A DNA stretch of 64,000 nt from positions 1,586,001 through 1,650,000 of the forward strand of contig JALDRJ010000002.1 in the NCBI GenBank assembly GCA_031315865.1. The letters are read 5' to 3'. How positions within the stretch are numbered: position 1 is the first letter of the stretch; each line of letters begins with the position of its first letter. Positions 1-64,000 of this stretch are shown piece by piece. A program made the translations under genes and the position numbers. The DNA is from Nitrospirales bacterium (GTDB lineage: Bacteria > Nitrospirota > Nitrospiria > Nitrospirales > UBA8639). Under the pieces are notes generated by a model. It searched no databases, had not been told where the DNA came from, and saw nothing but the letters and a program-made list of their open reading frames with translations.

Positions 1-2328
1 CAAGTTATAGGAATTTGTCTTATAACTTTCGGGGTCCTCTTATTCCTGAGCGTGGTCTCCTTTCATCCGCACGATCCGGTCTTGTTCGATCAGCCGGATA
101 TCTTCAGTAGTTCCACTGAGCCAGGGGGGCTGCATAATTGGGTCGGAAAAGTTGGGTCGACGTTAGGATTCGGGTTGCTCAGTGGCATCGGAGCCGCCGC
201 GTATTTCGCTCCGCTTTTGGTGGTGATCTTCGGTACCTATGTCTGGGCTCGGGAGTCCATGGAGCTCAAAATCCAACATGCCGTAGGCGCTCTGCTGGCT
301 ATTCTTTCTCTCAGCGCGATCTCCCAATTCCAATTTTTTGCGATTCCCACGATTCATGAACAGGATGTCGGGTCGGGGATGGCTGGCGGATATAGCGGGT
401 ATTGGCTGGCCTGGATTCTGGAACAGAATTTTGCTTCCCTGGGCAGTCATATCCTCCTGGCCGCGTCCTTTATCGTCTCGCTCGTGCTGCTCTCTCCTTC
501 TTTGATCCCAGGGACTGCGCGCCGGCTGTTTCAATGGAGCGGCGCAGCGAAAGAAGTTGTGCAGTCTCAGATAGCTCGTCACGTTGAGGCGCGGCAGTAC
601 AAGTCGATCAAGCCCAATAAGCCGGTCAAAATCAATCGTTCCATGCCTCTCCGCGGAGGTATTGGAGGGTTGCTCGGCTTCCGTGGTTCCGATAAATCAT
701 CTGCGGACGGATCGGAGCAGTCTTCCGAAGTGATTACAATAGAAGCCCATAAAGAAGATGAGCCAGAGTCTCCGGCCGCCGCTTCAAGTGAGTCCCCTCC
801 TGTTTATGGATCGGTCTCCAAAACCTACCGTCCGCCTTCTCCCTCCCGGCTCTTAGTCGACGCCCCTGCGCGGTCTTCGCGTCAGACCGATCAAGTGCTG
901 GAATCCCAATCCCAAGTCCTCACGAAGACACTCGAGGATTTTGGCATTGAAGGAAAGGTGACAGAGGTCCATCCAGGTCCGGTCATTACGATGTATGAAT
1001 TTGCCCCTGGTCCGGGAATCAAGGTTTCCCGAATCGTCAATTTGGCCGATGATTTGGCGATGGCGTTGAAGGCGCTGAAGGTTCGAGTTGTTGCCCCGTT
1101 GCCCGGTAAATCCACCGTGGGGATTGAAGTCCCCAATCCGATCAGGGAGACCGTCTCTTTGAAGGATATGCTGACCAGTTCCGTCTTTCTGCGATCTCAA
1201 GCGAAACTCGCGCTGGCGCTAGGCAAAGATATTTACGGGCATCCCGTCGTCTCAGATCTCCGGACCATGCCGCATTTGCTGGTGGCCGGAGCCACGGGGG
1301 CCGGGAAGAGTGTGGGCCTCAATTGCATGCTGCTGAATATTTTGTTCACGGCGCACCCTGATGAGGTCAAATTGTTGTTGATCGACCCCAAAGTCTTAGA
1401 GCTCCAAGTCTATGATGGCATTCCTCACCTGATTCGTCCGGTGATCACGGATCCCAAGTCTGCCGCCCGAGGCTTAACCTGGGTCGTTCATGAAATGGAA
1501 CGCCGGTACCGTTTGTTGGCTGAACATGGGGTGAGAAGTATCGATGCCTTTAATCGCAAGGCGTCGGAAGAACAACGGCAGGCTCGGTCCTTCAAGCCTT
1601 CCAAGAAAACCGCGAAAGACGCTGAGTCTACTATTGAAGGATCGAACACGGAGGATGCGCCGACTCCCCTGACGCCGCTTCCTTATATCGTAGTGGTCAT
1701 CGATGAATTTGCAGACCTCATGATGGTGGCCCCAAAAGAGGTCGAAGACCGTATCGCGCGTTTAGCGCAAATGGCCAGAGCCTCCGGCATTCATTTGATC
1801 TTGGCGACTCAACGGCCTTCCGTTGACGTCGTGACCGGTCTTATCAAAGCCAATTTCCCGGTTCGAATCGCGTATCAGGTTTCTTCAAAAATCGATTCGC
1901 GGACCATTTTGGACACCAATGGAGCCGAAACGCTATTGGGGAAAGGTGATATGCTGTACATGGCTTCCGGTTCCGGACGGGTCACTCGATTGCACGGCCC
2001 ATTCGTTTCGGATGATGAAGTGCGAGAAGTGGTAGAATGGGTGAAGCAGCAAGCTGCTCCTGTTTATGAAGACGAGGAGTTTTTCTCGACTCAGGAAACA
2101 TCTCAAGAGGAAGACGCGCGGGATGAAACCTATGAACGTGCCAGGGAGTTGGTCATGGAAACCGGACAGGCGTCGGCTTCATTCATACAACGGCGACTGC
2201 GAGTGGGGTACCCAAGAGCGGCGCGCATGATCGAACAGATGGAAAGCGAGGGATTGGTCAGCGCGCCAGGAAGAGATGGACGGCGTGAGGTCCTGACGCG
2301 CCAGGCTTTGATGGGAGAAACAGGATGA
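1..2328 (+). CDS. ftsK: DNA translocase FtsK/SpoIIIE, 5' end outside window
   Basis: Membrane-anchored hexameric DNA pump that moves chromosome ends during division. The reading frame is open from base 1 (first residues QVIGICLITF), so the N-terminus lies upstream; the GTG at 52 is internal. Visible parts are the remaining N-terminal membrane helices, a Pro/Ser-rich linker, the Walker A motif GATGAGKSV (near base 1290), the Walker B motif VVVIDEFADLM (near 1690), and a C-terminal winged-helix gamma domain (from about base 2130) of the type that reads KOPS-like polarity sites. The stop overlaps the lolA start by 4 nt. Identification is firm. Confidence 0.95.
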   Translation, partial: QVIGICLITFGVLLFLSVVSFHPHDPVLFDQPDIFSSSTEPGGLHNWVGKVGSTLGFGLLSGIGAAAYFAPLLVVIFGTYVWARESMELKIQHAVGALLAILSLSAISQFQFFAIPTIHEQDVGSGMAGGYSGYWLAWILEQNFASLGSHILLAASFIVSLVLLSPSLIPGTARRLFQWSGAAKEVVQSQIARHVEARQYKSIKPNKPVKINRSMPLRGGIGGLLGFRGSDKSSADGSEQSSEVITIEAHKEDEPESPAAASSESPPVYGSVSKTYRPPSPSRLLVDAPARSSRQTDQVLESQSQVLTKTLEDFGIEGKVTEVHPGPVITMYEFAPGPGIKVSRIVNLADDLAMALKALKVRVVAPLPGKSTVGIEVPNPIRETVSLKDMLTSSVFLRSQAKLALALGKDIYGHPVVSDLRTMPHLLVAGATGAGKSVGLNCMLLNILFTAHPDEVKLLLIDPKVLELQVYDGIPHLIRPVITDPKSAARGLTWVVHEMERRYRLLAEHGVRSIDAFNRKASEEQRQARSFKPSKKTAKDAESTIEGSNTEDAPTPLTPLPYIVVVIDEFADLMMVAPKEVEDRIARLAQMARASGIHLILATQRPSVDVVTGLIKANFPVRIAYQVSSKIDSRTILDTNGAETLLGKGDMLYMASGSGRVTRLHGPFVSDDEVREVVEWVKQQAAPVYEDEEFFSTQETSQEEDARDETYERARELVMETGQASASFIQRRLRVGYPRAARMIEQMESEGLVSAPGRDGRREVLTRQALMGETG

Positions 2329-3005
2329 CCCGCATTATTGTTGTCCTGATTCTCAGCCTGCTGGTCGTGGGCCCTTCTCACGGTTTGGCGTCATTAACCG
2401 ACGAAGTTAACGCGCTCGTGAAAAAGGTCGATGCACATTACCTGGAAACCCAGGACTTGGAAGCGGAATTTTCCCAGGAAACCCAAATCGAGGGTTTTGA
2501 CAGTCGCCTGTCCTCCTCCGGCAGGGTGATTATCAAAAAGCCGGGATTGCTTCGATGGGATTATCGCCAGCCCAACGAGGAGCAGATCCTGGTTGAGGGG
2601 GATCAAGTCATGTGGTACGTGCCTCAGCATCATCAGGTCGTCAAAGGCAATCTCACACAGATGGCGGCCTCAAGAGCTCCCCTGACATTACTGCAAGGAG
2701 TGGGAAAGCTTGGCGAGCAATTTACGGTGGCAGCCGATTCAGAGAAAAAACGGGGAGATGGCGGTCTCCCCATTGTGGTGCTGACGCCGAAAGCCGAGGA
2801 TCGGGCGACTTCGACCGTCACGCGAATCGAGCTGACGATCCATCCGAAGTCCTACCTGATTCGTCAGATCATGTTGTATGAAAAATCGGGGAATGTCTCG
2901 ACTCTGCGGTTTTCAGAATTTCGCGTCAATCAGGGGATTGACGCAGAGGCTTTGCGATTAAACATGCCCGATGATGTGGTTGTTGTTGACGCGCCCATCA
3001 TGTAA
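2325..3005 (+). CDS. lolA: Outer-membrane lipoprotein carrier LolA
   Basis: Periplasmic chaperone that ferries lipoproteins from the LolCDE transporter to the outer membrane. The 226-residue protein begins with a signal peptide (MTRIIVVLILSLLVVGPSHG). It continues with the LolA features: an amphipathic 'LEAEFSQET' start, 'GRVIIKKPGLLRWDY', and a mid-protein 'MWYVPQHHQV' strand. Length and order match the family. The start codon sits in an ATGA overlap with the ftsK stop, the common ftsK-lolA arrangement, so translation is probably coupled. The abundance of lipoproteins elsewhere in the window fits a need for this carrier. Confidence 0.9.
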   Translation: MTRIIVVLILSLLVVGPSHGLASLTDEVNALVKKVDAHYLETQDLEAEFSQETQIEGFDSRLSSSGRVIIKKPGLLRWDYRQPNEEQILVEGDQVMWYVPQHHQVVKGNLTQMAASRAPLTLLQGVGKLGEQFTVAADSEKKRGDGGLPIVVLTPKAEDRATSTVTRIELTIHPKSYLIRQIMLYEKSGNVSTLRFSEFRVNQGIDAEALRLNMPDDVVVVDAPIM

Positions 3006-3051
3006 CAGACTCAAGTTTTGAACGCCGGCCCTGTGCGGGGGGAGATCATGG

Positions 3052-3528
3052 ATGATGGCTGAACGAGTCTTGATAGTTGATGACGATCGAGGTGTCCGGG
3101 AAGCGTTGGCGGAGTACCTCCAAACACTCGAGTATTCCGTGGTGACGGCCGATGATGGGCAAGATGCGCTGAACAAGTACCGGGAGGGTGAAGTTGATAT
3201 TATTCTCGCGGATTTGATCATGCCCAATATGGACGGGATGGAACTGTTAAAGCGGATTCGGGAAGTGAATGACGACCTGATATTTTTGATGATTACAGGA
3301 CACCCGTCAATTAGTACCGCAGTCGGATCAATCAGTCTTGGTGCTGATGACTATGTCACCAAGCCCTTTCATTTGGAAGAAGTGAAAGCCCGGGTGACCA
3401 AGGCGGTGGAAAAGCGGAAATTGAAAAGTCGATTGAAAACCTCACAAGGGCTTGTGTGGGGCCTGATGCTCTCCATTCCATTATGGCTTCTCCTCGGCAT
3501 TATCCTGGTTATTCTCCTGAAAGGATAA
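3052..3528 (+). CDS. CheY-like receiver protein with C-terminal membrane helix
   Basis: A stand-alone receiver domain (residues 4-125) with acidic residues D10-D12, phosphoacceptor Asp54 (ILADLIMP), a TG at 82-83 and Lys104 (VTKPFH). There is no DNA-binding or enzymatic output domain. Instead, after a basic stretch, residues about 136-157 form one hydrophobic segment ending KG, predicted to anchor the protein in the membrane. A GGGGGGAG ribosome-binding site lies 8 nt before the ATG at 3052; the ATG at 3048 runs into an early stop. No kinase is adjacent. What the phosphorylated form signals to is unknown. Confidence 0.8.
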   Translation: MMAERVLIVDDDRGVREALAEYLQTLEYSVVTADDGQDALNKYREGEVDIILADLIMPNMDGMELLKRIREVNDDLIFLMITGHPSISTAVGSISLGADDYVTKPFHLEEVKARVTKAVEKRKLKSRLKTSQGLVWGLMLSIPLWLLLGIILVILLKG

Positions 3529-3584
3529 TGACTCGCCGGTTTTGTATGATTAGACAGCCTTGGCGTTGGTTCTTGTGATTTTCC

Positions 3585-4139
3585 ATGAGACAGTTGTCGC
3601 GGTGGCTCCAGTTGGGTATGGTCGGGCTGATTGGCTTTGTCTGGCCCGTCATGGCCTCGGCCTTTTCTGGGGATATCAAGAACGATCCCAGTCAATTGGT
3701 GGAAAAGTATTTGTCACTGGATAAGCGAGGCGCACGGCTCGAGGTGAGCTCGCATGATGTGCTCACTCCGTTCGTCAGTTGGAATGAAGAGCCTGCCTGG
3801 GGAAGAATTGTGGTAATTTCCGACTTCCGTGTGATAGAGGATGTCACACAATGGGAGGTGTTGAGCAGTTCCGAAGTGCTGATTCCTGTGACGTTTACGG
3901 TGATTGGGACCGTGTATTGGGAAACCGCCACATTTTTGCCGGAATCGCAGATTTATCTCGAATTTTTTCACGTCAAAGCTATTCATGAACGATGGCGAAT
4001 CGTCGCGCCGCAGCTTCCGCCTCATGTCGGAAAGAGCCGGTTGGTGAACTTTATTCGCCTGGCGCAATCGCAGGAAGTCGACGAGCGTCGAAAGAAGCGC
4101 CTTCAATCTCTGCAGGCGCAGGTGAAGCAGGCACAATGA
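3585..4139 (+). CDS. Exported protein of unknown function
   Basis: A 184-residue protein with a clear signal peptide (basic start, hydrophobic core, cleavage probably after VMASA around residue 25). The mature part is mixed alpha/beta and ends in a charged helix rich in Arg, Lys and Gln (QEVDERRKKRLQSLQ). No catalytic motif is recognisable. It overlaps the following HAD phosphatase gene by 4 nt (ATGA), so the two are likely cotranslated. It could belong to the NTF2-like or SnoaL-like group, but this is only a guess from size and strand pattern. Confidence 0.7.
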   Translation: MRQLSRWLQLGMVGLIGFVWPVMASAFSGDIKNDPSQLVEKYLSLDKRGARLEVSSHDVLTPFVSWNEEPAWGRIVVISDFRVIEDVTQWEVLSSSEVLIPVTFTVIGTVYWETATFLPESQIYLEFFHVKAIHERWRIVAPQLPPHVGKSRLVNFIRLAQSQEVDERRKKRLQSLQAQVKQAQ

Positions 4140-4813
4140 TGACATTACAAGGGGGGCAGGACGCCAAGGTCGAGCTTGTGCTGTTTGACCTTGATGGCAC
4201 ATTAATCGACTCGAAGGTGGATATCGCAAATTCGGTGAATTACACACTGAGAGATTTGGCGTTGCCGCAACGGTCTCTTGAGGAAATCTTCAGTTTCGTT
4301 GGCGATGGGGTGAAGCGGCTCTTGCGGCTGTCGGTCGGCGAGGACAATCTTGAGTTGTATGAACGGGCGCTTCGGATTTTTCGCGAACACTACCTCACGC
4401 ATTGTCTCGATACGACAACGTTCTACCCGGAGATGGGAGAAATCCTTTCGCATCTCAACGGCCAAGGCCAATGTGCGATTGTGACGAACAAGACGATGGA
4501 GTATACGATGGAAATCGTCAAGGGTCTTGGTGCCATCGAAAGCTTTTCCGCGATTGAGAGCCCTCGAAATAGTTCAGACCTCAAGCCTGATCCTGGTATG
4601 CTGTTGCGCGTCTTGGAAAAGCTGGCCATTTCACCAGAACGGACCATAATGGTCGGCGACAGTACGAATGACGTGAGAGCCGCTCAGGCGATTGGAGTCA
4701 AGGTCTGCGCCGTCGGGTATGGTTACGGAAACCCGGAAAAAGTGAAGGCGTTGAAGCCAGATTTTTACTGCGAACAACCGACTGATTTGCGTCATTTGCT
4801 GGTCGGGTCCTGA
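4136..4813 (+). CDS. gph: HAD-family phosphatase, probably phosphoglycolate phosphatase
   Basis: HAD superfamily hydrolase of the Gph/PGP branch, about 225 residues. Motif I is VLFDLDGTLIDS (nucleophile and acid/base Asp), motif II is CAIVTNKT, motif III the Lys of SSDLKPDP, and motif IV is MVGDSTNDV. A helical cap lies between motifs I and II. Phosphoglycolate phosphatase removes 2-phosphoglycolate; close relatives include pyrophosphatases, so the substrate is inferred. The start at 4136 overlaps the previous stop by 4 nt; an in-frame ATG at 4139 is an alternative. Longer upstream starts would run through the previous gene and are unlikely. Confidence 0.8.
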   Translation: MMTLQGGQDAKVELVLFDLDGTLIDSKVDIANSVNYTLRDLALPQRSLEEIFSFVGDGVKRLLRLSVGEDNLELYERALRIFREHYLTHCLDTTTFYPEMGEILSHLNGQGQCAIVTNKTMEYTMEIVKGLGAIESFSAIESPRNSSDLKPDPGMLLRVLEKLAISPERTIMVGDSTNDVRAAQAIGVKVCAVGYGYGNPEKVKALKPDFYCEQPTDLRHLLVGS

Positions 4814-5028
4814 AAACCTCCTCTCGAAATCCCTTCCGGTTCAGCGCAGGAAAGCCGGTAGCTTGCTCTGTATAAGATGAAATCGCCGGGTGAGGCCCAA
4901 AAGGGTTTCACTCGTATCGCCAGAAAGACAACACCCCCGATTGTCTCGCCGTCCTGTTTTGAGTATGATGAGCCAGATTTTGCAGTCCATTTCGTCTACA
5001 AAAACTAATCTCATATGATGGGGGAATC

Positions 5029-5646
5029 GTGGTACAGCCGGTCGTGACGTGTTTAGACATGGAAGGGGTTGTGGCCCCTGAGATCTGGTTGGCAGTCGCC
5101 GACCATTTTCAAGTTGAAGAACTGAAAATGACGACGCGTGATATTCCTGACTATGATGAATTGATGCAAAAACGGCTGTTGATCCTGAGAAAGCACGGGA
5201 TTACTCTTCCAAAAATCCAAGCGATCATAGCCGGTCTTTCTCCATTAGAGGGGGCATCACGTTTTCTTTCATGGTTACGGGAACGCTGTCAGGTCATTAT
5301 TCTTTCTGATACCTATTATGAGTTTGTCGCTTCACTGATGAAACAACTCCAGTATCCGACGATTTTTTGCCATTCGTTGGAGGTGGACAAAGATGGGTTT
5401 ATCAGTCAGTATCATCTTCGGATGGCCGATCAGAAACGCCACGCGGTCTTAGCATTGAAGAAAATTGGTTTTCGGGTCATCGCCGCAGGCGACTCATACA
5501 ACGATATTTCCATGTTGAAAGAAGCTGACGCAGGGATATTGTTCTGTCCACCGGAGAGCATCGTCGGAGAGTACCCGCAGTTTCCGGTCACTCGAACCTA
5601 CGAAGAGTTTCAGGAGCATTTGGCCCGTGCTGGCGGGTTTGCCTGA
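5029..5646 (+). CDS. thrH: ThrH-type phosphoserine phosphatase/homoserine kinase
   Basis: ThrH proteins are small HAD enzymes that dephosphorylate phosphoserine and can transfer the phosphate to homoserine. The 205-residue protein matches ThrH over its whole length: the unusual motif I CLDMEGVVAPEIW (Asp-x-Glu rather than Asp-x-Asp), TTRDIPDYDELM, VIILSDTYYEF (motif II), and VIAAGDSYNDISML (motif IV). Start is a GTG preceded by GGGG. It stands alone between intergenic regions, with no other serine or threonine genes nearby. The family is firm; which of the two activities matters in the cell cannot be told from sequence. Confidence 0.88.
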   Translation: MVQPVVTCLDMEGVVAPEIWLAVADHFQVEELKMTTRDIPDYDELMQKRLLILRKHGITLPKIQAIIAGLSPLEGASRFLSWLRERCQVIILSDTYYEFVASLMKQLQYPTIFCHSLEVDKDGFISQYHLRMADQKRHAVLALKKIGFRVIAAGDSYNDISMLKEADAGILFCPPESIVGEYPQFPVTRTYEEFQEHLARAGGFA

Positions 5647-5684
5647 TAACGTTCCCTCAAGGTCTTTGATACGTTATACTCTTC

Positions 5685-5787
5685 GACAAGGGTGATAGGG
5701 GTAAGTCTGTCTCTTGACGTTTTATGAAATGGAATGACCGCGTGCGATGCAAGTCACCCTGTTGAATATGTCACCCTAACCCTTGTC
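5685..5787. other. Long-range inverted repeat, possible structured RNA
   Basis: GACAAGGGT (5685-5693) plus TAGGG (5696-5700) are complementary to CCCTA (5774-5778) plus ACCCTTGTC (5779-5787). This gives a 14-bp stem with a 2-nt bulge closing a 73-nt interior. The interior contains one of two GTCACCCT direct repeats (5753 and 5770). It lies directly after thrH and has no T-run, so it is not a simple terminator. It could be an RNA structure or a mobile-element remnant. Confidence 0.4.
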
Positions 5788-5837
5788 CTTAGACTGCCTT
5801 TTGGGAGCATTTCTGAAAAATGACCGGCGCGTGACCT

Positions 5838-5930
5838 TATAGCCGTTTCAAATAATTTCCATATGGTTCAACGTCGTACCGCGCGGAGTTTGTCGTCTGT
5901 ATTGATTGGAACGTATGTGGATTCGCTATA
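5838..5930 (+). repeat. 93-bp dispersed repeat, copy 1 (MITE-like)
   Basis: A 93-bp intergenic sequence starting TATAGCC and ending CGCTATA. It recurs in inverted orientation at 51326-51418 with 86 of 93 positions identical by hand alignment and no gaps. Both copies begin and end at the same points, with TATAGC/GCTATA as terminal inverted repeats. It has no coding capacity. The ends fit a miniature element inserted at a TA dinucleotide, as IS630/Tc1-type transposases do. A conserved non-coding RNA or regulatory element is the alternative. Confidence 0.75.
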
Positions 5931-5932
5931 AT
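5902..5932 (+). promoter_or_regulatory. Possible promoter at right edge of the repeat
   Basis: The repeat end plus two flanking bases gives a perfect -10 hexamer TATAAT (5927-5932). A -35-like TTGATT lies at 5902-5907, but the spacer is 19 nt, longer than ideal. It points toward the lipoprotein gene starting at 6070. Confidence 0.35.
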
Positions 5933-6069
5933 CCTCAATGTTTGCGTATTGTCTGATCCCCTCATTTTTCCATCTATTATCAACAACTGAAGAGCCTATG
6001 ATGAATGGGTAGAAGTCTAGTCTTACGCGGCGATGTCCTCGCCGGGTTCGTTTAGAAAGGAGTATGCGA

Positions 6070-6822
6070 ATGAGATCGTCCCTGGCAAGATTGTTCTGTT
6101 GGCTTATCCTGATGACGATGAGTCTCGGTATGTTGTCTGGCTGTCTCGGAAACAGGAACTGGCAATATCCGCCCTCCTCAACCGATGCGTATCTCGATGT
6201 CAAAGCCCAAAAGGCGTTGCCCGCGAAAGCGGTGGTGTTGCCGTTTGAAGATTTACGCGGAAAAGATATGAAGGAAGAATATTGGAAAGCCGCGATTCCT
6301 CTCGTCCGTTATGGTTCGACAAAATATGACCGTCCGGAAGAGGCTGCGAACCCTGAGCAAGTTGATGTGGTGAACTTCGATCCGTCCAATGATTTTGCGA
6401 GCGCCACAGCCGCAGAACTACAAGAGGCTGGAATATTTTCCTCAGTCGCGTTTGCAAAAAATGGCGAGACTTCTGGAGCGGATCTTGTCTTTCGTGGAAA
6501 ATTACGATCAACCGAGTGGGAACGACAAATCGATACGTATTATTTAGGACCTCTGGGGGTGATATTTTGGTTTTTAGGTATCCCGATGGGAGAAACTGAA
6601 ACGGCGGTTGAGTTAGATTTGAAGCTCACCCCAGCCTCTGATCCATCCAGAGTATTATGGAGCATGGCGATGGAATATGAAGGCGAAAAACATGATAGCC
6701 CTTATTACAACCTCGAAGATGCGGTTCAGAGCTATCCGGGGGCACTTCAGGAGGCCTTGCGACCGGCAATTCTTGACCTGGTTCAACTTGCGGATGAGGA
6801 TCCGGAGCGATTGGCCCCCTGA
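6070..6822 (+). CDS. Lipoprotein of unknown function
   Basis: About 250 residues with a lipoprotein signal: hydrophobic helix and lipobox LSGC, so the mature protein should be lipid-anchored. The body starts with KALPAKAVVLPFEDLRGKD, resembling the first strand of CsgG/LpoB-like periplasmic domains, and has a hydrophobic stretch (YYLGPLGVIFWFLGIP) in the middle. The start at 6070 is chosen because AAAGGAG (6056-6062) lies 7 nt upstream; the ATG at 6064 would be only 1 nt away. It follows the 93-bp repeat, whose edge may supply its promoter. Function not recognised. Confidence 0.75.
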   Translation: MRSSLARLFCWLILMTMSLGMLSGCLGNRNWQYPPSSTDAYLDVKAQKALPAKAVVLPFEDLRGKDMKEEYWKAAIPLVRYGSTKYDRPEEAANPEQVDVVNFDPSNDFASATAAELQEAGIFSSVAFAKNGETSGADLVFRGKLRSTEWERQIDTYYLGPLGVIFWFLGIPMGETETAVELDLKLTPASDPSRVLWSMAMEYEGEKHDSPYYNLEDAVQSYPGALQEALRPAILDLVQLADEDPERLAP

Positions 6823-7128
6823 AAAATTGCCCAAATCCATTACCACCCTTCACGCATGAATAATTTAATGGTTCTCAATATAGGTAAATATATCTATTCT
6901 CGAGGGCAAGTGATTTGGCAGGGAAGAGGTTCGTTGAATGGCATAGACGGTAGCTGATGCCATTCTTCCTGGCTAGCAAAGTCAGCCTTTAGGAATTGAG
7001 GAAAACAACCGATAAACTCAAGGAAGGCCTATGCAGAGCGTTCTTGAGAGAGAATGGCTGCCTGTTTAGTATCAGGGCGACCGCTTCAATGGTGTATTAG
7101 GCCTTAAGTCAAAGTACAGGGTGGGGTA
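6823..7128. other. 306-bp intergenic region with one hairpin
   Basis: No gene is seen. It holds a perfect 9-bp inverted repeat, GAATGGCAT (6936-6944) and ATGCCATTC (6957-6965), with a 12-nt loop and no T-run. A short AGGCCT motif occurs twice further on. GGTGGGGTA just before 7129 serves as ribosome-binding region of cutA. Confidence 0.5.
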
Positions 7129-7458
7129 ATGTCTCAGGAAATAGTAGTCTTGGTCACTGCTGGATCTGAGGACGAGGCAAGAAACATTGCGAAAATAATC
7201 GTTCAAAAAGGACTCGTGGCTTGTGTAAACATCATTCCGAAGATTCAGTCAGTTTTTACTTGGGATGGTGCGGTGACAGAGGAGCAGGAGTCTTTGCTGA
7301 TTGCCAAGACAACGATGAAGGCGTTTGAAAAGCTGGAATCAGCTATTAAGACCCTTCATAGCTATAGTGTTCCGGAAATCATTGCCCTTCCGATTCATGC
7401 GGGGTCTCTTGAGTATTTGTCTTGGGTGCGAGAGACGGTCAATACAAAAGAGGCCTAA
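7129..7458 (+). CDS. cutA: CutA1 family divalent-cation tolerance protein
   Basis: CutA1 proteins are small, very stable trimers linked to copper and other metal tolerance. The 109-residue protein shows the family pattern: an IVVLVTAGSEDEA start, GLVACVNIIP, SVFTWDGAVTEEQESLLIAKT, and the C-terminal YSVPEIIALPI...YLSWV. Length is typical. It stands alone, preceded by a good Gly-rich ribosome-binding site. The exact physiological role of CutA1 is not settled even in model organisms. Confidence 0.9.
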   Translation: MSQEIVVLVTAGSEDEARNIAKIIVQKGLVACVNIIPKIQSVFTWDGAVTEEQESLLIAKTTMKAFEKLESAIKTLHSYSVPEIIALPIHAGSLEYLSWVRETVNTKEA

Positions 7459-7577
7459 GGGGCTTCAGTCATTTAGGGCCTTGGGTGACTAGAAATTTAA
7501 TGCATAAATTGCTAGTGTAGCGGTCGCTTGCAAAATCAAGTGTAGTTCAGAGATCGGCTCGACACAAAAGGGAAACG

Positions 7578-8561
7578 ATGAAAGGTTCTGAAGAGAGTTA
7601 TTCCATCATTGTTTTTCGTGGGGCACGTTCAAACCCCATACGCTTGAAATTAGGCAAGGCCACCGTTCGTTATTCGCTCATCGCGGGGCTCTGCCTGCTT
7701 GTTCTGCAGAGTGGAATTCTGGCGCATTATGTGTACCAACGAAGTCAATTGTCAGAATTAGCCGGGCTTCGTCAGGAGCTTGCGACATCGCGCGAGCGGA
7801 CGAGTGTGTTTGGGACAGAAGTCGAGGGGATGAAAAAACGTATGGTCTCATTGGAGCATCTCAATCGAAAGCTTCAAACCATGTTTGGCCTGGATCCAGA
7901 TGAAATCGAAGGTGTTCCGAACTCGGTCCCAGGTCAAGGTGGCGAAGAATTTCCCTATGAAGACAGTATTCTTTCCGCTGAAGGAAGGGCGCAGGTTGGC
8001 GAAGTGAAAGCCGTTACCGGAACAAAAAAGATACATGCGTCAACCATGCACGAGAAGATTCGAGAGATAGAAATGGGTCTTCGTTGGATAGATGCCCAGT
8101 CTCAAGTCGAAAAAAAGATCCTTGATACGTTGCTCAACACGGCCAATCTTCGAGCTGAACGTTGGGCAGCAACTCCGTCCATCTGGCCCGTCAAGGGTCC
8201 GATCACCTCAAAGTTTGGGCCTCGAGTATCGCCATTTACAGGGAAAAAAGCTTTACATGCCGGTATAGATATCGGCTCTCCTCGTGGAACAGAGGTGCGC
8301 GCGCCTTCTTCTGGCAAGGTCGTTATTGCTGCTTACGATGCCAGAATGGGCAAGTTCATTCGAATTGACCATGGCTTTGGGATTGAGACGACCTATGGCC
8401 ACCTTTCCAAAATGCAGGTGAAGTATGGTCAGAAGGTCAAACGTGGGGATCTCATTGGTCTAGTTGGCAGTACCGGAAAATTTTCTACAGGGCCACACTT
8501 ACACTATCAAGTTGCGGTAAATGATCGTGTCGTAGACCCTGTCCAGTATATCCTTGACTAA
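7578..8561 (+). CDS. M23-family peptidoglycan endopeptidase
   Basis: A 327-residue membrane-bound zinc endopeptidase of the LytM type. After a cytoplasmic basic N-terminus it has one membrane helix (about residues 33-52), then a heptad-rich coiled coil (about 55-105), a linker, and the M23 domain (about 200-327). The zinc site is visible as HAGIDIGSPRGTEV and GPHLHYQV with the catalytic TYGHL. All metal ligands are present, so it should be an active hydrolase rather than an EnvC-like activator. It probably cleaves peptide cross-links during growth or division. Confidence 0.88.
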   Translation: MKGSEESYSIIVFRGARSNPIRLKLGKATVRYSLIAGLCLLVLQSGILAHYVYQRSQLSELAGLRQELATSRERTSVFGTEVEGMKKRMVSLEHLNRKLQTMFGLDPDEIEGVPNSVPGQGGEEFPYEDSILSAEGRAQVGEVKAVTGTKKIHASTMHEKIREIEMGLRWIDAQSQVEKKILDTLLNTANLRAERWAATPSIWPVKGPITSKFGPRVSPFTGKKALHAGIDIGSPRGTEVRAPSSGKVVIAAYDARMGKFIRIDHGFGIETTYGHLSKMQVKYGQKVKRGDLIGLVGSTGKFSTGPHLHYQVAVNDRVVDPVQYILD

Positions 8562-8841
8562 TCTGTTTGAGCGCACGTCGCGCAATCCTTCCTTAAACTT
8601 CCACAGTTATTACTCCCCACGTGTTCTCAGGCATGCGATCTTGTCGTGTGGCCGTTCGGTTTCAATTTCCAAAAATTTTTACAAACTTACTCAACGACAT
8701 CCCCAAAAGACCTAATGAACTCAATGCCGCGGTAGGCCTTCTTTTATCCATGGTGGGTCTTCTTTTGAGTTGAACAAGCAGGCGCTTCAGGTTTATGATT
8801 AGCGATTATCACGGAATAAAAAGTCTAAGATTGACAATCAT
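8562..8841. other. Intergenic region, no gene seen
   Basis: No coding potential or strong terminator is evident after the M23 gene. An extra TTGACA (8831-8836) lies 11 bp before the one used in the promoter call that follows, but no -10 sits at a suitable distance from it. Confidence 0.4.
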
Positions 8842-8871
8842 TTGACAATATTTTGAGTCCTTTGTTAGGTT
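8842..8871 (+). promoter_or_regulatory. Probable sigma-70 promoter of the oxidoreductase operon
   Basis: TTGACA (8842-8847) is followed after 18 bp by TAGGTT (8866-8871), preceded by TG one base upstream (extended -10). The -35 is perfect; the -10 is weak. The leader to the first gene would be roughly 95 nt. Confidence 0.45.
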
Positions 8872-8974
8872 CTTATTCTTTATGAGGGAATATACCTATC
8901 TGTTCATTTAATTTTGAATTGATGAAGAATGAATTCCACACCTTCACATCATTTAGAAGAGGGAGGATGCTGAT

Positions 8975-9865
8975 ATGAGCCTCGATTACGTTAAGTTTAC
9001 ACCAGGGTTTGATCGATGGATGCCCAAAGAGTATCGCGATATGGTGGACCATGGTCCTTTCGGCAAGAAAACGACTGTGTCTCAGGTCGGAACCTTTAAA
9101 GAGATTCTCGAAGAACATCCAATGTGTGCCGGTTGTGCGATGACATTGTTTATTCGTTTGGCCATGATCGCTTTCCCGAACCCTGAGGATACCATCACGG
9201 TGGGGACCGCTGGTTGTGGACGTCTGGCCATTTCGCAAGCCGCTATCCCATTCGTGTATGGGAATTATGGCGATCAAAATGGCGTCGCCAGTGGGTTAAC
9301 TCGAGGGCTCAAGTTACGGTTCGGTGATAAGCCGAAGGATGTGGTGGTAATGGCCGGTGATGGAGGAATGGCTGATATTGGGTTTGCGCAAACGTTGCAC
9401 TCCTGGTTCCGCAAAGAAAAGTTTACGACGATTATGTTGGACAATGAAGTGTACGGAAATACTGGTGGTCAAGAGAGTGGGATGACGAATAAAAGCCAGG
9501 TGCTGAAGATGGCTCCACTCGGGAAGAAATTTGAAAAAATGGATATGCTGGGTATGGCCAAGGTGGCGGGTTGTGCGTACGTGGCCACCGTCGTTCCAAA
9601 CAATCCAAGACGAGTTGAAAGTGTGATTAAAAAAGCCGTGTTGGTTGCTAGAGAAATCGGCCCTTCCTACATTCAGGCCTATACATCCTGCAACATTGAA
9701 TATGCTATTCCAACTGATAAGGTAATGGAAGACGCAAAGGAAGTTGAAAATGACCGGTATAAATTTACCGAATACATCACGGACGAAGCGAAGGAGTATC
9801 TAGGCCAATTATACGGGTATAAAGAGTACTTACCGAAGCCTGCAAAGGCAGTGGCGAAGAGTTAA
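8975..9865 (+). CDS. porB: 2-oxoacid:ferredoxin oxidoreductase, beta subunit
   Basis: Thiamine-diphosphate-binding subunit of a five-subunit pyruvate (or 2-oxoglutarate):ferredoxin oxidoreductase. In the reductive TCA cycle the enzyme carboxylates acetyl-CoA or succinyl-CoA using reduced ferredoxin. The 296-residue protein has the cysteine motif HPMCAGCAM, a second cysteine in TAGCGR, and the thiamine-diphosphate/Mg motif GDGGMADIG followed by DNEVYGNTGGQ. It is the first of five genes reading toward 13285, with a GAGGGAGG-like ribosome-binding site. Sequence alone does not decide between pyruvate and 2-oxoglutarate. Confidence 0.88.
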   Translation: MSLDYVKFTPGFDRWMPKEYRDMVDHGPFGKKTTVSQVGTFKEILEEHPMCAGCAMTLFIRLAMIAFPNPEDTITVGTAGCGRLAISQAAIPFVYGNYGDQNGVASGLTRGLKLRFGDKPKDVVVMAGDGGMADIGFAQTLHSWFRKEKFTTIMLDNEVYGNTGGQESGMTNKSQVLKMAPLGKKFEKMDMLGMAKVAGCAYVATVVPNNPRRVESVIKKAVLVAREIGPSYIQAYTSCNIEYAIPTDKVMEDAKEVENDRYKFTEYITDEAKEYLGQLYGYKEYLPKPAKAVAKS

Positions 9866-9953
9866 GAGGGTTTTGATAAATTTGAGGATGCGAAGAGCAA
9901 ATGGGCAATACGTTTCTGGAATATAAGTTGATCTTTCATTAGGAGGCAAAATC

Positions 9954-10658
9954 ATGGCTATTCGATACAACATTCGTATGGCTGGTGTCGGAGGACAGGG
10001 TGTGGTCACTGCCTCTCACATATTCAGTACGGCCGTTATCAACGCAGGGGGAGAAAGCACGATCGTTCCCTTCTATGGTTCTGAGAAACGTATGGCGCCA
10101 GTCGAGAGTTATGTCCGCGTTTCAGACGAGCCTATCTATGAAATCGGAGAAATTACTTTTCCACACATTATTATGATCTTCCACCCTCAGGTGATCACGC
10201 ATGGAAAGAGCTATACCAATCCCTTCTATTTTGGGTTGAAGAAAAATGGGGTTGCCTTGATCAATCACGACACTCCGATGAAATTGGAACCTGACCAGGC
10301 TCGTGAGCTTAAAGAACTCAACGCCAAAATATATTACATTCCTGCGACTACATTATCGCTTGATGTCGCGGGTATAGACTTGGCTACAAATATGGCGATG
10401 TGTGGAGCGATTGGAGCAATTACCGGTTTGAGTAACATGGAAGCATTAGAGCAGGCTGTAAAGGATCGCTTTTTGGGTAAGGGATTTGTCGTTTCAGGAG
10501 GTACTGCCGCTTTGGACAGTGTCGTTGAAAGAAAGTTTAAGAAAAAACAAGAACTTATCGAAAAAAACCTGGCTGTTGTCAAGGCAGCGTGGGACTATGC
10601 TGTTGATCATGGATGGGAAGCGAAAAAAACTGAGGCCTCTACAGCTGCCATGGCTTAA
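9954..10658 (+). CDS. porG: 2-oxoacid:ferredoxin oxidoreductase, gamma subunit
   Basis: Gamma subunit of the oxidoreductase, contacting CoA in related enzymes. The 234-residue protein starts with the family pattern MAGVGGQGVVTASHIF. It continues with PFYGSEKRMAPVESYVRVSD and a central AGIDLATNMAMCGAIGAITG, as in PorG/KorC proteins. An AGGAGG ribosome-binding site stands about 7 nt before the ATG. It lies 88 bp after the beta gene and 30 bp before the ferredoxin subunit gene, within one transcription unit. Confidence 0.87.
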   Translation: MAIRYNIRMAGVGGQGVVTASHIFSTAVINAGGESTIVPFYGSEKRMAPVESYVRVSDEPIYEIGEITFPHIIMIFHPQVITHGKSYTNPFYFGLKKNGVALINHDTPMKLEPDQARELKELNAKIYYIPATTLSLDVAGIDLATNMAMCGAIGAITGLSNMEALEQAVKDRFLGKGFVVSGGTAALDSVVERKFKKKQELIEKNLAVVKAAWDYAVDHGWEAKKTEASTAAMA

Positions 10659-10688
10659 ACATTTATCTAAGAAGAATACGAGGATTCA

Positions 10689-11012
10689 ATGTATTTAATA
10701 GCTCATATTGATACTGAGATCTGTGCTGCCACCAGTTGTAAATTATGTACTCAATATTGCCCTGAAGCCAATACGATTCTCTACAACACAGAGGCTGGCA
10801 AGGATAAAGGGTTTAAATATGGCGCCGCGTATGTTGCCGTCGATCGTTGCAAAGGATGCGCTCAATGCGTTTGGGTCTGTGATAATATGGCCAAGCATAA
10901 TGCCATTAAAATGGAAATGATTGATCAAGTTGGCGAGGCAGCATTGACTGAAAATGTGACGTATGTTGAAAAAAATACTGTAGCCAAATTAGCGAATCCG
11001 GTTCGAGGTTGA
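10689..11012 (+). CDS. porD: 2-oxoacid:ferredoxin oxidoreductase, delta (ferredoxin) subunit
   Basis: A 107-residue ferredoxin-like subunit carrying two [4Fe-4S] clusters that pass electrons between the thiamine site and external ferredoxin. The cysteines are CAATSCKLCTQYCP (residues 12-25) and CKGCAQCVWVC (about 54-64). The first motif has four residues between its first two cysteines instead of two, a spacing reported for delta subunits of this class. It sits tightly between the gamma and epsilon genes. Confidence 0.85.
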   Translation: MYLIAHIDTEICAATSCKLCTQYCPEANTILYNTEAGKDKGFKYGAAYVAVDRCKGCAQCVWVCDNMAKHNAIKMEMIDQVGEAALTENVTYVEKNTVAKLANPVRG

Positions 11013-11069
11013 GATGTGAGCAAGGTGAAAGAAGCTTTTGGACTAATCTAAACTTCATGGGGTGTTCAA

Positions 11070-11831
11070 TTGGAAGCGACTCAAGATCAAGAAGAAAGAA
11101 TTGTCGAACCGGGACCGGCTGGATTTCATCCACCTTCTGCGGCTGAGTTAGGCGTACTTCCTCCGAAGCCGGGGTACGGACTGAGGTTTGGAAATGTGGT
11201 TCAGGAAGAGATCGCTATGGAAGAAATGGCGAGAGCCATGCTCACGAGGAAAAATGCAACGATTTTTCCAGGCCCACTTGTCCTTTGGAACTGGAATGAT
11301 CATGCGGCTGACAAGGCAAAAGCCGTATTGGAATTGGCCGCACAGCTGCCCGATGTCATGATTATACCGATGCCGGACTATCGTCCCAAATATCCTAAAA
11401 TTGAGCCGGAAGAAGTCATTAACCCCAATCATCCTAATCTTACTATCTGGGGAAACAAGATCGAAGCCTGTATCTTTATTGGTGTCCATTGTCATTACGC
11501 GAATTTGACGCTGAAAATGATTCGAGCGGGGACGAATTGTTGGACATCCGCTATTTGTGCCGAACAGGGGCACGAAGACGCGATGTTCACGGTTCGTGAT
11601 TCTGATGCAGCCAAAATTCGAAGGGTTACTCAAGTGTTCAAGCGTGTTCGGGAAGAAATGGGTATTAAGCTTCCAGAAAATGGAGAGAATGTTCGTTTCA
11701 CTGGCCTGCAATCTCAGGTGCATAATGGGAAAAGTCATACAAATCCATTAGAAATCCCGCTTGGAGAATCAGGTGGAGCCAGCGCGGCTGCTTTCGGTCA
11801 CCGACCGGAAGACATGCAGCGTGAAGGGTAG
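11070..11831 (+). CDS. porE: 2-oxoacid:ferredoxin oxidoreductase, epsilon subunit
   Basis: A 253-residue protein corresponding to the extra epsilon subunit (ForE/PorE) found in Aquificae and Nitrospira five-subunit enzymes. Characteristic stretches are PKPGYGLRFGNVVQEEIAME, ATIFPGPLVLWNWNDHA and IGVHCHYANLTLKMIRAGT. It resembles the N-terminal part of fused alpha subunits. Start is TTG at 11070: an in-frame stop at 11049 excludes longer versions and GGGGTG lies just upstream. Its exact role (structural or alpha-completing) is not known. Confidence 0.78.
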   Translation: MEATQDQEERIVEPGPAGFHPPSAAELGVLPPKPGYGLRFGNVVQEEIAMEEMARAMLTRKNATIFPGPLVLWNWNDHAADKAKAVLELAAQLPDVMIIPMPDYRPKYPKIEPEEVINPNHPNLTIWGNKIEACIFIGVHCHYANLTLKMIRAGTNCWTSAICAEQGHEDAMFTVRDSDAAKIRRVTQVFKRVREEMGIKLPENGENVRFTGLQSQVHNGKSHTNPLEIPLGESGGASAAAFGHRPEDMQREG

Positions 11832-11938
11832 GTTGACTGGGGTTCGGATTGCCACGAAGCGCCCCAGGAAAAATTTTCATTTTACTTTCATGACTCTTGA
11901 TTGAGCCATCAACACATACAATATAAAGGGGTGAAGCC

Positions 11939-13285
11939 ATGAGTGAAGCATTGGAGTCAGACGTCAAAACGAATCCACAAGGCGATCCCATTACGGCCGC
12001 ACCACCGCCTCCTTCATCACAAGCAGGGAAAAAGGACCCGCATGCTGAAGCGAAAAGACAGAAAGTTGTGACTCCGGAATATATGTTTTTTGAGGCTCCG
12101 CGGGAGCGGGAGTTCATTACAGGGAGTGAGGCTGCCAAAGAAGCCGTCCGTCGTTCGAACGTCGATCTATCCATTGCCTACCCGATCACACCTCAGAGTG
12201 AGACGATGCAGCTCATCGGAGTGCTCTACGGCGAAGGCTATGTCAAGGAATACTACCGTGGTGAAGAAGAATATGGTGTGATGTCGGCCATTGCGGGTGG
12301 ATCAAGGGCTGGTGTCCGATGTTTTACCGCCACGGCTGGCCCCGGAACGCTCCGAGGGATTGAACCTATTGCATCGTGGCCTGGTCATCGGCTTCCGGCT
12401 GTCGCCATGTTTACCTGTCGGGTTGTCAATGCCCCGTTGGCCATTCAACCAGACAATATTGAAATTGCCTATTTGTTACATTGTGGAATGATCGTCTTCC
12501 ATGCTGAAAATCAACAAGATCTCTTCGACTATATTATGAAGGGATTCATCATCAGCGAAAAGAACGATGTGACGCTCCCTGTCGGGGTCTGCTGCGATGG
12601 ATTTTTTGTCACGCATGCTCGTGGCTACTGTTCAATGCAGGATAGAGGATTGAAGCTGCCAGAACGTGATGCGTGGCGCGGCGCGGTACCGGTGTTAGAT
12701 GCCGAAAATCCTCCTGCCCGTCTCTCACGGGATGCTCCGGTTCAGAAGTCTAATTTTATGGCATACAATATTCATGCAGTCTGGCAGCAAGAAGTCTGGG
12801 CTGCCGTCGAACGTTCTCGTAAATATATTGATCTATACATGGATGGATTGATCGAGACTCAAAATGTTGAGAATGCAGATGTTCTGCTTATTGCTTCAGG
12901 AAGTGCTGCCGCTCAATGCCGTGAAGCCGTTCGTGAATGTACGGCGAAAGGCATTCAAGCTGGCTTGATTAAGATCAAGTCTCTACGCCCCTTCCCGACT
13001 GCTGAATTGCGAAAGCTCTGCGCCAATGCGAAGCTCATCGTGGTGCCAGAGTTTAATTTTGTCGGCTGGTTGGCCAAGGATATCGCGACAGCGATTTATG
13101 GTTATTCAAACGCCAAAATTGTCGGTGGTCCTCACGTGTATGGTGGAATGTCGATGCCAGTTGAAATGATTGTTGATGAAGTCATCTGTGGGCTTACAGG
13201 AAAGAAGTCCAATACCGTTCCGTCTTCTGCAATCATGGGTAAGGTTGATCAGGAGGCTGTCACGCATTTCATGCAAAATATTTAA
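11939..13285 (+). CDS. porA: 2-oxoacid:ferredoxin oxidoreductase, alpha subunit
   Basis: Alpha subunit (448 residues) of the complex. After an unusual low-complexity N-terminal extension of about 50 residues rich in Pro, Ser and Lys, the conserved domain begins with FITGSEAAKEAVRRSNVDLS and the hallmark YPITPQSE. Then come TATAGPGTLRGIEPIASWPG and, in the C-terminal domain, LLIASGSAAAQCREAV and IKIKSLRPFP. It is the last gene of the operon and is followed by a strong terminator 48 bp downstream. Assignment to the alpha subunit is firm; the substrate is not. Confidence 0.88.
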   Translation: MSEALESDVKTNPQGDPITAAPPPPSSQAGKKDPHAEAKRQKVVTPEYMFFEAPREREFITGSEAAKEAVRRSNVDLSIAYPITPQSETMQLIGVLYGEGYVKEYYRGEEEYGVMSAIAGGSRAGVRCFTATAGPGTLRGIEPIASWPGHRLPAVAMFTCRVVNAPLAIQPDNIEIAYLLHCGMIVFHAENQQDLFDYIMKGFIISEKNDVTLPVGVCCDGFFVTHARGYCSMQDRGLKLPERDAWRGAVPVLDAENPPARLSRDAPVQKSNFMAYNIHAVWQQEVWAAVERSRKYIDLYMDGLIETQNVENADVLLIASGSAAAQCREAVRECTAKGIQAGLIKIKSLRPFPTAELRKLCANAKLIVVPEFNFVGWLAKDIATAIYGYSNAKIVGGPHVYGGMSMPVEMIVDEVICGLTGKKSNTVPSSAIMGKVDQEAVTHFMQNI

Positions 13286-13332
13286 ACATCACATATTGTT
13301 TATTGAACAGATTTCACACCATTCGGAACACC

Positions 13333-13367
13333 AAAAGCCCGTCTCTTAAATGAGACGGGCTTTTTTG
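13333..13367 (+). terminator. Rho-independent terminator of the oxidoreductase operon
   Basis: Perfect 13-bp stem AAAAGCCCGTCTC (13333-13345) and GAGACGGGCTTTT (13352-13364) with a 6-nt loop, continuing into a T-run. It closes the five-gene operon. Confidence 0.92.
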
Positions 13368-13398
13368 TGTTCATCTTCGTACGCAAAGGCTTTTTATC

Positions 13399-14031
13399 GT
13401 GCTTGAGGCTCCATCATCGCGATTCAAATATCATCCGGCAAGGCTGATGCGGAATCTCTATGACTGGGTGATTCATTGGGCCAGGACACCCCACGCCAGA
13501 GTCGCGTTGTTTCTTATCGCCTTCGCAGAGTCATCTTTTTTCCCTATTCCTCCAGATGTGCTTCTCATCGCCATGGGAGTAGGAAGCCCTGCTCACTCTC
13601 TGATGTTCGCCGCGATCTGCCTGATTGGGTCGGTTATGGGGGGAATGCTTGGGTATGCGATAGGGATGGGAATATGGGCGTCTATTTCAGGTTTGTTTTT
13701 TTCGTATATCCCGGGCTTTACTCCTGAAGTGTTCGAAAAAGTTTCAACCCTCTACCGGGATAATGCCTTTTGGGCCGTTTTTGCGGCTGGTTTTTCCCCG
13801 ATTCCTTATAAGGTGTTTACGATTGCGGCAGGGGCAACGCAAATCAATTTCCTGACCTTCGTCGTGGCCTCACTCTTTAGTCGGGGACTTCGATTTTTTT
13901 TAATCGGAGGTGCATTAAAACTCTTTGGCCCATCAGTGAAACAGATACTGGAAAAATATTTCGATCTCTTCTCTATCGTATTTTTGGTACTCTTGATTGG
14001 GGGATTTATGCTAGTCAAGATTCTACTCTAA
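13399..14031 (+). CDS. DedA/YqaA-type membrane protein (VTT domain)
   Basis: An inner-membrane protein of the DedA/SNARE-associated (VTT) superfamily, YqaA-like branch; some members are lipid scramblases or flippases. The 210 residues include FLIAFAESSFFPIPPDVLL, the re-entrant-loop pattern with acidic Glu and FPIPP, then GSVMGGMLGYAIG and a second half with AAGFSPIPYKVFTIAAGA. Roughly five hydrophobic segments are visible. The start is either GTG 13399 (AAGG 8 nt upstream) or ATG 13447 (MRNLYDWVIHWA), which is closer to the usual family start. It precedes the cysS leader. Confidence 0.82.
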   Translation: MLEAPSSRFKYHPARLMRNLYDWVIHWARTPHARVALFLIAFAESSFFPIPPDVLLIAMGVGSPAHSLMFAAICLIGSVMGGMLGYAIGMGIWASISGLFFSYIPGFTPEVFEKVSTLYRDNAFWAVFAAGFSPIPYKVFTIAAGATQINFLTFVVASLFSRGLRFFLIGGALKLFGPSVKQILEKYFDLFSIVFLVLLIGGFMLVKILL

Positions 14032-14063
14032 CTGCTATACCTGCCACGGAAAAGGAGCGAACC

Positions 14064-14108
14064 ATGACAAGAGTATGGACGTGCGGTTTTCAGCTTTCTC
14101 CAATATAG
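14064..14108 (+). CDS. Candidate 14-residue leader peptide upstream of cysS
   Basis: Short ORF MTRVWTCGFQLSPI ending in TAG, with an excellent AAAGGAG (14051-14057) 6 nt before its ATG. This is the best ribosome-binding site in the cysS upstream region. The cysS start itself lacks one and lies 21-36 nt after the leader stop. It contains one Cys and one Trp codon. The ORF is too short to be certain; it may serve translational coupling or attenuation. Confidence 0.45.
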   Translation: MTRVWTCGFQLSPI

Positions 14109-14128
14109 TAAAGACTGAACCTGTATAT

Positions 14129-15649
14129 ATGGTCTATCATCGTATGAAAATTTTTAATTCTCTGACAGGAAAAAAAGAAGAATTTACACCGCTTGAAGGC
14201 AACCATGTCCGGATGTATGTCTGTGGGGTTACGGTCTATGACGAGTGTCATCTAGGACATGCGCGAAGTGCTGTCGTCTTTGATTTGCTGTACCGGTATT
14301 TACGGTATATTGGGTACTTTGTCACGTACGTGAGAAACTTTACAGATGTAGATGACAAGATTCTCAAAAAGGCCAAGGATGAAGGAGTCGATTGGAAGCA
14401 AGTGGTCAGGAAGTATATCGATGCGTACTATCGGGACATGAACCGATTACGGATCTCGACTCCGGAGGTAGAGCCACGAGCGACTGAGCACATGCAAGAG
14501 ATTATCGAGATGATTGCCCGGTTGATCGAGAAGGGGTACGCCTATCAAGTGGATTCAGACGTCTATTATGAAGTCAGCAAATATGACGAATATGGAAGGC
14601 TTTCGGGTCGCAAAAAAGAGGAAATGTTAGCAGGGGCCAGAGTAGAAGTGGACGAGCGAAAAAGGGACCCCATGGATTTTGCCTTATGGAAAGCGGCCAA
14701 ACCAGGAGAACCCGGGTGGGAGAGCCCGTGGGGACCGGGAAGACCTGGGTGGCATATTGAATGTTCTGCCATGTCGCTGAAGCATCTGGGAAATACCTTC
14801 GATATCCATGGAGGAGGAAAGGATCTGGTTTTTCCACACCATGAGAATGAGATTGCGCAATCCTGTGCGGATACCGGCCAAGAGTTCGCCAACTATTGGG
14901 TGCATAATGGGTTCGTCACGATTGATCAAGAAAAAATGTCGAAGTCTCTGGGGAATTTCTTCACGATTCGGGAAATATTTGAAAAGTTACCTTGGAGAAA
15001 AGAAGAAGAGAGTGACGGAAAAAGAGATGAAGTTACATCAGAAGTGATGAGATATTTCTTGCTTTCGACACATTATCGCAGCGATCTAAATTTTTCGGAC
15101 GAAGCGCTGTATGAATCCAAATCGGCATTGGATAACGTCTATCGGCTATTCGAAAAGTTAAAAGAACCTGGACAAGAGACCAGCCGTGAGAGGGACCAAA
15201 CTCTAGAAGAATTGTTAGCCGAGTCAAAAAAGAAATTTGTCATGGCAATGGACAATGATTTAAACACTCCAAGGGCATTAGCTGAGTTTCAGGGGCTTCG
15301 GGGTGGTGTTAATAAATTGTTGTCAAAGGGGCTGTCTGATCAGGCAAGAAAAAAAGTTTTAGGAGTGTTTAGAGATCTTGGGAAGCCATTAGGATTGTTC
15401 CAACTGTCAGTAAACGACTGGAAATGGGGGCATAGAACTTTTGAAGGAAAAATTTCTTTAGACGCGACTGCAAGTATTTCTGCTTGCTCGACAAGTAGTG
15501 ATGAGTGGATCGAACAGCAAATCAAAACACGACTTGACTCAAAAAAAAGGAAAGACTTTGCCACGGCCGACAAAATTCGCCAAGACTTGGCGGAACAGGG
15601 CATCATCCTCGAAGATCGACCGGACGGGACAACTCGCTGGAAGCGATGA
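14129..15649 (+). CDS. cysS: Cysteinyl-tRNA synthetase
   Basis: Charges tRNA-Cys with cysteine. The class-I synthetase motifs are present: HLGHARS (HIGH-like), the zinc-site cysteine in YVCGVTVYD, GWHIECSAM with HGGGKDLVFPHHENEIAQ, and EKMSKSLGNF (KMSKS). Length of about 505 residues is normal. The start is uncertain: ATG 14129 (MVYHRMKIFN) or ATG 14144 (MKIFNSL) fit the family; the ATG at 14075 would add an unrelated extension. A short leader ORF with a strong ribosome-binding site precedes it. The 3' end overlaps rlmB by about 150 nt. Confidence 0.92.
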   Translation: MVYHRMKIFNSLTGKKEEFTPLEGNHVRMYVCGVTVYDECHLGHARSAVVFDLLYRYLRYIGYFVTYVRNFTDVDDKILKKAKDEGVDWKQVVRKYIDAYYRDMNRLRISTPEVEPRATEHMQEIIEMIARLIEKGYAYQVDSDVYYEVSKYDEYGRLSGRKKEEMLAGARVEVDERKRDPMDFALWKAAKPGEPGWESPWGPGRPGWHIECSAMSLKHLGNTFDIHGGGKDLVFPHHENEIAQSCADTGQEFANYWVHNGFVTIDQEKMSKSLGNFFTIREIFEKLPWRKEEESDGKRDEVTSEVMRYFLLSTHYRSDLNFSDEALYESKSALDNVYRLFEKLKEPGQETSRERDQTLEELLAESKKKFVMAMDNDLNTPRALAEFQGLRGGVNKLLSKGLSDQARKKVLGVFRDLGKPLGLFQLSVNDWKWGHRTFEGKISLDATASISACSTSSDEWIEQQIKTRLDSKKRKDFATADKIRQDLAEQGIILEDRPDGTTRWKR

Positions 15650-16409
15650 CGGACAAGAGGTCGTCTATGGTCTCCACACGTTACGGGAATTATTGCGGGC
15701 GGGGACCCGTTCGTTATTACGGCTCTATGTCATACGGGAGGATGCGCAATATTCAGAAATTGTGCGGGAGGCCAGGTCCCGTGCGGTTCCGATTGTCGTT
15801 GAATCTCGTGAACGACTGAATCGGCTCGTCCCACAAGAAAATCATCAAGGGATCGTAGGATTTGTTGCAGCGAAGTCATATGTCGATGAGGATGACTTGC
15901 TGGAGCAAGTGACGCAGTCCAAAGTTCCTCCGTTGGTTTTGATCTTAGATTATATCCAAGACCCTCAAAATCTTGGAGCCATTCTCAGGACCGCTGATGC
16001 GGCGGGTATCCAAGGGGTTTTTATTCCCAAGCATCGTTCGGTCGGTCTCACAGCCGGTGTGGCCCGTGCATCCTCTGGGGCGATTGAATATGTCCATGTT
16101 GCTCGAGCAGGGAACACCAACCGGCTCTTGGAAAAACTTCAATCGGCCAATGTTATGACTTGTGCTCTTGACCCTGGGGCCTCGGAACTGTACAGCGAAA
16201 TTGATCTTAGGGGGCCGACAGCGCTCGTGTTTGGTGCGGAGGGAAAGGGGCTCCGGCCAGGGGTCGTGAAGAAGTGCGATCAACGTGTCCGGATACCCAT
16301 GATGGGACACATCGAATCGCTGAACCTGTCGGCGAGCGTGGCTATCGTCTTATTTGAAGCGTTACGACAGAGGCGAGAGGCTGGAGGAGTAACGGAAAAA
16401 CCTACTTGA
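15501..16409 (+). CDS. rlmB: 23S rRNA 2'-O-ribose methyltransferase RlmB (SpoU family)
   Basis: Methylates the 2'-O of guanosine 2251 in 23S rRNA (E. coli numbering). The substrate-binding domain starts at VVYGLHTLRELLR. The SpoU catalytic domain shows LILDYIQDPQNLGAILRTAD (motif 1), VFGAEGKGLRP (motif 2) and IPMMGHIESLNLSASVA (motif 3), the full SPOUT knot. No ATG, GTG or TTG exists in frame between 15501 and the conserved core at 15660, so the gene must begin inside cysS and carries a basic extension of about 50 residues (GTG 15498 is an alternative). It converges with the LuxR-type gene, overlapping 8 nt. Confidence 0.88.
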   Translation: MSGSNSKSKHDLTQKKGKTLPRPTKFAKTWRNRASSSKIDRTGQLAGSDDGQEVVYGLHTLRELLRAGTRSLLRLYVIREDAQYSEIVREARSRAVPIVVESRERLNRLVPQENHQGIVGFVAAKSYVDEDDLLEQVTQSKVPPLVLILDYIQDPQNLGAILRTADAAGIQGVFIPKHRSVGLTAGVARASSGAIEYVHVARAGNTNRLLEKLQSANVMTCALDPGASELYSEIDLRGPTALVFGAEGKGLRPGVVKKCDQRVRIPMMGHIESLNLSASVAIVLFEALRQRREAGGVTEKPT

Positions 16410-16644
16410 CCTGGATCAGACCTTCTTGGATGGCGGCATTCAATAGTTGAGCCGCATTCGACACACGAACTTTCTTCATCATATTGGCCCGGTGGGCCTC
16501 CACGGTCTTGACGCTGATTTTGAGCCGTTGTGCAATTTCTTTATTCTTAAGCCCAGACCAAATTAGCTGCAATATCTCTTGTTCTCGATCTGTTAAAGCT
16601 TCCGGGCGTTTCCGTTTCACAGGCGGCAGTTCACGTTTTTTCAC
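16402..16644 (-). CDS. Small LuxR/GerE-type DNA-binding regulator
   Basis: An 80-residue protein that is little more than a LuxR helix-turn-helix: LTDREQEILQLIWSGLKNKE followed by IAQRLKISVKTVEAHRANMM, with a basic N-terminus (MKKRELPPVKRKRP). There is no receiver or ligand-binding domain, so it is either constitutively binding or regulated by partners or level. The GTG start is fixed by an in-frame TGA two codons upstream. It is divergent from the prepilin peptidase gene 151 bp away and could act on that region, but no direct evidence for a target exists. Confidence 0.85.
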   Translation of the reverse strand: MKKRELPPVKRKRPEALTDREQEILQLIWSGLKNKEIAQRLKISVKTVEAHRANMMKKVRVSNAAQLLNAAIQEGLIQVK

Positions 16645-16795
16645 TGGTCAAGAACCTAATTTAGCGACGGGAAAGGTAGAACATGACATAATGAATACCG
16701 TTAAACTAAGTAGGGGATCGTAGCAGGCCACTTTCTGAAAGTAAACACATGATTCTACGTAAATTCGACTATTCCGGTCCTGCACAAGGAAGCCG

Positions 16796-17572
16796 ATGAC
16801 GTTGTCGTGTATGCAATTCGCCGTGGTCTTTTTTTTCGGTTTGCTGTTCGGGAGTTTCCTAACCGTCTGTGTCTACCGTATCCCACGGGAGCTCTCCATC
16901 GTTTTTCCTCGTTCGGCTTGTCTGCACTGCGAGCAGACTATTCCGTGGTATGACAATATTCCCGTATTGAGTTTTCTGCTTTTGCGAGGACGTTGCCGGC
17001 AGTGTCAAGCCCCTATTCTCCCACGCTACCCTCTGATTGAACTATCGAATGCCCTTGGCTATATGGCCATCTTGTGGCGATTTGGATGGACATGGGAGTC
17101 GCTGATCTATGCCATATTCTTCTCGGCGCTGCTGGTCATTACTTGGATAGATTGGGATCATCAAATCATTCCAGACGTCATTTCGTTACCGGGAATTCTC
17201 TTAGGAGTTTTGGCCGCTTCGACCGTCCTTCCTACTGGGCTTTTGAATTCGATTGTGGGTATTCTGGTGGGAGGAGGCGTCCTGTTGTTCATGGCATGGT
17301 TGAGTCCTTACCTCTTTGGCAAAGAGGGGCTGGGAGGGGGAGACATCAAGCTTCTTGCGATGGTCGGGGCTTTTCTCGGATGGCAAGCCGCTCTCACTAC
17401 ACTCATGTTCGCATCGATTGTCGGGTCGATTCTCGGCATTATTCTCTTGTCCTGTAAGATCGTCAAAAGAGGTCAATACATTCCATTTGGTCCCTATTTG
17501 GCGTTAGGAGCGATCATTTCCCTGTTTTGGGGGCCAGCGTTAACCGACTGGTATTTCGGACGATTTCTATGA
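16796..17572 (+). CDS. pilD: Type IV prepilin peptidase/N-methyltransferase
   Basis: Integral-membrane aspartic peptidase that cleaves and N-methylates type IV prepilins. The 258-residue protein carries the N-terminal zinc domain with two CxxC pairs (CLHCEQTIPWYDNIPVLSF and CRQCQAPILPRYPLIEL). The catalytic aspartates are in WIDWDHQIIPD and GGGDIKLLAM. Several hydrophobic helices follow. AAGGAAG lies just before the ATG. Its stop overlaps the start of the first pseudopilin gene by 4 nt, so the peptidase and its likely substrates are cotranscribed. Confidence 0.93.
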   Translation: MTLSCMQFAVVFFFGLLFGSFLTVCVYRIPRELSIVFPRSACLHCEQTIPWYDNIPVLSFLLLRGRCRQCQAPILPRYPLIELSNALGYMAILWRFGWTWESLIYAIFFSALLVITWIDWDHQIIPDVISLPGILLGVLAASTVLPTGLLNSIVGILVGGGVLLFMAWLSPYLFGKEGLGGGDIKLLAMVGAFLGWQAALTTLMFASIVGSILGIILLSCKIVKRGQYIPFGPYLALGAIISLFWGPALTDWYFGRFL

Positions 17573-18042
17573 CGGGAGATAGACTATTCAACTCGGGCGA
17601 AAGAGATGGCTACAGTCTTATAGAACTGGTGATCGTCCTGGGAATCTTGGGGATCGTTTTGTTGTTCGGACAGACTTGGCTGATGTCTCAGATCCCGAAA
17701 TGGCGACTGAATGGAGCCGTGAGACAAGTCGTCTCCGATTTCATGGCCGCTAAGACACAGGCGGTTACGCAGGGCAATAAACATGGAATCAGGTTTCTCG
17801 ATGACTACAGGTATTCCATCTTGGATGACGACAATAATGATGGAAAACCAGATCCGAATGAGCGTCTCATCGTTCGGGACATCCGCACGGATTATGATGG
17901 TGTCATGATCGCCTCCACGAATCATCCGATATTTCATCCACGCGGAACGGCTTCGAATCTGGCGACGATCACCCTGTCAAATACCGCAGGCTCAAAGGTC
18001 GTAACTGTGGGGATCACCGGACGGGTTAGTGTGAAATCATGA
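17569..18042 (+). CDS. GspH/FimT-type pseudopilin
   Basis: Minor pilin of a type IV pilus or type II secretion system. The prepilin signal is DG^YSLIELVIVLGILGIVL with the cleavage Gly and Glu at +5. The mature domain carries the FimT/GspH-like region VRQVVSDFMAAKTQAV and a calcium-loop-like DDDNNDGKPDPNE. The start in the ATGA overlap at 17569 gives a leader of about 14 residues; a longer start would run into pilD. 157 residues in total, a normal size. It is processed presumably by the adjacent PilD. Confidence 0.85.
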   Translation: MTGDRLFNSGERDGYSLIELVIVLGILGIVLLFGQTWLMSQIPKWRLNGAVRQVVSDFMAAKTQAVTQGNKHGIRFLDDYRYSILDDDNNDGKPDPNERLIVRDIRTDYDGVMIASTNHPIFHPRGTASNLATITLSNTAGSKVVTVGITGRVSVKS

Positions 18043-18464
18043 GCCAAGATTTTTTCGCCATGGCTGAACGACTTACGAATCAATCAAGGCTCAAGAAGAC
18101 TGACGGAAGCAGCCTGTTAGAAGTGCTCGTGGCCTTAGTCTTAGTTTCGGTCGTGCTGTTAGGAATCTCAGGGTTTTCGACAGTCTCCATCAAGGGAACG
18201 GCATTCAGCCAAAAAATGACGAGGGCGGCCACGATTGCCCAGGATGCACTCGAAGAAGTACGCCGAATCGGGTATCGCTCGTCAGTATCTGGTGTGACCA
18301 CCGACCGTGAACCCTATGGCTCAATCGTTGGCGCGCCTGCGTTTGAACGTGTGGTCGTCATCGAAGCGAATACCCCAAGCCAAGGCGTGCAAAAGACAAC
18401 CGTGACCGTCCGGTGGGATGCCGGTGCGCATTCCCTCTCCTTGACGACGCTCGTGGCGGAATAA
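18039..18464 (+). CDS. pilV: PilV-type minor pilin
   Basis: A 141-residue minor pilin. The prepilin signal is DGSSLLEVLVALVLVSVVLL, with Ser instead of Phe at +1 and Glu at +5, followed by KGTAFSQKMTRAATIAQDAL and EEVRRIGY, typical of PilV. It overlaps the preceding gene by 4 nt and ends 4 nt before the pilW start. PilV-type proteins work with PilW and PilX to prime pilus assembly at the membrane. Confidence 0.82.
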   Translation: MSQDFFAMAERLTNQSRLKKTDGSSLLEVLVALVLVSVVLLGISGFSTVSIKGTAFSQKMTRAATIAQDALEEVRRIGYRSSVSGVTTDREPYGSIVGAPAFERVVVIEANTPSQGVQKTTVTVRWDAGAHSLSLTTLVAE

Positions 18465-18468
18465 CCAC

Positions 18469-19068
18469 ATGAAGACAATAAATGAGCAAGGATTTACATT
18501 AGTCGAGGTCATGGTGGCTTTGGCTTTGAGCGTACTCACTGTTGGAGCCACGTACACCATCTATGCTCGTCAGGTGCAGAGCCAAATCGTGCGAGATGAG
18601 CAACTCGACATGCAGCAGCATGCGCGGGTAGCAATGGATTTGCTCACTCGGGAGGTGCACATGGCGGGTTACGACCCACGGCATGTGAACCGGGATCAAC
18701 TCCTCACGAATGATTTTGATGGAATCGTCTATGATCCTTCAATGCTTGTCGTGAGAGCGGACCTCAATGGAAATGGCGTACCAACAGATACGAATGAGTT
18801 TATCCAGTTTTCACATGATCCGCGCACGATGACGTTGAGACGAAACACCGGAGGAGGACGTCAGCTGCTTGCAGAGCATATTCAAGGATTTGCCGTACAA
18901 TATTTCAATCGTCATGGTCAGGAAACGACAGTTTCATAGGAGATCCGGCAAATTGAAGTAACGATTACCGCACGAACTCCCCATCCCGACCCGGGATATC
19001 CATTGAACGCCGGATATCGCACCTTAACCTTGCGGTCGCGTGTGACTCCTCAAAACCTGGGACTGTAG
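18469..19068 (+). pseudogene. pilW: PilW-type minor pilin interrupted by an in-frame TAG
   Basis: A PilW-like minor pilin: EQGFTLVEVMVALALSVLTV prepilin signal, then DMQQHARVAMDLLTREVHMA. Reading stops at TAG (18937-18939) after residue 156. The same frame remains open afterward for 42 codons to TAG 19066-19068 and encodes the expected PilW ending (RQIEVTITARTP, YRTLTLRSRVTPQNLGL). A single substitution restores one ORF of about 199 residues. Either the strain has a truncated pilin, the codon is read through, or there is a base error. Neighbouring pilin genes look intact. Confidence 0.85.
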
Positions 19069-19071
19069 ATT

Positions 19072-20397
19072 ATGAACGGCCAGCGTAATCATCAGTCCTC
19101 ATGCGACATGGTTCCCAATCCTCTCAACACTGTGCAGGGGATGGCTTTGGTTTCGGCCTTAGTGTTGATGGCCATTTTGAGCGTGATGGGTGCCACGGTC
19201 TTAACGGCCACATCGACAGAAGTGGCAATCAGCGGTCATTATCGACGCGGGGTCGAAGCTTTTTATCTTGCAGAAGCGGGAAGCGCAGAAGGACGAGCGC
19301 GACTACGGGGAGACGCGAGCAGCAATCCACAGCTCATCACCGACCCCTCCCATGTCTATGACCCTCGGTGGACTGCGTATATTCTTACCTCATCAGATTG
19401 GAAGGCTTCAGAGGACAAGGCATTTGATGACAGGCAGACCAATTATTTTCCTCTTCGCGGGAATCCGACGAATATAAGGATTATTCCAAATAGCTTCCAG
19501 ATGTCATTGCCCTACTGGGTCAAGATCGAGCATAAGACAGAATATGATGCTGAACGCGAAGGACATCGGCCAAACACGCCGCATTATTTTGATGGCGACG
19601 GAAGCACGGAAAAACATACCCAAGCGAACCCCGGCCTTGTCATCTTCTATGGATATCCATCAGCAGACACCGATCATCCAACAGAATTTACGAGCACTGG
19701 TCTTGCTCATGATTCTTTTCCAGTTGAACGCATTACCTCTTCTGCAAGCATGGTTGGCGGGGCTGTGACTATTGTGGTCGAGGCCATTCGTCCCCCAGCG
19801 CCTCGAGTACTCGGGGCGCTCTATGCATGGAATCGTGTTTCGTTGACAGGACCGCTGAACTCGGTCAGCGGGATTGATCGTTGTGGAAAGAGTCCTTCTC
19901 AACCGCCGGTCTATACAAACAAGTTCCCCACCACAGGCCAAGCCTCGTTCTCTGGTGTCCCGTCTTCTCCTCAACAGGGCCCATTGGAGGTTTCGTTAGT
20001 CCAAGCGATAGAGTTATTCAAGCATGGCGCCCTGCAAATTACGACACAACAATATGGAGTGCAGTGGGGTGAGGAGACCTCACCGATGACAGTCTATGTT
20101 AATGCCGATGGTACGGCAGGCGGCCTCGTGTTGAGCCGTGTGACGGGTTATGGGAATCTGTTCATTAGGGGAGATGTGACGCTCGAGGGGCCCGTGAACT
20201 GGAAAGGCCTCATCATCAGTTCAGGGACAATCACTATGAATGGAACGACAGGGCCTATCAACATCACCGGTGGGGTTTACGTCCGTGAGTTGATGGATGT
20301 CGCTGGGTCAATATCATTAGAGTACGATAGTTGCGCGATCAAGACAGCCATCCTCAGTAGGCCGCTGATTGTCACGCAGTGGAAGCAATTACTCTAA
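19072..20397 (+). CDS. pilX: PilX-like minor pilin assembly protein
   Basis: A 441-residue protein with the PilX N-terminus: QGMALVSALVLMAILSVMG hydrophobic helix followed by HYRRGVEAFYLAEAGSAEGR, typical of PilX/GspK-like pilin proteins (the +5 Glu is replaced). The long C-terminal part is beta-rich with many Ser, Thr and Gly residues and two cysteines, and is not recognisable as a known domain. It begins 3 nt after the end of the pilW frame and closes the pilin operon, followed by a bidirectional terminator. No PilY1 gene is in the window. Confidence 0.8.
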   Translation: MNGQRNHQSSCDMVPNPLNTVQGMALVSALVLMAILSVMGATVLTATSTEVAISGHYRRGVEAFYLAEAGSAEGRARLRGDASSNPQLITDPSHVYDPRWTAYILTSSDWKASEDKAFDDRQTNYFPLRGNPTNIRIIPNSFQMSLPYWVKIEHKTEYDAEREGHRPNTPHYFDGDGSTEKHTQANPGLVIFYGYPSADTDHPTEFTSTGLAHDSFPVERITSSASMVGGAVTIVVEAIRPPAPRVLGALYAWNRVSLTGPLNSVSGIDRCGKSPSQPPVYTNKFPTTGQASFSGVPSSPQQGPLEVSLVQAIELFKHGALQITTQQYGVQWGEETSPMTVYVNADGTAGGLVLSRVTGYGNLFIRGDVTLEGPVNWKGLIISSGTITMNGTTGPINITGGVYVRELMDVAGSISLEYDSCAIKTAILSRPLIVTQWKQLL

Positions 20398-20415
20398 GGG
20401 GCCTGTTGAAAAAAT

Positions 20416-20446
20416 CCGGACCTCGACTGAGGCCCGGCTTTTTTCT
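20416..20446. terminator. Bidirectional terminator between pilX and icd
   Basis: Stem CCGGACCTC (20416-20424) and GAGGCCCGG (20429-20437) with one mismatch and a GACT loop. T-runs flank it on both strands (TTTTTT after it on plus, and on minus from the A-run at 20409-20414), so it can end both convergent genes. Confidence 0.85.
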
Positions 20447-20477
20447 CGTTTCGATTGTCGGCTAATCTGCCGAAAGC

Positions 20478-22715
20478 CTATTGGAGACTCCCTATGATCG
20501 TATTCAACGTCGCGCTGGGACGCATCCCGGCTTTCACTTTATCCGGACAGGGATGATAGTAACCGCCGATATCAACCGACTTGCCTTTAACGGTTTTCAT
20601 CTCCTCCAGGATCTTGTCAATATTGCTCTCGAGTTCTTTCGCGATAGGAGCAAATTTCGCCTTGAGATCTGGATCATCAGTTTGATTGGCTAATTCTTGC
20701 GCCCAATATAACGCTTCCCACGCATGGGTTCCAGCGTTATCCAACTCTCCAAGCGCTCGACCCGGAGCTTTTCGATTATCCATAAGCTTTCCGGTTGCTC
20801 GATCAAGAGTCTCGGCGAGAATCTGTGCTTTTTTGTTGTTCTTATGCCGGCTGAGATGGGAAAAGGACTCAGCGAGTGCCAAGAATTCACCAAGAGAATC
20901 CCATCGGAGATGGCCTTCTTTGACGAACTGTTGCACATGTTTCGGGGCGGACCCGCCGGCTCCAGTCTCAAACAATCCTCCTCCATTAATGAGGGGTACG
21001 ATGGAGAGCATTTTTGCACTGGTGCCTAATTCCAGGATCGGGAACAGGTCGGTGAGGTAATCCCGGAGCACGTTGCCGGTCGCGGCAATCGTATCTTTGC
21101 CTTCTTTTGCGCGCTTCAATGAATATTCCATCGCCTCGACAGGCGCCATGACCTGAATGTCGAGTCCCGTCGTATCGTGATCCTTGAGATAGCGGTTGAG
21201 TTTCTCGATCAATTGAGCATCATGTGCCCGGTCTTTGTTCAACCAAAACACGACAGGCGTTGAGGATAGCCTGGCTCGATTCACAGCCAGCTTTACCCAG
21301 TCTTGAATCGGAATATCCTTGACTGTGCAGCTACGGAAGATATCGCCGGTTTCCACTTCGATTGAATGCAGGACATTTCCGGCACCATCAATGACTCGAA
21401 TGCTCCCATTGCCCGGAGCCTCGAAGGTCTTGTCATGTGATCCATATTCCTGAGCTTTTTGGGCCATCAATCCGACATTCGGGACACTGCCCATCGTCGA
21501 AGGGTTAAATTCTCCGTTCTCACGGCAGAAATCAACGACAGCCTGATAAATCCCCGCGTAGCTTCGATCGGGAATCAAAGCTTTCGTATCATGTTCTTTA
21601 CCATCGGGCCCCCACATCTTCCCGCCAACCCTGAGCGCAGCGGCCATCGAGGCGTCGATGATGATATCGCTGGGAACGTGCAAGTTGGTAATGCCTTTAT
21701 CCGAATCCACCATCGCCAACGTCGGCCCATTCTTCTGGGCGGCTTGAAGGTCGTCTTTGATTTCATCCTGCTGAGCCTGGGGTAATTTTCCGATTTTGGC
21801 ATATACGTCGCCGATGCCGTTGTTTGGATTCACGCCCAATTCAGTAAACGTCTTCTCGTGTTTCTTAAAGACGTCTTCATAGTAGACGCTCACGCAATGG
21901 CCGAAGATGATGGGGTCAGAGACTTTCATCATCGTGGCTTTCATGTGCAGTGAAAACAGGACTCCTGGTTCCTTTTTGGCTTCTGCGACCTGATCTTTGA
22001 AGAATTGACGCAATACATTCACGCTCATCTTGGTGGCGTCAACGACGTCACCCTTATCGAACGTGACGCTCTCTTTCAAGACCGTGGTGCTGCCGTCTGC
22101 CCCAACAAATTCGATACGGCCTTTGCCTGCGGTTTGTTCGGTAATCGTGGCTGACTTTTCGTTGCCGAAGAAGTCGCCTTCCGACATGGACACCACGTGG
22201 GTTTTGGAGTCCTTGGACCATTTGCCCATCTTGTGAGGATTTTTCTGAGCATATTGTTTCACTGATGAGGATGCCCGGCGATCGGAATTACCTTGTCGCA
22301 AGACAGGATTGACCGCACTTCCTTTGACCTTATCGAATTTGGCCTTAATCGCTTTTTCTTCATCGTTTTTTGGCTCTTCCGGATAGTCGGGAATATCGTA
22401 TCCCTGCTCTTGCAATTCTTTGACGCAGGCCTGAATCTGAGGAACCGACGCGCTGATATTTGGAAGCTTGATGACATTGGCATCAGGCGTAACGACCATT
22501 TCGCCAAGCAAGGCCAGATCATCCGGTTGTTGTTGCTCCGGTTTCAGCCGCTCAGGAAATTGGGAAATAATACGCCCGGCCAGAGAGATATCCTTGGTCC
22601 CAACATTCACGCCAGCGGTGCTGGCAAAGGCCTGAATGATCGGAAGAAAGGACCCACTCGCCAGCTCAGGGGCCTCGTCAACTTTTGTGTAAATGATATC
22701 GGGTTCTTTAGACAT
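20478..22715 (-). CDS. icd: Isocitrate dehydrogenase, NADP-dependent, monomeric type
   Basis: Interconverts isocitrate and 2-oxoglutarate plus CO2. The 745-residue length and sequence (start [57 protein letters not shown]) identify the large single-chain class, unrelated in length to the usual dimeric enzyme of about 420 residues. In this organism the enzyme may run as a carboxylase in the reductive TCA cycle. AAAGGAGA precedes the ATG on the minus strand. It is monocistronic and convergent with pilX, away from the main rTCA cluster. Confidence 0.93.
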
Positions 22716-23061
22716 GGTCGATTCTCCTTTAGAAGGTTACATGTTAGCTGTCTGCTTGAAAGGGGATTAATAAAACAGAATCACTCGAAGTCGGTATTTT
22801 ATAAGGATTTTTTGGGGTGAGCAATAAACCGAATGGCCTACGAAAATTGGAGAGACTAAAGGCCCAGGTAAGAAACACGAGCCTGAGAAGCCCTACTGGT
22901 TCACAGGACCATTAGGTGAAAATCCATTGAGATTCAATGGGTTGTCACTCATCGGACAAAGCCCGATTGCCTTCGAACATTTCCGAGGTTCATGTGGAGA
23001 AGTCACTTCAGACATCCACTCAAAAGCCGCTCGTGTATCGTGACGGAGTTTTCGTCCAGAT
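22716..23061. other. Intergenic region between icd and the sensor kinase
   Basis: 346 bp holding the icd upstream region and the end of the kinase operon, both on minus. A small hairpin CCATTGA-GAT-TCAATGG lies near 22923-22939. No convincing gene or promoter was recognised. Confidence 0.4.
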
Positions 23062-24393
23062 TCAGGAGTTTATAACTGGAAAATTCAGTATAAACGTACT
23101 CCCGATTCCCACTTCGCTTGAAACTCGAACATTTCCTTCATGTGCGACCATGATCTTCTTCACTAAGCTGAGTCCAAGTCCATATCCGCCGGTGTTGCGT
23201 GTTCGTGACGGGTCGACTCTATAGAATGGTTCAAAGATTCTGGCTTGGTCTTCTGCGGGAATACCCAATCCAAAGTCTTGAACGGAAACCGAGGCTGACC
23301 CAGGAGTCGTTTCAATTCGTACGATAATCGGCCCGAATTCCGGACGAGAGAACTTAATCGCATTTTCGAGTACGTTCCTGATTGCCATGCGAATACGTTG
23401 ATGGTCAAGCCGTAAAATCAGCGTGCTAAGCGAAGTCGTGAGTTCAACGCCAGGTCCGATATCATTATAATCGTGGATGACTTCCTGGGTGAGGGTCACC
23501 AAGTCTACCTGTGTTCGCGTCAAGCTACCGGCTTGGCTCTTGAGGCGCTCAGACTCAAGGAGCTCAGTCACCATCATTTCAAGCTCGTTGATTTCTTGTT
23601 GAATCTTTTCTTTGACCGTGGCATCGTCGATGAATTCAGCAGCTACTTTCATGCGCGTTAATGGCGAGCGCAACTCATGGCTGACATCGAGCAACAATCG
23701 GTCTCGTGACTGAATCATGTCATGCACTTGCCTGCCCATCTCATTGAACGATATCGCCAAATCCCCGAGTTCATCCGAGGACGTCACGGGTACCTGATAG
23801 TCCAATTTTCCTTTCCCGATTTCTTTGACGCCTTCCGTCAACCAATGGACTGGCCGGATGAGTCGTCGAACAACCAAATAACTGCCGCCGATCACGATTG
23901 CGACGAGCCCAGCCAAAAGCCCAAAAGACCAAGCCGGCAGCTCATCAAAGGGCCGGTGAAGAAAAAAGACCGCATATTGCGTGTCCGCACGGTTGAGAAT
24001 CACGAACGGATGTCGATGGAATTGTCCAACCTGCGCCGTCGTTCCAGAATATGCCTGCTCAACGCTGAGCGAGTTTATTGGTGGCAGAGAAGGATCGGTC
24101 GACCAGGACTCTTTCGGAGTCCTGATTCGAAATTGTAATCCCAGTTCCTCAGCCAAGGCGTCAGCACGTTGTTTATTGGGAGGCGTTCCGATTTCCTTGA
24201 CCAATTGAGCAGAGTATTTCGTGAGATTGTTGAATAAATCCGATTTGAACGAATGGCTACGGTCGATGGCGAGGAAAAAGAACCCCCGTATCACGACCAT
24301 CAGGACACAAGCCGTGCCCAAAAAGATGAGGAATAATTTTAAGAAAATCGAACGACGAGGGGAAAATTTGAATTTTGGAATAGATGGCGACAT
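23062..24393 (-). CDS. CpxA-like sensor histidine kinase
   Basis: Membrane sensor kinase of 443 residues: first membrane helix about 16-40, periplasmic sensor about 41-153, second helix about 155-175, HAMP linker to about 228, phosphoacceptor His239 in SHELRSPLTRMK, N-box NVLENAIKFSR, G1 box VQDFGLGIP and G2 GGYGLGLSLVKK. All catalytic motifs are intact. Its gene follows the response regulator gene by 3 nt. Together with the Spy-like gene upstream this forms an envelope-stress operon of the Cpx kind; the actual signal is not known. Confidence 0.88.
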   Translation of the reverse strand: MSPSIPKFKFSPRRSIFLKLFLIFLGTACVLMVVIRGFFFLAIDRSHSFKSDLFNNLTKYSAQLVKEIGTPPNKQRADALAEELGLQFRIRTPKESWSTDPSLPPINSLSVEQAYSGTTAQVGQFHRHPFVILNRADTQYAVFFLHRPFDELPAWSFGLLAGLVAIVIGGSYLVVRRLIRPVHWLTEGVKEIGKGKLDYQVPVTSSDELGDLAISFNEMGRQVHDMIQSRDRLLLDVSHELRSPLTRMKVAAEFIDDATVKEKIQQEINELEMMVTELLESERLKSQAGSLTRTQVDLVTLTQEVIHDYNDIGPGVELTTSLSTLILRLDHQRIRMAIRNVLENAIKFSRPEFGPIIVRIETTPGSASVSVQDFGLGIPAEDQARIFEPFYRVDPSRTRNTGGYGLGLSLVKKIMVAHEGNVRVSSEVGIGSTFILNFPVINS

Positions 24394-24396
24394 GTG

Positions 24397-25110
24397 TCAT
24401 GTGGGAACGATGGGACGAGGAGTCGGTAAGAATTGATAGCCTGCGCCCCAAATGGTTTTGATGTAACGAGGACGTTTGGGATTGTCGTGTAACTTCTGCC
24501 GTAGCCGGCTCACGCCGACATCAACAGAGCGATTGTAGGCCTCCCAGTCAATCCCGCGAATGCGGTCCATCATTTCTTCTCGGGTCAAGACCACACCTGG
24601 ATTGTTCAGGAATAACGACAGGATTTCAAATTCCATCGTCGTGAGGTCAAGCGGTTTGTTGTCCAACGAAACGGTTCGTGTTCGTAAGTTGATGGCTAGC
24701 TCGTCGGCTTCGAGTTGCTCATGCTCGATATATCTGGCGGATGTTGAGGTCCCTCGCCGAAGGACCGTTTTGATGCGAGCCACTAACTCCCTGGGTTCAA
24801 ATGGCTTGGCCAGATAATCATCGGCTCCGAGTTCGAGTCCTGCGACACGGTCAGGCAAGTCCCCTCGAGCCGTCAGCATAATAATCGGTACCGAACTTTC
24901 CTTTCGAATTTCCCGACAAACCGCGAACCCATCCTGGTCGGGCAGCATGAGATCTAAAATGACCAAGTTGGGTGACTGTTGGTGTAAAAGGCTCAATCCC
25001 TCCCGTGGATGCTCGGCAGTGAAGACCGTCATTTGAAACTGGCCGAGGTACTCGGTTAGGAGTTCGTTGAGCTTTCGATCATCGTCGATGATGAGAATCG
25101 TGTTAGGCAT
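24397..25110 (-). CDS. CpxR-like OmpR-family response regulator
   Basis: A 237-residue regulator with receiver (D10, D11, phosphoacceptor Asp53, Lys102) and an OmpR-type winged helix (TTMEFEILSLFLNNPGVVLT, then VSRLRQKLHDNPKRPRYIKT). It is the middle gene of the spy-regulator-kinase operon. OmpR-family proteins bind direct repeats spaced by about one helical turn; such repeats (GTAA every 10 bp) lie upstream of the operon, so autoregulation is likely. Confidence 0.9.
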   Translation of the reverse strand: MPNTILIIDDDRKLNELLTEYLGQFQMTVFTAEHPREGLSLLHQQSPNLVILDLMLPDQDGFAVCREIRKESSVPIIMLTARGDLPDRVAGLELGADDYLAKPFEPRELVARIKTVLRRGTSTSARYIEHEQLEADELAINLRTRTVSLDNKPLDLTTMEFEILSLFLNNPGVVLTREEMMDRIRGIDWEAYNRSVDVGVSRLRQKLHDNPKRPRYIKTIWGAGYQFLPTPRPIVPT

Positions 25111-25132
25111 GGAATAGGAAGCTCACGCTCAA

Positions 25133-25160
25133 GATGGGGAAGGCCTGTACCTTCCCCATC
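25133..25160. other. Perfect hairpin between spy-like and regulator genes
   Basis: GATGGGGAAGG (25133-25143) and CCTTCCCCATC (25150-25160) form an 11-bp stem with a 6-nt loop. There is no T-run on either side. Within the minus-strand operon it probably acts as an RNA processing or partial-termination element that lowers kinase and regulator levels relative to the Spy-like protein. Confidence 0.6.
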
Positions 25161-25171
25161 CGGTCTAAATG

Positions 25172-25672
25172 TTACGCTTTATGCTTACCCCGACGCTCCA
25201 TGCGACTTTTCCATTTTTGAATGAACTCAGCCGCTTTCGACTTTTGTGCTGGAGTGAGTGAGGCGTGAAACTCAGCGATCCTCGCGGTGACTTTTGGTGC
25301 GAAGTCATCTACCAGGGCTTGATGCCGTTTCACGATTTGTTGAACTTGGCTCTGGTCCAGCGTGTCGCTGGTAACCAGGCCAAGTACCTCATCGATGGTT
25401 TGCAGCCGTACATCACCAAAGGCCTGTCGTGCGTCTTTCATGGTGTTGTGTACGCCTTGCAGCTTTTCTTTTTGAGCGTCATTCAGGTCTAAGACTTCAG
25501 CGATGACGTCCACTCGATGTTGCCCATCGCCATGTTTTCCCCAATGAGCCGGAGAAAATCCCCCAGCATGAGACCCGCACCATCCGGACTTGCCTTGCGA
25601 TGCTCCAAACGCGAGAGCCGATCCAAGAACTACTACTCCGACCGTGCTGAGAATAAGTACTTGCTTTGTCAT
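25172..25672 (-). CDS. Spy/CpxP-like periplasmic chaperone (LTXXQ family)
   Basis: A 166-residue exported protein with an N-terminal signal peptide (MTKQVLILSTVGVVVLGSAL). A helical body has two family motifs, LNDAQKEKLQGV and LTPAQKSKAAEF, and a basic C-terminus. Spy/CpxP proteins are cradle-shaped chaperones that also feed back on the Cpx sensor; some bind metals, and the Gly/His-rich stretch after the signal (HAGGF, HWGKHGDGQHR) could do so. AGGAGGTG precedes the ATG. First gene of the Cpx-like operon. Confidence 0.85.
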   Translation of the reverse strand: MTKQVLILSTVGVVVLGSALAFGASQGKSGWCGSHAGGFSPAHWGKHGDGQHRVDVIAEVLDLNDAQKEKLQGVHNTMKDARQAFGDVRLQTIDEVLGLVTSDTLDQSQVQQIVKRHQALVDDFAPKVTARIAEFHASLTPAQKSKAAEFIQKWKSRMERRGKHKA

Positions 25673-25760
25673 GTGACACCTCCTGTGAGTGATGGATGAG
25701 TGTTATTGATCTTTCATCACACACGGTATCAATCATCGACTTGGCAATCTTCTCACAATC

Positions 25761-25785
25761 GTAATCATTTGTAACGAATCGTAAC
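25761..25785. promoter_or_regulatory. Phased GTAA direct repeats, probable CpxR-like operator
   Basis: GTAAT (25761), GTAAC (25771) and GTAAC (25781) repeat exactly every 10 bp, with a further inverted copy GTTAC at 25799-25803. This matches the architecture of CpxR/OmpR sites (GTAAA, 5 bp, GTAAA in E. coli). It lies about 90-110 bp upstream of the Spy-like start codon. Confidence 0.65.
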
Positions 25786-26373
25786 AGAGGTTGGTACTGT
25801 TACGAACTTGTGAGTCAAAAGAAGATGCAGACTAGGGCGTGTTCACATTTAATCATCCGTCAAGTATTATTCTGGCCATCATAAATCCTTGTGTTTTTGT
25901 CTGCAGGAGGCACGATGGCACGCAAGCTGTTGCGAAACGACAAAACTCCGATTACGGGTCAGGTTGCGTGCTTTATGACACAGCGCTTCCCGAACTCAAT
26001 GGCTTGAGACCATTATGGTGTCCATCTCTCTTCCGTCAACGTTGCCCTCTCATTACTCATCCGCCCAAGACGCAAGTCTGTCATCACTTTCCACGCTCCT
26101 CATACATTCCAGGAGCCAATCCCGCGTTTACCGACTTTGGGTATACCGACTGGGATTATGGGGTCAGGTCTTGCTATACAGCATCACGTTTTATTCTCCT
26201 CTGGATTCATCCCCGTCAACCTGGCATTACAAGACCTGACTCTCAACTCCGGAAACAGCACCCCAACGGTATTTTCAGGGACGACGAATCTGGTGAAATT
26301 TTGTACGAGTTGTGCATGAATACTGACAATTTTTAGCCATAAATACATACTATTTCCTAGAGGGAGGGTTCCT
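25786..26373. other. Apparently decayed DNA without an intact gene
   Basis: About 590 bp between the Cpx-like operon and the parDE relic. Short open frames exist on plus, but none has a recognisable domain, consistent codon use and a ribosome-binding site together. The AGGAGG before ATG 25916 leads only to a 30-codon frame. The stretch resembles a degraded gene. Confidence 0.4.
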
Positions 26374-26626
26374 ATGCCTATGAATATCTCGTTAACTCCA
26401 GAATTTGAGGCGATGATCCAGAGCAAAATCCATACGGGCTTACACGAACGCCAGTGAAGTGGTACGGGATGCATTGCGACGGATGGATGTGCAGGATCAA
26501 TATAAAGATCTTCGTGCATACTTTGCTCCGTGAATTGAAGAAGCACAACGTGGGGAATTGTCAGAGAAAAGTTTTGAGACCATCATTGCAGATGCCAAGA
26601 GACAAGCAACAGCAAGACAAAGATGA
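26374..26626 (+). pseudogene. ParD-like antitoxin relic
   Basis: The start MPMNISLTPEFEAMIQSKI matches ParD-type (CopG/Arc fold) antitoxins. The frame stops early, but shifting by one base near 26448 resumes YTNASEVVRDALRRMDVQDQ, the conserved continuation. A further in-frame TGA interrupts it at about 26530, and the end (RQATARQR, TGA) overlaps the parE start as in intact parDE operons. So there is one frameshift and one nonsense mutation: the gene cannot make antitoxin. An AGAGGGAGGG ribosome-binding site remains. Confidence 0.8.
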
Positions 26627-26941
26627 TCGGCCGGTTTGAATACCACCTCACCAAATCAGCAGAGGGCGACCTGGGTGAAGTTTGGATTTACACATATGAT
26701 AAATAGGGTGAAGAGCAAGCCGATTGTTATGTGACAGGACTCAAAGATTGTTTTATGAAGATTGGTGGAAATCCGTTCATTGGCAAGCTTGTCAATGAGA
26801 TCGGGGCAGGATTGCGGATGTTTCGTTGTCAGCATTACTACCTGTTTTATGCACTTCAGGAGCAAGCCGTGATTGTTGTAGGCATCCTTCCTGAAAAAGA
26901 TGTATGTAATTCAACGGCTTCAAGAAAAGGATGCACGATAA
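26623..26941 (+). pseudogene. ParE/RelE-type toxin relic
   Basis: Starts MIGRFEYHLTKSAEGDLGEV, as in ParE toxins. It is interrupted by TAG at 26704-26706 where Trp is usual, continues GEEQADCYVTGLKDCFMKIG, NPFIGKLVNEIGAGLRMF and HYYLFYALQEQAVIVVGIL, then needs a frameshift near 26900 to read the usual end MYVIQRLQEKDAR and TAA at 26939-26941. Two inactivating lesions. The start overlaps the ParD relic stop, confirming that both were one toxin-antitoxin unit. Confidence 0.8.
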
Positions 26942-27181
26942 TCGCTAGTGGTTTATGGCTAGGCGCACGTGGGGTGCTCTCTGTCTCTCATCACAACCCA
27001 TTTCCCATATCTGCTCGCCAGATCCTCTTAAAGGGCACCTCTGTGTCTATTCCACTATTATATTATGATGTCCCACACTCATTTGTAGAGATTTTTCTGC
27101 AGCAAGACTTTTTACCCCAGAAGGTGTGAATAAAATTGGGTTTCTAGGGCTTCAGGGCTGAAAATTGGGCCTTTTGATTGG

Positions 27182-27210
27182 TTGCGAAGCCTCTTCCATC
27201 ACCGTACAAT
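27182..27210 (+). promoter_or_regulatory. Probable sigma-70 promoter of aclBA
   Basis: TTGCGA (27182-27187), a 17-bp spacer and TACAAT (27205-27210), 64 bp before the aclB start codon. Both hexamers are near consensus (4/6 and 5/6). Confidence 0.55.
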
Positions 27211-27273
27211 CCACATTTTCACGCGAGCCGTGGTTCACTCTAGACTTGTCTTTTCATAAATAGGGGCACAATT

Positions 27274-28470
27274 ATGGCAAAAGTACTCGAAGGTCCAGGA
27301 ATGGGCTTACTCAAAAAGTGGGGATTGAAAACTCCAAACTATGTCGTCGTTAGTACCGGTGATGAGTTTGACCAATTGGCTACGGCCAATGATTGGCTTC
27401 AAAAAAGCAAGCTTGTTGTCAAAGCCCACGAAGCGCTGGGGTCGAGATTTAAGTTGGGGCTCGTGAAGGTCGGGTTAGATTTGGCTGCCGCGAAAGCCGC
27501 AGTGCGAGAAATGATCGGGAAGCAGGTCGAATCGGTCAAGATCGGTCAAGTGATTGTCTCCGAAGCGATTGATCACAAAGAAGAATATTATGCCTCAGCC
27601 AAGTCCACGCGTGATGGTGTGGAAATTATGGTGACTACTCATGGCGGTGTAGAGGTTGAATCCAACTGGGACCAGGTGAAGCGAATTCTCGTGGATATTG
27701 GGGAGTCTCCTACTGACGCTGAGCTATTAGCCCTTGCGAAAGATTCTGGGTTTACTGGCGACACGGCGACAAAGATGGCGGAATTTCTGAAAAAACTCTA
27801 CACCTGTTTTGATAATGAAGACGCGCAATATCTGGAAATCAACCCGGTGGTGAAAGCGGAAAACGGCGATCTGGTCGCACTTGATGCGGTGACGCTGCTC
27901 GACGGCGATGCCAAATTCCGTCATAAAGATTGGAACTTTCCCTTTGCCGCAGAGTTTGGACGGGCCTACACCAAGAATGAAGAAGAAGTGATGGCGGTCG
28001 ATGCAAAAGTAAAGGGATCGGTCAAGCTCATTGAAATTCCTGGAGGGACGATCGCGATGTTGCCGGCTGGCGGTGGAGCGAGCGTGTATTATTCTGATGC
28101 TGTGGTTGCACGAGGTGGAACACTCGCGAATTATGCCGAGTATTCCGGTGATCCGCCGGACTGGGCCGTGGAAGTGCTTACCGAAAAGGTCTGTTCATTG
28201 CCGAACATCAAACACATCATCGTCGGTGGAGCGATCGCGAACTTTACGGATGTGAAAAAAACGTTTGGCGGTATCATTAACGCGTTCCGAAAGGCCAAAG
28301 GCGAGGGCAAGCTGGATGGTGTGAAGATTTGGGTGCGCCGTGGAGGTCCCAATGAGAAGCAAGGGCTGGCCGCGATGCGGGCATTAGAAGATGAAGGTTT
28401 TGATATTCATGTGTTTGACCGGACCACCCCGTTAACGGACATCGTCGATATGGCGATGGCGGCGAACTAA
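27274..28470 (+). CDS. aclB: ATP citrate lyase, beta (small) subunit
   Basis: ATP citrate lyase cleaves citrate with ATP and CoA to acetyl-CoA and oxaloacetate, the key step of the reductive TCA cycle. This 398-residue subunit is the ATP-grasp, succinyl-CoA-synthetase-beta-like half: KVLEGPGMGLLKKWGLKTPN start, LVVKAHEALGSRFKLGLVKV, and AQYLEINPVVK, the Mg/ATP site. Length equals AclB of Chlorobium. The order aclB-aclA with 34 bp between also matches green sulfur bacteria and Nitrospira. Identification is firm. Confidence 0.95.
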   Translation: MAKVLEGPGMGLLKKWGLKTPNYVVVSTGDEFDQLATANDWLQKSKLVVKAHEALGSRFKLGLVKVGLDLAAAKAAVREMIGKQVESVKIGQVIVSEAIDHKEEYYASAKSTRDGVEIMVTTHGGVEVESNWDQVKRILVDIGESPTDAELLALAKDSGFTGDTATKMAEFLKKLYTCFDNEDAQYLEINPVVKAENGDLVALDAVTLLDGDAKFRHKDWNFPFAAEFGRAYTKNEEEVMAVDAKVKGSVKLIEIPGGTIAMLPAGGGASVYYSDAVVARGGTLANYAEYSGDPPDWAVEVLTEKVCSLPNIKHIIVGGAIANFTDVKKTFGGIINAFRKAKGEGKLDGVKIWVRRGGPNEKQGLAAMRALEDEGFDIHVFDRTTPLTDIVDMAMAAN

Positions 28471-28504
28471 TACATTTGAACTAGAAGACTAGGAGATTGC
28501 TTCG

Positions 28505-30331
28505 ATGAGCATACTTGCCACAAAAGACACACATGTTGTGATTCAGGGAGGGGCTGCCGGTGTGAATGCGGCCCGCCGCATGGCCGAGTTCCGGTACATG
28601 ATCAAACAACCACTGAATGTTTCGGCTTTTGTCTATCCGCCGGATGCCGGCAAGACGAATGAAGTGGTGTGTGGAACCGAACTGGTTGCGATCCCCATCT
28701 ATAAAACGGTTGCTGAAGCCACGGCCAACCACCCAGAAATTAACACCAGCTTGGTCTACATCGGCGCGAATCGGGCTTATGAAGGCGCCATGGATGCCTT
28801 GAACGATCCCAAGATTCAAACGGTGTCGATGATTACGGAAGGCGTGCCTGAGAAGGACTCGAAGCTTTTGGGTAAACACGCCAGAAAACTGGGGAAGATT
28901 TTTAACGGTCCATCATCCATCGGCGTCGTGTCAGCCGGTGAATGCCGATTAGGTGTGATCGGCGGGGCGTTTGATAATTTAGTGGCGTGTAAGTTGTATC
29001 GTCCGGGTTCCTTCGGTGTGATCACGAAGTCCGGCGGTTTATCCAACGAAATCATCTGGATCTGTTCTCAATTCGCGGATGGGATTACGACGGCGATCGG
29101 GATCGGCGGCGATGCGTATCCTGGCACGGATTACGTTAGCTACCTGGAAATGTTCGAGAACGACCCACAAACCAAGGCTGTCGTTATCGTCGGAGAGATG
29201 GGCGGGGATTTGGAAGAGCGTGCTGCCGAATGGTATGGCGCGAAGAAGCGGCGCGTTAAATTGTTGTCGGTGGTTTCGGGGTTCTGCCAAGAGAGTCTCC
29301 CCAAAGGTATGAAGTTTGGACATGCCGGCGCCAAAGAGGGATTAAAAGGGGAGGGTTCGGCCCGCGCGAAATCCGATGCGCTTAAAAAAGCCGGCGCACT
29401 CGTTCCCGATACATTCGGCGCGTTGGGTCCCGCGATCAAGTCGACGTACGAAGAAATGGTCAAGAGCGGAGAAATCAAACCCATTCCTGATTTGGCCCCA
29501 GCGGATCAGCCTAGACTTCCGAAATCTGTCGCCGAAGCGAAACAAGATGGAGAAGTGCTGGTCACACCGTTGATCCGGACTACCATTAGTGATGATCGTG
29601 GCGATGAGCCTTACTATCAAGGATATCCCGCATCGGAATTAATCAATGCCGGCTACGATATTCCCCATATTATTGGCTTGCTCTGGGATAATCGGCTGGT
29701 CACAAAACAAGAAGCGGAAATTATTAAGCGTATTATCATATTGTCGGCTGATCATGGGCCCTGTGTCAGCGGCGCCCTGACCACGGTGATTGCGGCCTGC
29801 GCAGGCATCGGGCTTTCCCAGGCTGTTGCCGCGGGCATGATCATGATTGGTCCCCGATTTGGCGGGGCGGTTACCGATGCGGGGCGGTGGTTCAAGTATG
29901 CTATCGATAACCAGTTGACAGTTGATGACTTTCTCGCCTACATGAAGCAAAATGTCGGACCGGTTCCTGGTATCGGTCATCGAGTGAAGAGTTTGAAGAA
30001 TCCGGATAAACGTGTGAAGGAGCTTGTCGGGTACGTCAAAAGCCTCGGGATCAAGACGCCGCACCTTGATTTCGCACTCGAAGTCGAGAAGAAGACCACC
30101 GTCAAGAAAGACAACTTGATTTTGAACGTGGATGGGACGATGGCGGCGGTGTTGGTTGATATCGGTTTCCCGGTCGACAGTTTGAACGGCTTCTTCGTCC
30201 TGGCGCGAACCATCGGCATGATCGGCCATTGGACTGACCAAAAGCGTCAAGGAAGCCGGCTGATCCGCTTGTTCGATTATTTGGTGAACTATGCATCACC
30301 GAAACGTCGAGAAGTGCCACCACTGAAATAA
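28505..30331 (+). CDS. aclA: ATP citrate lyase, alpha (large) subunit
   Basis: A 608-residue subunit combining a succinyl-CoA-synthetase-alpha-like CoA-binding and phosphohistidine region with a C-terminal citrate-synthase-like domain. The phosphohistidine is His273 in KFGHAGAKEG. The citrate synthase part shows GPCVSGALTTVIAACAGIGL, MIGPRFGGAVTDAG and GPVPGIGHRVKSLKNPDKR. It forms the lyase with AclB. The following 200 bp before acn contain inverted repeats. Confidence 0.95.
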   Translation: MSILATKDTHVVIQGGAAGVNAARRMAEFRYMIKQPLNVSAFVYPPDAGKTNEVVCGTELVAIPIYKTVAEATANHPEINTSLVYIGANRAYEGAMDALNDPKIQTVSMITEGVPEKDSKLLGKHARKLGKIFNGPSSIGVVSAGECRLGVIGGAFDNLVACKLYRPGSFGVITKSGGLSNEIIWICSQFADGITTAIGIGGDAYPGTDYVSYLEMFENDPQTKAVVIVGEMGGDLEERAAEWYGAKKRRVKLLSVVSGFCQESLPKGMKFGHAGAKEGLKGEGSARAKSDALKKAGALVPDTFGALGPAIKSTYEEMVKSGEIKPIPDLAPADQPRLPKSVAEAKQDGEVLVTPLIRTTISDDRGDEPYYQGYPASELINAGYDIPHIIGLLWDNRLVTKQEAEIIKRIIILSADHGPCVSGALTTVIAACAGIGLSQAVAAGMIMIGPRFGGAVTDAGRWFKYAIDNQLTVDDFLAYMKQNVGPVPGIGHRVKSLKNPDKRVKELVGYVKSLGIKTPHLDFALEVEKKTTVKKDNLILNVDGTMAAVLVDIGFPVDSLNGFFVLARTIGMIGHWTDQKRQGSRLIRLFDYLVNYASPKRREVPPLK

Positions 30332-30334
30332 AGA

Positions 30335-30444
30335 CTGTAGAGGCAGTCTGACGTGTGTATTTTTCCATTGACGTCAGCCCCGTGCCTGTTTCGTAACGAG
30401 GTAATTTCCCGCATGAGGATGAAATTCAGGATTGCTGCCTCTAC
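30335..30444. other. Nested inverted repeats between aclA and acn
   Basis: GTAGAGGCAG (30337-30346) pairs perfectly with CTGCCTCTAC (30435-30444). Inside this outer stem lie CTGACGT (30348-30354)/ACGTCAG (30371-30377) and AATTTC (30403-30408)/GAAATT (30421-30426). The order outer stem, two inner hairpins, resembles a multi-branched RNA. A palindrome ACCTGCAGGT follows at 30488-30497. The acn ribosome-binding site GGAGAGG is about 75 nt downstream. Confidence 0.5.
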
Positions 30445-30533
30445 GGGCGCCGAGTCGCAGAGTGAATGATAAGAGACCGTTTTCTTAACCTGCAGGTAAA
30501 TTTGTAGACTGCATAAACGATGGAGAGGTTGCT

Positions 30534-32780
30534 ATGTCGATAGAACTCGTCAAAAAATTGTATGCGTCGATGCCGGGCATCATCGCCAAAGCCCGTGAGA
30601 AATTTGGTCGTCCATTGACGTTGGCCGAGAAAATTCTTGTTTCGCATGCCGATAATTTTGATACGCAGGTCTGGGATCGTGGAAAGGCCATGTTGGCTCT
30701 TCGTCCTGATCGCGTGGCGATGCAGGATGCCACGGCCCAAATGGCCATGCTTCAATTCATTCAAGCCGGTAAAACGAAAGCCGCCGTGCCGAGTACCATT
30801 CATTGTGATCATTTGATCCGTGCTGAAATGGGGTCAGAAAAAGATCTTGTGGTGGCGAATGATGAAAATCGAGAGGTCTACAATTTTCTGGCTTCTGCCG
30901 CCAAAAAGTATGGAATCGGATTCTGGAAGCCTGGAGCGGGAATCATTCACCAAGTCGTGCTTGAAAATTATGCGTTCCCTGGAGGCCTGATCATTGGGAC
31001 GGATTCTCATACGCCCAATGGTGGAGGGCTTGGCATGTTGGCGATCGGTGTGGGAGGAGCGGACGCGGGCGAAGTGATGGCTGGACTGCCTTGGGAAGTC
31101 CTGCATCCAAAACTCATCGGCGTGAAACTGACCGGAAAATTGAATGGGTGGACGTCGCCAAAAGATGTGATCCTTCATATTTGTGGAAAGTTGACGGTCA
31201 AAGGCGGAACGAACAAGATCGTGGAATACTTTGGGCCAGGTGCCGAGACGATTAGCGCGACCGGTAAAGGAACCATCACGAATATGGGTGCTGAGTTAGG
31301 GGCCACGACCTCTATCTTCCCGTTCGATCAAAAGATGGTCGATTATCTCAAGATAACTGAACGAGAAGATATCGCGAAGCTCGCAGAAGCGAATAGAGAG
31401 ATGTTGGTCGCTGATCCTGAGGTCTATGCGTCTCCTGAAAAATATTTCGATGAGATCGTGGAAATTGACTTGTCCACGTTGGAACCGCATGTGGTGGGTC
31501 CGCATTCTCCGGACCTGGCTCGCCCAGTCTCCAAGTTGGCGGAAGAAGCCAAAGAGAAAGGGTATCCCGTCGAATTGAAAGCGACCCTGTTGGGCAGTTG
31601 TACCAATTCTTCCTATGAAGATATTGGCCGTGCTGCACATATCGCACAACAAGGGTTGAAGGCAGGATTAAAAGCCAAGACCGCCTTTTTGGTTTCTCCT
31701 GGCTCCGAGCGAATTTTTCATACGATGAAGCGCGATGGATTTATGAAGACGTTTGAAGATCTGGGCGCTACGGTGTTGGCCAACGCCTGTGGACCTTGTA
31801 TCGGTCAATGGAAGAGAGCGGATGGGGTGAAAGGGAAAGCCGATTCCATCGTAAGTACCTTCAACCGGAATTTCCCGGGGCGTAATGATGGCATCGCTGA
31901 GACCCTGTCGTTTCTGGCAAGCCCCGAGTTGGTCGCCGCCTATGCGCTGACAGGTGATCTACGGTTTAATCCGCTCACCGACACGATCAAAACTGCTGAT
32001 GGTCAAGACATCAAATTGGACCCTCCTCAAGGCGAAGAATTGCCGGCCCAAGGATTTGCCAAAGGTGAAGAGGGGTATGTGGAACCAGCTGAGAGCGGAG
32101 AAGGGTTGGAAGTGGATCTTCCTCCGACGAGCGAGCGTCTTCAATTGCTTCAGCCGTTTCCCAAGTGGGATGGGAATGATTTTGAGAAATTGCCACTGCT
32201 CATCAAGACAAAAGGTAAAACCACGACCGACCACATTTCTCCAGCTGGTAAGTGGCTAAAGTTCCGTGGACACTTGGACAAGATAAGCGACAACATGTTC
32301 CTCGGTGCCAATAATGCCTTTACGAGTGAAGCGGGAACCGGAAACAATGTGTTGACGGGTGAGTCTGGACTGTCGCTGGCGCAAATCGCGAGAGATTATA
32401 AAGGGAAAGGTATAGGATCGTTCGTGGTTGGCGATGAAAACTACGGCGAGGGCAGCAGCCGGGAACATGCCGCGATGTCACCTCGGTTTCTTGGAGTCAA
32501 AGCCGTGCTCACCAAGAGCTTCGCGCGAATCCATGAGACGAATCTGAAGAAGCAAGGAGTCCTGCCGATGACCTTTGCCAACCCAAGCGACTACGATCAA
32601 ATTGAACAAGAAGATCGAATCAGTGTCACCGGGCTCGGTGATTTAGCTCCTGGAAAACCGATCTCTGTAATCATTCATAAAAAAGATGGAACGGACATCA
32701 CGATTCAAGCGAATCACAGCATGACCGAGCCTCAGATCAAATGGTTCAGGGCGGGGTCTGCATTGAATGCTCTCAACTAA
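30534..32780 (+). CDS. acn: Aconitate hydratase
   Basis: Isomerises citrate and isocitrate via aconitate. The 748-residue enzyme belongs to the mitochondrial-type aconitase group: GVGGADAGEVMAGLPWE, the [4Fe-4S] ligands in LLGSCTNSSYEDI and NACGPCIGQWKR, and the C-terminal swivel domain with GKTTTDHISPAGKW and YGEGSSREHAAM. All three cluster cysteines are present. In the rTCA direction it links ATP citrate lyase and isocitrate dehydrogenase. GGAGAGG precedes the ATG. Confidence 0.95.
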   Translation: MSIELVKKLYASMPGIIAKAREKFGRPLTLAEKILVSHADNFDTQVWDRGKAMLALRPDRVAMQDATAQMAMLQFIQAGKTKAAVPSTIHCDHLIRAEMGSEKDLVVANDENREVYNFLASAAKKYGIGFWKPGAGIIHQVVLENYAFPGGLIIGTDSHTPNGGGLGMLAIGVGGADAGEVMAGLPWEVLHPKLIGVKLTGKLNGWTSPKDVILHICGKLTVKGGTNKIVEYFGPGAETISATGKGTITNMGAELGATTSIFPFDQKMVDYLKITEREDIAKLAEANREMLVADPEVYASPEKYFDEIVEIDLSTLEPHVVGPHSPDLARPVSKLAEEAKEKGYPVELKATLLGSCTNSSYEDIGRAAHIAQQGLKAGLKAKTAFLVSPGSERIFHTMKRDGFMKTFEDLGATVLANACGPCIGQWKRADGVKGKADSIVSTFNRNFPGRNDGIAETLSFLASPELVAAYALTGDLRFNPLTDTIKTADGQDIKLDPPQGEELPAQGFAKGEEGYVEPAESGEGLEVDLPPTSERLQLLQPFPKWDGNDFEKLPLLIKTKGKTTTDHISPAGKWLKFRGHLDKISDNMFLGANNAFTSEAGTGNNVLTGESGLSLAQIARDYKGKGIGSFVVGDENYGEGSSREHAAMSPRFLGVKAVLTKSFARIHETNLKKQGVLPMTFANPSDYDQIEQEDRISVTGLGDLAPGKPISVIIHKKDGTDITIQANHSMTEPQIKWFRAGSALNALN

Positions 32781-32836
32781 ATTGCATAACCATGGCCCTT
32801 TACAATTAGGGCTCATATTGATCGGTACGTGTCACC

Positions 32837-33553
32837 ATGACTGAGTCATTCGATAAAGAAAGTACTCTTGATCAAGAGGAAAGCCTCCAACCAAAGATGG
32901 TCACGGTTGAGATCGAGGGAAAGCCGTTTCAAGTGCCGGCGGGTATTACCTTGATGAAGGCCATCTGGTATAGCGGGCAAGACGTAGTTCGAGGCGCTGG
33001 CTGTCTGGGCGGGTTTTGTGGAGCCTGTGCGACCTATTATCGGACCAAAGATGATCCCAAGGTCAAGACATGCTTAGCTTGCTCGTTCGCGGTTGAAGAC
33101 GGCATGTCGTTTTCGTTCATGCCCGCGTTTCCTGCCAGAAAAGCCACGTATGACTTGACGGAACTGAAAGATCCCAAACAGGACCTTTTTACTCTCTACC
33201 CTGAAGCTCCGCTTTGTCGAAACTGTAACGCCTGTACGGAAGCCTGTCCTCAATCGATTGATGTCCGGGAGGGCGTATGGAAAGCGGTGTTTGGGGACTT
33301 TAAAGCCGTCTCAGAAATGTTTATGGACTGCGTAATGTGTGGGATGTGCACACCTGTGTGCATCGCTGATATTGCGCCGAATCTGGTGGCTGTCTATGCG
33401 AGCCGGGCCCAGGGCGTTCACTTCACCGATAATCCGGAAGGGTTGGAGAAGCGAATTCAAGCCATTACAGAAGGTCGATATCAGGCTGACTGGGCGAGAG
33501 TGTTGAAAATGTCGGACGAAGAGCTGCAAAACGCCTCGGCGACGATTCCTTAG
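32837..33553 (+). CDS. frdB: Fumarate reductase/succinate dehydrogenase-like iron-sulfur protein
   Basis: A 238-residue electron-transfer subunit. The N-terminal ferredoxin-like domain holds a [2Fe-2S] motif (GCLGGFCGACATYY, and CLAC further on). The C-terminal domain holds CRNCNACTEACP and CVMCGMCTPVC, two sets of four cysteines pointing to two [4Fe-4S] clusters rather than the [4Fe-4S] plus [3Fe-4S] of classical SdhB. It precedes the flavoprotein gene by 26 bp. No membrane-anchor gene follows, so the pair may be soluble or use a partner encoded elsewhere. Confidence 0.82.
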   Translation: MTESFDKESTLDQEESLQPKMVTVEIEGKPFQVPAGITLMKAIWYSGQDVVRGAGCLGGFCGACATYYRTKDDPKVKTCLACSFAVEDGMSFSFMPAFPARKATYDLTELKDPKQDLFTLYPEAPLCRNCNACTEACPQSIDVREGVWKAVFGDFKAVSEMFMDCVMCGMCTPVCIADIAPNLVAVYASRAQGVHFTDNPEGLEKRIQAITEGRYQADWARVLKMSDEELQNASATIP

Positions 33554-33579
33554 AAATATTTGAATTGACAGGTTTCAAA

Positions 33580-35160
33580 ATGAACCTTACCGCCCTTCAT
33601 GATGTCGTGCACAAGTCTCGTGACACTCGTCGCAAGCAAACCCTGCCAAAATTTTCTCCAGCCGAACGCGATACATTGATTAAAAAATACCACCCCGATC
33701 ATCGGGAGCAAGCCTATCGTCCGATCAAGTTCGGTCCCAATTCAGGGGATCGAACCGTGCGAGAGCTTGCCGCTATTTTGGAAGGTGAAAGCCCAATCCC
33801 GTTGGATCTTCCGTTGACCCCAGATTACACGGTTGATGTTCTGGTTGTCGGGGGAGGAGGCGCGGGTTGCGCGGCGGCGTTGCATGCCCATGGTGAAGGC
33901 GCCAATGTTCTGTTAGCGACTAAACTTCGCCTTGTCGATTCCAATTCCGTTATGGCGCAGGGTGGGATGCAGATTGCTGTGGCGCCCAATGACTCACCCG
34001 TTCAACATTTCCTCGACACACTCAAGGGTGGTCATATGAAGAATGACCACAACCTTCTTAAGGTTATGGTTGAAGAGGGGCCTGCGGTCGCCAAGTGGTT
34101 GCTCCAATTGGGCGTGCTGTTCGATCGGGACGCTGATGGCAATTTACATGTCAAGAAAGGCGGAGGGAGTTCCAGGGAGCGCCTGTTAACCTGCTCTGAC
34201 TACACGGGCCTGGAAATCATGCGGGTGCTCAAGGATGAGGTGCTGAATCAAAAAATTCCTCTTTTGGAATTTGCTGCGGCGCTGGAATTACTGAGCGATG
34301 AGCATGGCTCCTGTTCCGGGGCGATTTTGCAAGACTTGGATAATAAGCGAATGATCGTCGTCGCCGCGAAGACCGTCATTTTGGCGACCGGGGGCATTGG
34401 TCGTTTACATATCCAAGGCTTTCCTACCAGCAATCATTATGGAGCGACTGGAGATGGATTGGCCATGGCCTATCGAATGGGCGCTCCATTGGTTCAGATT
34501 GACACATTTCAATATCATCCTTCGGGAGGTGTCTACCCCGAACAACTCGTTGGAGCCTTAGTGACAGAAGGCATTCGATCGGAAGGCGGGCATCTCGTGA
34601 ACGCGAAGGGCGAACGATTCGTCAATGAGCTTGATACCCGCGATGTTGTGTCGTCTTCGATCATTCGCGAATGTGAAGAAGGACGTGGCGTTCGGACGGC
34701 CTCGGGACGAGTCGGAGTCTGGCTCGATACTCCATTGCTCGATGTCGAGCATGGAGAAGGAACTCTTGATAAACATTTTCCTGCCATGGTGAAGCAGTAT
34801 GAGCGATTTCACGTCGATATCCGTAAAGACCCCGTGCTGATTTATCCCACGCTCCACTATCAAAATGGCGGCGTGAAGATCGATGAAAATAGTGAAACCC
34901 CGATTAAAAATTTATTCGTGGCCGGCGAAGCCTCTGGAGGATTACACGGGCGCAACCGACTGATGGGGAACTCACTGTTAGATCTGATGGTGTTCGGTAA
35001 GCGATCGGGTCTGACGGCTTCTGCCAGAGCAGTATCAGTTTCTCATGGTTCTTTATCCTTGGGGCATCTTAAACAGTTTCGAGACGAAGCGGCTAAACAT
35101 GGAGTGACCGATCAAATTACCTCTCCGATGGTCTTGCCAGCCTATACAAGAAAACCGTAA
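33580..35160 (+). CDS. frdA: Fumarate reductase-like flavoprotein
   Basis: FAD subunit of a fumarate reductase/succinate dehydrogenase-like enzyme, the rTCA step from fumarate to succinate. From ATG 33580 it has 526 residues: about 80 unusual N-terminal residues, the dinucleotide site VLVVGGGGAGCAAA (about 87-100), then SNSVMAQGG (121-129), HPSGG, TRDVVSSSI and HYQNGGVK. The position that carries the FAD-linking His in classical FrdA/SdhA (SHT) is Asn122, so FAD is presumably non-covalent. The Arg and His of the active site seem kept. TTG 33565 is an alternative start. Confidence 0.82.
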   Translation: MNLTALHDVVHKSRDTRRKQTLPKFSPAERDTLIKKYHPDHREQAYRPIKFGPNSGDRTVRELAAILEGESPIPLDLPLTPDYTVDVLVVGGGGAGCAAALHAHGEGANVLLATKLRLVDSNSVMAQGGMQIAVAPNDSPVQHFLDTLKGGHMKNDHNLLKVMVEEGPAVAKWLLQLGVLFDRDADGNLHVKKGGGSSRERLLTCSDYTGLEIMRVLKDEVLNQKIPLLEFAAALELLSDEHGSCSGAILQDLDNKRMIVVAAKTVILATGGIGRLHIQGFPTSNHYGATGDGLAMAYRMGAPLVQIDTFQYHPSGGVYPEQLVGALVTEGIRSEGGHLVNAKGERFVNELDTRDVVSSSIIRECEEGRGVRTASGRVGVWLDTPLLDVEHGEGTLDKHFPAMVKQYERFHVDIRKDPVLIYPTLHYQNGGVKIDENSETPIKNLFVAGEASGGLHGRNRLMGNSLLDLMVFGKRSGLTASARAVSVSHGSLSLGHLKQFRDEAAKHGVTDQITSPMVLPAYTRKP

Positions 35161-35185
35161 CACCATCGTGAAAGACGATGAGGTG
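35161..35185. other. Hairpin between frdA and sucC
   Basis: CACCATCGT (35161-35169) pairs with ACGAT (35175-35179) and GGTG (35182-35185), leaving a GAAAG loop and a 2-nt bulge. No T-run follows, so it is probably a processing or weak attenuation structure before sucC. Confidence 0.4.
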
Positions 35186-35221
35186 TGGAAAATTTTCTGC
35201 GATTGTAAAAAAGGGTAAAAC

Positions 35222-36406
35222 ATGAACATCCATGAATTTCAAGCGAAACAACTCTTTGCTCAATTTGGCGTGACCGTGCCAAAAGGGAAAGAAATAAAAA
35301 ATGCCCGCGCAGCAGAAAAATGGGCGGCAACGTTAGACACACCAGTGTATGTCGTCAAGGCCCAGATTCATGCGGGGGGACGCGGAAAAGCCGGTGGCGT
35401 GAAGATCACCAAAAATAAAGATGAGGTGCCTGGTCTTGCGTCTGAGTTGATTGGCAAGACGCTGGTGACCCATCAGACCGGTCCAAAAGGCCGCAAAGTG
35501 AGACGGTTGTTAATCGAAGAAGGAGCGGGTATCGACAAGGAGCTCTACCTCAGTCTCTTGGTGGATCGTGAGACTGGGTGTCCGACGTTTATCGCCAGCA
35601 CAGAAGGTGGGATGGAGATTGAAGAGGTTGCGGAAAAAACGCCGGAAAAAGTGCTGAAAGAACCAATCGATCCGGCAGTGGGTTTTCAAGCGCACAATGG
35701 ACGAAACTTAGGGTTCGGACTTGGGTTACCCACATTAGAGCCGGCCGTGATTAAACCGTTCTTCCAAATGTTGGAGAATCTCTATCGCCTATTCATGGAG
35801 AAAAATGCTTCGCTCGTGGAAATCAACCCACTGGTTATCACCACGGATAAGCGGCTCATCGCGTTGGATGGGAAGGTGTCGTTCGATGATAATGCCCTGT
35901 ACAAACATCCTGATGTGCAAAAATTGCGTGATCTTCATGAAGAAGAGCCCATGGAAATCGAAGCCGGTAAGCACAATCTGAATTATGTCAAGCTCGACGG
36001 CAATATTGGTTGTATGGTCAATGGCGCTGGACTCGCGATGGCGACGATGGATGTGATCAAGCTGGCCGGTTCGGAGCCTGCCAATTTTCTCGATGTCGGT
36101 GGTGGCGCGACGAAAGAAACAGTTGCCGCGGGATTTCGGATCCTCTTAAAAGATAAAAAAGTCAAAGGCATTTTTGTGAACATATTTGGCGGGATCGTGC
36201 GTTGTGAGCGAATCGCGAATGGTGTGATCGACGCGGCGAAGGAAGTCGGCATTAAGCTGCCGGTTGTCGTGCGGCTCCAAGGGACCAACGCTGAAGAAGG
36301 CAGGGCACTGCTGGCAGAATCCGGGTTGAAGGTCGAAGTGGCGACTGACTTATGGGAGGCGGCGCAGAAAATCGTGGCATTATGTGGCAAGGAAAAGAAA
36401 TCATAA
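35222..36406 (+). CDS. sucC: Succinyl-CoA synthetase, beta subunit
   Basis: Forms succinyl-CoA from succinate with ATP (or GTP) and CoA. The 394-residue protein matches SucC: MNIHEFQAKQLFAQFGVTVP, VVKAQIHAGGRGKAGGVKI (ATP-grasp), SLVEINPLVIT, and LDVGGGATKETVAAGFRILL with FVNIFGGIVRCE. Length is typical. It lies between frdA and sucD and supplies the substrate for 2-oxoglutarate synthase in the reductive cycle. AAGGG precedes the ATG. Confidence 0.96.
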   Translation: MNIHEFQAKQLFAQFGVTVPKGKEIKNARAAEKWAATLDTPVYVVKAQIHAGGRGKAGGVKITKNKDEVPGLASELIGKTLVTHQTGPKGRKVRRLLIEEGAGIDKELYLSLLVDRETGCPTFIASTEGGMEIEEVAEKTPEKVLKEPIDPAVGFQAHNGRNLGFGLGLPTLEPAVIKPFFQMLENLYRLFMEKNASLVEINPLVITTDKRLIALDGKVSFDDNALYKHPDVQKLRDLHEEEPMEIEAGKHNLNYVKLDGNIGCMVNGAGLAMATMDVIKLAGSEPANFLDVGGGATKETVAAGFRILLKDKKVKGIFVNIFGGIVRCERIANGVIDAAKEVGIKLPVVVRLQGTNAEEGRALLAESGLKVEVATDLWEAAQKIVALCGKEKKS

Positions 36407-36445
36407 AACTTCTAGACTCTTGGCAATTAGGGAAAGGTTTGAGGA

Positions 36446-37318
36446 ATGAGCATTCTGGTCGATAAGAACACAAGAGTGGTGGTGCAGGGAATCACGGGAA
36501 AGGAAGGATCATTCCACGCGACTCAATGCAAAGCGTATGGAACGAAGGTTGTGGCCGGTGTGACGCCCGGCAAGGCTGGCCAGGAAGTCGAAGGGATTCC
36601 AGTTTTTAATACGGTACGTGACGCCGTCAAGAACACGGATGCGACAACCTCTTTGATTTTCGTTCCACCGCCATTCGCGGCCGATGCCATTCTTGAAGCA
36701 ATGGAAGCTGGAATCTGGCTAATCATTTGTATATCAGAAGGGATTCCTGTCAATGATATGGTGAAGGTCAAACGGGCGCTCGAAGGACATGCCACTCGTC
36801 TGATCGGACCGAATTGCCCAGGGATTATCACCGCCGATGAATGTAAGATTGGCATCATGCCGGGCTTTATCCATAAGAAAGGCAAAGTCGGAGTCATCTC
36901 AAGAAGTGGCACTTTAACCTATGAGGCAGTGAATCAGCTCACGAATCTCGGTCTCGGTGAAACCACGTGCGTAGGGATTGGCGGCGATCCGATCATCGGG
37001 ACAGGCTATATCGATCTCCTGCATATGTTCGAAGAAGATGATGAAACTGAAGCAGTCGTGATGATTGGCGAAATCGGGGGAGATGCCGAAGATCAGGCTG
37101 CGGAATACATCAAGGGCAATGTGACCAAACCCGTAATCAGCTTTATTGCGGGAATCACGGCACCACCAGGTCGGCGCATGGGCCATGCCGGAGCGATTAT
37201 CACTGGCGGTAAAGGCACAGCCGCAGAAAAAATGGCCAATCTCGAGGCGGCCGGCGTCCATGTGGTTCGAAACCCAGCAGAAATCGGCCAGGCGGTCAAG
37301 AGCGCTTTAGGCGCGTGA
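36446..37318 (+). CDS. sucD: Succinyl-CoA synthetase, alpha subunit
   Basis: Partner of SucC carrying the phosphohistidine. The 290-residue protein has the CoA-binding start [39 protein letters not shown], the [11 protein letters not shown] loop, and the phosphorylated His247 in [15 protein letters not shown]. It follows sucC by 39 bp, is the last gene of the rTCA block, and is convergent with the next gene; no strong terminator hairpin was noticed in the 24-bp gap. Confidence 0.96.
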
Positions 37319-37342
37319 TCTCCATCGTTTCGTTTCAATGAT

Positions 37343-38716
37343 TTAGTGATCTGAAAAAAGCGAACGCCACCGTCCGTCAAATCCTCCATTTTCGGCCTTG
37401 TGCCAGCCTTCCGGTAACCATTGTCCGGCTTCTAATTCCGGCGAAGGCTTTTGCCGCGGACTCTGGATTCCATCATGTGCGAAATAGTCATGCTGGTTCC
37501 AAACCTCTCCGCGAGCCTCATAGGCGTCTCGCGTCCATTTCCCTTCGTTGCCCCAAAAATACGTTCCCCAAAACCAGTGTTTACTCGGGTATCCGGTTCG
37601 TTCTCCAGCATGACCTCCATCTAGGGCACGTGGATGAAAGGCTTGAAGTCCAGCAGGGACGTCGATGGGGTTGGCCGTAATCGACGACTTGATGGAATCA
37701 GCCAATTCAACTTGAATCGTGGTTCCAGTCCAGTTGATATTGAAGTTCTGACCGTTTGCGTGAATCCAATGCGTGGGGAAGATATCCGCAAGGTCTTGGA
37801 GCTCATAGGTGATTCGTATGGTTTTGTTCGTTTTCACGACGTCATCGTCATCTTTCCCTGATGCGAGTTGCGCGGCGTTGTGAAAGGTGATGCTCTTCGC
37901 GTTCCAGAAATAAACGGCGTCCTTGGCATCTTGATCGACGAACACATAGTGAAATTCTTTATCATCGTATCCGCTGATATCAACCTTAGCCTTTCCATTC
38001 AAAAAGTCGTTCAACCCATCTTCGACGAAACGTAATTCGCTTTTCCGCGGCCCAGTTCCGCCTCGCCAGATGGCTTGCCAGATGAGGAGGTGCTTCCCAC
38101 CGATCGCATGGGGTGTTTCCATGTTATCCAGGTAATGAAGGTCGGAATGTCCGCCCTGGCGGCCGGTATGTTTCGAATGGGCGGTGAGAACATAATATCG
38201 GATGTCTTCCCCATGCCCAGGGCCAAAATTCGTCACATTATTGATTCGTACTTCCATGCGTTCCCAATCGTGAACGTCTTCATTCCGGCAGATGATGCGT
38301 TCGATTTTTTGACAGCCTTGCATCGCATGATACACGTGATAGAGCAGGATAAGATTTTTCTGCCCATTTTGCATGAACTCAATAATCGCTGAGTACAGCG
38401 TGGGGCGAATAGTCCAGTTTTCGTTCGCTTCACCGGCTATAAATCGGCGCTTTTCTTTCGTCCAATTTTTTCGGTTATTGCTGAAATTGTCGTCACGGTC
38501 GAAATTGAAATTCGTGATCCAATCATGCCCAAGAGTTTTGCCTTTAGGCTGGTTTTCATCAACGCGCTTGAGGATGATGGGTGAATAGTAGTGAAGAAAG
38601 GCTCGCCGCTGATCGTCGGTCAATGCCCAGTGATCATTCGAATTGGCCCATACGAGTCCCGTGAAGATGGAAGAGAAACATCCCACTAGCCCGATTAGAC
38701 TCACGAAGTCTTTCAT
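37343..38716 (-). CDS. Secreted protein of unknown function
   Basis: A 457-residue protein with an N-terminal signal peptide (LIGLVGCFSSIFTGLVWANS). The mature part is rich in His, Asp and Trp with recurring motifs such as HDWERMEVRINN, HSKHTGRQGGHSDLHYL and WHKAENGGFDGRW. The HDWE region and His clusters recall Vps62/NPP1-like extracellular proteins that bind metal, but I cannot assign a family with confidence. It has its own promoter-like sequence and is convergent with sucD. Confidence 0.72.
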   Translation of the reverse strand: MKDFVSLIGLVGCFSSIFTGLVWANSNDHWALTDDQRRAFLHYYSPIILKRVDENQPKGKTLGHDWITNFNFDRDDNFSNNRKNWTKEKRRFIAGEANENWTIRPTLYSAIIEFMQNGQKNLILLYHVYHAMQGCQKIERIICRNEDVHDWERMEVRINNVTNFGPGHGEDIRYYVLTAHSKHTGRQGGHSDLHYLDNMETPHAIGGKHLLIWQAIWRGGTGPRKSELRFVEDGLNDFLNGKAKVDISGYDDKEFHYVFVDQDAKDAVYFWNAKSITFHNAAQLASGKDDDDVVKTNKTIRITYELQDLADIFPTHWIHANGQNFNINWTGTTIQVELADSIKSSITANPIDVPAGLQAFHPRALDGGHAGERTGYPSKHWFWGTYFWGNEGKWTRDAYEARGEVWNQHDYFAHDGIQSPRQKPSPELEAGQWLPEGWHKAENGGFDGRWRSLFSDH

Positions 38717-38785
38717 CTTGCTCCTCTCCGTTATGGCATTGATTGATGGATGAATGGGGTGAATTCCATGAAATGATGGCTTCCA

Positions 38786-38813
38786 ATGGTACTGTCTTGA
38801 ATGTGTTTGTCAA
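38786..38813 (-). promoter_or_regulatory. Probable promoter of the secreted-protein gene
   Basis: On the minus strand, TTGACA (38813-38808), a 16-bp spacer and TACCAT (38791-38786). The start codon lies about 70 bp downstream. Confidence 0.5.
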
Positions 38814-39050
38814 TCCTAGGAAAATCCCAGAATATATTGGCTAGATCAAATGTCTGTTGTTGCCGATCAAGCAAGTTTTTTCAGTTTGTGTGGGGTTACT
38901 CTTACTGTCAGTCGTTTCCTGTTCGATAATTCATGTAGGTGATTGTTCGGGGCGAGAATTCTTAAAAAACATTCATATGATGCAATTGAATGATTAATTA
39001 CGTAAGTATTCATGGAAATTGCCGATGAATAACAGTGTAAAGGTTTCATT
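38814..39050. other. Intergenic region before the STAS gene
   Basis: AT-rich stretch without a recognisable gene. The STAS gene promoter must lie here, but no clear -35/-10 pair was found. Confidence 0.35.
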
Positions 39051-39407
39051 ATGCAAGTCATGGAGCGATTGCAAGACGACGTGTTGATCCTGGTGATTTC
39101 AGGGAAGGTCAACTTCTATTCGCGCAAAGTATTTCAGGCGGTGATTAGAAATGCGAGCGCGACCAGCGCTCAGCATATCATTATCAACATGAAAGATGTG
39201 ACGAGTATGGATAGCGCAGCCTTGGGTTTTCTTGCGTTGGCCCATCTGAGTCTTGTCGGAAAAAACATTGGCCTGAGTCTGGTCGCTCCTCCCAAGCCCA
39301 TTAAGGATATGTTGGAGCAGATGAATTTCACCAAGTTCATTCCGACGTACGAGACCGAAAAGCAAGTGTTGTGTGAGCGAGCCTTCGTTTTAGGCAATCA
39401 ATCGTAA
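39051..39407 (+). CDS. STAS-domain protein (anti-anti-sigma factor-like)
   Basis: A 118-residue single STAS domain: VLILVISGKVNFYSRKVF start and the loop IINMKDVTSMDSAALGFLAL. The loop contains the Asp-Ser pair at which SpoIIAA-like proteins are phosphorylated (here MDSAALG). The C-terminal helix LVAPPKPIKDMLEQM is typical. No anti-sigma kinase, phosphatase or sigma factor gene is adjacent, so its partner is unknown. It could act in a partner-switching module or in another STAS role. Confidence 0.82.
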   Translation: MQVMERLQDDVLILVISGKVNFYSRKVFQAVIRNASATSAQHIIINMKDVTSMDSAALGFLALAHLSLVGKNIGLSLVAPPKPIKDMLEQMNFTKFIPTYETEKQVLCERAFVLGNQS

Positions 39408-39638
39408 GTACTCCTCTGATTCTCCTTCCCCCCCACACTGCCTTTGAAGGCTGCCTTGATCGCATGTTGCTTAGATATGGACAACGTGTATAGGCAGTCT
39501 ACTGTATATCGATTGTTGCAGGACAATAGCAGAACCCCGTGACACAGGAAAATGCCATTTCTTGTACATGTTTTGTTACAATGGGTGGCATGATACAGCG
39601 AGCGCGTTGCGAAAAGTCTTGTGGAGCATGTCGACGAG

Positions 39639-41435
39639 ATGACAGATAGAGCCGACCAGGGTACGCGCGTTGCCGCGCTGCGGACAGAGCTACGGCGACA
39701 GAATGTTGATGGGTTGATTATTCCTCATGCGGATGAATATCAAAACGAATATACGCCTGATTCGGCAGAGCGATTACGGTGGGTCACCGGATTTTCCGGG
39801 TCGGCCGGGACAGCCGTCGTTCTCGAAGATCGCGGAGCGATTTTTGTGGATGGCCGCTACGTGTTGCAGGTCAAGGAAGAAGTCAATCCAGACTGTTTTA
39901 TCGCCTACCATAGCGCTGATACATCGTTGCTTGAATGGTTAACGTCCGCACTTGGTCCTGGGGTACGTCTGGGGTATGATCCATGGTTGCACACTCCCTA
40001 TGAAGTCGAAAAACTTCAAACCGTGTGTCAGAAAACTCAGGCCGTTCTCATCGCCTGCGAGCCCAATCCTATTGATCGTGTCTGGATCGACCGACCGGAC
40101 ATACCTTGTACACCTATGGTTGTCCATCCTCTTCAGTTTTCAGGGAAGGATTCTGCAGAAAAGCGGTCCGAACTCGCGCAAAAACTCAAAGACGATGCTA
40201 TCGAAGCTGTCGTCGTCACGGCTCCAGATTCATTGGCCTGGCTGTTGAATGTTCGGGGGCGGGACGTTTCCTACAGTCCGTTGTCGCTCTGTATGGCCAT
40301 TGTCGGTGCCGATGGATCCGTTCAACTCTTCATAGATGCCAAAAAACTCACTGCTGACGTTCGAGATCATTTGGGTCATGGGGTCTCCATTCTTTCTCCG
40401 GAAGATTTCGGTGATGAACTGAAACAATTGGGGAGTCGACGGGTCACCGTGCAGTGTGACCCTGAAAAATCGGCGTTCTGGATCATCGATCGATTGTCAC
40501 GGCATGGGGCGACGGTAGTCTATGGCGACGATCCCTGCACCCTTCCGAAAGCTCGTAAGAATTCCAATGAAATTCGAGGAATGAAGGAGGCTCACCTTCG
40601 AGATGGGGTTGCGTTGTGCCGTTTTTTGTCCTGGTTGGATCGAGAGGGGCCAAGCGGACGGGTCACGGAATTAGAGGCTGCCGAATATTTGGAACATGGC
40701 CGCCGGCAGAATGATCTTTGGCAAGAACCAAGCTTTCCGACTATTTCTGGCGCCGGACCTCATGGCGCGATCGTTCATTATCGATCGACGCCTGAAACGA
40801 ATGCTCGTCTTGAACGTGGCATGCTGTATTTGGTGGATTCTGGCGCGCAGTATTTGGACGGGACGACTGATGTGACCCGCACCGTAGCGATCGGGAAGCC
40901 TACGTCCGAACAGCGAGATCGATATACTCGAGTGTTGAAGGGGCATGTGGGGTTGGCCATGGCTCGTTTCCCCAAGGGGACAACCGGTGGGCAATTGGAT
41001 GCTCTGGCCCGAAAATCCCTTTGGGATGTCGGATTGGATTATGATCACGGGACGGGACATGGCGTAGGGAGTTATCTTGGCGTCCATGAAGGACCGCAGC
41101 GTATCGCGAAGAAGGGTGGGGCAGTCGCCCTGCAACCTGGTATGATCGTCTCGAACGAGCCAGGATATTATAAAGCCGGGGAGTATGGTATTCGAATCGA
41201 AAACCTGGTGCTGGTCGTCGTTTGCGCAGATGTTCCTGACGCTGAACGGGAACTGTTGTCGTTTGAAACATTGACTCTTGCGCCGTTCGACCGTGAACTT
41301 ATTGAACGATCATTGTTACTCGAAGAAGAAGTCGCGTGGGTCGATGCCTATCATGCTCGTGTGTTTCACACCATAGGTTCGTCCGTTGACGGCAAGACGA
41401 GTGAATGGTTGCAGTACGTGACTCGTCCCTTGTAA
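39639..41435 (+). CDS. Xaa-Pro aminopeptidase P-like M24B peptidase
   Basis: Removes N-terminal residues next to proline. About 598 residues with three domains as in eukaryotic-type aminopeptidase P (two creatinase-like N-terminal domains, then the pita-bread catalytic domain). Metal ligands are visible: Asp in VDSGAQYLDGTTDVTR, His in DHGTGHGVGSYLG, Glu in NEPGYYKAGEYGIRIENL. The GADEYQ-like stretch HADEYQNEYTPDS near the N-terminus is typical. The start is uncertain: ATG 39639 is used; GTG 39621 is also possible and neither has a strong ribosome-binding site. Confidence 0.9.
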   Translation: MTDRADQGTRVAALRTELRRQNVDGLIIPHADEYQNEYTPDSAERLRWVTGFSGSAGTAVVLEDRGAIFVDGRYVLQVKEEVNPDCFIAYHSADTSLLEWLTSALGPGVRLGYDPWLHTPYEVEKLQTVCQKTQAVLIACEPNPIDRVWIDRPDIPCTPMVVHPLQFSGKDSAEKRSELAQKLKDDAIEAVVVTAPDSLAWLLNVRGRDVSYSPLSLCMAIVGADGSVQLFIDAKKLTADVRDHLGHGVSILSPEDFGDELKQLGSRRVTVQCDPEKSAFWIIDRLSRHGATVVYGDDPCTLPKARKNSNEIRGMKEAHLRDGVALCRFLSWLDREGPSGRVTELEAAEYLEHGRRQNDLWQEPSFPTISGAGPHGAIVHYRSTPETNARLERGMLYLVDSGAQYLDGTTDVTRTVAIGKPTSEQRDRYTRVLKGHVGLAMARFPKGTTGGQLDALARKSLWDVGLDYDHGTGHGVGSYLGVHEGPQRIAKKGGAVALQPGMIVSNEPGYYKAGEYGIRIENLVLVVVCADVPDAERELLSFETLTLAPFDRELIERSLLLEEEVAWVDAYHARVFHTIGSSVDGKTSEWLQYVTRPL

Positions 41436-41488
41436 AACCTGAAGATCGGTATGATCGGCGGAAGAACCGTAAAGAAAGAGATGACCAG

Positions 41489-41800
41489 ATGAAGAATGAA
41501 GAATCTGATAACGCTATTGCTGAGGAGATCAAAACCCTTTTGAAAAACTCCTCTGATGTAGAAACGGTGATCGTCAAAGGTCACTTGCTTCGACTTCATA
41601 TCACACAATCGTTGTATAACCGGTTTGCGAATGACCGTGAGCGGGGAAGAAAGATTGTGTTGATGCTGATGCAATCGATGAAGAGGCTGACGGGATCTTC
41701 CGACGTCACGGTTTGGATTTATACTGACCAGGAAAAGGTCATCGAAGGACGGGTGAAAGAATGGGGAGGTGACAATGTACAGTATTTCTACGATTTATGA
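41489..41800 (+). CDS. Small protein of unknown function
   Basis: A 103-residue acidic/basic protein: AIAEEIKTLLKNSSDVETV, then LHITQSLYNRFANDRERGRKI and VTVWIYTDQEKVIEGRVKEW. It looks soluble and alpha/beta and has no cysteines. It begins 54 bp after the aminopeptidase gene and may be cotranscribed. The ATG at 41489 is chosen because earlier in-frame starts overlap the aminopeptidase. No family recognised. Confidence 0.65.
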   Translation: MKNEESDNAIAEEIKTLLKNSSDVETVIVKGHLLRLHITQSLYNRFANDRERGRKIVLMLMQSMKRLTGSSDVTVWIYTDQEKVIEGRVKEWGGDNVQYFYDL

Positions 41801-41895
41801 AGAGCGTGTTCGGTTGGGCACGTTATGATGGCATCGGATAGTCATCTCCTATTCGTGACGTGTTGTTGTCTGTGGTAATCACATGAACGTCGTGC

Positions 41896-42135
41896 TTATC
41901 GAGTTTCAAACCATTCAGGTAGGGGCCCCAGTCCTGGTGGGAAACCGGGCTCCCAGCTCGCCAAGCGTTTCCCTCCAAGTCCTAGAGCGCAATGCCAATA
42001 CCCATCCTTAGTTTTTGCCACTTGCCAACGGGTGCCGTCTCCGCTAAACCAAACCCACACACGCAACGCCTGCGTTCGCTTACTCATACAGACTACCCCG
42101 AGCAATTCGTTGAGATTATTAGGCGTTCTACTCAA
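41896..42135 (-). CDS. Possible small Trp-rich protein
   Basis: A 79-codon frame in an otherwise empty 480-bp gap. It is rich in Trp and Gly (LRVWVWFSGDGTRWQVAKTK, YWHCALGLGG). The composition is protein-like, but there is no recognised domain and no obvious ribosome-binding site. It could be a lineage-specific small protein or a gene fragment. The rest of 41801-42284 shows nothing clear. Confidence 0.35.
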   Translation of the reverse strand: MSRTPNNLNELLGVVCMSKRTQALRVWVWFSGDGTRWQVAKTKDGYWHCALGLGGKRLASWEPGFPPGLGPLPEWFETR

Positions 42136-42284
42136 GGTTCAGGAAAAGAATTACCTGAACGAGACCGTCTTCGTGACCTCATATGGCCCATTAGGGCAGG
42201 TAGTCTACCATGAATTCCCCGACATTTGCTCTTATTTAATTCTTCACTTGACAAGTTGCTGTTCAATTATGCCAAGGTGTGAAC

Positions 42285-43511
42285 ATGGATGAGCCGATAC
42301 ACAAATCTGTTCCAGAATCGACTGAATCTGAAGTCCTGCGTGGAGACTATTCAGATGATGTTCAGGTTGTCTGTTTGCCGGAAAAATCGATTATTCTCAT
42401 CGGTACGGCGCATGTTTCTCAAGAGTCTGCGGAACTAGTTCGTCAGGTCATTGACCAAGAACAGCCTGATTGCGTGTGCGTCGAATTAGATGCGAGACGT
42501 TTTGAGGTACTCTCAAAGCCCAAACGCTGGGAATCCTTGGATCTCAAAGAGATCATTCGAAATAAACAGCTCAGTACGTTGATGGTCAACCTCGTTTTAG
42601 CGTCATACCAAAAACGTCTTGGGGACCAATTAGGGGTGATGCCTGGCACAGAAATGCTTGAGGCGACCAAGACGGCGGAAAAATATCAAATTCCAGTCGC
42701 CTTGTGCGATCGTGATGTTCGGATCACCATGCGACGTGCGTGGAGGACAACACCATTTTGGCGAAAGAGCATGCTGGTATCATCACTTCTGTTGAGCATA
42801 TTCGATACCACTCAAGTCTCGGAAGAAGAAATTCGAGACCTGAAAAAACAAGATGTTCTCTCTGAAATGATGGATGAACTCGGAAAAGAAGTTCCCACGC
42901 TAAAATCCGTGTTGATTGATGAGCGTGATCGTTATCTAGCCCAAAAGATCCGCGATGTGAAGGGCGAAAAAGTCGTTGCGGTCGTGGGGGCAGGGCACAT
43001 GCCTGGCATTCAACGCACGTTAAAGGAACGACAGCCTGTAAACTTGGAAGAGCTTGATGTCATTCCCCCAGTTTCCGCTGCCTGGAAATGGGTTGGGTGG
43101 AGCATTCCCGCGATTATTATCGGATCTATTGCTTACATCGGGTTTCAACAGGGCGCATTGGCTGCAGGGGAGAATGCCTTGTTCTGGATTCTGGCAAACG
43201 GAATTCCGAGTGCATTGGGGGCCATTCTTGCTCTTGCACATCCGTTGACGATCCTGACGGCGTTTGTGTCTGCCCCGTTCACAAGTCTTACACCTGTTAT
43301 TGGCGTCGGATATGTAACGGCCTTCGTTCAAGCTTACGTGCAACCTCCACTCGTGCGAGAGTTTCAAAGCGTGGCCGAGGATATCACGATTCCAAGGCGT
43401 TGGTGGCATAGCCGCCTTTTGCGAGTATTTTTAGCTTTTTTGCTTCCGACGTTGGGTAGTATTATCGGAACCTACGTGGGCGGGGCCAAAATTGTGTCGA
43501 ATCTGTTTTAA
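42285..43511 (+). CDS. TraB/PrgY-family membrane protein
   Basis: About 408 residues. The N-terminal TraB domain shows IILIGTAHVSQESAELVRQV, CVCVELDARRFEVL and VVAVVGAGHMPGIQRTL. The conserved GTAHVS and GAGHM motifs (Glu/His residues) are proposed to form a metal-dependent active site related to ChaN/Tiki. The C-terminal quarter has several membrane helices (WSIPAIIIGSIAYIGF onward). The enterococcal homologue PrgY/TraB inhibits pheromone peptides; bacterial chromosomal roles are unknown. AAGGTG lies 5-7 nt before ATG 42285. Confidence 0.87.
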   Translation: MDEPIHKSVPESTESEVLRGDYSDDVQVVCLPEKSIILIGTAHVSQESAELVRQVIDQEQPDCVCVELDARRFEVLSKPKRWESLDLKEIIRNKQLSTLMVNLVLASYQKRLGDQLGVMPGTEMLEATKTAEKYQIPVALCDRDVRITMRRAWRTTPFWRKSMLVSSLLLSIFDTTQVSEEEIRDLKKQDVLSEMMDELGKEVPTLKSVLIDERDRYLAQKIRDVKGEKVVAVVGAGHMPGIQRTLKERQPVNLEELDVIPPVSAAWKWVGWSIPAIIIGSIAYIGFQQGALAAGENALFWILANGIPSALGAILALAHPLTILTAFVSAPFTSLTPVIGVGYVTAFVQAYVQPPLVREFQSVAEDITIPRRWWHSRLLRVFLAFLLPTLGSIIGTYVGGAKIVSNLF

Positions 43512-43717
43512 TCTCTCTTGTTATCTAACAAGTTCTCACCTGTCAGGGTTTCCCTCCATCACTTCTACAAAATTTGCTTAACTTAATACTTAACTGAAAG
43601 TCGGAACACATTCCAGTGAAAAGGAATTTCAAGTGTATGGCTTTGTATTATGTATTCTAGGCAGTGTCGTCATAAGATAGATCCCCACAGCCAAATACAC
43701 CGGATTTGCACGATGGC

Positions 43718-44034
43718 CTAAAAGAACGAGGCTCTCTTTGCATGTCGGGTGGCAATCCCCCGCCAACCTTTAAGATGCAAGAACGTATTTTCGATCAAGT
43801 GCCGCATCTGAGACCAATGGTGATCGTATGCCTGTAGAGGCCTCTGGTTTTTCTTGGGCGGAATGACCGGTGTGATTCCTCCGCGTCGGCCTCGAAGCCG
43901 GTCATGAGTTGTGCAGCTTGTGTGCAATCCGTCATGGGACCTGCTGTAACAAGAACTCGGAGCGGCAAACCATGCGCAACGCCGTGCCTCCTTGTTCTGC
44001 GAATCATAGCCGAGGCGCCTTCTCGTGATGACAT
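43718..44034 (-). pseudogene. IS5-like DDE transposase relic
   Basis: Two overlapping minus-strand frames join into a decayed IS5-family transposase. One reads HGVAHGLPLRVLVTAGPMTD and CTQAAQLMTGFEADA; the other reads GGITPVIPPKKNQRPLQAYD, HLIENTFLHLKGWRGIAT and RHAKRA. These match the middle and C-terminal parts of IS5/IS1031-type proteins (HLIENxFxxLKxxRxIATRxxK with the catalytic Glu). A frameshift splits them and the N-terminal part is missing. Confidence 0.72.
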
Positions 44035-44218
44035 TATCTAGCAATTACGCGGAATCCCATGACCCAAGTGTTCACGGATTTCTAGGCTCCATTTTTGATT
44101 ATGAGATGCTCATGTTCAACTGGGACAAGCGATAATCGCTAGCCAAATATAAGCAGTGATAACAGTGGTACCAGCAATGTGCAATGAACCTCTTTTGGCT
44201 TACACCCGTGGCCTCTTT

Positions 44219-44430
44219 CTAATATTCAAGCTCCGCTTGCCACGTCTCCTGTTCATCCTGGTAGCGAACGTAGTGCTGGATGATGGTTTCGTCGATCCCT
44301 ATGGTGGAGGCAAAAATTCTCGAGCACAAATCTCTCCGCCAGCCCAATATGTTTTTTCTAACACATGAGGAACTTTTCTTTTAGCCTCCGGCTTGTCCTT
44401 GCATGTGTGGAACTCTCGTTGAAATTGGAG
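44219..44430 (-). pseudogene. IS200/IS605-type TnpA fragment (tentative)
   Basis: Minus-strand frames contain KTYWAGGEICAREFL and, after a frameshift, GIDETIIQHYVRYQDEQE ending in a stop at 44219. This resembles the C-terminal half of Y1 transposases (KRYWGxxFWARGYL, then a helix such as ITDEMIQxYIxxQ). The catalytic HUH motif region is not recognisable. It is a fragment and the family call is tentative. Confidence 0.45.
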
Positions 44431-44757
44431 AAAAGACGATCCTTCTCTGATGTATCGAAATAGATAATATATGTATCTGATTAGATACATGTCATTGGGT
44501 CAATAATTTGTTTTTCATCATCCATCATTAGTGTTGTGAGTCTCAAGATCAAATTATGAATAGATTTATGATTTTCTATTTTTGAGGAAAATAGAAGATT
44601 GTCAGGCATATATTCTGCAAAAGAAATGGTACACAATTGCACCAGGAAAATATGCAGAGTGTTGATTTGAATGCATTGGTACGCTGTGTAGGTTTTATTT
44701 TTAACATTCCGAAAGGTTTGAACTACAATAAATAAATGTGGAAAAAATGATGAAGGC

Positions 44758-44824
44758 GGCGTACCCTTTTGGTGACGCATCTCCAACACCCTGCTTGCAG
44801 GAATAGGCGGAGAAAGGATACGCC
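44758..44824. repeat. Nested inverted repeat upstream of the IS256 relic
   Basis: GGCGTA (44758-44763)/TACGCC (44819-44824), TCTCC (44780-44784)/GGAGA (44809-44813) and CCTGC (44790-44794)/GCAGG (44797-44801) are nested symmetrically. This gives one long imperfect cruciform just before the transposase relic. Confidence 0.5.
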
Positions 44825-44868
44825 AATGCCAGAAAGACACAACGGAACAGAAGAGTCAAAGGAGGGGC

Positions 44869-45665
44869 CGTACGGTTGTCTCGAGGTCCTATGCTGGACA
44901 GGAGACTCAACGCTGGCTGTAAGATCTGCTGGAGGAAAAGGTCGCAGACTTCTTAGGGCGCGAGCAGAGTGAGCGCAAGGTTGTGAGAGCCGAACAGTCT
45001 GGCTATCGCAATGGCTATGGGCAGCCCCGACTGGCCACCCTTAGCTTCGAGACCATTGAAATTTTCCGTCCTCGGATTCGCAATGTGGAGGAGCGGTTAA
45101 TCTCCTGGTATTGCCCCTCTCTCGCCGCCAAAGTCAGGAGAGGTGTGAGTGTTGTTGCCGGAGTTATATCTGTACGGGTTGGCCAGTGTGGATTTTGAAT
45201 TGTCCTTGCAAGGCTTGTTAGGAACCGGACGCCCTTGTCGGTTTCCTCACTGCAGCACTTCAAAGAGAAGTGGACTCTGGAATATGGCAGTGACAAGGGT
45301 GCTGATTGAGAGATGTCAGGCGGCGTATTTGTGGACTGATGGCGTTTATGTGAAAGCGGGATTGGGCACAGAGAAAACGGCCCTGCTGCTGATTATTGGA
45401 GCGATGCAAGACGGGAGTAAACATGTGTTAGCCGTGGAGGTGAGGTATCGGGAGAGTAAGGATTCTTGGTCCGTTGTCTTACGACACCTCAAACAGCGTG
45501 GTCTGACGACCGTGCGGCTCGTGGCGGCCGAGAAGAATTTTCGGAAATCGCATGCTCAGCCCTGGGTGGAGCATGCACGGGAAGGCGAGGAGTTCTCCGA
45601 CGGAGTCAAAAAGCCTAATTCGAAGGTCGCCGTCTAACGCTTTTTACACACTATTTGTCAACAGC
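44869..45665 (+). pseudogene. IS256-family (mutator type) transposase relic
   Basis: Fragments of an IS256 transposase lie in three frames: VADFLGREQSERKVVRAEQ with GYRNGYGQPRL, LLPELYLYGLASVDFELSLQ, and AAYLWTDGVYVKAGLG, which contains a catalytic Asp, followed by RYRESKDSWSVVLRHLKQRG. Stops and shifts break it (for example TAA after QRWL near 44920), and the C-terminal third is deleted. TTTTACACACTATTTGTCAA (about 45641-45660) resembles an IS256 right end. Confidence 0.8.
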
Positions 45666-45762
45666 TCCCGGGGTAGGAGAAGTCTGAAATTAGAAATAAG
45701 GCATAGGCATAATTCGTTATACCTGAAGCCATCTACTAGGCTTAGAAAGGAAGGGCAGGAGT

Positions 45763-46866
45763 ATGAAATTAAAGTATATTGTTATTACTATGTCGCTGAT
45801 TCTAATCGCTTCTGGCTGTGCAAAATTGGAAAAGTATTTGAGCCATAAGAAACCGGACGCCACGTTGGAACAATGTGAAGTCCTCACAAAACAAGATTAC
45901 TGGGCTAATTTTACCGCAAAGTTGTGTCAATCATTTACGCTGTTCTGTAATAGCCGTCAGGTTGACCTTAGAGTAACACATCGAGCGGAAATAGATTTGG
46001 GAAAATATAAAACTATTGCATTCACGAAGATTGAAGGTGATTATGGCGATATGTTTGCTACTGCCTACAAGGAGCAATTGCAAAAAAAAAGCCAATTGAA
46101 AGTACTTGACCGCACTCAATTGGATAACTTGAAGTCAGAATTAGGTAACAATGATGATTTGTTCGATCCTAAGAATCGTCCGGAACTTGGCAAGTTATTG
46201 CCTGCTGGTGTCATTGTAACAGGAAGGATTACGAGTAATTATAAAGAACCTGAGGAACTTAGTAAGTCGGAAATTCCGTGCCACAAAAGTAAAGAAGAAA
46301 TGTGTACATTAAACACTCGAAATGGTTCGGCGACGATGAAGGGAACACTGAACGTGGTTTCAGTAGAAACTGGAGAAAACCTTAAGAGCAAGCGACTACA
46401 TAGAACTCAACAAGATACATCCACAGCATTGGATCCAGCTATACCAGAACCCATTGATGAAGAGACGTTACAGGAAGAAAATCTCACTGGACTTGTTAGT
46501 GACATGACAAAGGCTACGGTTAATTGGACTGAGCTTCGTAAGGTCGTATTGTTTGTGGACAGCGATATTCCTAAATTAGATCGTGGAATTCTTGAGGTGA
46601 AGTCCGGACGAGAAGAAAATGCTGAAAGGATTTTTGCTAAGGCCCTACAAGAAGCTGAGGCTCAACCACAAGTTGACATTAAGGCTCTCTCTGCAGCTCG
46701 TTTTGATTTAGCCGTACTCAAGGCATATCTTGGAAAGCATGAGGAGGCAGAAAAACTTCTCTCTAAGGTCATAGATGACACTCTTGATACATTCCCTGCC
46801 CCAGTGATGAGGAAAATAAATGATTGTCTTAAAAAAGAGCGTAGAGAAGCTGGAGATGGGGCATGA
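45763..46866 (+). CDS. Lipoprotein with CsgG-like domain and helical C-terminus
   Basis: A 367-residue putative outer-membrane lipoprotein (lipobox LIASGC, mature Cys19). Residues about 75-255 follow the CsgG/LpoB-like pattern: KYKTIAFTKIEGDYGDMFAT, LKVLDRTQLDNLKSELGN, GVIVTGRITSNYK, GTLNVVSVETGENLKSK. Residues about 275-345 look like TPR-type helices (GREENAERIFAKALQEAE, LGKHEEAEKLLSKVIDD). AAAGGAAGG precedes the ATG. It overlaps the next lipoprotein gene by 4 nt. First gene of a four-gene lipoprotein locus, directly after the IS256 relic. Confidence 0.78.
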   Translation: MKLKYIVITMSLILIASGCAKLEKYLSHKKPDATLEQCEVLTKQDYWANFTAKLCQSFTLFCNSRQVDLRVTHRAEIDLGKYKTIAFTKIEGDYGDMFATAYKEQLQKKSQLKVLDRTQLDNLKSELGNNDDLFDPKNRPELGKLLPAGVIVTGRITSNYKEPEELSKSEIPCHKSKEEMCTLNTRNGSATMKGTLNVVSVETGENLKSKRLHRTQQDTSTALDPAIPEPIDEETLQEENLTGLVSDMTKATVNWTELRKVVLFVDSDIPKLDRGILEVKSGREENAERIFAKALQEAEAQPQVDIKALSAARFDLAVLKAYLGKHEEAEKLLSKVIDDTLDTFPAPVMRKINDCLKKERREAGDGA

Positions 46867-48044
46867 GGCTGGGGGGGAAGTCGATGCATTCGTTATGCAA
46901 ATTGGAATGGTTATGCATAATCGGAATGGCATTGCATGTTATGGTCGGGTGTGCGAGCACTCCAGAAATTACATGGACAGAATCAAAATCCAAGCCTCAA
47001 TGGATTTCACAAGTACCGCTAGAATTGGACTTTTTGTATTTCGTGGGATCAGCTTCGCGCGCAGATTCACTTGAAAGTGGAATTCAGTCTGCCCGGCATG
47101 CGGCTCTCAGTAAAATCGCTGGTTATCTTGGGACTGATATCGAGTCAGAGTTCAAGATGGCCAATACTGAAAGTGAGCAAAATGTAGGAGAGTCACTCAA
47201 AGCCAATACAAAAGCCTTTGTTGTAAAAGCGATTTCTGTTGACTTCTATCATAAAAAAATGACCAGAATTGAAGGGAATTCTCAATTGGAGCAGTATGAT
47301 GTGTTTGTGTTGCTCAAGTACCCCAAAAGAGAGGCGACGGAAGAGTTTATTCGACGGCAAACGAAAGATGAGTCAACGGTGTACGCAGCCTACAACCTAT
47401 ATCAGACAGGCAAGGAATACGAAAAAGAAAATAAATTCACCTTGTCCAAGAAATACTATCGTGATGCACTAAGCCTGGTTGGACAAGTACGAACGGTCGT
47501 TCCATTAGATGAGGATGATGTTGCCGACAGTCAGGAACTAGCAATATTGCTTACGCGCTCCGAAGAGAATGTCATACGACAGCTGAGAAGAGTTGTTGTT
47601 TGGGTCGTGGAGAAAAACCACGATCAGACTAATACTCCATCGATCCTGGGGGCACATCTTACAGCTGTATTAACGAAGCATTTGTTTACAGTATTGGACT
47701 TAACTCCCCCCAAAGATTTTGAAGTGGAGAATGTTCATCAATTGGAACTGAAGGATAAAAAACCGCTATTACGTTTCCTGAAATCTCAGGGCGCTCAATT
47801 TCTTATTGCTGGCAATGGCAATGCTTCCTCTCGTAGTTTCACGATGAACAATTTTTTTTATGAAGCACAGGGAACATTACGTGTCTTCGATATTGCTACA
47901 GGGGACACAATTCTTACATTGCCAATACAACAGCGCGGGTATGACCGAAATGAAAAAACAGCTGGTATGAACGCATTAAGAGAGGCGGGGAAGGTGGCAG
48001 GCGAACTACTCGTGAACGAATTCCTTAGCCGAGAAGAGACATAA
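46863..48044 (+). CDS. LPP20-family lipoprotein with C-terminal LpoB/CsgG-like domain
   Basis: A 393-residue lipoprotein (Cys about 30 in MVGCAS). Residues about 40-160 match LPP20/FlgP-type domains: KPQWISQVPLELDFLYFVGS, ARHAALSKIAGYLGTDIES, then a KYPKREA end. A charged linker with helices (about 165-210) follows, then a second domain, LRRVVVWVVEKNHDQ and GAQFLIAGNGNASSRSFTMN, TLRVFDIATGDTIL, like LpoB/CsgG. It starts in the ATGA overlap with the previous gene. Function is unknown; fused LPP20 and CsgG-like modules suggest an outer-membrane-associated assembly. Confidence 0.78.
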   Translation: MRLGGKSMHSLCKLEWLCIIGMALHVMVGCASTPEITWTESKSKPQWISQVPLELDFLYFVGSASRADSLESGIQSARHAALSKIAGYLGTDIESEFKMANTESEQNVGESLKANTKAFVVKAISVDFYHKKMTRIEGNSQLEQYDVFVLLKYPKREATEEFIRRQTKDESTVYAAYNLYQTGKEYEKENKFTLSKKYYRDALSLVGQVRTVVPLDEDDVADSQELAILLTRSEENVIRQLRRVVVWVVEKNHDQTNTPSILGAHLTAVLTKHLFTVLDLTPPKDFEVENVHQLELKDKKPLLRFLKSQGAQFLIAGNGNASSRSFTMNNFFYEAQGTLRVFDIATGDTILTLPIQQRGYDRNEKTAGMNALREAGKVAGELLVNEFLSREET

Positions 48045-48148
48045 TCAGCAGAATACCTTGGCAAATATAGAAATTTGGTGAAAGACGATTATGGCCACTT
48101 TATGTATAAGAGAAAATTGAGTTCTCAGTGTTCAGGAACGGAGGCTTC

Positions 48149-48730
48149 ATGATGCTCGTAGGCAGAAGAAATAGTTGGAATTCTCACTTCATGGTGTTTG
48201 GCACGTTGTTATTGATTCTGTGGGGCTGTGCGAGTCAACCACTACCAGCGCCATGCACAAGTACTGAATGTTTGATCCAGAAAGGTGAGGCGCCTAAATG
48301 GATAAACGAACCTCAGGGGTTTTATCCTAATACTGAGATGCTTTATGGAGTTGGAAGTGCTAGTGGTATTCCTAATAAATCATTACTCCGTCGTGCTGCG
48401 CAAGAGAACGCAAAAAATCAAATTGCAGCGAGTATAAAAGCATCAATAAAATCATCGTATTCAAGTACAGCGAGATTTGCGAGTTCGAGTGTAAATATTT
48501 CGGCCGAGGAAAATGCGGTTAGTGAGGCTCTCAATAGGCTTGTCTTAGCTGAGTTGGTAGGAAGCAAAATTGTTGCAGTGTGGGTAAATCCATTCATAAG
48601 CGAAGCTTATGCGTTGGCTGCTTTGAACAAATCTCTAGCTTGTGAAAATATTTTATCGCAGTTGAAGGGCAAAGGTGGTATTGAGATCAGTAACATGAAG
48701 GAGTTTAAGGATAATTGCTTGAGAGTATAA
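48149..48730 (+). CDS. LPP20-family lipoprotein, single domain
   Basis: About 193 residues: lipobox ILWGC, then the LPP20 core APKWINEPQGFYPNTEMLYG and VGSASGIPNKSLLRRAAQEN, AKNQIAASIKASIKSSY, typical of small LPP20/FlgP-like proteins. ATG 48149 or 48152 are both possible, since CGGAGGC stands 4-7 nt upstream; GTG 48128 is less likely. It is the third member of the locus, 104 bp after the second, with its own good ribosome-binding site. Confidence 0.75.
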   Translation: MMLVGRRNSWNSHFMVFGTLLLILWGCASQPLPAPCTSTECLIQKGEAPKWINEPQGFYPNTEMLYGVGSASGIPNKSLLRRAAQENAKNQIAASIKASIKSSYSSTARFASSSVNISAEENAVSEALNRLVLAELVGSKIVAVWVNPFISEAYALAALNKSLACENILSQLKGKGGIEISNMKEFKDNCLRV

Positions 48731-48807
48731 GCAGACATTCATGTACGGTTATTAAGAAAGTTTCACACTCATTGACTTGTGGGATTCGTACGAAAGGACA
48801 AAAGCTT

Positions 48808-49257
48808 ATGATGAGACAACGTTGCGACGATCGAGAAGAAAGAATTTCTGTAATGATCGTGGTGGCTATTGTCAGTGTTTTCATGTTAGCGGGTTGTGCA
48901 GGATTCCCACAAGGTAATAATTTTGAAAAGTCAATGGATTGCTCTGTGTACAAAACTATAAAAACGAAAGATTCGTTTAAATTCCAGCTAGGATACATGC
49001 AGATATCTGCCGGTGCCGATCTTGGAATGGATAGAGAGGAAGCGGTCAACTGGAATAACGACATGCATAAGATTATTGTGAGATATCTTGAAGCATGTAG
49101 TGGTTATAACGCAGGCATGATGACAAAAGACGAATATCAGCAAAAGATTCAACGTATTGCCTTGCTAAGTAAAGAGGCGCAAGAAGCCGAGCAGCGTATT
49201 ATTGATGGGGTGTGGGAACGTCATGAAAAAGACCAAGAGAATCTGAGAAAACAGTGA
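48808..49257 (+). CDS. Small lipoprotein with coiled-coil tail
   Basis: About 149 residues. The signal VVAIVSVFMLAGC gives a lipobox LAGC. The mature part contains MDCSVYKTIKTKDSFKFQLG and a long helical tail rich in Lys, Glu and Gln (EYQQKIQRIALLSKEAQEAE). Two extra cysteines (MDC and EAC) may form a disulfide. GAAAGGA lies 9 nt before ATG 48808. It has no recognised domain and ends the four-gene lipoprotein locus. Confidence 0.68.
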   Translation: MMRQRCDDREERISVMIVVAIVSVFMLAGCAGFPQGNNFEKSMDCSVYKTIKTKDSFKFQLGYMQISAGADLGMDREEAVNWNNDMHKIIVRYLEACSGYNAGMMTKDEYQQKIQRIALLSKEAQEAEQRIIDGVWERHEKDQENLRKQ

Positions 49258-49336
49258 TAAAGTTATGCAGGCAGCGAATAAGAGTAGATGGAGCGAACAG
49301 GTAAATGTAGATTGTAAAGTCTTGTCAACGCTATTC

Positions 49337-49507
49337 TTATTGGATGTTATTCTTGGCCGTATGTTGGAATACGCACGAAGGGCAGGTATAGTGGATAAAT
49401 CTTCCTTCGCCGACCAGCCGTTTTTTCATCGTAGTTTGGCACCAGGTGCATAGGCGATCGGGAATTGAGGAGGCGGGTTCCTTTGAGTCTGACAGAGAAG
49501 TAGTCAT
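49337..49507 (-). CDS. Small zinc-ribbon protein
   Basis: A 56-residue minus-strand frame, MTTSLSDSKEPASSIPDRLC then TWCQTTMKKRLVGEGRF, IHYTCPSCVFQHT. The CxxC pairs (CTWC and CPSC) spaced by about 20 residues are the signature of a zinc ribbon. An upstream TTG at 49543 would give 68 residues and overlap the next gene start. The competing plus-strand frame here is without motif. I regard the zinc ribbon as real but small; function unknown. Confidence 0.55.
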   Translation of the reverse strand: MTTSLSDSKEPASSIPDRLCTWCQTTMKKRLVGEGRFIHYTCPSCVFQHTAKNNIQ

Positions 49508-49542
49508 CAATCTATTCTCATGAAGTTTCAAGGACTTTGTCA

Positions 49543-50310
49543 ATGATCAGAATAGTTTGTCTGGTATTTTTTCTACTCAATGTTCCAATGCCGTTTTTCG
49601 GGAACACCGCCAATCAGGCATGGGCAGACGAAGATCGTCAAACGACCCCAACTCTGACAGTATCGGAGGAGGGCATCGTTCAGTTAGCGCCAACCAAAGC
49701 CGTTATCCATCTCTCAGTGGAAACGACGGGTAAGTCCTTTGAAGCCGTGCAAGAGGAAAACAAGGAAAACATGGAACGAGTGCTATCGGACTTACAAAAG
49801 CTTGGTATTAAAAAAGAACATGTGCAAACATCCTCGTTGTCAGTCACTCCCCAATATCCCCCCCGTCCTCATCGGCAGTCTAGTCAGCCGGCCATCCCCG
49901 ATGTCCCGAGAATCATCGGATACACGGTCGTTCATACTCTCCTGGTTGAAGTGTTCGACCTCACGCGGGTCGGTCGTGTAGTTGATCAAGCATTGAAGGC
50001 AGGGGCCAATCGATTTTCCCATATTACCTGGGGATTGCGAGATAGCTATCCGGCCCAACTTGACGCGCTTACGAGGGCGGCTCATCGTGCTCGGGAAAAG
50101 GCTAAAACATTAGCTCAGGCTCTTGATGTGCGATTGCTTCGGTTGCTCTCTGTCACGGAGAGAGGAGGATCTCCCATCCCGAACCAACGGACGAGAGAAA
50201 GAGCGATGATGAGCATGGCGATGGAAAATGCCGGTTCTTCGGTACCTGTGTCTCCAGGCGAGCTCTCCATTCGTGCTTCAGTCACGTTAGTCTACGAAAT
50301 TAGTGAATGA
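49543..50310 (+). CDS. SIMPL-domain (DUF541) periplasmic protein
   Basis: About 255 residues with a signal peptide (IVCLVFFLLNVPMPFFGNTA, cleavage near AWA-DE). A full SIMPL domain follows: LTVSEEGIVQLAPTKAVIHL, FEAVQEENKENMERVLSDLQ, GIKKEHVQTSSLSVTPQY, then GYTVVHTLLVEVFDLTRVG and the C-terminal RAHREKAKTLAQAL-like helix. SIMPL proteins are linked to membrane stress and oxidative damage, mechanism unclear. ATG 49543 preceded by AAGGA is preferred over TTG 49537. Confidence 0.87.
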   Translation: MIRIVCLVFFLLNVPMPFFGNTANQAWADEDRQTTPTLTVSEEGIVQLAPTKAVIHLSVETTGKSFEAVQEENKENMERVLSDLQKLGIKKEHVQTSSLSVTPQYPPRPHRQSSQPAIPDVPRIIGYTVVHTLLVEVFDLTRVGRVVDQALKAGANRFSHITWGLRDSYPAQLDALTRAAHRAREKAKTLAQALDVRLLRLLSVTERGGSPIPNQRTRERAMMSMAMENAGSSVPVSPGELSIRASVTLVYEISE

Positions 50311-50406
50311 CGTTCATCAGTCTATAGTTTCCCACCATCCCAACTAGAGCCGATAGAGCGCATAAAGTCCAACGATCAGTAATGAAAAAGGGGTTGTTTA
50401 GTCACC

Positions 50407-51306
50407 ATGAAAGATGAGACTAAGATGACGAACAAGGTTCCGGTCTTAGTCGTCTCTGGATTTCTTGGGGCGGGAAAGACCACCTTGGTTCGTTCGCTCT
50501 TGCAAGAGGCGCAAGCCACCGGTCACCGGCTTGCCGTCGTCTCTAATGAGTTTGGAGAGCTTGGGATTGATGAAGCGCTTTTGCAAAATGAGAGTTCCAG
50601 AGGCTACGTCGAATTAGAGGGGGGATGTGTTTGTTGTCAGTTATCGAATGAATTGCTGACAACTCTTCAAGGACTGTGGGAACGAATTCGGCCAGATCGC
50701 GTCATCGTGGAAACATCTGGAGTCGCCCTTCCTTTTGATACTTTGACGACGTTCTGGCGTGAACCGGTTTCAGTATGGGCCGGAGAGAGCCTGGCTGTGG
50801 TCGTGGTGAATGCCGAGCAATTGCTCCAAAAGCGGGACTTAGCCGGAACGTTTGAACAGCAGGTGTCATCGGCCGATATTCTTGTACTCAATAAAATAGA
50901 TTTAGTCCCCAATTCCCATGTCGAGTCGTTAAAGACGATACTTAATGAATATGCGCCAGACACTCCCATCGTGGAAAGTGTCAACGCGGCCGTGGATTCT
51001 GCGATTTTATTTCCTCCCGATCCCCAGAATATTTCGTCCCGCCGTTCTCACGAATCTGAATGCGGGGAAACCCATACGCATGAACAATTTACGAGTCAGA
51101 TCTTGCCGATAGAATCTGGAATAGAGGAAGAGGTTCTGGTAAAGCGATTGACCGAATTGAACGCGTTACGTATGAAAGGCATCGTGCAGACGGCTTCAGG
51201 AAAACGTTTGATCCAAGGAGTCGGTCCACGGATTGACTTTGTTGACCCGCCCGATTCGTTCCCATCCCGCCTGATGGGGAAGATCGTCGTGATCAGTCGC
51301 GCTTAG
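50407..51306 (+). CDS. CobW/G3E-family GTPase, probable metal chaperone
   Basis: A 299-residue G3E GTPase. The Walker A GFLGAGKTTLV (residues 18-28), Walker-type DRVIVETSGVA, the metal-binding CxCC motif in LEGGCVCCQLSN, and the base-specificity motif LNKIDLV are all present. A His-rich stretch (SHESECGETHTHEQ) in the middle can bind metal. The C-terminal CobW domain is short. COG0523 proteins of this kind deliver zinc or other metals to target enzymes. It stands alone before a copy of the 93-bp repeat. Confidence 0.86.
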   Translation: MKDETKMTNKVPVLVVSGFLGAGKTTLVRSLLQEAQATGHRLAVVSNEFGELGIDEALLQNESSRGYVELEGGCVCCQLSNELLTTLQGLWERIRPDRVIVETSGVALPFDTLTTFWREPVSVWAGESLAVVVVNAEQLLQKRDLAGTFEQQVSSADILVLNKIDLVPNSHVESLKTILNEYAPDTPIVESVNAAVDSAILFPPDPQNISSRRSHESECGETHTHEQFTSQILPIESGIEEEVLVKRLTELNALRMKGIVQTASGKRLIQGVGPRIDFVDPPDSFPSRLMGKIVVISRA

Positions 51307-51325
51307 CCAGGGCTGATTTCTCCAC

Positions 51326-51418
51326 TATAGCGAATCCAGATAAATTCCAATCGATACAGACGACAAACCCCGCGCGGTACGACGTTGAACCATACGGAAG
51401 TTATTTGAAACGGCTATA
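51326..51418 (-). repeat. 93-bp dispersed repeat, copy 2 (MITE-like)
   Basis: Inverted copy of the element at 5838-5930: the reverse complement begins TATAGCCGTTTCAAATAA and ends GGATTCGCTATA. Identity is 86/93 with no gap (7 substitutions, clustered toward the right end). It lies between the CobW GTPase and pentapeptide genes, which both run toward it, so it is not in a promoter region here. Confidence 0.75.
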
Positions 51419-51445
51419 GAAATTCAGGAGAGTCGGAAGAGAAGG

Positions 51446-52117
51446 CTATGCTGAAATGCGGTCGTCAGGCTTTTCGAATAGGTTCTGGTGTGAACGTAGC
51501 GCGTCAGCAAGACAGGCATCAAGCTGAGCCTGGTAGAGGGTCTTGGCCTTGCTGAGTAAGTCAATGGAGATGTGTTTGATGCCGGTCAAATTGGCTCTCG
51601 TGAAATTCGTGCCCGTGAGGGAAGCATCCTGAAGCGAGGCGCCCTGAAGATTGGCATCAATCAGTGCAGCTTCTCGTAAATCTGTGAGATGTAGCTTTGT
51701 TCGCGTTAAGTCGGCCTTCGTGAGATTTCCCCACGGTAAAGAAGTCCGGGTCAAGTTTGCCTCTGTCAGATTCACTCCTGATAGGTCAGCTCTGATTAAC
51801 CCTGATCCACTGAGATCGACCATGACCATCGTGGAATTTTTCAAGGATGCCTTGATCAGGTTAGCCTCGATGATATCGGCTTCCGTGAAATTCACCGCGT
51901 TCAGGATGGACTCGGTAAAATCAGCTCTCAATAAATAAGCATCGGACATATTCGCTCCGGTGAGGTCAGCATGACTGAAATCCGCGCGCGTAAAATCATA
52001 CCCAGACAAATCGGCGTCTCGCAGGTCGGCCTGAACCGCCGGGTTCGTCCGCCGGAATTTATTCCATGCTTCAACGCCACCGTCGATCAATATGGCGAGT
52101 TGTTCAGCGTTGGCCAT
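51446..52117 (-). CDS. Pentapeptide-repeat protein
   Basis: A 223-residue protein made largely of A(D/N)LXX pentapeptide repeats (about residues 30-190), e.g. ADLRDADLSGYDFTRADF, LTEANLTRTSLPWGNL and ANLQGASLQDASLTGTNF. These fold as a right-handed quadrilateral beta-helix. Such proteins include the gyrase protector Qnr/MfpA, but most have no known role. No signal peptide, so probably cytoplasmic. The C-terminus is a short helix (LLSKAKTLYQAQLDACLADA). Confidence 0.87.
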   Translation of the reverse strand: MANAEQLAILIDGGVEAWNKFRRTNPAVQADLRDADLSGYDFTRADFSHADLTGANMSDAYLLRADFTESILNAVNFTEADIIEANLIKASLKNSTMVMVDLSGSGLIRADLSGVNLTEANLTRTSLPWGNLTKADLTRTKLHLTDLREAALIDANLQGASLQDASLTGTNFTRANLTGIKHISIDLLSKAKTLYQAQLDACLADALRSHQNLFEKPDDRISA

Positions 52118-52187
52118 GGCCGAAGTCTATCAGGTAAGGGTGGAGATGTCCTCCGAATGCCGGAGGACGTTGGGCGGGGTTGTTGTC

Positions 52188-53051
52188 CTACCGCTTCTTT
52201 AAGTATTGCAAAAATTCGGAATCAGGACTTAAGACCATCGTCGTATTGTCTCGAGTAAACGTCTTTTTATAGGCTTCCATGGAACGCAGAAATTCGAAAA
52301 ATTTCGGGCCTTGTCCGTAGGCCGCCGCATAGATTTTAAACGCTTGCGCGTCGCCGTCACCTTGTAACTCCTGGGCTGTCTTGTAGGCTTTGGCGAGAAT
52401 GATCTCCTTGTCTTTCTCTGCTTCAGAGCGAATTTTTTGGGCCTCTTCTTCACCTTCGGCGCGATACTGTTTTGCCTGCCGCTCCCGTTCAGCCTGCATT
52501 CTTTGGAAAATGGCCTTCTCATTCTGTTCCGGAAGATCTGCCCGTTTAATGCGGACGTCGGATACTTCCAGCCCATATGCCGAAGCCTTTTCATTCGAAC
52601 GCTCGGAGACGACTTTCATGATGAGTGCGCGGTTCGCTGAGACAATATCGGTTAATTCATGACGCCCCAGTTCAACCCGAAGCTCAGAATAGATGATGTC
52701 GTCCAGACGTTGAAGTGCTCCCCGCTGAGTCTGGAAAGCCTGGTACACACGGAGTGGATCCACGATACGCCACTTCGCAAAGTTATCGATGACGATGGTC
52801 TTTTTATCTTCGGTGATCACATCGCGCGAGGGTGCGTCGTAGTCGAGAAGGCGTTTATCAAAATAGGTGACTTCTTCGATAAAGGGAAATTTAATCTTGA
52901 GTCCGGGCTCGGTCACTGTATTGACGGGTTTGCCGAGGCGGACGACGATAGCCGTTTCGGTCAGGTCAACGATAAAGACGGGCGAAGCGCCAAGGATGAC
53001 CAGCAGGATGAGAATGCCGAGGAGTCCGACGAGGATATTTTGTTTGTTCAT
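52188..53051 (-). CDS. hflC: HflC, membrane protease modulator (SPFH/band 7)
   Basis: Partner of HflK in the complex that surrounds and regulates the FtsH protease. The 287-residue protein has one N-terminal membrane helix (LVGLLGILILLVILGASPVF), then the SPFH domain starting FIVDLTETAIVVRLGKPVN, LLDYDAPSRDVITEDKKTI and a helical tail (AYGQGPKFFEFLRSMEAYKK). The start overlaps the hflK stop by 4 nt on the minus strand. Confidence 0.93.
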   Translation of the reverse strand: MNKQNILVGLLGILILLVILGASPVFIVDLTETAIVVRLGKPVNTVTEPGLKIKFPFIEEVTYFDKRLLDYDAPSRDVITEDKKTIVIDNFAKWRIVDPLRVYQAFQTQRGALQRLDDIIYSELRVELGRHELTDIVSANRALIMKVVSERSNEKASAYGLEVSDVRIKRADLPEQNEKAIFQRMQAERERQAKQYRAEGEEEAQKIRSEAEKDKEIILAKAYKTAQELQGDGDAQAFKIYAAAYGQGPKFFEFLRSMEAYKKTFTRDNTTMVLSPDSEFLQYLKKR

Positions 53052-54091
53052 GACCCCGCTCCTCCTTCTCGTGATGAACTCAAGGGCTGTTTCAGCCGGT
53101 CGAGTGGAAGATACGGGAGGACATTCTTCCCTGCATTCGTGTCAAGAATGATTTTATCCGTGTTGGAAAGAATTTCTTCCATGGTTTCGATGTAGACACG
53201 TTTGCTGATGACGTCTTTGGCTTGGTTGTATTCCTTGAGCGTCTTCAAAAAGTGATTGGCTTCACCCTCGGCTTTGGTGATGCGTGCCTGAGCGTACGCC
53301 TTCGCGATGTTCACCTGTTGAGCCGCTTCACCTTTGGCTCTGGGCAAGAGGTCGTTCCGGTACCCGTGAGCTTGATTGATTAGCTTCTCACGGTCTTCTT
53401 TCGCACTCGCAACGTCTTTGAACGCCGCGGCGACGGCTTCTGGCGGATTGACATCCTGGAGCTGGACCGTCGCGATTTGTACGCCTGCTTGGTATTGATC
53501 GAGGATTCCCTGCAAGAGAGCTTGGGTGCTTTGCTGGATCTCGGCCTTTCCGACCGTCAAGGCTTCATCTATCTTGTTTTTCCCGATGACTTCACGCATG
53601 GCCGCTTCGGCAGAATTATGAATGGTGGCATCAACGTTGGTGACATTGTAGAGGTAATCGCGAGCGTTCTTGATTTTATATTGAACGATAAATTCGACTG
53701 ACAGGATATTCATGTCCCCCGTGAGCATCAAGGATTCGCGAGGAACCGGGCGTGTCCTTCCTCGTTCATCCGTTCGGAATCCCACTTCGACGCGGTGTAG
53801 TTTTTCAACTTTCGGAGTCACGACGGTTTCGATGAAAGGGATTTTCAGATGCGGTCCAGGTTCGACGGTCCGAACAACGTTGCCAAACCGTTTGACCAAC
53901 CCCTCTTCATCAGGAGCCACGATGAAAAACGATTGTGCGAGAGCCAGTATGGCGACGACGATCAGAGCGATCGACGTGAATCCACCACCCGTCGGTACGA
54001 TACGCTTGAATTGATCTTGAGCTTTTTTCAGGGCTTCATCAAGCGGATCATCCCCGCTACGTCCCCAAGGGTCTTTGGGCTCCCACGTCAT
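53048..54091 (-). CDS. hflK: HflK, membrane protease modulator (SPFH/band 7)
   Basis: Upstream partner of HflC. From ATG 54091 it has 347 residues: MTWEPKDPWGRSGDD start typical of HflK, one membrane helix (TSIALIVVAILALAQSFFIV), the SPFH domain (APDEEGLVKRFGNVVRTVEP, GEMNILSVE-like GDMNILSVEFIVQYKI), and a C-terminal coiled coil. AAGGAG lies 6 nt before this start; an upstream ATG at 54178 would add an unrelated tail. hflK and hflC form one operon. Confidence 0.93.
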   Translation of the reverse strand: MTWEPKDPWGRSGDDPLDEALKKAQDQFKRIVPTGGGFTSIALIVVAILALAQSFFIVAPDEEGLVKRFGNVVRTVEPGPHLKIPFIETVVTPKVEKLHRVEVGFRTDERGRTRPVPRESLMLTGDMNILSVEFIVQYKIKNARDYLYNVTNVDATIHNSAEAAMREVIGKNKIDEALTVGKAEIQQSTQALLQGILDQYQAGVQIATVQLQDVNPPEAVAAAFKDVASAKEDREKLINQAHGYRNDLLPRAKGEAAQQVNIAKAYAQARITKAEGEANHFLKTLKEYNQAKDVISKRVYIETMEEILSNTDKIILDTNAGKNVLPYLPLDRLKQPLSSSREGGAGS

Positions 54092-54306
54092 GCACGGCTC
54101 CTTCGTCCAAGAGTTTGATCGACAAATGTCATTGTGAAACTTGGGTGCCACGTTATCAGAAATCACACGAGCGGGCAATAAAAATTGGAGTGTTCCTTGG
54201 TCTCGCGGATGATCACCGTGTAGTGAAAACGCATGAAATGAGGATTCAGGAAAAGACTTTTCTCGAGGTGCCAGTTCTTAATCTTTAGGGTTCTGATAGT
54301 CTACGG

Positions 54307-54951
54307 ATGGAAGTTTTGTTAGGGTACCCAATTCTTCGCGGCCCAATTCGTTGCGACATGGATGTTTCACCCCACAAATACCTCGTGTTCAATAAACCGT
54401 ATGGAATCTTGTCTTCCTTCACGGATTCTGATGGGCGCCCGACGTTAGCCCAGTACATCAAGACTCCATACGTATATGCCGCGGGTCGACTCGACCTGGA
54501 TAGTGAGGGGCTTTTGTTGTTAACCTCGGACGCGAGGCTGCGGCATCGTATAACCGACCCGCGCTATAAGGTTTGGAAAACATACTGGGTTCAAGTGGAG
54601 CGAGTTCCCACGGAAGAGGCGTTATCAACCTTGCGGAGTGGGGTATTCCTCAAAGGAAAGAAAACCCGGCCAGCTAAGGTCAAGCGGCTTTCGTCAGAAC
54701 CATGTTTGTGGCCGCGAGCAGTTCCCATACGGTATCGTAAACATGTCCCAACGGAATGGCTTCAGATCGAGATTCGCGAAGGAGTCAACCGACAGATTCG
54801 GAGAATGACTGCTACGGTTGGTTATCCCACGCTCCGGTTAGCTCGTGTTCGAATTGGTTCCCTGTATCTTGAACATTTACAACCTGGAGAGAGTCGCGAG
54901 ATGACTAAGGAAGAAGTCGATGCCCTGTATCAGTCCTGCTTCGACCATTGA
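54307..54951 (+). CDS. rluE: Pseudouridine synthase RluE-like (RsuA family)
   Basis: Isomerises uridine to pseudouridine in 23S rRNA (U2457 for E. coli RluE). The 214-residue protein lacks the S4 domain, as RluE does, and shows KYLVFNKPYGILSSFTDSDG, the catalytic Asp motif YAAGRLDLDSEGLLLLT, and REGVNRQIRRMTATVGYPTL. The start may be ATG 54307 or the internal ATG 54358 (MDVSPHKYLVF). Assignment to RluE rather than RsuA/RluB is from the missing S4 domain and the ending. Confidence 0.85.
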   Translation: MEVLLGYPILRGPIRCDMDVSPHKYLVFNKPYGILSSFTDSDGRPTLAQYIKTPYVYAAGRLDLDSEGLLLLTSDARLRHRITDPRYKVWKTYWVQVERVPTEEALSTLRSGVFLKGKKTRPAKVKRLSSEPCLWPRAVPIRYRKHVPTEWLQIEIREGVNRQIRRMTATVGYPTLRLARVRIGSLYLEHLQPGESREMTKEEVDALYQSCFDH

Positions 54952-55380
54952 GCTTGTGCGGCTTTTTCATGTCGAATGAGAGTCAATCGATGGGCAGGGT
55001 TGTCTGTGACCTCATTATTTTCCTCAAGACTGCAGGCAGCTACCTAGTAGAAACCCACATATGGGCTTGATCATTTTGTTCTCTACTGGTTATAATGGCC
55101 TGTTTTTTCGGATAATTTTCCTATCATGCTGCTGATCGTGAGCACATCTGTTGATTCGCCGTTATTCTTCGTGTAGGAGCAAGTCACGAGCGAATAACGA
55201 CGCCAGCCATTTGGCCATCCACGTTTCATGAAGGAATCTTTGGTAACAATTGCGTAATAACGTTCTATCGATTTGATATGAACGAAGACGAGTCAGAATC
55301 TAGATGTGAGCAATTTATTGCCTCGTCGTATGAGTGAGCGTCGGAGTAATCTTTCTTAGAAGAATGGAGAACTAGATAAC
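54952..55380. promoter_or_regulatory. Long hppA upstream region with a strong hairpin
   Basis: 429 bp without a gene. At 55160-55199, CGTTATTC T TCGTG pairs with CACGA GC GAATAACG (13 bp, small internal loop, 11-nt apical loop). No T-run follows. The element sits about 180 bp before hppA and is a candidate leader structure or operator. No convincing -35/-10 was fixed. Confidence 0.5.
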
Positions 55381-57522
55381 ATGGCGATAACTATTATTCT
55401 GGCCCTTTCACTGCTTGGACTAGTCATAGCGTTTTACTATTCATCCTCCATTCAAAAAATTCCGATTGACATGGGGGTGGATGATCCTGAGATTAAGCAA
55501 CGATTAGCGCGGATCCATGCAGCGATCGCGGGCGGAGCCATGGCCTTTTTAAAACAGGAATATAAATTCATGGCTATTTTCATGGCCGTGTTTGCGGCGA
55601 TCATCGCTATTTTGATCGATGATCATCATACGGACTATGTGAATGAAGGGATCTATACGGCCATTGCGTTTATCTTTGGGGCGATTATTTCGATCGTGTC
55701 GGGTTTTATCGGCATGAAGATCGCTACGCAAGGAAACGTACGGACGACCGTTTCGGCCAATAAGTCGCTTTCAGAGGCCTTCAACGTAGCGTTGCATTCC
55801 GGGTCTGTGATGGGTTTTGGGCTTGTGAGTCTCGCTGCACTCGGTATGCTTCTGATCTATCTTCTACTCGTCAACATCATGCCGGAACAACTCCCTACTC
55901 ACATCCTTATGGAGGTTATCGCGGGGTTTGGTCTTGGGGGCTCGAGTATTGCGTTATTCGCCCGGGTAGGCGGTGGAATATTCACCAAGGCAGCGGATGT
56001 CGGGGCCGATTTGGTTGGGAAGGTCGAAGCCGGTATCCCTGAAGATGATCCCAGAAACCCCGCTGTGATTGCGGACAATGTGGGCGATAACGTCGGTGAT
56101 GTGGCCGGGATGGGCGCTGATTTGTTCGGTTCTTGTGCGGAAAGTACCTGTGCCGCGATGGTGATCAGCGCGGTGGCCTTTTCCGGGATGGTCGATGCGT
56201 TGCTCTATCCGATCGTGATTTCAGCCATCGGGATTCCCATCAGTTTGCTGACTATGATGATGATTAAAGTCAACACGGAAGACGAAGTCGGGCCGGCATT
56301 GAAAAAAATGTTGATTGTGTCCAGCGCGTTGACAGCCGTGGCAATGTTCGTTGTGACGAAAATGATGGTGCCCGAGTCCTTTCAAATCGCAGGACATACC
56401 TACTCGGATATTGGGGTCTATTTCTGTTTTTTAACAGGCCTAATCGCGGGCCTCCTGGTCGGACTGATGACAGAGTACTACACGTCGCATGATTATACGC
56501 CGGTGAGAGAAGTCGCGAAATCATGTGAAACGGGGTCGGCGACGAATATTATCTTTGGGTTGGCCTTAGGATACCAGAGCGCTGTAGGCCCATACCTGGC
56601 GATCGGGTTGGCGATTTATATTCCCTGGATGTTGGCCGGTATGTATGGTGTGGCGATTGCCTCACTCGGGATGTTGGGCACGTTGGTCATTGCATTAACC
56701 ATTGATGCGTACGGACCCGTTTCGGATAATGCCGGGGGCATCGCCGAAATGGCCGGAATGCCGGAGCGTGTACGAAATCGGACTGATGTCTTGGACGCCG
56801 CTGGAAATACGACTGCAGCCATCGGAAAAGGGTTTGCGATCGGAGCTGCGATCTTGACGTCATTGGCCTTGTTCGCGGCTTTCCTCACTCGGGCTGATTT
56901 ACTGCTCAAGGAGCAACACGGGGCAGACTATGATCTCTTGGGGAGCATCAATCTGCTCGATCCTCTGGTCTATACTGGACTCTTTATCGGTGCCGTGTTA
57001 CCGGCTTACTTTTCTGCGATGACGATGAAGTCCGTGGGATCAGCAGCCTATAAGATGATCGAAGAGGTTCGACGTCAGTTTCGTACCATCCCGGGACTCA
57101 TGGAAGGAAAAGCCGAGGCGGACTATGAACAATGTGTCGCCATCTCGACTCAGGCTGCCCTGAAAGAAATGATTGCTCCGGGTATTCTAATCATGGGAAC
57201 TCCTTTAATTACGGGATTCTTATTCGGCATTCAGGCTGTCGCCGGGGTCTTGGCCGGGTCACTTGTTGCTGGTGGAGTGATTGCCATTTCTTCGTCGAAC
57301 AGTGGCGGGGCCTGGGACAACGCGAAGAAATACATCGAGAAGGGCAATCTTGGAGGAAAGGGCACAGAGGTTCATAAGGCGGCAGTGGTAGGCGATACGG
57401 TGGGGGATCCATTGAAAGATACCTCGGGTCCATCACTGAATATTCTTATAAAGCTGTCGGCAATTTTATCATTGGTCTTTGTCCCATTTTTTGTCCAATA
57501 TGGAGGGCTCTTGACTCGATAA
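55381..57522 (+). CDS. hppA: Membrane-bound ion-pumping pyrophosphatase
   Basis: Pumps ions across the membrane using pyrophosphate hydrolysis. The 713-residue, about 16-helix protein has the signature [20 protein letters not shown] and [20 protein letters not shown], plus [11 protein letters not shown] and [15 protein letters not shown]. The motif [10 protein letters not shown] has Ala (residue 479) where K+-independent enzymes have Lys (GNTTKA), so this belongs to the K+-stimulated class. Whether it pumps H+ or Na+ cannot be settled here. It recovers energy from PPi made in biosynthesis. Confidence 0.94.
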
Positions 57523-57827
57523 ACTCTCACGCTGCTTCTTAAATCGTTATATATAAGAGGTACGAAAAAATACCCGAAGTTTCGGGTATTCCCTCTTACT
57601 GCGGGGGTATTGCTCGCGTCCAGAAAATGTCATACAATGATTCATCTATCTATTCAACATTCCTAATTTTCCGCATTTATTATTCTTTATCTTTCTTCCC
57701 GTCTTTATCCCAACTCGTTTCAAAGAATCGTGCTGCAACTTTTTTCCGAACGTAGATATCCGTCTATGACTTCGTGAAAACGTTCAGCTGAAGTGTCGTT
57801 ATTCACAGCCTCGTTCGCGAGAGACGT
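57523..57827. other. 305-bp intergenic region with terminator-like hairpin
   Basis: AATACCCGA (57569-57577) and TCGGGTATT (57582-57590) form a 9-bp stem with an AGTT loop. On plus it is preceded by an A-run and followed by CCCTCTT, so it is weak as the hppA terminator. Read on minus it is followed by TTTTTT and would be a proper terminator. The rest shows nothing clear. Confidence 0.55.
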
Positions 57828-59150
57828 ATGCTCGTGCATCCACCCAATCGTTCCGTCGACTTGCCTCGAACGCTGAAAGGCCAAAGGCAAACTGAAAAAA
57901 TTGTATTTCAGGTCGTCCGGACACGTTCCAGGAGAGAGTTTCTGTGGGGCGGGCTGGTCGTCGTTCTAGGGGGGATCGCCCTTGCTCTAGATTCGACACC
58001 AAATTCCAGCACAGTGGTTGGGACCATCTATGCACTCTGTGTCGTGCTGGCATCACGCATATCCTATACGTCTGCTGCGTACGTGACAGCAATTATCTGC
58101 TCAATCCTCTCCCTCTTACCGCTGGCCAATTCGGATTTAACTCGTTTGGCGTGGAGTGATGTGACAGACCGGCTTCTGGTGTTGCTCGCCATTTGGGTGG
58201 CAGCATTCCTCTCCATGCTGTGGGATAAGCCTCAATATGACAATCAGCAGAGCGTTCGCGGAAATCAGAGGCGTTCAACTCGTCCGACGCTTCATGCGGA
58301 AGTGACCACCGAACAAGCATCAGTCGAACCACAGCCATCTTTATCCGCGAATGTTGATGATCTGGCACGACTGAATGATGCGCTATTGCAAAAAAACTAT
58401 GAGTTAGAAACCCTCATTAATGTCGTCTCACATGATCTGCGTTCTCCACTCGTGAATATCCAGGGTTTTAGTAAAGAACTGGACAATTCCTGCGCAAGAC
58501 TTCGAGAAAAAATTGAGCACATGCCTTCTCATGAATTACCCCCTGCCGAGATCGTGCAGCTGTTGGATGAAGAAATTCCGGAAGCCTTACGCTTTATACG
58601 AGCGGGGTCAGAGAAGATTAGCAGTGTTCTTTCAGGAATCTTGCAATTTTCAAGACTCGGCCGTTTATCATTGAATCAATCACCGCTGAACCTCAATATC
58701 ATCGTCTATGGTATTGCGACGGTCATGGAATTTCAGCTGAAGGAAAAAGGCGTGTTGCTCCAAATTGATGACCTCCCTGATTGTCTGGGTGATGAGACCC
58801 TCGTGAGTCAGGTGTTTTCGAATCTCATCGAAAATGCCTACAAATACCTGGATCCCGCGAGACCTGGCGTGATTCGTATTTCAGGAAAGATCCAGGATGA
58901 AAAATCCATTTATACGGTGGAGGACAATGGCATCGGGATTCATCCCGATCATGAAGGGAAAATATTCGAGATGTTTCATCGGCTGAATCCCAAGGAAGGC
59001 GGCGGAGAGGGTCTGGGGCTCACGATCGTCAGAAGAATCGTCGAGCGTCACCAGGGCAACGTGTGGGTCGAATCGGAATTTGGACATGGGACGAAATTTA
59101 TGGTCAGTTTTCCTTCTGCTACCACCGTGCATAAGGCAGGGAAGACTTGA
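57828..59150 (+). CDS. Sensor histidine kinase with N-terminal membrane domain
   Basis: A 440-residue kinase. The N-terminus has three to four membrane helices (about 40-132) with only short loops between, so it may sense a membrane or intracellular signal. Then come a linker, a dimerisation domain with His202 in VVSHDLRSPLVNIQG, and the ATPase domain with N-box LIENAYKYLD, VEDNGIGIHP and GGGEGLGLTIVRRI. A fairly short ATPase domain is typical of the phytochrome-like HisKA group. Its stop overlaps the TTG start of the response regulator. Confidence 0.87.
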   Translation: MLVHPPNRSVDLPRTLKGQRQTEKIVFQVVRTRSRREFLWGGLVVVLGGIALALDSTPNSSTVVGTIYALCVVLASRISYTSAAYVTAIICSILSLLPLANSDLTRLAWSDVTDRLLVLLAIWVAAFLSMLWDKPQYDNQQSVRGNQRRSTRPTLHAEVTTEQASVEPQPSLSANVDDLARLNDALLQKNYELETLINVVSHDLRSPLVNIQGFSKELDNSCARLREKIEHMPSHELPPAEIVQLLDEEIPEALRFIRAGSEKISSVLSGILQFSRLGRLSLNQSPLNLNIIVYGIATVMEFQLKEKGVLLQIDDLPDCLGDETLVSQVFSNLIENAYKYLDPARPGVIRISGKIQDEKSIYTVEDNGIGIHPDHEGKIFEMFHRLNPKEGGGEGLGLTIVRRIVERHQGNVWVESEFGHGTKFMVSFPSATTVHKAGKT

Positions 59151-59590
59151 GTCAGTCACCGATAATTCTCATTGCTGAAGATGATGACGGTCATGCGGCG
59201 CTCATCGAGCGCAATCTTCAGCGGTCGGGGGGAAGTCGAACGTATCTTCGGCTGAAAGATGGACAAGAAGCCCTGGACTTTTTATTCCGGCGGGGAGACG
59301 GGAAAGTTCGGATCCAGCACTGTCCGTATATTCTGCTCTTGGATCTTAATCTTCCGAAAATTAACGGTCTCGAAGTTCTGAGGCAAATAAAGGAACATAC
59401 GGAGTTGCGGAAAATTCCGGTCACGGTATTTTCCACGACCGATGATCCTCAAGAGGTCCAGCAATGTCATGATTTGGGGTGTAGCTATTATATTACAAAA
59501 CCAACGGAACCAGACGGGTTCATAGATGTCATCGCCCGCCTCGGGCAGCTATTGCATGTTGTCCAGGTGCCTCAAATCCATGACTATTAA
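59147..59590 (+). CDS. Single-domain response regulator (Rcp1-like)
   Basis: A 147-residue receiver with no output domain: acidic E11-D13, phosphoacceptor Asp66 in ILLLDLNLPKINGLEVL, and Lys118 in YYITKPTEPDGF. It resembles Rcp1-type regulators, which partner phytochrome-like kinases through phosphorelay or binding. The start codon is TTG within a TTGA overlap with the kinase stop, so it is translationally coupled. The target of the signal is not visible. Confidence 0.87.
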   Translation: MSQSPIILIAEDDDGHAALIERNLQRSGGSRTYLRLKDGQEALDFLFRRGDGKVRIQHCPYILLLDLNLPKINGLEVLRQIKEHTELRKIPVTVFSTTDDPQEVQQCHDLGCSYYITKPTEPDGFIDVIARLGQLLHVVQVPQIHDY

Positions 59591-59678
59591 TGTGATGCCG
59601 AGGCCGCAAGGGTCTTTGGTTAAAGAAGGCTTGAGAGCTGAGACGCGTTTTGTGTACGACAGAGGAAGAGAGAGAAAT

Positions 59679-60134
59679 TTAAGGATTGACCCACTGACGG
59701 CGTACGTTGTGTCTTGACTTGATATTCGAGTGGCTTTTGGATTTCGTTTTCCGGTATTTCCAGCCCAGCGACCGGAGGATTCGACTGACATGATCGGCAT
59801 GATAACGAATCCCAAATGTCCGCCGGATGACTTTTTGAACATGATGGCAAGTCCAATAGTCGGCGCGCAGCTTTGCGGCTCGTGGCCCTTTCCGTAAAAT
59901 CTTTGCTAATTGCAGGCGCTGTTGCCGTGAAAGACGGGAAGGCCGTCCGGTATGCGGTTTAGCTTTGAGAGCGTCGGAGCCTCCTTGTTCCAGCGCATCC
60001 TTCCAACGTTTGACCGACGATGGTGCCGCGCCGATCTGACGAGCCACTTCACGAATGCCTTTTCCTCTGGCGAGTAGTTTCGCGGCTTGCCGCCTGCGAG
60101 TCTCAAGTTTTTCTGGGCTACCTTTGGGACGCAT
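59679..60134 (-). mobile_element. IS630-type transposase N-terminal fragment
   Basis: About 151 residues holding the helix-turn-helix and winged-helix part of an IS630/Tc1 transposase: RRRQAAKLLARGKGIREVA, RQIGAAPSSVKRWKDALEQG, GRPSRLSRQQRLQLAKIL and YHADHVSRILRSLGWKYRK. The catalytic DDE domain, which normally follows, is missing: the frame ends shortly after, with only RRQWV left. It is thus a truncated element or a domesticated DNA-binding protein. IS630 elements target TA, like the ends of the 93-bp repeat here. Confidence 0.78.
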
Positions 60135-60381
60135 ATTTCTTTTTTCGGAACCTGTCTGTGCTTTCTTAAGAGCGGGCACGAAAAAATATTTATTTTCTGG
60201 ATTGCCTGAGCCTTCTCGTTGAGGCAGAGGAACGTCTGAAGTTAAACCCAGGAAGTTCGATAGGACTAAAGCGAAATTTCGAGTAGGGAAATGGATGAGA
60301 GAGAAGTCAGATCATGGGTGATGCGACCAGATGCAGGCTCGTAGCGGATTTCCGTACAAGCCTGTTTGGTAATACAGTCGA

Positions 60382-61707
60382 TTAGTTTCCGCTTTTAAGG
60401 GTAAGAATATAACTTGTTAGATCGTTTAATTGTTTATCAGTTAGCGGAAATTTTGGCATGAATGAGCCGGGAGAAACAGACTGCGGATCTTTAAAGTGTC
60501 GAATATGCCATGCGCGATCGGGGTGCCGGTCGGCGACATAAGAAAGGTCAGGGGCGATATTTGCTCCATCACCATGGATACGATGGCAGGTTTTGCAGCC
60601 AAACTTCTCCACGAGGGCTTCGCCCTTGGCGATCACAGGATCTGTTTTGGGGACGGCGTAGAGATCGCGTAGCGAGATTCCGAGTAGCACAAACACGGTG
60701 ATCAAGAATGCCAATCCCGCGCTTAAGACTCGTGGACGGGACGATGGATTGCGTCCCGGGTTTCGGTCGATGAATGGTAAGGCGAAGAGGAGTAGAGTAA
60801 AGAGGGCTGGCAAGAACCATGAAACGTAAGGAATTAATGGGCCAGGGGCGAGTTTGAGTAATTCATATAGAAAGAGGAAGTACCATTCCGGTACGGGTTT
60901 GAATGAATGATCGGAGGGGTCAGCCTTGTCGGCAAGAGGGAATTGGAGTGAATAGGCGAGGATGGCCACGATCGCGAACGTGATCAACATGACGACCGCA
61001 TCCATGTAGACCTGCCGTGGATAAAACGTTTCACTGCCTTGCCTGGCTTTGGTTTCGTCATGTGGCCCCGCCGGCCCGACCCGTCGCAAGATAAACAGAT
61101 GGAGAATGATGCCGGTCATGATCAGGGAAGGAAGGATCATCACGTGAATGGCGAAAAATCGTGATAGCGTCAGTGCGCCGAGCGTATCGCCTCCACGCAA
61201 GAGATGAACCAGAAAGTCACCGATGAGCGGCACGGTGCCTGCCATGTTGATTCCGACCTGGGTGGCCCAATAGGCATTCTGGTCCCACGGGAGCAGGTAT
61301 CCGGTAAACCCGAATCCCAACATGAGAAGCAAGAGCACAACGCCGACCATCCACATGATTTCCCGTGGCTTTTTATACGCGCCGTCGAAGAAGACTTGAA
61401 GCATGTGGAGTCCGACGGCCAAGAGAACGGCCGAAGCCCCCCAGTGGTGCAATCCGCGGATGAACCAGCCGAACCAGACTTCGTTTTCGATATACTGGAC
61501 GGTGTCGTACGCGTGGTCTGGCGACGGAACATAGTAGATGGCCAAACACATGCCGGTAATTGCCTGAAGAACGAAGAGAAAGAGGGTCGCGGAACCGAAC
61601 ACGTAGTTCCAACTGGCACCCCCTGGAATGGGTTCATCCAGCAGCGTTTGTTCTATCGGTTTGAGTTTGAGCCGCTCATCAATCCATCGATAGACAGAAA
61701 AGGCCAT
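60382..61707 (-). CDS. Cytochrome b fused to a C-terminal cytochrome c domain
   Basis: Membrane subunit of a quinol:cytochrome c oxidoreductase. The 441-residue protein begins with a full cytochrome b (about 1-350): heme-ligating His pairs in HHWGASAVLLAVGLH and HVMILPSLIMTGIILH (14 residues between, as in b6f rather than 13 as in bc1) and PDHAYDTVQYI. The tail (about 360-441) has the c-type heme site KFGCKTCHRIHG and Met ligand in SFMPKFPLTD. The b6f-type Cys for heme ci is not seen. It follows the Rieske gene by 3 nt. Confidence 0.88.
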   Translation of the reverse strand: MAFSVYRWIDERLKLKPIEQTLLDEPIPGGASWNYVFGSATLFLFVLQAITGMCLAIYYVPSPDHAYDTVQYIENEVWFGWFIRGLHHWGASAVLLAVGLHMLQVFFDGAYKKPREIMWMVGVVLLLLMLGFGFTGYLLPWDQNAYWATQVGINMAGTVPLIGDFLVHLLRGGDTLGALTLSRFFAIHVMILPSLIMTGIILHLFILRRVGPAGPHDETKARQGSETFYPRQVYMDAVVMLITFAIVAILAYSLQFPLADKADPSDHSFKPVPEWYFLFLYELLKLAPGPLIPYVSWFLPALFTLLLFALPFIDRNPGRNPSSRPRVLSAGLAFLITVFVLLGISLRDLYAVPKTDPVIAKGEALVEKFGCKTCHRIHGDGANIAPDLSYVADRHPDRAWHIRHFKDPQSVSPGSFMPKFPLTDKQLNDLTSYILTLKSGN

Positions 61708-61710
61708 GGT

Positions 61711-62253
61711 TTATAACTCCACTTTTTTGGATAACCCGGATTTGAATTCTTCGTAAATCACCATCAGCTGACCATTCTCGATCTTCACCGGGAGGGTATC
61801 CAACGGACGAGGGGCCGGCCCGGCTTGAACCACGCCTTTCATGTTGTACACGCTTCCATGACACGGGCATTTAAATAAATGGTCTTGGGCATCCCAACGG
61901 TACCCGCATCCGAGATGTGGACAGATTGGAGAAAACACGGTGACATCGTCATTCGAGTGTTTAATCGCCCAAATACCTTTTGTGACCTTGGTCTCATCCC
62001 AGCCGTCTTTGATCGTGACGGTGTAATCGAGGGATTTGGGCTCTTCAAGAGGCAACTCCTTCACGGTACCGACGGTCACCCATTCTTTTTTATGTCTGGC
62101 AAACGCCGGAAATATGACATACCCTACGATCGGGATGGTCAGGGAAGCCCCGATGAATGAGGCAATCAAGGCTGTCATTCGGGTAAAAAACGATCTTCGA
62201 GTGCCAACCGGAGTCGATAGCCCGGGCTCGCCTTCCTGCACAGAATCAGACAT
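61711..62253 (-). CDS. Rieske iron-sulfur protein
   Basis: Rieske subunit of the bc-type complex. From ATG 62253 (GGAGGAGA just upstream) it has 180 residues: a twin-arginine-like TRRSFFTRM before one membrane helix (ALIASFIGASLTIPIVGYVI) and the [2Fe-2S] motifs CPHLGCGYR and CPCHGSVYN. Both Cys-His pairs are present. It is the first gene of the two-gene Rieske-cytochrome b operon. Upstream positions up to 62286 would add an unrelated start. Confidence 0.92.
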   Translation of the reverse strand: MSDSVQEGEPGLSTPVGTRRSFFTRMTALIASFIGASLTIPIVGYVIFPAFARHKKEWVTVGTVKELPLEEPKSLDYTVTIKDGWDETKVTKGIWAIKHSNDDVTVFSPICPHLGCGYRWDAQDHLFKCPCHGSVYNMKGVVQAGPAPRPLDTLPVKIENGQLMVIYEEFKSGLSKKVEL

Positions 62254-62675
62254 ATTCTCCTCCAGATCGCAAACCTCCCTCGACAACTTCCATGTCGATT
62301 TTTGGAGGGTTTGAAAAATATGAACGGAATGCTACGGATTAATAATCCTTGCCTGGGAGAGGCATTCCGTTGATGACAGGCACAAGAAACAGCCGCTTCG
62401 CCCGAAACGTTTTAGGAGAAAACATTGATGGTCAATGGACTCTGGTCGTCACGGTTGGTCGTTTAGCAAGACAAAGATTTAAAGAAGAATCGTGCCGGAA
62501 ATACTCTCCGTGAAGACAATCAAGTCTACTATATCATAGAGCCGAGATGCTGCAAATAAAGGAACGGGGCTGGCGGTCTGCCAGAGACGGCTTGTCCCCA
62601 TATGCCCGCTACGATAGACTCAAAGGCATAGTGACGAGGACGACGAAGCGCGAGAGCACTGGTTAACAGGATCCC
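62254..62675. promoter_or_regulatory. Rieske/kinase divergent region with nested dyad
   Basis: 422 bp between two divergent genes. AACGGAATGC (62323-62332) and GCATTCCGTT (62362-62371) are perfect inverted repeats, with the palindrome GGATTA-A-TAATCC (62336-62348) nested inside. This fits a regulator-binding site about 70-120 bp before the Rieske gene. No other gene is seen here. Confidence 0.5.
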
Positions 62676-63443
62676 ATGTCGCGAGCATTTCCACGAGAAA
62701 CGAAGATTGATGGTGAAGTCTACAGGTATGAGCGCGTCTTGAAAGACGATTTCTTTTCGATGAATTTGCTGTACCGCAATACTCACGGTCAAGGATATGT
62801 GTTAAAGCTCAGCGACTTTCGATTCATTGGCGGGATTCTGTTTCGCCCACTTGCCTGTCTCATCTCCAGACATGAATACCGGGTCTATCAACGGATAGCG
62901 GACATCGAAGGCATTCCCACGCTCGGGCCTCGGTGGGGATGGCGAGGGTATTTCCATCATTATATAGAAGGGAAGACCCTTCATGAAATAACCCCGAAAG
63001 ATCATCTGCCGGATTCGTTCTTCGATCGATTGAAAAAGATCCTGCAGCAAGTGCATGCTCGACGCGTGTTTTATGTCGACCTGAATAAGCAAGGGAATGT
63101 AATTTGTTCGACCAATGGTCAGCCTTATTTGATTGACTTTCAGATTTCTCTGGCGTTTCCTGGTGACGGGACCTTGATGGGAAAGATGCTAGACCGGATT
63201 TTCAACCGGCTCATTCAAGAAGATTTTTATCATCTCTATAAACACAAAAAGGCGTTTCAACCTCAGGGTATGACGGAGGACGAGTTGAGATGGGCAAGGC
63301 GTTCCAAGCTGAACGCACGATATTCGCGGTATCTTTTGCGACCATATTTACGCATCAAACGACGCCTCTATCCGCACGGCAGCAATGAGGTCATCTGGTA
63401 CAGGTGGAAAAAGTTAAAAGACAAGTCAGTCCAGATGCCTTGA
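62676..63443 (+). CDS. Protein kinase-fold protein (RIO/Kdo-kinase-like)
   Basis: A 255-residue soluble protein with a minimal kinase fold. The N-terminal lobe has VLKDDFFSMNLLYRNTHGQG and YVLKLSDFRF (a possible ATP-Lys). The catalytic loop is VFYVDLNKQGNVI, where HRDxxxxN is replaced by VDxxxxGN, and the metal-binding DFG is IDFQIS. This suits RIO or lipopolysaccharide-core (KdkA/WaaP-like) kinases. A basic C-terminus (RIKRRLYPHG) follows. The substrate is unknown; it may phosphorylate a sugar or lipid in the envelope. Confidence 0.6.
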   Translation: MSRAFPRETKIDGEVYRYERVLKDDFFSMNLLYRNTHGQGYVLKLSDFRFIGGILFRPLACLISRHEYRVYQRIADIEGIPTLGPRWGWRGYFHHYIEGKTLHEITPKDHLPDSFFDRLKKILQQVHARRVFYVDLNKQGNVICSTNGQPYLIDFQISLAFPGDGTLMGKMLDRIFNRLIQEDFYHLYKHKKAFQPQGMTEDELRWARRSKLNARYSRYLLRPYLRIKRRLYPHGSNEVIWYRWKKLKDKSVQMP

Positions 63444-63683
63444 CTGAAAAGACGCACTCTGATGATCGACATTTCGTCTCAGCGCGATCATTTCCATGAA
63501 CGTGTATGTCGTGAACGTTGAGATGTTCCTATTCTTATGTCATAAAATAGGTTCTTGTCCGACTCAACCGTTGTCCTTGTTCGTTGCGGATCAAATTTTT
63601 TGATTGTCTCTCTTGTGAGAGTCTTGAAGTTGTGTTATCATTCCGTCCGGTTTTCCTCACAATTAATGAACGAGACGCCTATC

Positions 63684-64000
63684 ATGGACAAGTCTCTACA
63701 TTCTTTTCCCAGACACAATCGATCCAGCGCTGAGAGCATATGGGCTTCTCGGTCCCTTTCTTCTGCCAATACTATTGTCCTGGTGTTCTTGCTGTGTATC
63801 GGATGCTCGACAGATCAACAAGCCACGTCGAGCGAACCCCGAAAGTCCACCGCGTTGATCGAGCAGGCGTTAGAAAAAGAAAGCGCCCTATCCCCCGCCG
63901 AAGCCAGCTCTACGTACGAAGAGAAACGACGCTTGAAAGCGAGCGAGCTGGTGTCGTCAAGTGAGCTTCTGGACGGTAAGCACCACACCGTAGAGCCAGA
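63684..64000 (+). CDS. Lipoprotein, partial at window end
   Basis: The reading frame opens at ATG 63684 and is still open at base 64000, so the C-terminus is outside. The signal IVLVFLLCIGC carries a lipobox (IGC), and the mature part begins STDQQATSSEPRKSTALIEQ. The following residues are charged and helix-prone. No recognised domain in the visible 105 residues. It could be one of many outer-membrane lipoproteins. Confidence 0.7.
   Translation, partial: MDKSLHSFPRHNRSSAESIWASRSLSSANTIVLVFLLCIGCSTDQQATSSEPRKSTALIEQALEKESALSPAEASSTYEEKRRLKASELVSSSELLDGKHHTVEP

Follow-up and report, generated by a model that had tools for sequence, protein, structure and literature searches.

We analyzed a 64,000-nucleotide stretch of the 3.78 Mb genome of a Nitrospirales bacterium (hereafter the window; its genome, G000, is assembled in two contigs), which carries two copies of a 93-bp repeat in opposite orientations. 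Copy 1 lies at positions 5838–5930 on the plus strand and copy 2 at positions 51326–51418 on the minus strand. As an earlier note on this DNA had described, the two copies are identical at 86 of 93 positions without gaps (BLASTN within the genome, E = 2e-33), and both start with TATAGC and end with GCTATA. A repeat search of the whole window returned this pair as its sole long inverted repeat (92% complementarity), and the best other ungapped match to the 93-mer in the window reaches only 47 of 93 positions. A search with profile R1 likewise found only these two copies in the window, both full length, scoring 96.4 bits (copy 1) and 98.3 bits (copy 2, the best match of the genome). The homology stops at the ends of the element, the 60-bp flanks of the two copies matching at only 17 and 13 of 60 positions. 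Compared by BLASTN with its nearest other copies in the genome, copy 1 shows 92–94% identity.

Copy 1 consists of an element proper of 89 bp, TAGCC...GCTA (5840–5928, plus strand), and two outer TA dinucleotides at 5838–5839 and 5929–5930, to which no strand is assigned and which would represent the left and right halves of a target-site duplication. Counted with the outer TA, the left terminal inverted repeat of copy 1 spans 5838–5861 (plus strand; family consensus TATAGCCGTTTCAAATAACTTCCG) and the right one spans 5907–5930 (plus strand; family consensus TGGAACGTATTTGGATTCGCTATA). The terminal repeats of copy 2, named in the orientation of the element, are both on the minus strand: the left one is at 51395–51418 (contig positions 1637395–1637418), where the pattern TATAGCCGTTTCAAATAACTTCCG is matched exactly, and the right one is at 51326–51349, inside a match to the right-end pattern with three mismatches (contig positions 1637326–1637353). 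The region around copy 1 was also scanned for promoters and terminators, and no site fell inside the element.

Copy number and distribution of the repeat

The number of copies in the genome, which the earlier note had singled out for counting by BLASTN, is far greater than two. BLASTN returned at least 40 matches to the 93-mer in G000, and a profile made from sequence alone, with 47 copies as input, returned 72 matches at a cut-off of E ≤ 0.01. The same profile matched all four of the other genomes sampled in the genus, with at least 148 matches in G003, at least 131 in G002, 81 in G004, and 27 in G001; some of the weakest profile matches, those near E = 0.01, may be due to chance. Outside the genus, there were no matches in 93 sampled genomes searched by BLASTN and none in 113 sampled genomes searched with the profile under stricter filters; a scan for the exact core pattern in a genome contig collection, from which the window's genome and those near it were possibly excluded, also gave no match. 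Among the genomes sampled, the family occurs in this genus alone. In a FastTree tree, the copies of G000, except L064, grouped apart from those of the relatives, which points to a lineage-specific amplification as far as the weak resolution of such short sequences allows.

The element carries no coding content: the copies are 93 or ~186 bp long, and no predicted gene covers any of the 46 G000 copies examined. In these 46 copies, any overlap with a predicted gene amounts to 30 bases or less, and predicted genes occupy ~70% of the window. The overlap was judged with a home-made ORF caller, which is rough and left some neighbors unassigned; the result shows a preference for intergenic positions rather than exact distances to genes.

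Filled and empty target sites

The earlier note had proposed a TA target and a search for empty sites, and empty sites holding one target dinucleotide were found in two settings. The first is a comparison between species. A filled site in the sister genome G002 reads GCAACGGC-TA[TAGCC...GCTA]TA-GACGTGTAA, and its empty counterparts read GCAACGTC-TG-GGAGTGTAA in G004 and CAGCGTC-TG-GATGTGTAA at one locus of G003, both carrying TG and not TA. A second G003 locus at the same site reads GCAACGTC-TATA-GCCGTGTAA, in which the TATA may be the footprint of an excision or simply an empty site. The second setting lies within G000, where copy L007 is nested inside a ~200-bp repeat of a second family and reads gctgttcgC-TA[...]TA-ACTCAAATG, and two uninterrupted members of that second family read tctgttcgG-TA-ACTCATATG (L079) and gctgatcgG-TA-ACTCACATG (L078). 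Both settings fit insertion of the element between duplicated TA dinucleotides. In the four relatives, the intergenic regions orthologous to those of the two window copies have no element at that position and are too diverged for the target to be read base by base; we infer the TA duplication at copy 1 by analogy with the filled and empty sites elsewhere. The insertion sites differ between species. The G003 intergenic region orthologous to that of window copy 1 (L190) seems, judged by eye from the alignment, to hold a strongly decayed copy at a different position; in the reverse complement of that locus, it would lie no more than ~300 bases upstream of position 1501.

These sites also bear on the explanation that ordinary intergenic sequence was copied by segmental or recombinational duplication, without any transposition. 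Flanks are indeed shared by L007, L011, L013, L025, L055, and L056, all of which lie in the second repeat family, but the flanks of most copies are unrelated, and the full-length copies share identical end points. Moreover, between filled and empty sites the difference consists of the element and a dinucleotide, which contradicts such a duplication, and we consider its probability to be negligible.

Conservation and folding of the element

The full-length copies are 92–95 bp long, with a consensus of TATAGCC at the 5' end and GCTATA at the 3' end, and all of them end at the same place. The terminal inverted repeats that the earlier note had taken to be short are present, but they are not confined to 6 bp: the 24 bases at one end agree with the reverse complement of the 24 at the other end at 17 positions, giving imperfect repeats of ~24 bp. 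When the consensus of the G000 copies is compared with that of the relatives, the left end is identical at 24 of 24 columns and the right end at 26 of 27, whereas the interior is identical at only 31 of 47 (~66%). The copies of the relatives show the same pattern, diverging from their consensus by ~5% at the ends and by 24.9% in the middle. The contrast is weaker in G000 (~8% at the ends versus 12% in the middle), perhaps because the copies there stem from one amplification that has since decayed. There is also a long form of ~186 bp, which has its first ~13 bases and its right 70–75 bases in common with the short form.

The earlier note had allowed that internal conservation might reflect a conserved functional RNA, that is, a many-copy RNA or riboregulator in which the terminal repeats form the closing stem. 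Some folding results are in line with this proposal: the two strands of copy 2 fold better than shuffled sequences (z = −2.0 and −1.55), and in the relatives' copies taken alone, the terminal repeats fold into a stem of −10.9 kcal/mol. However, copy 1 folds no better than its shuffles (z = −0.12), the relatives' copies yield nothing on either strand beyond the terminal stem that the repeats must form, and RNAalifold found no pairs over 47 copies. There were no Rfam matches in the window at gathering thresholds, and we rejected a structured non-coding RNA family on the combined lack of an Rfam match and of a conserved fold over those 47 copies. The interior is the fast-changing part of the element, with a divergence in the relatives roughly five times that of the ends, the insertion sites vary between species, and the empty sites contradict an RNA as the main explanation. 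We therefore regard a functional RNA as highly improbable.

An IS630-family element with matching ends

An intact-looking element of the IS630 family, ~0.9 kb in length, was found in Nitrospira HKST-UBA08 (L107, positions 1495–2393). It encodes the domains HTH_Tnp_IS630 (E = 9.9e-27) and DDE_3 (E = 2.8e-33) in two frames, and the junction between these frames lies at a run of A, an arrangement like that of programmed frameshifting. The ends of the element are TATAGTCATTCCAAATAAGTTCCT and TATAGTTATTCCAAATAAGTTCCA, and its 24-bp ends match those of the 93-bp repeat at 18–20 positions, with best values of 19 of 24 at one end and 20 of 24 at the other; no position among 732,234 in other loci did better than 17 of 24. 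Comparison of the two interiors by blastn and tblastx gave only short chance matches, so the repeat did not arise from this insertion sequence (IS) by simple internal deletion.

G003, from a sister species, also contains a decayed DDE_3 (PF13358) relic, one end of which, ATGGAACTTACTTGGAATGACTATA, matches the right end of the repeat at 19 of 25 positions; a left end was sought for this relic and not found. Its closest relative is the HKST-UBA08 element, with 92% identity over 49 residues, a query that was read from the relic with a frame break bridged and that served as a search probe only. Because the relic and the HKST-UBA08 element are related to each other, they do not count as independent evidence. 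The IS630 element of G001 (L100) has no end comparable to those of the repeat. A search of G000 for DDE_3 (PF13358) gave no match, and no IS630/DDE_3 transposase was detected there; since this genome is 98% complete and in two contigs, it is possible but unlikely that one was missed.

Given these observations, the 93-bp sequence is very probably a non-autonomous MITE that was moved in trans by a transposase of the IS630 family (Tc1/mariner superfamily) at TA. The earlier note's suggestion of a miniature transposable element targeting TA is supported by the many sharp-ended copies, the range limited to the genus, the empty sites, and the transposon with matching ends. The only working parts of such a MITE would be its two imperfect 24-bp terminal inverted repeats, beginning with TATAGC. 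An IS630-family transposase supplied in trans would recognize these ends, excise the element, and insert it at a TA, which would thereby be duplicated on each side. Judging from the sequence comparisons, it was probably an IS630-type transposase that actually moved the present copies. In G000, given that no DDE_3 transposase is detectable, the copies are probably fossils and would now be immobile.

A MITE of the same kind might instead have been moved by a TA-targeting transposase outside the IS630 family, the similarity of the ends being convergent. A TA duplication alone cannot identify the family of the transposase, no IS630 transposase was detected in G000, and the interior of the MITE is unrelated to that of the IS. 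Nevertheless, both ends of the HKST-UBA08 element match the MITE at 19–20 of 24 positions, above every one of the null positions, and the relic of the same transposase sits in G003, a genome with at least 148 MITE profile matches. We thus see little likelihood in a mover from another family and retain the IS630-family transposase as the preferred explanation.

Comparison with known repeats

The repeats described here form a real and well-supported MITE family, which is apparently undescribed and belongs to a known kind of bacterial repeat; the titles and abstracts of open-access literature on Nitrospira with MITEs or IS630 gave no sign of it. Compared by published features, and with membership in neither group being claimed, the family appears to work like RUP, the repeat unit of pneumococcus, and resembles the Correia elements. 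The ends of Correia elements start with TATAG, as do those of the present family. Correia or NEMIS elements of Neisseria are ~107 and 155 bp long, with 24-bp terminal repeats and TA at the termini (PMC2229807). They thus share with the present family the length of the terminal repeats, the terminal TA, and the occurrence of two size forms with common ends (here ~93 and ~186 bp), but they differ in host and in that no IS with matching ends has been reported for Correia elements (PMC2229807), whereas one is found here.

RUP is 107 bp long, has terminal repeats listed as 9 bp, and is proposed to be mobilized by IS630-Spn1; up to a 2007 review, it was the only bacterial repeat for which an IS with matching ends had been found (PMC2229807). 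The present family is similar to RUP in length, intergenic location, copy number (tens to hundreds), TA target, lack of a gene, and IS630-family-like ends. The host is different, however, the terminal repeats are ~24 bp rather than 9 bp, and RUP has a named IS partner within its own host, in contrast to G000, where the search for DDE_3 found no transposase. The ERIC or IRU sequences of enterobacteria are also short, intergenic, and flanked by TA with inverted ends. For these, a terminal repeat length of 7 bp is listed, and transcripts of such repeats are described as having stable long stem-loops (PMC2229807), in contrast to the Nitrospira family, in which no conserved internal fold was found. 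Full IS of the IS630 family and Tc1/mariner superfamily, such as ISY100, have the TA target and matching terminal repeats in common with the 93-bp element, which lacks the transposase gene.

Short mobile repeats shape intergenic regions, and the transposase from which they derive is often unknown. The present family, from Nitrospira, is a further case in which IS ends match, TA empty sites exist, and amplification is species-specific. With it, ~30 to 150 intergenic repeats in each genome are explained, and annotation and strain typing gain a marker that is ready for use.

Nested, chimeric, and truncated copies

The second repeat family is ~200 bp long and MITE-like, with TA at both ends (TA-CTAATCCGCT...AGCGGATTAG-TA). 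Its members include L079 (about positions 1455–1657), L075, L077, L078, L081, L082, L085, and L089, and its right part has 26 matches in the genome. In L011, L013, L025, L055, and L056, the 93-mer is nested in this second family at the same position and with the same altered outer base (GATAGCC); the common position and the GATAGCC suggest that the composite was itself multiplied. At two further loci, L087 and L091, the left part of the 186-bp form is fused to the right end of the second family, at junctions that differ slightly between the two chimeras. Chimeras of this type would have mismatched ends, and amplification of the MITE might therefore not be ordinary end-matched transposition. 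From the nesting, the composite found at several loci, and the chimeras, of which there are at least two, we see a small but appreciable chance that the two TA-flanked MITE families exchange parts and that amplification might tolerate or generate mosaics by a process other than ordinary end-matched transposition.

A truncated form was observed at L067 (G000:C2, near positions 490167–490190), a ~44-bp remnant that keeps both MITE ends, lacks most of the middle, and adjoins a tRNA-like sequence.
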